A model generated the notes under the pieces. The model saw only the letters and a list, made by a program, of their open reading frames with translations, was not told the DNA's origin and made no database searches. From Stramenopiles sp. TOSAG23-2 (taxonomy: Eukaryota > Sar): a DNA stretch of 26,611 nucleotides. Positions 1 through 26,611 of this stretch are shown here, one piece after another. The DNA lies in assembly GCA_900128395.1 (NCBI GenBank), contig LT649430.1, positions 1 to 26,611 on the forward strand, in the 5' to 3' direction. The position numbers and the translations under genes are program-made. Within the stretch, counting starts at the first letter, position 1; the number at the start of each line of letters is the position of its first letter.

Positions 1-96
1 AAAAACCGATGGTAGTAATGATCAAAACGACGAATATTTCAAAGGCGTCACTGAATATAATTTACGCATAATTTATTTTTAATTGCTATATCTTTT

Positions 97-1302
97 TTAT
101 TCCAATTGCTCTCGGTCCAATTGACATTGATTGTATTTGTACACACCCCCTCGATAACGTCTTGTAATTCTACCATTTCCATTACTCCTTGTCATACGAT
201 GATTCCACCATCTTGGATGATGAGTTGTATTTTGATTGCCACTTACAAAAACACCAAAAAAGTTAATTTCCCAATCTTGATATGCCCTCGATATTCCATG
301 TTCCAAATTATTTTTCTCTCCAGCATCTACTATATCATCCAGCTCACGAAACACATCTGGTCCACAAGAAGCAAACACACACTTTGGTTTTATATATTCA
401 AAGAGGTACCACCTCAGAAATTTCGCAGACACTTCAACAAATAACAATTGTAAAGCATCTGGTAATTTTTCATACTTAAAATCACGTCGTTTTTGCTCAC
501 CATGAATGCACAAAAGGTGACTTTCCAGAACAAATTGTTTTCGTATATTTTTAATTCCAAAGTTGTGCAAACATTTTCCGGTTGCAGTATCGCCAACATT
601 GCCAGAAACATTTCCTGCAGCCACTTGCCACGCCGGTTTGCAAGTAAGTAAAATTACTTTCAACCTATGCAAAACTGCATGGCGTTTCGGGTGATTATAT
701 GGGTCCCGTTTCCAATACTCCCGGAAAAGGCTTTCATATTTGGGATACGTCATACCATCGTCATCCAACAATTTCAAAATTTCATTTAAAAATTTTTTTA
801 ACGTTTTGTTAAAGATGGTATTTTTACCTGATTCAATGGAATCCGGTGCAGGATTTAATCTTCTTCCGCGTTCCAAAGTGCAGCCACAACCATGCGCAGG
901 GCAATTAAAATTAATAACGTCATTGTTGAATAATGGTGCTGTATGTGTCGGCGTCGTCGGTGTTGTCGTCGTCGTGGTTGTCGTCGTCGTGGTTGTCGTC
1001 GTTGAATTTGATGAATTTGAAGATGACGAATTATTAGATGTAGATGACGAATTAGCAAATGCTGCATTTTGCTGCTTTAATGCAGCAAGCAAATTTTTAT
1101 ACCGGTGATCATCTTCGAACCACTTGTCCTCCACCATCTTCTTTGCTTCTGCTTCGGTGGAAACAGATTTCGACAGAAAAACGCTTTGTCCTTTTCTCAA
1201 AGAATAACCAACATAATGCCTCAGACGCCATCCCTTCCTTGTATTTTCTCTGTCAAAATAATAGCCTTTTACTTTCTTTTTCTTGTTATTGAATTTTGTC
1301 AT
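97..1302 (-). CDS. AP2-like DNA-binding domain protein, lineage-specific family
   Basis: A 401-residue open frame with an ATG start. Residues about 10-60 look like an AP2/integrase-type DNA-binding fold: three short strand-like segments (VKGYYFDRE, GWRLRHYVG, QSVFLSK) followed by a helix (STEAEAKKMVEDKW). A low-complexity linker of Asn/Ser and about 14 Thr follows at residues 84-120, encoded by a GTT/GTC-rich microsatellite on the plus strand. The remaining 250 residues are rich in Cys, His and Trp. Segments such as KPKCVFASCGPDVF and TTHHPRWW loosely recall the uracil-DNA-glycosylase superfamily, but that is a guess. Decayed copies of both the AP2-like unit and the C-terminal part occur at 23.49-24.43 kb, so this is a duplicating family, possibly linked to a mobile element. 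The AP2-like call is moderate and the enzymatic role unknown. Confidence 0.6.
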   Translation of the reverse strand: MTKFNNKKKKVKGYYFDRENTRKGWRLRHYVGYSLRKGQSVFLSKSVSTEAEAKKMVEDKWFEDDHRYKNLLAALKQQNAAFANSSSTSNNSSSSNSSNSTTTTTTTTTTTTTTPTTPTHTAPLFNNDVINFNCPAHGCGCTLERGRRLNPAPDSIESGKNTIFNKTLKKFLNEILKLLDDDGMTYPKYESLFREYWKRDPYNHPKRHAVLHRLKVILLTCKPAWQVAAGNVSGNVGDTATGKCLHNFGIKNIRKQFVLESHLLCIHGEQKRRDFKYEKLPDALQLLFVEVSAKFLRWYLFEYIKPKCVFASCGPDVFRELDDIVDAGEKNNLEHGISRAYQDWEINFFGVFVSGNQNTTHHPRWWNHRMTRSNGNGRITRRYRGGVYKYNQCQLDREQLE

Positions 1303-2343
1303 TTAATTTTAAATTAATTAAATGTAATATTATTATTAATAATATAAATTAAACCCAAAATAAAAAATAAAAATGAAAATATATATATAAATAAATATTA
1401 TTAATGGATGAATAAAAATATTTATATCGTATTTTAAATTTTGTATCTACCTCATTTTAAAAATCATTTTCTACTTTCTATATTATATATGTTTTTGAGA
1501 ATATATATATATTTTGCTTCTCATGAAAGGTATCAGTAGTTCAACATGGGAATAACATGTACATATGAGAAAGAATTATAGTATTATAGTTTGGTATTCT
1601 ATACGAAAAAAAAATTGCTGATGACCCGTTTGAAAAAGTTAGCACAAACCATTTACTATATACACAAGCCGTCGCCGAGATTTATTTACGCGACCATAGT
1701 ACCATAGTATAGGTCCATAATGATTAATTATCGGATATTATTATTCCTATCCCACTCTAAACAGTCAGTTTGGTAACAAAACGAAAAGACAATCCAACCT
1801 CCCGCATAGTGTACAGTTAGTTGTACTTAATACTATAACATTTTATGCTATCGACGATTTATAGGAAAAGGACTTACACATCCGATCTTCTATAGATTAA
1901 GATTAATAAGATCTCATGGATCAATGTAGCTCTGGTATCATGTATAATATATCGATATACATATATCAATATATAATAATTTCAATCATAATATTATAAT
2001 TCATAAGAAAATACTAAAACAAAAGAAACGAAAATAGAAACAACTTGTGACGTATAAATTGTGTAATACATTTGTGTACCTTTCATTAAACAATCGTATT
2101 TGTAATAGATAATGATAATTTTAATATGCAATTTGTGATAAAGTATGTATTACGTAGTACTCATTTGAAATAATAGTGGGAAAATTTTTTTTATACATTA
2201 ATAGGTTACGATAAACTATTATATGTGGCCATCTTTTGGTTCAGATTCGAATTTATCATCCGATAGATCAAATAGATATTATAACATCATTCTAACAAAA
2301 AAAGTAACGAAAAAAATGTATAATTAAATATTTTATATTATAT

Positions 2344-2589
2344 GAAGGTATATTAAATTACAAATTTCTAGGTGATAAACATAGAAATATTGGTTTTTTA
2401 AAATGTCAAAGATGTAAAATGTAGCAACTGAAACCATATAACTACATGTATTAAACTGTGTATTTTGAAGGTATATTAAATTACAAATTTCTAGGTGATA
2501 AACATAGAAATATTGGTTTTTTACAATGTCAAAGATGTAAAATGTAGCAACTAAAACCATACAAGTACATATATTAAACTGTCTATTTA
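2344..2589. repeat. Tandem duplication, two units of about 123 bp
   Basis: A segment beginning GAAGGTATATTAAATTAC at 2344 recurs at 2467 with only a few mismatches, and the second unit fades near 2589. A short minus-strand open frame spans both units, but it only reflects the duplication. The near identity points to a recent event. Confidence 0.85.
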
Positions 2590-2770
2590 GGTCAAAACGT
2601 TAAGCCTCGACCAATTACCAGTATACGAACATATGATTTAACCAAAAAATCAACTGTAGATCATAATTTTTGATATTTTTTTGATATTTTTTCATTTTTT
2701 CACCATTTACTACGTATGAATTGTTGCAATTATTGGATTATATTTGATTGAATCCCCTTATATTTCAATA

Positions 2771-2940
2771 TTTTGATAAAATGTTTGTATTTTGGTTATT
2801 AATATGTATGTAATAGTTATATTATGTGTGGAATGTGTTTTAAAATGATGTTGAGTTTTGATAAAATGTTTGTATTTTGGTTATTAATATGTATGTAATA
2901 GTTATATTATGTGTGGATTGTGTTTTAAAATGATGTTGGG
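2771..2940. repeat. Tandem duplication, two units of 85 bp
   Basis: The segment starting TTTTGATAAAATGTTTGTAT at 2771 is repeated at 2856 almost without change, including its TGATGTTG tail. It is noncoding in all frames examined. Confidence 0.85.
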
Positions 2941-3342
2941 TTTCTAAAATGGTAAATAATTTGTAATATAATAAAATATTTAGTATGTAATTTTATAAAT
3001 GAAAATGATATGTAAATCCATTTGTGGAGTGTAAATATATATATATATTGATGGAAATGGACTTGGATTAAATGCAAATCCAATTATTTTCATTTTTCAT
3101 CAGCAAAAATCATCATCATCGAGGCAAGGAAAATCAGACTAAAAGTTACTAGCCTGTAATAGCATTGTAAAACCTTAAAAATACCCTGATTTTACTCAAA
3201 ATAGAAGCCACACAGCACTAAATCTAGCGAGAGAAGAAGAAGAACTTTTTTTTTTGATGATGATGATGAAGAAAAAATAAATATTTTTTTTATTATATTA
3301 TTAAAATATTATTTAAAGAAATAAATTAATAAAAAAATTAAA

Positions 3343-3456
3343 ATGAATTTATTTGTGTTGGGATTATTTATTATATTTATTTTTGGCAACAACATTAACA
3401 TAATCAATAACTATACACATCCATATCATCAATACCAAATCAGTCAAAATAATTGA
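3343..3456 (+). CDS. Possible short upstream ORF with hydrophobic N-terminus
   Basis: A 37-codon ATG frame lies directly upstream of the methyltransferase gene and ends 8 bases before its ATG. It starts MNLFVLGLFIIFIF, which looks like a signal peptide or membrane segment, and ends in a polar His/Gln/Asn tail. It is in a different frame from the methyltransferase and I see no clear intron joining them. It could be a regulatory upstream ORF, a short secreted peptide or chance. AT-rich DNA easily encodes Phe/Ile/Leu runs, so confidence is low. Confidence 0.2.
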   Translation: MNLFVLGLFIIFIFGNNINIINNYTHPYHQYQISQNN

Positions 3457-3520
3457 CTCCACCGATGTCAACGAATAATATAGTGCGTATCATCAATACC
3501 AAACCAGTCAAAATAATTGA
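3424..3520. repeat. Direct repeat at the methyltransferase start, 64-bp offset
   Basis: The sequence TATCATCAATACCAAA and about 20 following bases occur at 3424 and again at 3488. The first copy covers the end of the upstream short ORF and the second encodes the start of the methyltransferase (RIINTKPVKIID). The 64-bp offset is not a multiple of three, so the copies are read in different frames. A local duplication has apparently shaped this gene's 5' end. Confidence 0.8.
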
Positions 3521-4199
3521 TTCCAACATCGCAGCTGGTTTAGCAAAAACAACAGGTTGGAAAACATGGGGTTCCGCATTAGTAGCTGGAAAATTTTTAT
3601 CCCTTGATGAAAACAAACTTTTTATTAAGAATAAAATGGTGTTAGATTTAAGTAGTGGTAACGGAGTTGTGGCATTGATATGTGCAGCTTTGGATGCAAA
3701 GCAAGTAGTTGCGACAGAATGTAAAACATGTATGAAAATATTGGAAACAAATATTGAATTTAATATAGAAGATGATAGTAAATGGTTGACAACAGATAAA
3801 ATATGTGTAAAAGAATGTAATTGGGGTGAGAAAATTATTGATGAAGCAATAATAAATGTGGAATACGATTTAATTATATTATCTGATTTAGTATTTATAG
3901 CAGTTCGTGATTCTATAATGGATGAATTTATCAATACTATATTACAAATTGTAAAATCACCAAAAACAAAAATATTATTAATTTATGAAGAAAGAATTTT
4001 AGAAGGTGAGGAAGAATTTTTAAATATATTGAAAAGATACTTTACTTTGAAAATGATTGAACTTGATACGGAATTGTTAGATTGGTTGGATAATCCAAGA
4101 AGTAGTAATGACGACGATGACGTAGGAGGTATTGGAGGTTTATTTTATGAAAAGCCAGGAATTAAAATTTTTATATGTAGTTTGAAAATAAAAAACTAA
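3465..4199 (+). CDS. METTL21/FAM86-like protein methyltransferase
   Basis: A 244-residue class I S-adenosylmethionine-dependent methyltransferase of the family that methylates lysines on chaperones and translation factors. After a short N-terminus comes GWKTWGSALVAGKFL (about 31-45), the position of the family's substrate-side Trp motif. Motif I is VLDLSSGNGVVAL (59-71), with the SAM-binding glycines. The acidic residue at the end of strand 2 is in VVATE (about 81-85). The post-motif strand is YDLIILSDLVF, where the family usually has a D-x-x-Y-type motif, and a later IYEER matches the conserved YxxR-like strand. A TTG-initiated frame begins 12 bases earlier, but the first ATG (ACCGATGTC) at 3465 is preferred. 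Length is normal for the family. The substrate cannot be told from sequence. Confidence 0.8.
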   Translation: MSTNNIVRIINTKPVKIIDSNIAAGLAKTTGWKTWGSALVAGKFLSLDENKLFIKNKMVLDLSSGNGVVALICAALDAKQVVATECKTCMKILETNIEFNIEDDSKWLTTDKICVKECNWGEKIIDEAIINVEYDLIILSDLVFIAVRDSIMDEFINTILQIVKSPKTKILLIYEERILEGEEEFLNILKRYFTLKMIELDTELLDWLDNPRSSNDDDDVGGIGGLFYEKPGIKIFICSLKIKN

Positions 4200-4468
4200 T
4201 AAGTGAGTTTTGTGACTAAATTGTTTTTTTAAAGATTTAGGTGCTTAGATAGTCTGCGTCGTCAGACTCTTAGTGCTTAGATTTTCATCGAAAATAAATT
4301 ATTATTAATAATTTTAAGGTATATATACGTTCAAGTTAGGTTATAGGGTTTATTTTCAGATTTGCAAAAATTTAATATATTTAAAAAAAGGAAAGTGTCT
4401 CGTATCGATTTAGATCCACAGTTTTGTTCTTGGTTTATTCTTCTTCGTTTCTGATTCTGGTACCCTTT

Positions 4469-4660
4469 TTATGTATTACTTCTGCTTTTTAAAACTGGCA
4501 TATGATTATCATTTATACTATGAAAACCAAATATGTTTCTGATAATCACTTTATTTTCCTCTCTTAAATTATCAAATCCACCAATATCTCCACCTTTTAT
4601 TGCTAATAATAGTATATTTTTTACATATTTATAATGCAACACCATTTCCCCCCTATCCAT
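4469..4660 (-). pseudogene. Possible 3' fragment of an unidentified coding gene
   Basis: A minus-strand open stretch with coding-like composition (for example IKGGDIGGFDNLREENK, then a polar Asn/Ser tail and a TAA). It has no clear start and sits in a patch that also contains a truncated copy of the RlmN-like gene. It may be the end of a gene whose intact copy lies outside this window. No family is recognised and it could still be chance. Confidence 0.25.
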
Positions 4661-4703
4661 ATATGCATTTCTCCAAGGTTAAATATTTTTACACAATTTC
4701 TGC

Positions 4704-4882
4704 ATGGCACAACCACCACCACAACCATTACCAAGAAAATATAAACGAAATTGTTGTATATGGGATGCACCAGCATTACATAATTTTTTATTATCACAAA
4801 ATACGAAAATATTACATGCAAGATGTATCTATAAATATTTAATGCGAACACCAAATGCATCTATACAAAATCTTGATAATAA
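4704..4882 (+). pseudogene. Truncated copy of the RlmN-like gene 5' end
   Basis: Starting exactly at an ATG, this segment matches the first 70 or so codons of the RlmN-like gene at 23017 (-). Shared peptides include MAQPPPQP, IWDAPALHNFLLSQNTK-type residues and IYKYL. It has lost 30 bp in frame near codons 16-26 and carries several substitutions (for example GNRRHR replaced by RNCC). Homology stops at about 4882, before any catalytic motif, so it cannot make a methylase. It is on the opposite strand and 18 kb from its source. The match begins at the start codon with no upstream homology. Confidence 0.88.
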
Positions 4883-5136
4883 AACTAAAAACACACATTT
4901 GGATCTTTACCATAAAAGTAGAGAGAGGATCCTCTCTACATAAATAGTTGGGAATTAAGCTGTGCCTTGTTGTATATTAATTATGAAGATAAAAGGGCAG
5001 GATAAGAAATGTTATTTTTAACAAAGACAAATAAAACTAAAAATACACATTTGGATCTTTCCCATAAAAGTAGAGAGAGGATCCTCTCTACATAAAAGTT
5101 GGGGATTAAGCTGTGCCTTGTTGTATATTAATTATG
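4881..5136. repeat. Direct repeat, two units with 152-bp period
   Basis: About 105 bp beginning AAAACTAAAAA at 4881 recurs at 5033 with few differences. Each unit contains the near-palindrome GTAGAGAGAGGATCCTCTCT plus AC (4918-4939 and 5070-5091), able to fold into a GC-richer hairpin, followed by a shared segment GCTGTGCCTTGTTGTATATT. The repeat starts where the RlmN-like fragment ends. Confidence 0.85.
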
Positions 5137-5565
5137 ACATATCCATATCCAAACTGCCCAGCGGAGGCCACATCATTTGCGTGTTAGTGTTACAGTAGGG
5201 TTTATTTTGAAAAATTCAATCGTTTAAGAGTATCAATTTTAAGGAAATTGTATCAAAAATCACAAATTTAAGTAGGTATCTATTTAAGGAATTGTTCTTA
5301 CGTTGGTTTAGTTTCCGGTTTCTGGCCATTGATTTTTTAACTTGAATCTAAATTTATTATCGGATTATGTCAAAAAGAAGACGAAACGTTTACATTATAA
5401 TTAAAATTACCGAAAAAAACACTTTAAATCAAAAAATTAAAATTTTATGGAAATAATGATTTTTTAATATCTCCAATTTATATTTAGAAAAATAGTAAAT
5501 TAAAATGGCACTCGATATATATAGGAAGGTGACAGGATAGTTTAACAGGTGTACTATTTTGGATT

Positions 5566-5946
5566 CGGGTGAAAAAATGAAAAATTCATGAAAAATTCAC
5601 AACATTTAAGTACAAAACCATAGAGTACAAAACCGATAGGTAAAAATACAATTTCCTTGAAAAAATAAAAAGTTAAAAATCGCAAAAAATAAATAATTGA
5701 TAGTTTAATTGATAGTTTAGCAAGAACATACCATCATATTTCAGTTCCTATATACCACCTCGAAAACTCGAAAATAGAACCAATAAGAAGTAACAATACT
5801 TTTCATAGTCTAACAAGTGAAAAAAAATGAAAAATTCACAACATTTTAGTACGAAACCATAGAGTACAAAATCACATTTTATTGATAGGTAAAAATTCAA
5901 ATTCCATGAAAAAATAAAAAGTTAAAAATAGCAAAAAATAAATACC
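5566..5946. repeat. Pair of diverged direct repeats about 250 bp apart
   Basis: A segment with GTGAAAAAATGAAAAATTC, an ACAACATTT core, CATAGAGTACAAAA and AAAAAGTTAAAAAT at 5566-5700 recurs at 5817-5946 with substitutions and small indels. GATAGGTAAAAA, part of this unit, also appears near 6236. This looks like an old local repeat of unknown origin. Confidence 0.6.
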
Positions 5947-6996
5947 TTCACGGTGACGATTTTTGATGAAAACAAAAACCTTAAAAATTAGTATACTATT
6001 TATTGTACTTTTTGAAATTGAAAAATTTTGACCGTACTGAAAACGGTTCCTGGCCAAATCCGTGAATTTTTAAAAAAATTGTACTAATTAGTATATGAAT
6101 TTTGTTTTTACTTATGTGTTGTTTTATTTCAGGGCATATATAGGAACAATAATTTCAATAATGTGCCGTTATTTGAAAGTGAGATTTATCAAAAAATAAC
6201 ACAATAAATTATTTTGCATAAAATCTATGATTTTTGATAGGTAAAAACAATCATCCCTGTGCTATTTGTATGTTACAGCAAAATATTTGCTGGAATAAAT
6301 TAAAATAAACCACAATACTTCCAAAATTATATACATGTATACTATATATATTTTTGAATACTATAAATAAATTTTGAATTAATGTTTTCCAAATATCGGT
6401 AATCTCACAATACAATTTTCCCAACAATTTGATTGGAAAACAAAGCAAAACTATCCATGTATTTTTACCAGATATTTTAACTGTCATGCTTACATTATTA
6501 TAATGAATAACAATAGAAATTTAAACGAATGGGGGCTTTTTGCGTAATTACATTTTACGTTCCAAGGGGTTCAAAAAAAGGCTTAAAAGCTGTCTATACG
6601 TTTATACTTGATGATGTAAAAAGACTATTAAATTAGTTTTGAACTAGGACTTTTATCATCTCTACATTAAGGTAATAAATGAAAAGCAAGGTTCAAAAGT
6701 ACAATTATAGGTTTATGTGGAAATAGTGTCTTTGTAAATATCCGGTTTATGAATGGATAGAAGCACCTTGGAGTGCACATTGCACATGGCCAAAACATTC
6801 AAATTTAGACATAGGAGTTTTGGTGTACTTCCACTGGAAAAGTAGTAGTCTTTTATGGTTTTCATTCATTTTCAATGCTATACTATGATACATGATACTA
6901 TGTTGGATAAAATTAATATATTTTGAAGTTTATCCACACGTAACAGTTTCGAAAATATGTATATTATTCACTATCGGTATAAACTTGCCTTAATGA

Positions 6997-7110
6997 ATTC
7001 AGATAGGTAGTGAAAGTATACAAAATGGTCATGCTATTCTACCACAATTTTGCCCTAAATTGTGGTAGAATAGCACGACCATCTTATATACTTTCACTAC
7101 CTATCTGAAT
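6997..7110. mobile_element. Foldback element, 114-bp near-perfect inverted repeat
   Basis: Two arms of about 53 nt, beginning ATTCAGATAGGTAGTGAAAG and ending with its reverse complement CTTTCACTACCTATCTGAAT, flank a loop of about 7 nt (TTGCCCT). Only a few positions are mismatched. Size and structure fit a very short MITE-like foldback or a palindrome made during replication. No clear target-site duplication is visible. It is followed at 7125-7170 by a 23-bp tandem duplication (ACGATGACTAGA, then TCTGGTTAAG). Confidence 0.85.
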
Positions 7111-7724
7111 AACAGGGGATTTCCACGATGACTAGACTCTGGTTAAGACGATGACTAGAATCTGGTTAAGGGAAATAAATAATTTATATCACTTAACCAT
7201 GTAATATGTAACAATATTACCTGTATGGTATGTCAGAAATCCGATAGTGAGGTACATGGTTTGTTAATGCTATTTCAAGCCTATTAATTTGACATACTTT
7301 ACTATGTATCTTAATATTAGGATATTCTCATACTAAATTCATCATAAAAAATTGATATTTTGGGATTATAATAAATGTATTGCTTACCGTATGTATTGAA
7401 ACTTGGCACTTTTTTGATAGAAAATCATCAAAGTTTGTCTCTATGAATGCAAATTTTAAGTATACTAAAAATTTCGTTCAAGTACATCATTAATTTTAGA
7501 AATTACCCTTTTAGATTATGCGTTTTTATGAAACTAACCATGTTTTATTTTATATAAGTACTATTTTCTAATAATCTTCCATGCTTTTGTAGCCCTATAT
7601 AAAAAAGTATTTTGGAAAAAAAGATAAATTACAAAATTTTGTGTAAAATCGTTTTAAATAGGGACTGTATTAGTACAGTAATTGTATACTTAGTAAAACT
7701 AGAAAAAATTACCACAACATGTGC

Positions 7725-8760
7725 TGTATTACCTTGAAAAACAGGTACAAGAAAATGAAATGCAGTATTGCTTAAACTGTAACTTTGCATAGCGATTGCC
7801 TACAAGGCTACAAATTCAACCAAATGAAAGCTCTAAGTCATGGCTTTCATGTACTGCATGGTTGTAACTATGTAATATTAAATACGTACGACAAGATGCA
7901 ATCAAACATTGAAATAATTTTATTTTGCGTTTGAATGATGAAAAGCGGATTGTATTACCTTGAAAAACAGGTACAAGAAAATGAAATGCAGTATTGCTTA
8001 AACTGTAACTTTGCATAGCGATTGCCTACAAGGCTACAAATTCAACCAAATGAAAGCTCTAAGTCATGGCTTTCATGTACTGCATGGTTGTAACTATGTA
8101 ATATTAAATACGTACGACAAGATGCAATCAAACATTGAAATAATTTTATTTTGCGTTTGAATGATGAAAAGCGGATTGTATTACCTTGAAAAACAGGTAC
8201 AAGAAAATGAAATGCAGTATTGCTTAAACTGTAACTTTGCATAGCGATTGTGTACAAGGCTAAAAATTCGACCAAATGAAAGCTTTTAGTCATGGCTATC
8301 ATGTGCTACATGGTTGTAACTATGTAAAATTAAATACTGTACGTCAAGATGCAATCAAATATTGAAATAATTTTATATTGCCTTTGAATGATAAAAAGGG
8401 GATTGTATTACCATTAAAACGGGTAAAAGAAAATGAAATGGAATATTGCGTGAACAATAACTTTGCATAGCGATTGTCTATAAGGCTACAAATTCGACGA
8501 AATGCAAGCTCTAAGTCATGGCTTTCACGTACTTTATGGTTGTAAATAGGCCATATTAAATACTGTACGTCAAGATACAATCAAACATTGAAATAATTGT
8601 ATTTTGCGTTTGAATGATCAAAAGGGGATTGTATTACCTTGAAAAACGGGGAAAAGAAAATGAAATGCAATATTGCTTGAACTGTGACTTTGCGTAGCAA
8701 TTGTGTATACGGCTACAAATTCGACGAAATGCAAGCAATTGTGTATAAGGCTACAAATTC
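7725..8760. repeat. Satellite array of 226-bp units, about 4.5 copies
   Basis: The landmark ACAGGTACAAGAAAATGAAA recurs at 7741, 7967 and 8193 (exactly 226 bp apart), with diverged forms at 8419 and about 8646. The first three copies are nearly identical and the last two more divergent, so the array has been homogenised from its left side. The last unit ends in a smaller duplication (CTACAAATTCGACGAAATG twice, 8711-8768). Since 226 is not a multiple of three, open frames in the array are not conserved coding sequence. It stops about 80 bp from the tRNA 3' end. Confidence 0.92.
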
Positions 8761-8806
8761 GACGAAATGGAAGGGAGGGACGTTGATCATATAAACAGGT
8801 TAAAGG

Positions 8807-8816
8807 AAAAAAAAAA
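8807..8816 (-). terminator. T10 tract, likely RNA polymerase III terminator
   Basis: Ten consecutive T on the minus strand, beginning 25 nt past the tRNA 3' end. Pol III stops at runs of four or more T. This is the first such run downstream of the tRNA 5' end on that strand. Confidence 0.75.
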
Positions 8817-8822
8817 TTTGAG

Positions 8823-8840
8823 ATGTGCGGTTATGCACAT
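8823..8840 (-). other. 3' trailer hairpin abutting the tRNA
   Basis: ATGTGC, a six-base loop and GCACAT form a perfect 6-bp stem directly after the discriminator base at 8841 and before the T10 tract. It may guide 3' processing or protect the transcript end; that role is inferred. Confidence 0.55.
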
Positions 8841-8866
8841 TGCCTCCGGCGGGGCTCGAACCCGCG

Positions 8867-8936
8867 CTTTATTTTGAGAAGGAAATTTAATGTTAATTTC
8901 TTGTCGTTTTCCGATTTTCCTTAAATTTTCACTTAC
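8867..8936 (-). other. tRNA intron 3 (70 nt, spliceosomal type)
   Basis: Begins GTAAGTGAAA and ends AAATAAAG, with TTAAC 25 nt before the 3' end and a short CCTTCTC pyrimidine stretch. It lies in the variable loop between positions 47 and 48. It has no TTTT run. Confidence 0.85.
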
Positions 8937-8952
8937 ACCTTTGGATTATGAG

Positions 8953-9014
8953 CTAATGATATTTACTTGTTAATTGTTGTTCTTCCTACAAATTGTTCGT
9001 ACTTGTTAACTTAC
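8953..9014 (-). other. tRNA intron 2 (62 nt, spliceosomal type)
   Basis: Begins GTAAGTTAAC and ends ATCATTAG, with TTAAC 16 nt before the 3' end. It lies between positions 31 and 32, exactly at the 5' edge of the anticodon loop. It has no TTTT run. Confidence 0.85.
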
Positions 9015-9034
9015 ACCAACGCTCTACCAACTGA

Positions 9035-9109
9035 CTGTATATTTTAATTTAAGGGAGTTTTGTTAGAGAATAATTTTGGGTATCACATTTTTTTGTACAA
9101 TTGACTTAC
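9035..9109 (-). other. tRNA intron 1 (75 nt, spliceosomal type)
   Basis: Begins GTAAGTCAATT and ends ATATACAG, with CTAAC 27 nt before the 3' end. It interrupts the D stem between tRNA positions 11 and 12, so the Pol III A box is broken into TGGC and TCAGTTGG. It contains no TTTT on the transcribed-sense strand. Confidence 0.85.
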
Positions 9110-9118
9110 GCCACGGAG

Positions 9119-9138
9119 ACAGGAGTGAAAACTCCTGT
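9119..9138 (-). other. 5' leader hairpin touching the tRNA 5' end
   Basis: On the minus strand, ACAGGAGT-TTTC-ACTCCTGT is a perfect 8-bp stem whose last two bases are the first two of the tRNA. It is mutually exclusive with the first acceptor pairs, so it could act in 5' maturation or be incidental. Confidence 0.5.
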
Positions 9139-9182
9139 TTCTGATCGCTATTGTTCACTGTTACTAAAATTTGTGAAATTTT

Positions 9183-9197
9183 ACGTATATATAATAA
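9183..9197 (-). promoter_or_regulatory. TATA-like element upstream of the tRNA
   Basis: TTATTATATATACGT on the minus strand lies 60-75 nt upstream of the tRNA 5' end. Because the internal A box is split, an external element could help transcription. TA-rich strings are common here, so this is only a candidate. Confidence 0.2.
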
Positions 9198-9519
9198 ATT
9201 ATTAATTTCATAATTGTGTAATGATACTTACATCGTAATTTTTCATGTACAACGTAGTAGAAAGATAGCACTGCCACTGAAAATATTTTGAAGACTTATT
9301 TTTTTGAACAGATGTGCAGTTGTGGAATAGCAGGAGTTGCAATAATATATATACCAGTAGTATATACACACAGACAACAAATATAAAAAAAATATTTACG
9401 TCTGTATGTGCCATAGACAATTACAATTGATTATATATGATACAAACAATACAAACGTTACTAACACACGCACACAACTTACGAATCAACGCGTATATAT
9501 ATATATAGTACAATAAACA

Positions 9520-10041
9520 ATGTCGACAACTCCATCAACATCGTCACCAACTTCAATTATTACAATGTCTACCGCAAAATTAATAAACCAACGTCATAAA
9601 AACAACCGTCCGCATCATCATCAACATCATGCATATACTTGTCCAAAAAAACTTAATTGTCCACAGCCTAAAAATAATAATATTACGGATATAAACACAA
9701 ATACCACTTTTGATATTCTATCAAAATGGTATATCGATGGTGAATTAGAAATTAAACAAAACTTACATGAACATGAAAAATCTGAATTAATTGAAGAGAT
9801 TCGACAGTTGGAACAAAAGAATCATGATATAATAAAAAGTAAAAAATTAACGGAGAAAAAATTAATTGAATATATACATTCCTTAGAAACAAAAGTAGGA
9901 ACTTTAGAAAATGATAAAAGAAAGTTACAAACAACCATTCAAAATTTGGAAAAGAGTTTATTAGGAGAAAATGATTGGTACGAGGAAGAACATGCACTTG
10001 ATAATGCTTTAATTACTTTTACAAATGGATTGAAAAAGTGA
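9520..10041 (+). CDS. Small coiled-coil protein of unknown function
   Basis: A 173-residue protein. Residues 1-60 are low in complexity (Ser/Thr/Pro, then His/Asn, including HHHQHH), with CPKKLNCPQ. From about residue 62 (FDILSKWYIDGELEIKQ) to 150 it is mainly charged heptad-like helix rich in Lys/Glu with Leu/Ile (EEIRQLEQKNHDIIK, LETKVGTLENDKRKLQ), so a coiled coil is likely. The C-terminus NDWYEEEHALDNALITF is more acidic. No catalytic motif is seen. The ATG at 9520 is the first in frame and follows an AT-rich leader. The gene starts 400 bp from the tRNA, in the opposite orientation, and converges on the F-BAR gene. The 26-bp repeat begins directly after its stop codon. Confidence 0.7.
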   Translation: MSTTPSTSSPTSIITMSTAKLINQRHKNNRPHHHQHHAYTCPKKLNCPQPKNNNITDINTNTTFDILSKWYIDGELEIKQNLHEHEKSELIEEIRQLEQKNHDIIKSKKLTEKKLIEYIHSLETKVGTLENDKRKLQTTIQNLEKSLLGENDWYEEEHALDNALITFTNGLKK

Positions 10042-10360
10042 AAATCCTGCCAAAATCCTGCACCGTGTTGGTGGAAGAAAATCCTGCACCGTGTTTGTGG
10101 AACGTAGTGTTGCACCGTGTTTGTGGAACGTAGTGTTGCACCGTGTTTGTGGAACGTAGTGTTGCATATATGATGTATGTTAACTTATTTAAAAACCTGC
10201 ACCGTGTTTGTGGAACGTATTGTATTCTGGGTATGCATATAATGTTAACTTATTTAAAAACCTGCACCGTGTTTGTGGAACGTATTGTATTCTGAGTATG
10301 CATATAATGTTAACTTATTTAAAAACCTGCACCGTGTTTGTAGAACGTAGTAGTATTCTA
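10042..10360 (+). repeat. 26-bp minisatellite cluster downstream of the coiled-coil gene
   Basis: Starting at the stop codon, copies of AAAATCCTGCACCGTGTTTG plus TGGAA occur in gene-sense orientation. A variant keeps GTGTTTGTGG and TGCACC but has AACGTAGTGT in the centre. From about 10190 the unit is embedded in a 65-bp higher-order repeat (CCTGCACCG at 10196, 10261 and 10326) that also carries ATGTTAACTTATTTAAAAA. Confidence 0.9.
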
Positions 10361-10704
10361 AGTATTCATGTATGTTAAAACTTATTCTTTTGAGAATATG
10401 TCATATAGTCTAGGAATTTCAAAGAACTTTTAAAAAATTACGAGTCATACTTGTAAAAAAATACAAACACGTTTGTATACGCGCGTATTTTATTGACATA
10501 CATTTTACATTTTGACCAAGACTAGAAAATAAAACAAGGTTAAAATTATATATATATACACATGTACAACGTTCGTAACACATAAAATATGCTTTTTCGT
10601 AAATTTTAAATTAATGTAAATATATGATATGACATATATATTGATAATATCATACACGTTCTAATAAATTATTAAATACACACTCGCTCTCAAATACACT
10701 ACTC
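10361..10704. other. AT-rich spacer between the two 26-bp repeat clusters
   Basis: About 340 bp with no coding signal. It holds TA runs and CGTTCGTAAC-like and ACGCGCGTAT motifs. It is the presumed shared terminator region of two convergent genes. Confidence 0.5.
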
Positions 10705-11193
10705 GTTCCCACAAACACGGCAATACAGGGTTTTCATCGTTCCACCAAACCTCTGGCTCACTAAATCGTTACAGGATTTTCACGTTCCACAAACACAGTG
10801 GTGCAGGATTTTCATAAGTTAACATACATTATATATGCAACACTACGTTCCACAAACACGGTGCAACACTACGTTCCACAAACACACGGTGCAGGATTTT
10901 CTTCCACAAACATATATGCAACACTACGTTCCACAAACACGGTGCAACACTACGTTCCACAAACACGGTGCAGGATTTTCTTCCATTTTCACACGGTGCA
11001 GGATTTTCTTCCACAAACACGGTGCAGGATTTTCTTCCACAAACACGGTGCAGGATTTTTGTGTTGCAGGATTTTTGTGTTGCAGGATTTTTGCAGGATT
11101 TTCATCGTTCCACAAACTCTGGTATGTACAAAATACACACTTCGTTCCACCAACACGGTGCAGGATTTTCTTCCACCAACACGGTGCAGGATT
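10705..11193 (-). repeat. 26-bp minisatellite cluster downstream of the F-BAR gene
   Basis: The same repeat family in the opposite orientation, again sense relative to the gene it follows (F-BAR, minus strand). Plus-strand units are GGTGCAGGATTTTCTT-CCACAAACAC and the alternative GGTGCAACACTACGTT-CCACAAACAC. Both are 26 bp with the same outer 6 and 10 bases but a different 10-base centre. The first unit follows the F-BAR stop codon within a few bases. Together with the left cluster it forms a large inverted repeat, including a shared AAGTTAACATACAT segment near 10816. Confidence 0.9.
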
Positions 11194-12678
11194 TTACACC
11201 GACATGGCTGAATTTAATAAATTTTTACCTTCCTCTGCTTTTGTTTCCAATTCTGCTGGTTTCATCATTGTTCCTCTTGCTTTTATTATAGGTGGACGTT
11301 TTGAATGATAACTAGGTGAATGTTGACGTGCTGGTGGTTTCATTGGTGGCATACCCATTGGTGTTTCAGGCGGTGCTACTTCACCATTATCCATAACTAC
11401 TTGGCGTTTTGATGGACGTTTTGGTGGTGCTACACGTTTTTTTGGTGGTGGTTTAGCACCAGCACTATTACTACCAGATGGTTTAACACCACGTGGTTTC
11501 ACAGGTGGTGGTTTCTTTGGTGCATTCCCACCAACAACAGCTTGTGCTATCGCTACGTCTTCTTTCTTCTCTTCATCGTTATTATTTGCAACAGCATTTG
11601 GATTTCTTGGTGGTGGTTTTGGATGTTTTGGTGCAGCATTTTTTTGATTACCACGTGGTGGTGGTTTTGCTAATTTTGCATTTGAGATCACCGTAACATT
11701 TGCATCTCCATTTACTTTATCAGTTTCTTTTGCTTTTGATGATCTCCAATCGACTTTTGCGGAATCTAATAGTAAACTCGCAGGTGTTTGATATCTTGCC
11801 ATTCGAAATGGACCATTTGGACGTCTACTTTTTTGGATTACATTGGCATTTTTATGGGTATGGTATTTACGACGTAAACCACCAAAAAATCCCAAGGATC
11901 GCTTATTTCTTTGAACTACACTTGATCTAACTTGTTGATTATTATTATTAGTATTACTACCATCCGCCATACCTTTATAATACTCATCCGTATCATTAAT
12001 AAAACCTTTGATATCGGCCACGACATCGATAATTTCGCAATTTTTTTGCAACGATACACTGCGATTTCCCATTGATACTAAATCGTTCCTATGCATTTTC
12101 GTCATCTTTTGTAAATACGATTTCGATCGTTTTAAACGTGCCTCTTCAACTGTTTGTAAATTTTCTAATATTTCATCCATCGATTCTTTATGCCTGAATT
12201 GCACTTCGTTTAACCTTTTAATTTTTGTATATATAATCATTCGTACAAAATGTTAGTATTGTATGTTTGTATGTATGTATGTATATATCGATATGTGTGG
12301 AAAGGTAAGGAAATCTATCTTTCTATAAGAATGCAGGTAAGAATGTCGGCCAACCTTGGGCAGGTTACTCGCGGCCAACCTTGGGCAGGTAGGTACTAAG
12401 AATGTAGGTAAGAATGTCGGCCAACCTTGGGCAGGTTATTCGCCGGCCAACCTTGGGCAGGTAGGTACTAACCTTTTAATTTTTGTGAAATGTTGCTGAT
12501 CTAACATTTTCGTCTTTGCAACCGTTTTCTCCATTTTTGCTGCTAACTTTGCCTTTACTTCTGGTTTTAAATCGCCAGCACTTAATTTAGTCACAAGTTT
12601 TTCCGCAGCCTTTTAATTTTTGTAGATATAATCATTAGTGCAAAATGTTAGTATTGTATGTTTGTATATGTATGTATG

Positions 12679-12710
<32 letters not shown>

Positions 12711-13653
12711 GAAAGGTAAGGAAATCTATCTTTCGCATAGGCAATTAAAAATGCCTTGGGCAGGTAGGTATGTCGGCCAACCTTGGGCAGGTTATTCGGC
12801 AGGTAGGTATGTCGGCCAACCTTGGGCAGGTTATTCGGCAGGTAGGTATGTCGGCCAACCTTGGGCAGGTTATTCGGCAGGTAGGTATGTCGGCCAACCT
12901 TGGGCAGGTTATTCGGCAGGTAGGTATGTCGGCCAACCTTGGGCAGGTTATTCGGCAGGTAGGTATGTCGGCCAACCTTGGGCAGGTTATTCGGCAGGTA
13001 GGTATGTCGGCCAACCTTGGGCAGGTTATTCGGCAGGTAGGTATGTCGGCCAACCTTGGGCAGGTTATTCGGCAGGTTATTCGCCGGCCAACCTTGGGCA
13101 GGCAGGTATGTTGGCCAACCTTAGGCAGGTTACCTACAAGTTTTGCAGCATCAAATTTATTTTTTGATTTCAATGCCTCATCCATTGCATCACCAAGTTC
13201 TTTTTCCACAGCAGCTGCTTGCTCAGCAATTTTTCGTTTAATAATAGTTTGCGTATGTTTTAATTGTATTAAATTATTACTCAATCCTTTCAACTCTTTT
13301 GTAGATGTTAATACTTCTTTACATTCTTCTAAAAGCGATTTTTTCATGGCATTCCATGCAAGCTCCAGGGTCGAACCTTTTTCACTTTCAGGTAGTATAT
13401 GTCCTTTTGAAATTTCACCTAATCTATATGCATATGCTTCTTTTGCTTCTGCTAATGTATCAATTGCAGATGCAATTACTTTTAACGAGAATTTTCCATC
13501 CCAACTACGTTCCATGCAATCAACATATCCATTTCCATAATTAATTGCTCGGTACCCTTCCTCTGCCGGGATCATTAAGCCAGCCGACATCCAATCCATA
13601 TTATTTGCAGGTACAGTTGTTGCAGGTGTTGATTCTTTTTTTTTTTTCGACAT
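11194..13653 (-). CDS. F-BAR domain protein with proline-rich tail, three exons
   Basis: Join 13653-13138, 12609-12473 and 12214-11194 (516+137+1021 nt) gives one 557-residue frame. Splice sites are GTAGGT...AAAAG and GTTAGT...AAAAG, phases 0 and 2, each intron with TACTAAC. Residues about 25-297 are helical and charged, fitting an F-BAR (FCH plus coiled-coil) membrane-curving domain: GYVDCMERSWDGKF and LAEAKEAYAYRLGEISKG at the start, LKHTQTIIKRKIAE in the middle, and FRHKESMDEILENLQ with LQKMTKMHRNDL at the end. The tail (about 400-540) has repeated PPPR, KPPP and PKKPPP motifs, typical ligands for SH3 or profilin-type partners, and is strongly basic. Such proteins link plasma-membrane curvature to actin and endocytosis. 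No SH3 domain is visible. Exon 2 is too short and frame-shifted to stand alone, but joins both neighbours exactly. Confidence 0.85.
12215..12472 (-). other. F-BAR intron 2 (258 nt), homologous to intron 1
   Basis: Begins GTTAGTACCTACCTGCCC and ends ATTAAAAG, with TACTAAC near 12255. It contains a shorter set of the same GGCCAACCTTGGGCAGGT units (12345-12462) and a 3' part matching intron 1 over about 110 nt. An 18-nt direct repeat (ACAAAAATTAAAAGGTTA) spans both its boundaries. Confidence 0.88.
12610..13137 (-). other. F-BAR intron 1 (528 nt) with 39-bp minisatellite
   Basis: Begins GTAGGTAACC and ends ATTAAAAG before GCTGCGG, with TACTAAC near 12650. Most of it (12759-13131) is a tandem array of eight nearly identical 39-bp units (plus strand GGCAGGTAGGTATGTCGGCC, AACCTTGGGCAGGTTATTC). 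The rest is a GT/TA-rich tail shared with intron 2. Because 39 is a multiple of three, the F-BAR frame stays open through the whole array if the intron is retained, giving a 302-residue product. Confidence 0.85.
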
Positions 13654-14655
13654 AGTTTTTTAATAATATACACAATATATATATATATATTATATATAGA
13701 TAATAGATAATAATATTTTTTATCAATAATTATAAATAATTTGTAGTAAATAATTTCTACTTGTATGAATGTATGTATATATAATCAACAAGGTTATTTT
13801 CAATTATATTATAAAATTGTGTATATATATAGCTATATGTAATTGTTGTCTTTGTCTCTCTCAATATATCTTTTCCTTGTATTTCAACTATTTATCTGTA
13901 TATCGATATGTCTCTTCACATATGTGTATAGAAATATACATTTTTATTATAATACATGGATATATATAAGTTGTGATGGAGGCGTATAAAACAGTACATA
14001 ATATTATACCAAATAGTCTACAGTACAATCAGTAGGCGTATAGGATTAGCTATCGTCAAACTTTGTGACTACCCAGACGAATAGAGCAACAACAAAAACT
14101 GGAACGATATATTAGGAAAGTTGGGAAAGCCAAAACCCAGAACCACATTTTTTTCAGTCACAGAAAGAACCATATATTTTATCATTAGATTACAACTATT
14201 ATACTTGAAATGTCTCTATTTTGTTTTAACATAGTACTAGCATTACGAGTCTACACTTTCACTCAGATTCGAAGATTTTCTTCCACCAACACGGTGCAGG
14301 GTGCCAGGATTTTCTTACAAATATTATACTTGAAATGTCTCTATTTAGTTTTAACATGGTACTATCATTATACGATTCTACACTCAGATTCGAAGAAGAT
14401 TTTTTTTGAGGAGATTTAGATTTTTTTTTTAAAAGCTAAAAAAGTGGAGGGGATTGTAACAGCATAGGATTATCATGGTAACGTATTATTAGCATGCACA
14501 TACTATTAACATTTATACAAGAATTATATATTGTTGTTTGCTTTTAAAAAACATAAATACAATAGATAGTTATAAACATACACATAAATAGATATAGATG
14601 AATCCAGAGATAGACAGAGAGAGAGAGAGATAAAGATAGTTCAGGTATCATCAAC
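13654..14655. other. Divergent intergenic region with a 125-bp direct repeat
   Basis: This region separates the 5' ends of the F-BAR and PSI-domain genes and must hold both promoters. It contains TA runs near 13680 and 13820, an AG-rich run (14613-14630) just upstream of the PSI gene, and the direct repeat listed next. No other gene is seen. Confidence 0.5.
14198..14400. repeat. Direct repeat interrupted by a single 26-bp minisatellite unit
   Basis: ATTATACTTGAAATGTCTCT and about 65 following bases occur at 14198 and 14323. Between them, at 14277-14316, is one stray copy of the 26-bp repeat (GATTTTCTTCCACCAACACG, GTGCAGG) followed by a partial GCCAGGATTTTCTT. This is 3 kb from the main clusters. 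Confidence 0.8.
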
Positions 14656-17600
14656 ATGAAGGTTACAACTCTACTTATCCTCCTATTAATTTCTGTATGT
14701 GCACTCGTCACCTCTACAAAATTACGTTCACCATCATACGTTCCACTTCACCATGACGAGGCAGGGTCGATACATAAACCTGATGTAGGTCTGTCAAAGG
14801 AAGAAATATTAAACGACGCTTGGAATGCGGTGGAACATAGTGAAAAATATGGCGAGTTATTAGGTACAACAAAGGCACGTGTTTCGGCACAACCTATGGA
14901 GGTGGTGCTGCCTAAAAAGCCAAGTGTACGCGAAGTTGATTATGCACCTATTGAAAAACAGTTAAAAGCAAATTTAAATGTTATGGAAGCATTAGCACAC
15001 TACGTGAATGTATTAGTGAAAGGTAGTAAATATCAACCAGCACCTGATACGAAAATAGTCAAAGCAGATAATATGAAACAATATTATAAATTAGCAAAAT
15101 TAAGCGAACAGATGTTATTTAAATGTAACAAAGTGTTAAAAGACATTGATCATACACGTACATTTGATAACCATAATGCTTTCGTAGCAAAATGGGTAGT
15201 AGATGAAAGTAGTAACAAAGTAGTAGTTATTACGGAGGAGGAAACGAATAGTGCAAAACAAGTAATTTTAAAACGTTCTACTGTTAAAGAATTACAAGGT
15301 GTCAAAGTTGACTCTGCAAAAAGTGCTATGATGAAAGTACACTACGAGGCAGACATGCACCGTGGTAATCTCGTGCAATTGGCATATGATATGTGCGTTG
15401 CTGGTGGTCATAAAGTTGATATTCCAAATGAACATGTAGAAGCATCCAACCCACAACATTTAAGTGCCTTAAAAGCATTAGAGGAAACTATGAAATTATT
15501 TGTATTGACAAAGAAAAGTAAACCTTTTTTGGATTTGAAAGAGGAAATACAAATGGAAAAGGCAATGTTGAAGGAACGCACGAAAGATTGGATTGCGCAC
15601 AAGAAAGTGAATGATAAAGAAGCACATGAGCAATATTTAGATCGTGTAGAATTGGATGATGATATGGAACAATTAGCAAAACGTAAATCGTTTAATTTAG
15701 TGAAAATAACACAACGTTTAAATAGATTGCATGTTGAACGTGGCAGACCATGTTCCGGAACTAGGTGCGAAACGTTAAGGCGTGTCGTTGGCGCATTGAG
15801 GCGCGCGAAGAAAGCATTGAGCGATGCAGATGTATGCGATGCAGCAAGAACATGTGAAGAATGTTCGAAAATGTCTTTCTGCGGTTGGTGTGATACAGAA
15901 AAAACATGTTTGGAAGGTAATGTTGTACGTCCAAGATTTGGACCAAGTTGCAGTGGTGGTTGGATACATCAACAAAGTGAAGATGCGAAATGCCCTGCAA
16001 CAGATGGAAAAGCACCTGTAACGCCAGTGAAATATCCAGATCCATCGATATTCTTTGATCCTGAATGTGCCGGTTTCAACGGTACTCCAGGTGATTGTGC
16101 GCGTGCAAAGTTACGTTTAATTGCCATTGAACACATGTGCCTTGCAAAAGGTGGAACGAAAGAGGAATGTGAGAAAGAAAAAGAATTGGAAGCTGCAAAA
16201 ATATCGATTGAACAAGTGCAACAACAGAAGGAAAAGGAAGGAACGTTGAAAGCATTGAAAAAACAAGAAGAAGGTGGGAAAAGGATCGAACAAGCTGAAA
16301 ATTTAAAGAAATACAATATAAATTTACAAAAATGTAAGGAAATCCATGCAAAACAACAAAGATCACATCCACGGTTTGTTGAATGTGGTAGATTCATACA
16401 ATCAAATATGAAAAATTCAATCGCAACGTCATTGTTACAAGTAAGTGAACTTACTTTTACTGCTACTGGTAGTAGTAGTAGTAGTAGTGCTACTGGTGCA
16501 AAAGGAACCGTAGGAAGTGCAACGAAAGCAGCGACTGGCGCAGCAAATAAAGCAGCAACTGGCGCAGCAAAGAAAGCAGCAACTGGTGCAGACAATGAAG
16601 TTATTACGGAAGATATGAAAGCAGCAGAGGAGGAACAAGCAAAAAAAGATGCAGCAAAAGAAAAAGAAGAAAAAGAAGAAAATGCAAAATTAAATGGTGA
16701 TGATGATGCATTGATAAAATCACAAGAAGCAAAGGCAAAACAAGCAGAAGGTCCAGTTGGCGTGACTGGTTCGACTGGTTCCACTGGTTCCACTGGTGCG
16801 ACTGGTGCAGCTGCTACTGGCCCTTCCAGTAATCTTGCTAGCAAGGCAACGGGGCCATCCTCCGTTACAGGTGGTTCCATTGGTAAAGCGGCTACTGGAT
16901 TTGAACATGCAGATTCATTAGGTACGGAAGAAAAAGCAGTTGATCCAGATGATGAGGAAGAGGACAGATTGAAGAAAAAGAATCTTGCCACGATCATTGG
17001 TGATGGCATGGGTCCAAATGGCAAAGCATCATTAACTGCAACGATATCAGTTGAAATGAAGATGACCGGTATCAATAAAAAAGAATTTGAAGACAATTCA
17101 CCTGCATTCACAGCAGCTGTCGCAGTTGCATGGGGTGGTGATAAAAATTTAGCATCCATGGTACAAATTTTAGATTTGAAACAAGGATTAGGGGTTGATA
17201 ATGGGGTTGCATCTCCAGCATCTGCTGATAGTTTTTTACTTTTACAATTAGGTTCAGCATCAACTGGGCCAGCATCGGAACCAAGTTTAGATGATCCAAT
17301 GGGAGATGATACCGTAGTAAGCAATCCAAAAACATTACCTAGTCTTAGTTTTAAAGTATTGTTCCAATTAGTAGGAGCAAATGCACGTAAAAAAGCATTG
17401 CAAATTGCTGAACGTGCAGGTGGCGAAAAAGGTGGTAGCACGTTGGCATCCCAATTGCCAGATAGTTTATCGAAAGCAACTCTTAAAGTTACTAGTCGCC
17501 CTAAAGTTACTGTTGGTAATACAGAAAGTACCAAAGCACGTAATATTGTTAGTTTAGATGCAGCTACGCGTAAAGCTCAAGAAGCACTTGCACGCCATAC

Positions 17601-17784
17601 CGTGAAAGCATTAGAAGGTGCAATGTGGTCTCATCATAGACCTCATGCAGATCCACAAGTTCAAAAATTGTATAGAAAACGTTTTGATTGTAGAGATGAT
17701 AATTGTTTAAAAAAATTAGATGATCAAATATCAGCTATCCGTCGTATGAGTGCTGATGCTGTTGATACGGAACAAGTTGAATAA
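14656..17784 (+). CDS. Large secreted protein with PSI domain and Ala/Thr/Gly repeats
   Basis: A 1042-residue protein with a clear signal peptide (MKVTTLLILLLISVCALVTS), so it enters the secretory pathway. Residues about 25-390 are charged and mostly helical. Residues 394-446 form a PSI-like (plexin-semaphorin-integrin) cysteine module: CDAARTCEEC, then FCGWCDTEKTC, a Gly/Trp stretch and a final Cys446. A second Cys cluster (471-510, with GDCARAKL and EECEKEKEL) precedes a charged Lys/Glu helix. Residues 600-750 are low complexity: a Ser run, three AATGAA-type repeats and TGSTGSTGSTGATG. The rest is mixed, with DPMGDDTV, and ends FDCRDDNCLKKLDDQI. No transmembrane segment after the signal peptide is evident. 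It may be an extracellular or cell-covering protein; the function is unknown. Confidence 0.8.
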   Translation: MKVTTLLILLLISVCALVTSTKLRSPSYVPLHHDEAGSIHKPDVGLSKEEILNDAWNAVEHSEKYGELLGTTKARVSAQPMEVVLPKKPSVREVDYAPIEKQLKANLNVMEALAHYVNVLVKGSKYQPAPDTKIVKADNMKQYYKLAKLSEQMLFKCNKVLKDIDHTRTFDNHNAFVAKWVVDESSNKVVVITEEETNSAKQVILKRSTVKELQGVKVDSAKSAMMKVHYEADMHRGNLVQLAYDMCVAGGHKVDIPNEHVEASNPQHLSALKALEETMKLFVLTKKSKPFLDLKEEIQMEKAMLKERTKDWIAHKKVNDKEAHEQYLDRVELDDDMEQLAKRKSFNLVKITQRLNRLHVERGRPCSGTRCETLRRVVGALRRAKKALSDADVCDAARTCEECSKMSFCGWCDTEKTCLEGNVVRPRFGPSCSGGWIHQQSEDAKCPATDGKAPVTPVKYPDPSIFFDPECAGFNGTPGDCARAKLRLIAIEHMCLAKGGTKEECEKEKELEAAKISIEQVQQQKEKEGTLKALKKQEEGGKRIEQAENLKKYNINLQKCKEIHAKQQRSHPRFVECGRFIQSNMKNSIATSLLQVSELTFTATGSSSSSSATGAKGTVGSATKAATGAANKAATGAAKKAATGADNEVITEDMKAAEEEQAKKDAAKEKEEKEENAKLNGDDDALIKSQEAKAKQAEGPVGVTGSTGSTGSTGATGAAATGPSSNLASKATGPSSVTGGSIGKAATGFEHADSLGTEEKAVDPDDEEEDRLKKKNLATIIGDGMGPNGKASLTATISVEMKMTGINKKEFEDNSPAFTAAVAVAWGGDKNLASMVQILDLKQGLGVDNGVASPASADSFLLLQLGSASTGPASEPSLDDPMGDDTVVSNPKTLPSLSFKVLFQLVGANARKKALQIAERAGGEKGGSTLASQLPDSLSKATLKVTSRPKVTVGNTESTKARNIVSLDAATRKAQEALARHTVKALEGAMWSHHRPHADPQVQKLYRKRFDCRDDNCLKKLDDQISAIRRMSADAVDTEQVE

Positions 17785-18011
17785 TTTTGCAAAAAAAAAG
17801 AAAAAAGAGAAAAAGTGTTTTTTGTCACGCTAAAAGAGTTGTTTTTTTTTTAGTGTTTCACTTTTTGTGTCGGGTGTGTAAAATATTACACTTTTTGTAA
17901 TGTATCGTACGAACAAAATTAATTATATTATGATATAATGATATTTGATAAAATTTTCACACACAAGATAATATACGAATTCGTATGATATATATATAAA
18001 AAATATTAAAT

Positions 18012-19376
18012 TCACAACGCATCATCTAAATTAAATCCTAAACCTCTTTCCAATAGAAAATCTTTCATAGAAGGATCTAAATGTACAGCATTTTCTGCCC
18101 AACGAATGGATTTTACTCGATCTATTTTTATATCATGGTAAAACATCGCCGTTAACGCTAAGCAATGACCATCTGCATGTCCACCTGCATCAATTGCCTT
18201 TTCAAAAAACTTCTCAGCAAGGTTGACATCTACATCGTTTTGAAAAAATAATGCCGCATCTAAAAATGCATTATATGATGGTGGTGGATCACATTCTTCC
18301 GCCATTTGTTTAAATTCATCACTTGCGCCTTTAATATCTTCTTGGCAATGACACAATATCATTGCATATCGCCAACGAGATCGAAAATCTTGTGGATGCT
18401 CTTTCGCATGTTCCCGAACTGCATCTGCAATTTCTTCTATAATTTCTAGTTGTTTTGGCTCATCTGCAAAGTGTGTATATAAATGCAAATTTTGTTGTAC
18501 TACAACGGATATTGGACGTAAAGAAATATCAAAATCAAAAAAATCATGAAATGTATGTATATGATTTTTATCAAAAATTGCATGGTATTTATGTTCCCAT
18601 TGATGATCATCATGGACCGCCATTGCAGCTATTTTGACACTATATGCAGCAATAAAAATATTATAACTTTGTTGTACAAAATTACCACGGCCTTGACTTT
18701 TCCATTTTTTATTATTTACTGCATCCAATGCAATATGAAACCTTTTCGATGCAAACGTAAAATCATGTGGTTCCGTTCTATATGTTTGTATTGCTAAATT
18801 ACATAAATTTACAGGATCAATGACATTTGGCGATAATTCACGAGCATTTATATATTGTTCATTCGATTCCACGTCTTTGTCACCAAGTGATTCTAAAAAT
18901 AATGCATGGTCAGATAATAAATGTGCTTTTGTCATTTCATTATCACCTGCACTAGCTAATGCTTTATTAAAATATTTTTCTGCATTTTCATTATCCTGTT
19001 TTAATATCCAATAATAAAGTGCAAAAACGGAATATGTTAAACATCCATCAAAACGCTCTCTTTCAATGAGTTTTTCTGCTGAACGTAAAATTTTCTCCGC
19101 TCGTATTGCATCTTTTTCACCTCGTATTATAATTAAAAATAATCCATAAGTTGCTAAATTGTCTATATCATGAGGATGTTTTCTATGTCGTGTAGTAAAT
19201 TTTTTTTCTAATTGCATTTTTGTAAATATTTCTATCTCTTCTATATCGTCTTCATCGTCTCCATCATCGCGTTCAGTAATAGCTTCGGTAAATACTTCTA
19301 TACCATCTTGAGTAAACTGATCTAATTCACCATCTTCTAATCCACCCCTTGCTGCACAACATAATTTATTTCCCAT
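18012..19376 (-). CDS. TPR-type repeat protein with lipid-anchor N-terminus
   Basis: A 454-residue protein. I start it at the ATG at 19376, not the upstream ATG of the longer frame, because it gives MGNKLCC: Gly2 is a classic N-myristoylation site and Cys6-Cys7 likely palmitoylation sites. It should therefore sit on the cytosolic face of a membrane. An acidic stretch (DDGDDEDDIEEIEIF) follows. The remainder has degenerate helical pairs of about 34 residues with TPR-like alternation, for example YYWILKQDNENAEKYFNKAL, DAALFFQNDVDVNLAEKFFE and MFYHDIKIDRVKSIRWAENA with LDP. TPRs act as protein-binding scaffolds. It converges on the PSI-domain gene with 227 bp between stop codons. Confidence 0.75.
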   Translation of the reverse strand: MGNKLCCAARGGLEDGELDQFTQDGIEVFTEAITERDDGDDEDDIEEIEIFTKMQLEKKFTTRHRKHPHDIDNLATYGLFLIIIRGEKDAIRAEKILRSAEKLIERERFDGCLTYSVFALYYWILKQDNENAEKYFNKALASAGDNEMTKAHLLSDHALFLESLGDKDVESNEQYINARELSPNVIDPVNLCNLAIQTYRTEPHDFTFASKRFHIALDAVNNKKWKSQGRGNFVQQSYNIFIAAYSVKIAAMAVHDDHQWEHKYHAIFDKNHIHTFHDFFDFDISLRPISVVVQQNLHLYTHFADEPKQLEIIEEIADAVREHAKEHPQDFRSRWRYAMILCHCQEDIKGASDEFKQMAEECDPPPSYNAFLDAALFFQNDVDVNLAEKFFEKAIDAGGHADGHCLALTAMFYHDIKIDRVKSIRWAENAVHLDPSMKDFLLERGLGFNLDDAL

Positions 19377-20126
19377 TGCAATAATAAGTAAAAAAAATAC
19401 AGTGTATTTATATTCTATATAAATTAATATTTTAAATTGTTGATTAATAACTTGGTTTTTATGTACAATAATAGTATTAATCACGCAAAAACGATGGGTT
19501 GATTGCTTTCCAAAATGACAATATATATAATATATATATACCTATATAGTATATCAATTTAATCCGATTTTTTTGTCGTACAAATAATATGTCTGTATAA
19601 GATATATATTGATCTAAAAAATATTGAAGAGTATATATAGACTATAATTATATTTGTATGTATTATTATTATGGATGGCATAGAAGTCTTTTTTTTGTTG
19701 TGTGTGCGTGTGTATGTGTTGTTGTTGATGATAATAAAATAAGTAACTGACTATAATTAGAAGAATAGTGTAATAGTAAAAATGAAATTTTCTATTTCTC
19801 GGTATATTAATAAAATGCACTATAATAAAGGCTGGAAAGCCTGGAAAGCCTGGAAAGGTTAAGGTGAAAATGTTATAATAGCGAACACAGGCTCGGCCGC
19901 GGCACCGCCGGCAGGAGTTTAACAACTTATACGCGAATACATAAAAATATATTATGTCCACATCTCTAATAACAAAACGCAAAGTGTGCATAGATCGCTG
20001 ATATAGAAAGAAATACAGTATTTGTTTCATTAATATATATATATATATATACGCCATAAATCATTTAAATATATATGACATATATTATATTTTACTAACT
20101 ATAATTTCAAATTATTTTTATTACCT
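19377..20126. other. Divergent intergenic region with a small GC-rich island
   Basis: Between the starts of the TPR gene (-) and the small basic protein gene (+). It is TA-rich except for 19889-19916, where GGCTCGGCCGCGGCACCGCC and following bases are nearly all G/C. Just upstream, GCTGGAAA/GCCTGGAAA/GCCTGGAAA is a short triple repeat (19831-19858). I could not fold the island into a tRNA. Confidence 0.5.
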
Positions 20127-20624
20127 ATGGATAGACGATATATATCAGAAACTGCGCCAATTTTTTGGAGTAATTTACATAGGTTAAAATTAAACAAAGG
20201 ACGTGTGACGATTAATAATATTGTTGATCAAATTAAACGTGATTTTGGAATCGATGTATCGAGAAATGAAGTATTAGAAGTGTTATTTGCAGATGAAATT
20301 AAACAAAACAGTAGGAAAGGTACATTGCAAACGTCACCTATCGTAAAACCACCATCAAAACGACCAAAAAGTGCACCGTACAGGAAAAATCCAAGAACAA
20401 AAAGACAAGTTGATAAGCGAATTAAACCGATTCAATATCGCCCAGTGACACCTGTATATCGCGCATCATGGACTGCTGATAAATTAGTTGAAATGAAAAA
20501 TAATCGTAGCAGTATGTATCGCAAACGTACTGCGCATTATAACCATGTAAGAAGAATACGACGTCCAAGTTTAAAACCATATCCTGGTGGTGGAAGTCCA
20601 AAAGCACCAGCATTTCGTATTTAA
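20127..20624 (+). CDS. Small basic protein of unknown function
   Basis: A 165-residue, strongly basic protein. Residues 1-60 look folded, with helix-like stretches (FWSNLHRLKLNKGRVTIN, NIVDQIKRDFGIDVSRNEVL, EVLFADEIKQ) that resemble a small helical or EF-hand-like pair without clear calcium ligands. From residue 65 it is rich in Lys/Arg/Pro/Ser (KPPSKRPKSAPYRKNPRTKR) and likely disordered. It ends in PYPGGGSPKAPAFRI. The composition would suit a cytoskeletal or nucleic-acid-associated protein, which is inference only. The codon pattern and long uninterrupted frame support a real gene. Confidence 0.6.
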   Translation: MDRRYISETAPIFWSNLHRLKLNKGRVTINNIVDQIKRDFGIDVSRNEVLEVLFADEIKQNSRKGTLQTSPIVKPPSKRPKSAPYRKNPRTKRQVDKRIKPIQYRPVTPVYRASWTADKLVEMKNNRSSMYRKRTAHYNHVRRIRRPSLKPYPGGGSPKAPAFRI

Positions 20625-21460
20625 AACTCGCAAAAAAAAAAAGGCACAAAGAGGTAATTTTTTTTTATTACGAATCAAATAAAAATGTGTAATGCAGTAA
20701 CAGCTAAAAATAATTTAATTAAAAAAGTCAAATTTGATACGAAGCGTTAATAATAAAAATAAAAAAACAAATACAATATGGAAATATGTCAAAGCAGCGA
20801 GAAAAAAAGGAATCGATGCAGATTTAGAAGAAAGAAGAAGGGGTGTGTTTAAAAAGCTCGTTTTTTTTTTTTCCTTTTTTTTGTGGTGCGTTGTAATGTG
20901 AAGTTGAAAAAATTTAATCCTTTGGATTTAGGCAAAAAAATATAATTTAAAATATAATTGGATCATACGTTCGGTACAAAATATTTGAGAGAGGAGAGCG
21001 CATATTATTTTTTAACGTAAACTTCGTACCGAATTGGTAGTATTTTATCATGCACCGGGAAGTTAAAATTATATATATATTATATGAGTGATATTGATAA
21101 ATATTGGCTTGGGTTTTAAAGTTTATTCTTTTGAGAGTAGGAATTATCACAAGTAGAAATAAAAAACTTTTTATAAAAAAAAAAAATATAATTATATATA
21201 CTTCTTTCGGTAAAAACTTAAAACTTTTATTTTAGAGAGCGCGCGAGATATTTTTAAACACACTTAGATTTTTAACGCCCAATTTATTTAATATTTTTGA
21301 AAAAAATACAAAACACACCACACTGGTAATCTCGTGTCAAGTATGAATACTCGTCGTGTGTACTCGTACCGATTTAAAACACACCACGATATACCATTAT
21401 CTTTTTCTGTAACATATAAAATAATTATTTTTTAATAAATATATATGACATATAAAATGA
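20625..21460. other. Convergent intergenic region with two coding-like scraps
   Basis: Between the 3' ends of the small basic protein gene and the RlmN-like gene. Two short stretches look more protein-like than their surroundings: a 21-codon ATG frame at 20685-20750 (MCNAVTAKNNLIKKVKFDTK) and an open stretch at 20767-20868 (IWKYVKAARKKGIDADLEER). They are in different frames with stops between, so they may be gene remnants. TTCGGTAC (20971) and GTACCGAA (21025) form an inverted pair. Confidence 0.35.
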
Positions 21461-23017
21461 TTACTCCATGGCCATATTCATACTACCCATATAAATTCCA
21501 AATATCATAATACCAATGATAATAAATATATCTGATATTTCTAATCGCATGATTTTTTCAAATGTACTATATTTACGCATTGGGCATTTTCCTTCTTTTT
21601 CCATTATTACTGTGTTCTTATCTTTCGTTTTTTTCATATTCTTCATTTTGCTTTGATTTACTTTGATACCACCTTTGCCTAATCCTCCAACACCTGGCCA
21701 TAGAACTTTATTTTCATTTAATTTTGGATGTCCATATTTATTTAACTTTTGTAATAATAAACGATTATTACTATCTGTATTATTATCATATTTTGGTATA
21801 TTTTCAACACCTTTGATATCTTCAATATCTTTCGTTTCAATTAAATTATTATTACAATCATCCATATGTTTAACTTCATCCTCATTACTACCTGCTTTTA
21901 CTACTAATTGACCACATGCACTTGCAATATCAGCACCCATTTCTTTTCGAATTGTTGTTGCAACTTTATATTGTTTAAACAAAACACTTTGAAATTTTAA
22001 CACATCTTCCATTTTTGTTGGAAGATATGGTGCATTTACATCTGTATTATTATATGGTATTAAATTTATTGTAACATTTTTACCTTGTAACAATTGCCCT
22101 AATTCATTTGCCACTTTTTCGCTATCATTGACGCCATTTAATAGTACATATTCAACAAGCAATTTACGTTTTGTTTTATTTAAATACAAATCAACCGTAT
22201 CCATTAATTTATGCAATGGAAACCCTTTTGCACTTGGAACAAAACTTTTACGTAATTCTTGAGTAGGTGCATGTAATGATAATGCTAAATTGACATTTGG
22301 CAAATCATTGATGAATTTTTTCATCGGGCCAGGTACACCTACTGTACTGACGGTTACACGATTTGGACTTAATTTAAAACGATGTGGATCAATCATTGCA
22401 TTCACAGCTGCTTTGACATTTTCATAATTATTCATTGGTTCCCCCATCCCCATGAACACAATATTTCGTATTTCAGCAAATTGTCTAGCAAAAATTAATT
22501 GTTCTAGGATTTCTCCACTTGTTAAATGTCCAATCTCACCCATGGTGCCAGTTGCACAAAATGTACATGCCATTTTGCATCCAATCTGAGAGCTTACACA
22601 TAAAGTTGTCCTTTTCTCACCATCTGGGCTACGTGCAGTTACTGCACCATGTCGTATAATTACTGTCTCAATACGCAACCCATCTTGCAATTCAATTAAT
22701 AATTTTGTTGTTGATTGGTCTTTACAAGTAATTGCACTTACTACTTTTGATGTAAACATGGAAAATTGCTTTTCCAATTCTGGTAAAATACGCATTGGAA
22801 AATCAATAATATTATCAATATTTTGTATAGATCCATTTGGTGTTCTCAATAAATATTTATAGATACGTCTTGCATGTAATATTTTCGTATTTTGTGATAA
22901 TAAAAAATTATGTAATGCTGGTGCATCCCATATTGATTTTTTATTTAATAATTTAATACGATGACGACGATTTCCTTTATATTTTCTTGGTGGTGGTTGT
23001 GGTGGTGGTTGTGCCAT
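21461..23017 (-). CDS. RlmN/Cfr-family radical SAM RNA methyltransferase with C-terminal membrane segment
   Basis: A 518-residue protein of the RlmN family, which in bacteria methylates C2 of A2503 in 23S rRNA and an adenosine in some tRNAs. The radical SAM cluster motif is C147-KMA-C151-TF-C154. The two mechanistic cysteines are in place: C140 in TLCVSSQIGC, seven residues before the first cluster Cys, and C368 in GADIASACGQL. MGMGEPMNN (189-197) is the SAM-binding GEP region, and SLHA and IPYNN are other family signatures. Bacterial RlmN is about 370-390 residues, so the catalytic part ends near 375 and about 140 residues are extra: a polar linker, then DIFIIIGIMIFGIYMG near the C-terminus. 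The N-terminus (MAQPPPQPPPRKYKGNRRHR) is Pro/Arg-rich. An organellar or membrane-tethered site is possible but unproven. Confidence 0.92.
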   Translation of the reverse strand: MAQPPPQPPPRKYKGNRRHRIKLLNKKSIWDAPALHNFLLSQNTKILHARRIYKYLLRTPNGSIQNIDNIIDFPMRILPELEKQFSMFTSKVVSAITCKDQSTTKLLIELQDGLRIETVIIRHGAVTARSPDGEKRTTLCVSSQIGCKMACTFCATGTMGEIGHLTSGEILEQLIFARQFAEIRNIVFMGMGEPMNNYENVKAAVNAMIDPHRFKLSPNRVTVSTVGVPGPMKKFINDLPNVNLALSLHAPTQELRKSFVPSAKGFPLHKLMDTVDLYLNKTKRKLLVEYVLLNGVNDSEKVANELGQLLQGKNVTINLIPYNNTDVNAPYLPTKMEDVLKFQSVLFKQYKVATTIRKEMGADIASACGQLVVKAGSNEDEVKHMDDCNNNLIETKDIEDIKGVENIPKYDNNTDSNNRLLLQKLNKYGHPKLNENKVLWPGVGGLGKGGIKVNQSKMKNMKKTKDKNTVIMEKEGKCPMRKYSTFEKIMRLEISDIFIIIGIMIFGIYMGSMNMAME

Positions 23018-23250
23018 AGTTTTTTTTTATATTAAAAAGACTGTGAATGTTGGTAATATATATATATATTTATGTATGTATTGATGATGTATATTCATAT
23101 ATCGATATACAATGACTTTATTTCTTGTTGAGAGATATATCTTGTTGTTTCTATGTGTGTTGTTGAGGTGGTGGTTGGATGTAAGATGGATTTTATATTA
23201 ATAGCATTGACATAGCATTGGATTAACAAATTTCAACAAAATCTCTCTAA

Positions 23251-23507
23251 CTACCACCAGTGGTATGTATATATGGCACTTAATAATATCAGTGATTTTC
23301 GTTCAAACAAACTGTTTCCTAAACCATTTTCAGATATACCATGTGGTACATTTGAAAGAGATGTATAGATTTTTGTCGATTGACATAAGCAATCGAAAAA
23401 ATCATCATGTGATTTAATTTTAAATTCACAAAAGTCAGGACTGTTTGGTGTAAATTGTTTGTCTCCATTTTGACTTACAGAACATATCAAACAATGATTT
23501 CCCAGAA
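23251..23507 (-). pseudogene. Coding-like fragment next to the AP2-like relic
   Basis: An open minus-strand stretch without an ATG near its start. It encodes peptides such as VSQNGDKQFTPNSPDFCEF and NVPHGISENGLGNSLFERK, with balanced composition unlike random AT-rich DNA. It directly follows the AP2-like repeats but in another frame. It is probably a remnant of a gene from the same rearranged locus; no family is recognised. Confidence 0.35.
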
Positions 23508-23850
23508 GAAAAAATGCATTTGTTGATACCGGTGATCATCTTTGTACCACTTGTCCTCCACCATCTTCTTTGCTTCTGCTTTGGTGGAAACAAATTTGGA
23601 CAGAAAAACACTTTGGTTTTTTCGCGAGTTTTGCCCAATGTAATGCCTCAGGCGGCATCTTTTATTTTCTAAATAATAGCCAACTGTTTTTTTCTTTGTA
23701 ATATCAAATCCATCATCAGCATTTTGCTGATTTAATTCAGCCAGCAAATTTTTATACCGGTGATCTTTTTCCCACCAACAATTGGCTACCATCCTTTTTG
23801 CTTCTGCTTTGGTGGAAACAGATTTCGATTTGACAGAAAAACACTTTCAG
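23487..23850 (-). pseudogene. Decayed tandem AP2-like repeats of the 97-1302 family
   Basis: Two successive units match the N-terminus of the gene at 97-1302. Reading the minus strand: the end of one unit (SVSTKAEAKRMVANCWWEKD), then HRYKNLLAELNQQNA, then a second unit (VGYYLENKRCRLRHYIG, SVFLSKFVSTKAEAKKMVED, DDHRY). At about 23835 a 4-bp insertion relative to the intact gene shifts the frame, and homology ends abruptly near 23850. The second unit runs out at a stop just after the HRY motif. The intact paralogue has one unit, so the ancestor may have had several. Confidence 0.8.
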
Positions 23851-24155
23851 TCACTATATTTTCAAAAAAACGTGATAATGAAGTGCATGATCTGAAGAAA
23901 AAAGTGCATGATGCAACATGGAAAAAAATCCAAAATGAAATCAACAAGGTGCAGCACAAAGTTCAAAAAAAGTATAAAACACAAAAACCATCAGATGTAC
24001 GGCCAATTTTTGGAAGAGTAATTTATTACACTGAAAACGGAATTATAAAAACAAGATCAACTCAAAGTAAAATGCTTTACAATCCTGTACTTCATCCATT
24101 AAGAAGTAACAAGCAAAAAGCAGAAAAATTAATAAACAAAGTCACCCTGCATTAA
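23851..24155 (+). CDS. Basic coiled-coil-like reading frame, possibly truncated
   Basis: About 100 codons open on the plus strand, beginning exactly where the minus-strand AP2-like homology stops. The frame continues leftward as antisense of the AP2 repeat, so its apparent ATG at 23760 is probably not real. From VTIFSKKRDNEVHDLKKKVH to DVRPIFGRVIYYTENGIIKT it looks like genuine protein: basic helix first, then a mixed segment. It ends in KAEKLINKVTLH. It may be the 3' exon of a gene cut by rearrangement. No family is recognised. Confidence 0.4.
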
Positions 24156-24304
24156 CTGGTATGTCAAGCTTGGACAGTTGGTATGATGTGGGTTGCATAT
24201 TGCAAGTTTGCAACAACAAAACACAAATGTAATTCAGCATCTGCATTTCTTCAAATGAACGATTAAAGCAGGTTTGAAGTTTGAAGAAGAGTGAAAAATT
24301 AAGA

Positions 24305-24425
24305 CTTTTTCGGCAGTATTGGGGAGAGGACCCATATAAGTAAAATCACTTCCAACCTTTGTAAAAGGTAATTATAGGTATGAAAAATTACCAGATGACC
24401 CACAACAAAAATGTGTACAGTACAT
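24305..24425 (+). pseudogene. Relic of the C-terminal part of the 97-1302 gene family
   Basis: In frame, CTTTTTCGGCAGTATTGG-type sequence encodes LFRQYWGEDPYK followed by a stop, matching LFREYWKRDPYN of the intact gene. Seventy bases later YEKLPDDPQQ matches YEKLPDALQ. The roughly 250 bp between these two points in the intact gene are mostly missing. It is on the plus strand, opposite the AP2-like relic nearby, so the locus has been both inverted and deleted. Confidence 0.7.
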
Positions 24426-24732
24426 ATGCAGTATAGTGTACAGCACTATTTTCATGTTCCTTGTAGGTTTTCCAAGGTATAGTATGGACACAGCAAAGAC
24501 CCATACAGTAGGTATAGACATTGACACTGCACATCATTGATCCCAACCTTAACCTTTTCTTTCCAATTTCCATCCAATAATAATAATCAATAATAATAAT
24601 AATAATAATCTCGTGCATATTATACCAAAATGTACAAAAAAAAACCACACATTACACACACAATATAATACTAATTATATCAAAACAACAACATCATCAT
24701 CATCATCATCAACAACAATAACATTGAACAAC

Positions 24733-25692
24733 ATGGCATTGAATATGCATGATGATAATATTAATCCATTGCGTCCACCTAGGAACAATGAAGGGGATCC
24801 TGTGAAATTATTATTTCAGGAGTCCATGGTAAAGGAAAAATTTGGCATCCAAATTAATAACTTGCCAAAAAAACTTTTGGTGAAAAGGAATACTGCAATA
24901 TATGCAACAATTGCAGAAGCAATTTTTTGCATTGTAAGTATACCCTTAGGTGCAGTTGGAAGGGGATTGAGCCGTGCCTCTTTATATATCAATATTGTCA
25001 CGCTTGGGATGGCAATAATTGGTTGTTGGGCCTGCATCCATTTGAAAGGGCCATGGGTTCAAGCACATTATTTAACAACATTTAGTCTTACTGGGTTATT
25101 TGTATTATATTGTATTATAATTGCAGCTGTTACAGGCTCGGATAATATTTTGATTTTACTAGTTTTGGTTATATTTATGATAAGCGATGTGGTTGCTGGT
25201 GTATATACCTATTTATTTATGCGGGAATATAATCAATTCAAAAAGGATATCGTAGCTGGAAAATATAATGATGTAAGAAGAGGTAGTGAAGCTGTAGCCA
25301 ATAATAATAATAATAACAACAACAACAACAACAACAACAACAATCCAGCTGCTACACCTCCAGTCACCTCCTCTAGCTTTAATAATAGTACAGCAGTTGC
25401 ACCAATAATGTCGGAGGATGATGTTATAAAACGCCGTATGACATATCCAAACTGCCCAGATCTATATAAATGTCCAATTACAACAGATATAATGTTTGAT
25501 CCTGTCACTGCTGAAGATGGGTATACATATGAACGTGAAGCAATATTAGAATGGTTTGTAAATAATTCAACAAGTCCAATGACAAATGTGATGATTGGGA
25601 AAAATATAATACCAAATCATGCAATCAAAAGTGCTGCAATGGAATATATGGACAAAGTTGATCGAGATAATAAAACAGAAGAAATGGTTTGA
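24733..25692 (+). CDS. Four-helix membrane protein with C-terminal U-box (putative E3 ubiquitin ligase)
   Basis: A 319-residue protein from the ATG at 24733, in good context (AACAACATGGC). An in-frame ATG 120 bases earlier would add a Thr/Ser-rich microsatellite-encoded leader that looks untranslated. Four hydrophobic segments lie at about 55-76 (IYATIAEAIFCIVSIPLGAV), 84-103, 114-134 and 138-164, a compact four-helix bundle. A cytosolic linker has 15 Asn encoded by AAT/AAC triplets (190-204). Residues 243-308 are a U-box: LYKCPITTDIMFDPVTAEDG, then YEREAILEWF, SPMTN and IIPNHAIKS. U-boxes recruit ubiquitin-conjugating enzymes without zinc. A membrane-anchored ubiquitin ligase, perhaps in membrane-protein quality control, is the natural reading. 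Confidence 0.85.
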   Translation: MALNMHDDNINPLRPPRNNEGDPVKLLFQESMVKEKFGIQINNLPKKLLVKRNTAIYATIAEAIFCIVSIPLGAVGRGLSRASLYINIVTLGMAIIGCWACIHLKGPWVQAHYLTTFSLTGLFVLYCIIIAAVTGSDNILILLVLVIFMISDVVAGVYTYLFMREYNQFKKDIVAGKYNDVRRGSEAVANNNNNNNNNNNNNNNPAATPPVTSSSFNNSTAVAPIMSEDDVIKRRMTYPNCPDLYKCPITTDIMFDPVTAEDGYTYEREAILEWFVNNSTSPMTNVMIGKNIIPNHAIKSAAMEYMDKVDRDNKTEEMV

Positions 25693-26142
25693 GTTGTGTC
25701 ACGTAAATATAAAAAAATATTTGAAAAAAAAATATATACTCGTATCTCTCCCAGTATTTAATAAAATTTAAATATATCTCTCATATTTTTTAAAAAAAAA
25801 CTACATGTGTCGGTATAAAAATATAATTGGTTATAAAATCTATACCTGCTGAAGTTATTTAATAATTTTACTTCCCCGTGCTAAAGTAATATTCGTACGG
25901 ATCGTATGAAATATATATACAAAAAGTATATTACATTTTTAAATCTATTATCTCATTAATTACGAATCGTACTTCGTACTTTTGAAATTTTGAAATTTTT
26001 AATATGACACTTGTGTAAATGTACGTTCGTACGATATATAATGGCATGAGACTTCGTATGCATATATTAGTGGTCATTACTTTCATCTCTCTCGGCCTAA
26101 AAAAAACAAAACACGTACACACACGCCTGACACCAACAATTT
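25693..26142. other. Convergent intergenic region with TCGTAC-type motifs
   Basis: Between the stop codons of the U-box gene (+) and a TPR gene (-). It contains several related motifs: ATTCGTACGGATCGTATGAA (25891), TACGAATCGTACTTCGTACT (25961), ACGTTCGTACGATA (26023) and ACTTCGTATGC (26051). It is otherwise AT-rich. Confidence 0.5.
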
Positions 26143-26611
26143 TTATTTAATATCTCCACAACGTTTTAAAATCTTTTTTGCACGAACATGGTTTGAATCT
26201 TCATTTAAAAGTTTATATGCCCAACGGATACTCTCTTTGCAATTTTCAAGAGAGTTTAAATAAATAACTGCAATATTTATCATAGCATCTGTTGCTTTTG
26301 GTTTTATCTCTAAACTTTTTACAAAAAATTGAATTGCTTGTTCGAATTTTTTCAACTTATTCATTGCATTTCCTAAATTATAATAGGCATCTGAATTATC
26401 TGGAAATAACTCTATTTCCTTTTGTAGAAATGCAACTTTTTTATTCAAATCATCTTGATATTTAGCCATCTTTTCATTAATTAATGGATATTCTGGATTT
26501 AATTTATATGCAACTTGGTAACTTTCATATGCAGTAAGCGTGAAACGATCTTCTTTGATACAACAATTTAGGAAAGCATATGGATCAGATGATTTTGAAC
26601 GTGTACGTGAT
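26143..26611 (-). CDS. TPR protein, C-terminal part (5' end outside the window)
   Basis: The frame is open from the window edge to a TAA at 26143, at least 155 codons. An internal ATG at 26469 is not the start, because the upstream frame continues with coding-like sequence (SSDPYAFLNCCIKEDRF, TAYESYQVAYKLNPEYPLI). At least three TPR units follow the consensus: AYESYQVAYKLNPEY, then AYYNLGNAMNKLKKFEQAIQ with FFVKSLEIKPKAT, then AMINIAVIYLNSLENCKESI. The regular consensus suggests a solenoid for protein binding, as in chaperone cofactors or O-GlcNAc-transferase-type proteins; the missing N-terminus prevents naming. Confidence 0.8.
   Translation of the reverse strand, partial: SRTRSKSSDPYAFLNCCIKEDRFTLTAYESYQVAYKLNPEYPLINEKMAKYQDDLNKKVAFLQKEIELFPDNSDAYYNLGNAMNKLKKFEQAIQFFVKSLEIKPKATDAMINIAVIYLNSLENCKESIRWAYKLLNEDSNHVRAKKILKRCGDIK

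Follow-up and report, generated by a model that had tools for sequence, protein, structure and literature searches.

A split tRNA-Met gene in Stramenopiles sp. TOSAG23-2 probably interrupted by three spliceosomal introns

Contig LT649430.1 of Stramenopiles sp. TOSAG23-2, analyzed over its full 26,611 nt and referred to here as the window, contains an elongator tRNA-Met gene in four pieces. In our assessment (probability about 0.85) this is a functional nuclear gene with three U2-type spliceosomal introns, and one of at least six such genes in the assembly. Observed directly were the arrangement of exons and introns, the presence of such an arrangement in six genes, the signals these genes have in common, the lack of a bulge-helix-bulge (BHB) at the intron junctions, an upstream element and downstream T runs. 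As usually taught, a protein endonuclease and a ligase act on nuclear tRNA introns. The signals of the introns described here make removal by the spliceosome likely. Every DNA-testable prediction of the spliceosomal interpretation proposed in the initial annotation was borne out; from these signals we infer the splicing event itself and the part of the spliceosome in it.

Structure of the tRNA-Met gene

The minus strand from 9120 to 8841 contains pieces of 11, 20, 16 and 26 nt, with intervening segments of 75, 62 and 70 nt that all begin with GTAAGT and end with AG. When the segments are removed the pieces form a 73-nt elongator tRNA-Met(CAT). Exon 1 (9110..9120, minus strand, as are all parts of the gene) supplies positions 1-11, that is the 5' strand of the acceptor, positions 8-9 and the first half of the 5' strand of the D stem. 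Intron 1 (9035..9109, 75 nt, GTAAGT...CAG) follows at site 11/12, in the A box region, and contains CTAAC, its branch A followed by 28 nt. Exon 2 (9015..9034) holds positions 12-31 and ends at intron 2 (8953..9014, 62 nt, GTAAGT...TAG, site 31/32), where TTAAC is found with 17 nt after the A. Exon 3 (8937..8952, positions 32-47) carries the CAU anticodon. Intron 3 (8867..8936, 70 nt, GTAAGT...AAG) lies at site 47/48 with TTAAC and 26 nt after the A. Exon 4 (8841..8866, positions 48-73) contains the T arm with an unbroken B box region, the 3' strand of the acceptor and discriminator A. This structure is certain. It agrees in coordinates with the intron lengths and sites given initially, none of them at 37/38, and the CTAAC or TTAAC motif reported for each intron is present at the distances listed.

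ARAGORN called the joined 73-mer as tRNA-Met(cat) and made no call on the unspliced stretch, in support of the claim that excision of three GTAAGT...AG segments restores an elongator tRNA-Met. An additional overlapping tRNA-Met(cat) was listed when the bare 73-mer was read as a circle. Even with a threshold of E<=10, Rfam gave no tRNA match in the unprocessed window. The joined tRNA has an acceptor of 7 bp with one U2.G71 wobble, a D stem of 4 bp and a T stem of 5 bp. The anticodon stem has 4/5 standard pairs, the exception being U31.U39, which is presumably also present in other eukaryotic elongator tRNA-Met. The cloverleaf is therefore complete, and the word "flawless" in the initial annotation was slightly overstated in view of U31.U39 and U2.G71.

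Split and intact tRNA genes in the assembly

The assembly contains 17,453,882 bases (17.45 Mb) in 793 contigs, one of which is the window. Scoring 63 of 786 first-look candidates with the Rfam tRNA model gave at least 16 matches, 13 of them above the cut-off. ARAGORN identified 11 of these matches as intact tRNA genes: Thr-AGT, Phe-GAA, Ile-AAT, Arg-TCG, Val-AAC, Arg-CCT, Ser-GCT, Ala-AGC, Pro-AGG and two tRNA-Sec. Four low-scoring matches became complete tRNAs after removal of segments that begin with GTAAGT or GTACGT and end with AG. Thr-CGT (L010) has one intron of 68 nt at 55/56, inside the T loop. Two introns were found in both Arg-TCT (L014; 66 and 80 nt, at 8/9 and 48/49) and Leu-TAA (L015; 77 and 59 nt, at 6/7 and 38/39, with one acceptor mismatch), and a single intron of 77 nt at 20/20a in Leu-CAA (L016). 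ARAGORN assigned the Leu-CAA stretch to tRNA-Val, with a 70-nt intron of canonical type. This reading was rejected, as GT-AG removal yields a tRNA-Leu with the usual long variable arm.

Pattern searches based on tRNA sequence extended the set by one gene. Arg-ACG (L070), with one intron of 68 nt at 42/43, was the only new split tRNA among 41 matches to the T-loop pattern GGTTCAANYCC. The pattern GTNYAGTGGTNAG gave 5 matches and no tRNA, while the 48 matches to AGTTCRANYCT comprised 3 known tRNAs and 45 sites without a new one. Exon-donor pieces scanned against viral contigs gave 0 matches. The assembly thus holds five tRNAs besides tRNA-Met that become visible only after GTAAGT/GTACGT...AG removal, the kind of gene that the initial annotation had proposed searching for.

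With tRNA-Met there are 6 split genes containing 10 introns of 59-80 nt, and they make up 6/17 of the tRNA genes found. The introns lie at 6/7, 8/9, 11/12, 20/20a, 31/32, 38/39, 42/43, 47/48, 48/49 and 55/56. None (0/10) is at 37/38, the nearest being the 38/39 intron of Leu-TAA. All six genes give complete cloverleaves with isotype features that fit their anticodons, apart from the Leu-TAA acceptor mismatch and U31.U39 of tRNA-Met.

An intact copy of any of the six split anticodons was not found in the assembly (63/786 first-look Rfam candidates scored). This holds for the uninterrupted elongator tRNA-Met whose existence the initial annotation had asked about; a DNA search of the assembly with the joined tRNA-Met, a weak test, also gave no match. 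The 11 intact and 6 split genes include no Gly, Lys, Glu, Gln, Asp, Asn, His, Trp, Tyr or initiator tRNA. Because so many isotypes are absent, either the assembly or the search is incomplete for tRNAs. The missing kinds would suit a reading in which the interrupted copies are pseudogenes hit by spliceosomal or introner-like introns, with intact, working genes located in sequence that the assembly lacks. Broken copies do occur, such as a truncated tRNA-Cys (L011) and a partial tandem Arg-ACG (L070). However, 6/6 genes keep their stems and conserved loop bases (one mismatch in Leu-TAA) despite one to three introns in each, the splice signals, branch signals and T run have been kept in every gene and the upstream element in most, and the intact counterparts are those that the search just described did not find. 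We regard the pseudogene reading as improbable, and the split genes as very likely functional.

Controls on the split-tRNA search

A control search was carried out on both strands of 266,959 bases in 110 sequences, including the window. GTA[AC]GT donors with AG acceptors gave 8 matches, all of which were the six genes; Met appeared twice since L031 overlaps the window, and Arg-ACG had two solutions. When 40 of the 89 other permutations of GTAAGT were used as donors, 7 matches were obtained. All were spurious cuts around the intact tRNA-Val (L005), and 0/6 split genes were recovered. Replacing the acceptor AG with GA or AC gave only alternative junctions for Arg-ACG.

Intron ends were also fitted without any motif. 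GT-AG was the single best solution for 3/9 introns (Leu-CAA left out), the others being tied or one slid base off, as in intron 2 of tRNA-Met, where a one-base slide outscored GT-AG (59 vs 55). In 9/9 introns, again leaving out Leu-CAA, only one GT-AG solution was near the top. For Leu-CAA, ends other than GT-AG outscored GT-AG (59 vs 53). When a wider free-end search was made around 11 non-intact T arms, only Leu-CAA and Arg-ACG yielded solutions.

These searches bear on the idea that scattered tRNA-like pieces were joined by a permissive search. Many intron combinations were tried, and fits with free ends yield many near-solutions. Against this, the permuted donors produced only junk cuts around an intact tRNA in the same 266,959 bases, and each true product folds as a full cloverleaf whose isotype features fit its anticodon. 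The permuted-donor control leaves next to no room for chance resemblance, which was rejected. The same control upholds the view that three GTAAGT donors in one tRNA gene are unlikely to have arisen by chance.

Splice signals of tRNA and protein-gene introns

The donors of the ten tRNA introns are GTAAGT (7) or GTACGT (3) and all introns end in AG, a uniformity that is partly the result of selection since the split-tRNA search required GT[AG]NG(T) and AG. A branch motif was not used in selecting the introns. [CT]TAAC, counted at 12-36 nt from the intron end, was present in 10/10, with 13-34 nt after the A. Shuffled introns gave 1.01/10, and the motif occurs in 4% of random 70-mers ending in AG.

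Protein genes provided introns for comparison. A reading-frame test blind to the motif yielded 178 candidate groups. Four of these were protein-gene introns with full GTAAGT, and the majority of the rest were weak and are probably not introns. A motif search added two more. The six introns, which were partly chosen by motif, all have CTAAC 25-34 nt from the end (6/6) and are 74-95 nt long. Homologues of a Rieske oxygenase (L049) and a sulfatase (L081), 69% and 75% identical respectively, align without gaps across the intron junction. Among the proteins compared, the nearest relatives in ENA and JGI data have identities of 69-98%. The Pfam domains of both proteins stop short of spanning the junctions, and an NCBI protein 99% identical to the sulfatase reads into the intron at its end. 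The tRNA introns match the protein-gene introns in branch-like site and length, in agreement with the spliceosomal type to which the initial annotation had assigned them. U6 snRNA is present in uninterrupted form (82.5 bits).

Group I and group II introns do not fit. A length of 59-80 nt is too short for the catalytic core of either group, and Rfam gave no match to them in the window.

Comparison with tRNA endonuclease substrates

The ten junctions were scored for a BHB in the standard register and one alternative. The central helix had 0-3 of 4 pairs and never 4, and introns of the BHB type were rejected on this result (0/10 junctions with a 4-pair central helix). In this respect the tRNA introns differ from tRNA-endonuclease substrates. 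Searches for PF01974 (the endonuclease catalytic domain) and PF01139 (RtcB) gave no match in this incomplete assembly, with prokaryote-only controls and with genes possibly split by introns.

Absence of a BHB does not by itself rule out an endonuclease, given that introns of the Guillardia nucleomorph often lack one (PMC3978253). A tRNA splicing endonuclease of relaxed specificity, together with a ligase, might remove the introns, in which case the GT-AG ends and branch-like sites would be inherited from inserted spliceosomal introns or be coincidental. Precedents come from a red alga and from nucleomorphs, where ectopic and multiple tRNA introns are cut in this way and some nucleomorph introns have no defined BHB (PMC3978253, PMC4090602). 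Conversely, 10/10 introns here are without a BHB, the conserved ends and branch-like site would serve no role in an endonuclease route, and the two Pfam domains were unmatched, with the same limits of assembly, gene structure and controls. An endonuclease route seems unlikely, marginally less so than the pseudogene reading, and splicing by the spliceosome is the reading we favor.

Transcription signals

Introns break the A box region in Met and Leu-CAA and the T loop in Thr-CGT, and such interruptions should harm an internal promoter. An A/T-rich element, ATATATATCAAAAATTNACAATTTTNNATAANATGT, was found upstream of intact and split tRNA genes alike (L001-L010, L012, L014-L016, L070 and the window). 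A 36-nt model of the element was learnt from 10 intact tRNA genes only. Its best 14 matches in the 266,959 bases all precede tRNA genes, 4 of them split genes that were not used in learning. The Leu-CAA element ranks 16. The candidate element of tRNA-Met (9157..9192, minus strand) consists of a TATATATA core and an A/T-rich extension 72-37 nt before the start of the tRNA. At 11.9 bits it is the weakest of the six split genes, a score reached by 2.6% of random 200-nt pieces. Genome-wide, the element pattern occurs at 22 sites, 10 of them at known tRNA genes, compared with 4 sites for the reversed pattern. Two of the other 12 sites were examined and showed no tRNA. A TATATATATGAAAAATGACA stretch similar to the tRNA element lies shortly upstream of the U6 gene.

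Downstream, a run of 5-10 T begins 3-24 nt after the tRNA in 6/6 split genes. In tRNA-Met it is a run of ten T (8807..8816, minus strand), a candidate polymerase III terminator, that starts 24 nt past the 3' end. Within the ten introns (702 nt, 51% A) there are 0 runs of five or more T vs 3.6 expected from the flanks (P 0.029) and 2 runs of four or more T vs 8.3 expected (P 0.014). The upstream element and the pattern of T runs fit an external polymerase III promoter and avoidance of early stops. The element on split and intact genes, together with the T runs downstream, suggests transcription by polymerase III in a form that tolerates breaks in the internal boxes. A similar TATA-dependent scheme has been proposed for the disrupted tRNA genes of Cyanidioschyzon (PMC3978253). 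The leaders of 16 tRNA genes show a weak tendency to form a small hairpin before the 5' end (mean z -1.1, standard error 0.33).

Origin of the introns

An intron family with the 3' end TACGCTACGCTCCACAG was found at 48 sites (25 exact, 23 with one mismatch), and the reversed pattern at 0. Two members, the only ones examined in full, lie in unrelated protein genes (L040 on C526, 2591-2672; L049 on C52, 525-603) and are alike from end to end (z 18.4). By its sequence the family is of an introner-like kind, and it is a possible source of new introns. Four of its sites, on C81, end in CACAA and may not be introns.

All pairs among 16 introns, including those of the tRNAs, were compared (120 pairs). 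No significant likeness was found between tRNA introns and other introns, and the best pair of tRNA introns reached z 3.4 (p 0.015). Membership of the tRNA introns in the repeated TACGCTACGCTCCACAG family was rejected for lack of significant likeness. The near-identical family resembles introner elements, and no tRNA intron is demonstrably a member.

Proposed route of maturation and its meaning

Polymerase III would be recruited by the upstream TATA-type element and would produce a transcript of leader, exons and introns up to the downstream T run. The spliceosome would then read the GTAAGT or GTACGT donor, the CTAAC or TTAAC branch site and the AG, and exons as short as 6-26 nt would be joined via intron definition. 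Ordinary maturation of the tRNA ends would probably follow splicing. With an external TATA-type promoter, introns would be free to settle anywhere in the tRNA body, A and B boxes included. Whether tRNA splicing in this lineage has moved as a whole from endonuclease and ligase to the spliceosome is a more tentative matter, for which we put the odds somewhat below even. A sizeable share of the tRNAs in such a lineage would need spliceosomal removal of one to three introns each, a proposal that we hold with the same reserve.

Spliceosomal introns occur in fungal rRNA and SRP RNA genes. A search of the open-access literature, excluding preprints, found no report of spliceosomal introns in tRNA genes. 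One of the two closest parallels is U6 snRNA, which has an mRNA-type intron in fission yeast (PMC10484740); the other is the set of multiple ectopic tRNA introns of Cyanidioschyzon. The introns of U6 in fission yeast and other fungi are, like the putative ones here, GT-AG spliceosomal introns in a small non-coding RNA. Fungal U6 is itself a part of the spliceosome, whereas here the introns interrupt several tRNA genes, up to three in each, and the organism's own U6 is intact.

Among tRNA systems, the red alga Cyanidioschyzon merolae likewise has nuclear tRNA genes with several introns each at sites other than the canonical one, and an upstream TATA-like sequence and a T run have been proposed to replace its internal promoter (PMC3978253). 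Its introns are BHB-mediated and cut by the endonuclease, in contrast to the GT-AG ends, branch-like site and lack of a BHB found here. Nucleomorphs of Guillardia theta and chlorarachniophytes also have introns in the D and T arms, and many of these have no defined BHB (PMC3978253, PMC4090602). Insertions at non-canonical sites in Guillardia are given as 3-24 nt (PMC4090602), whereas the introns here measure 59-80 nt and carry a complete set of splice signals. The canonical tRNA introns of eukaryotes also reside in nuclear tRNA genes but at 37/38, where 0/10 are found here.

Removal by this route would be without precedent for tRNA; a stricter view may make it a variant of spliceosomal introns in small RNA genes. 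If the spliceosomal reading is true, it would represent a new route of tRNA maturation that ties translation directly to splicing capacity, and the spliceosome would act on several very short structured transcripts with exons of 11-26 nt. Standard tRNA finders would miss such genes, and "incomplete" tRNA sets of protists may hide more of them. Two questions become testable, namely whether polymerase III transcripts routinely enter the spliceosome and whether the tRNA endonuclease is dispensable.

Other features

Several further features were observed. A tandem duplication of 122 bp at L070 (C314, ~1207-1520) comprises the leader, first exon and most of the Arg-ACG intron, and a complete tRNA-Arg(ACG) is reached from the second copy only. 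At L011 (C426, 1501-1605) a tRNA-Cys(GCA) is complete to the T arm and is followed by six T; either this copy is truncated or the 3' part of the gene escaped recognition. The two tRNA-Sec genes (L012/L013, C227) form a tandem pair with 179 bp between them and a separate upstream element before each, and this eukaryote may synthesize selenoproteins.

The window also encodes, at 21461-23017 on the minus strand, a long RlmN-like radical SAM protein with an extra C-terminal part. Its relatives include an ENA protein that is 98% identical and EukProt g11251.t1 (68%). A short tandem repeat array, (GQPWAGYSAGRYV)n in one frame, occupies 12745-13167.
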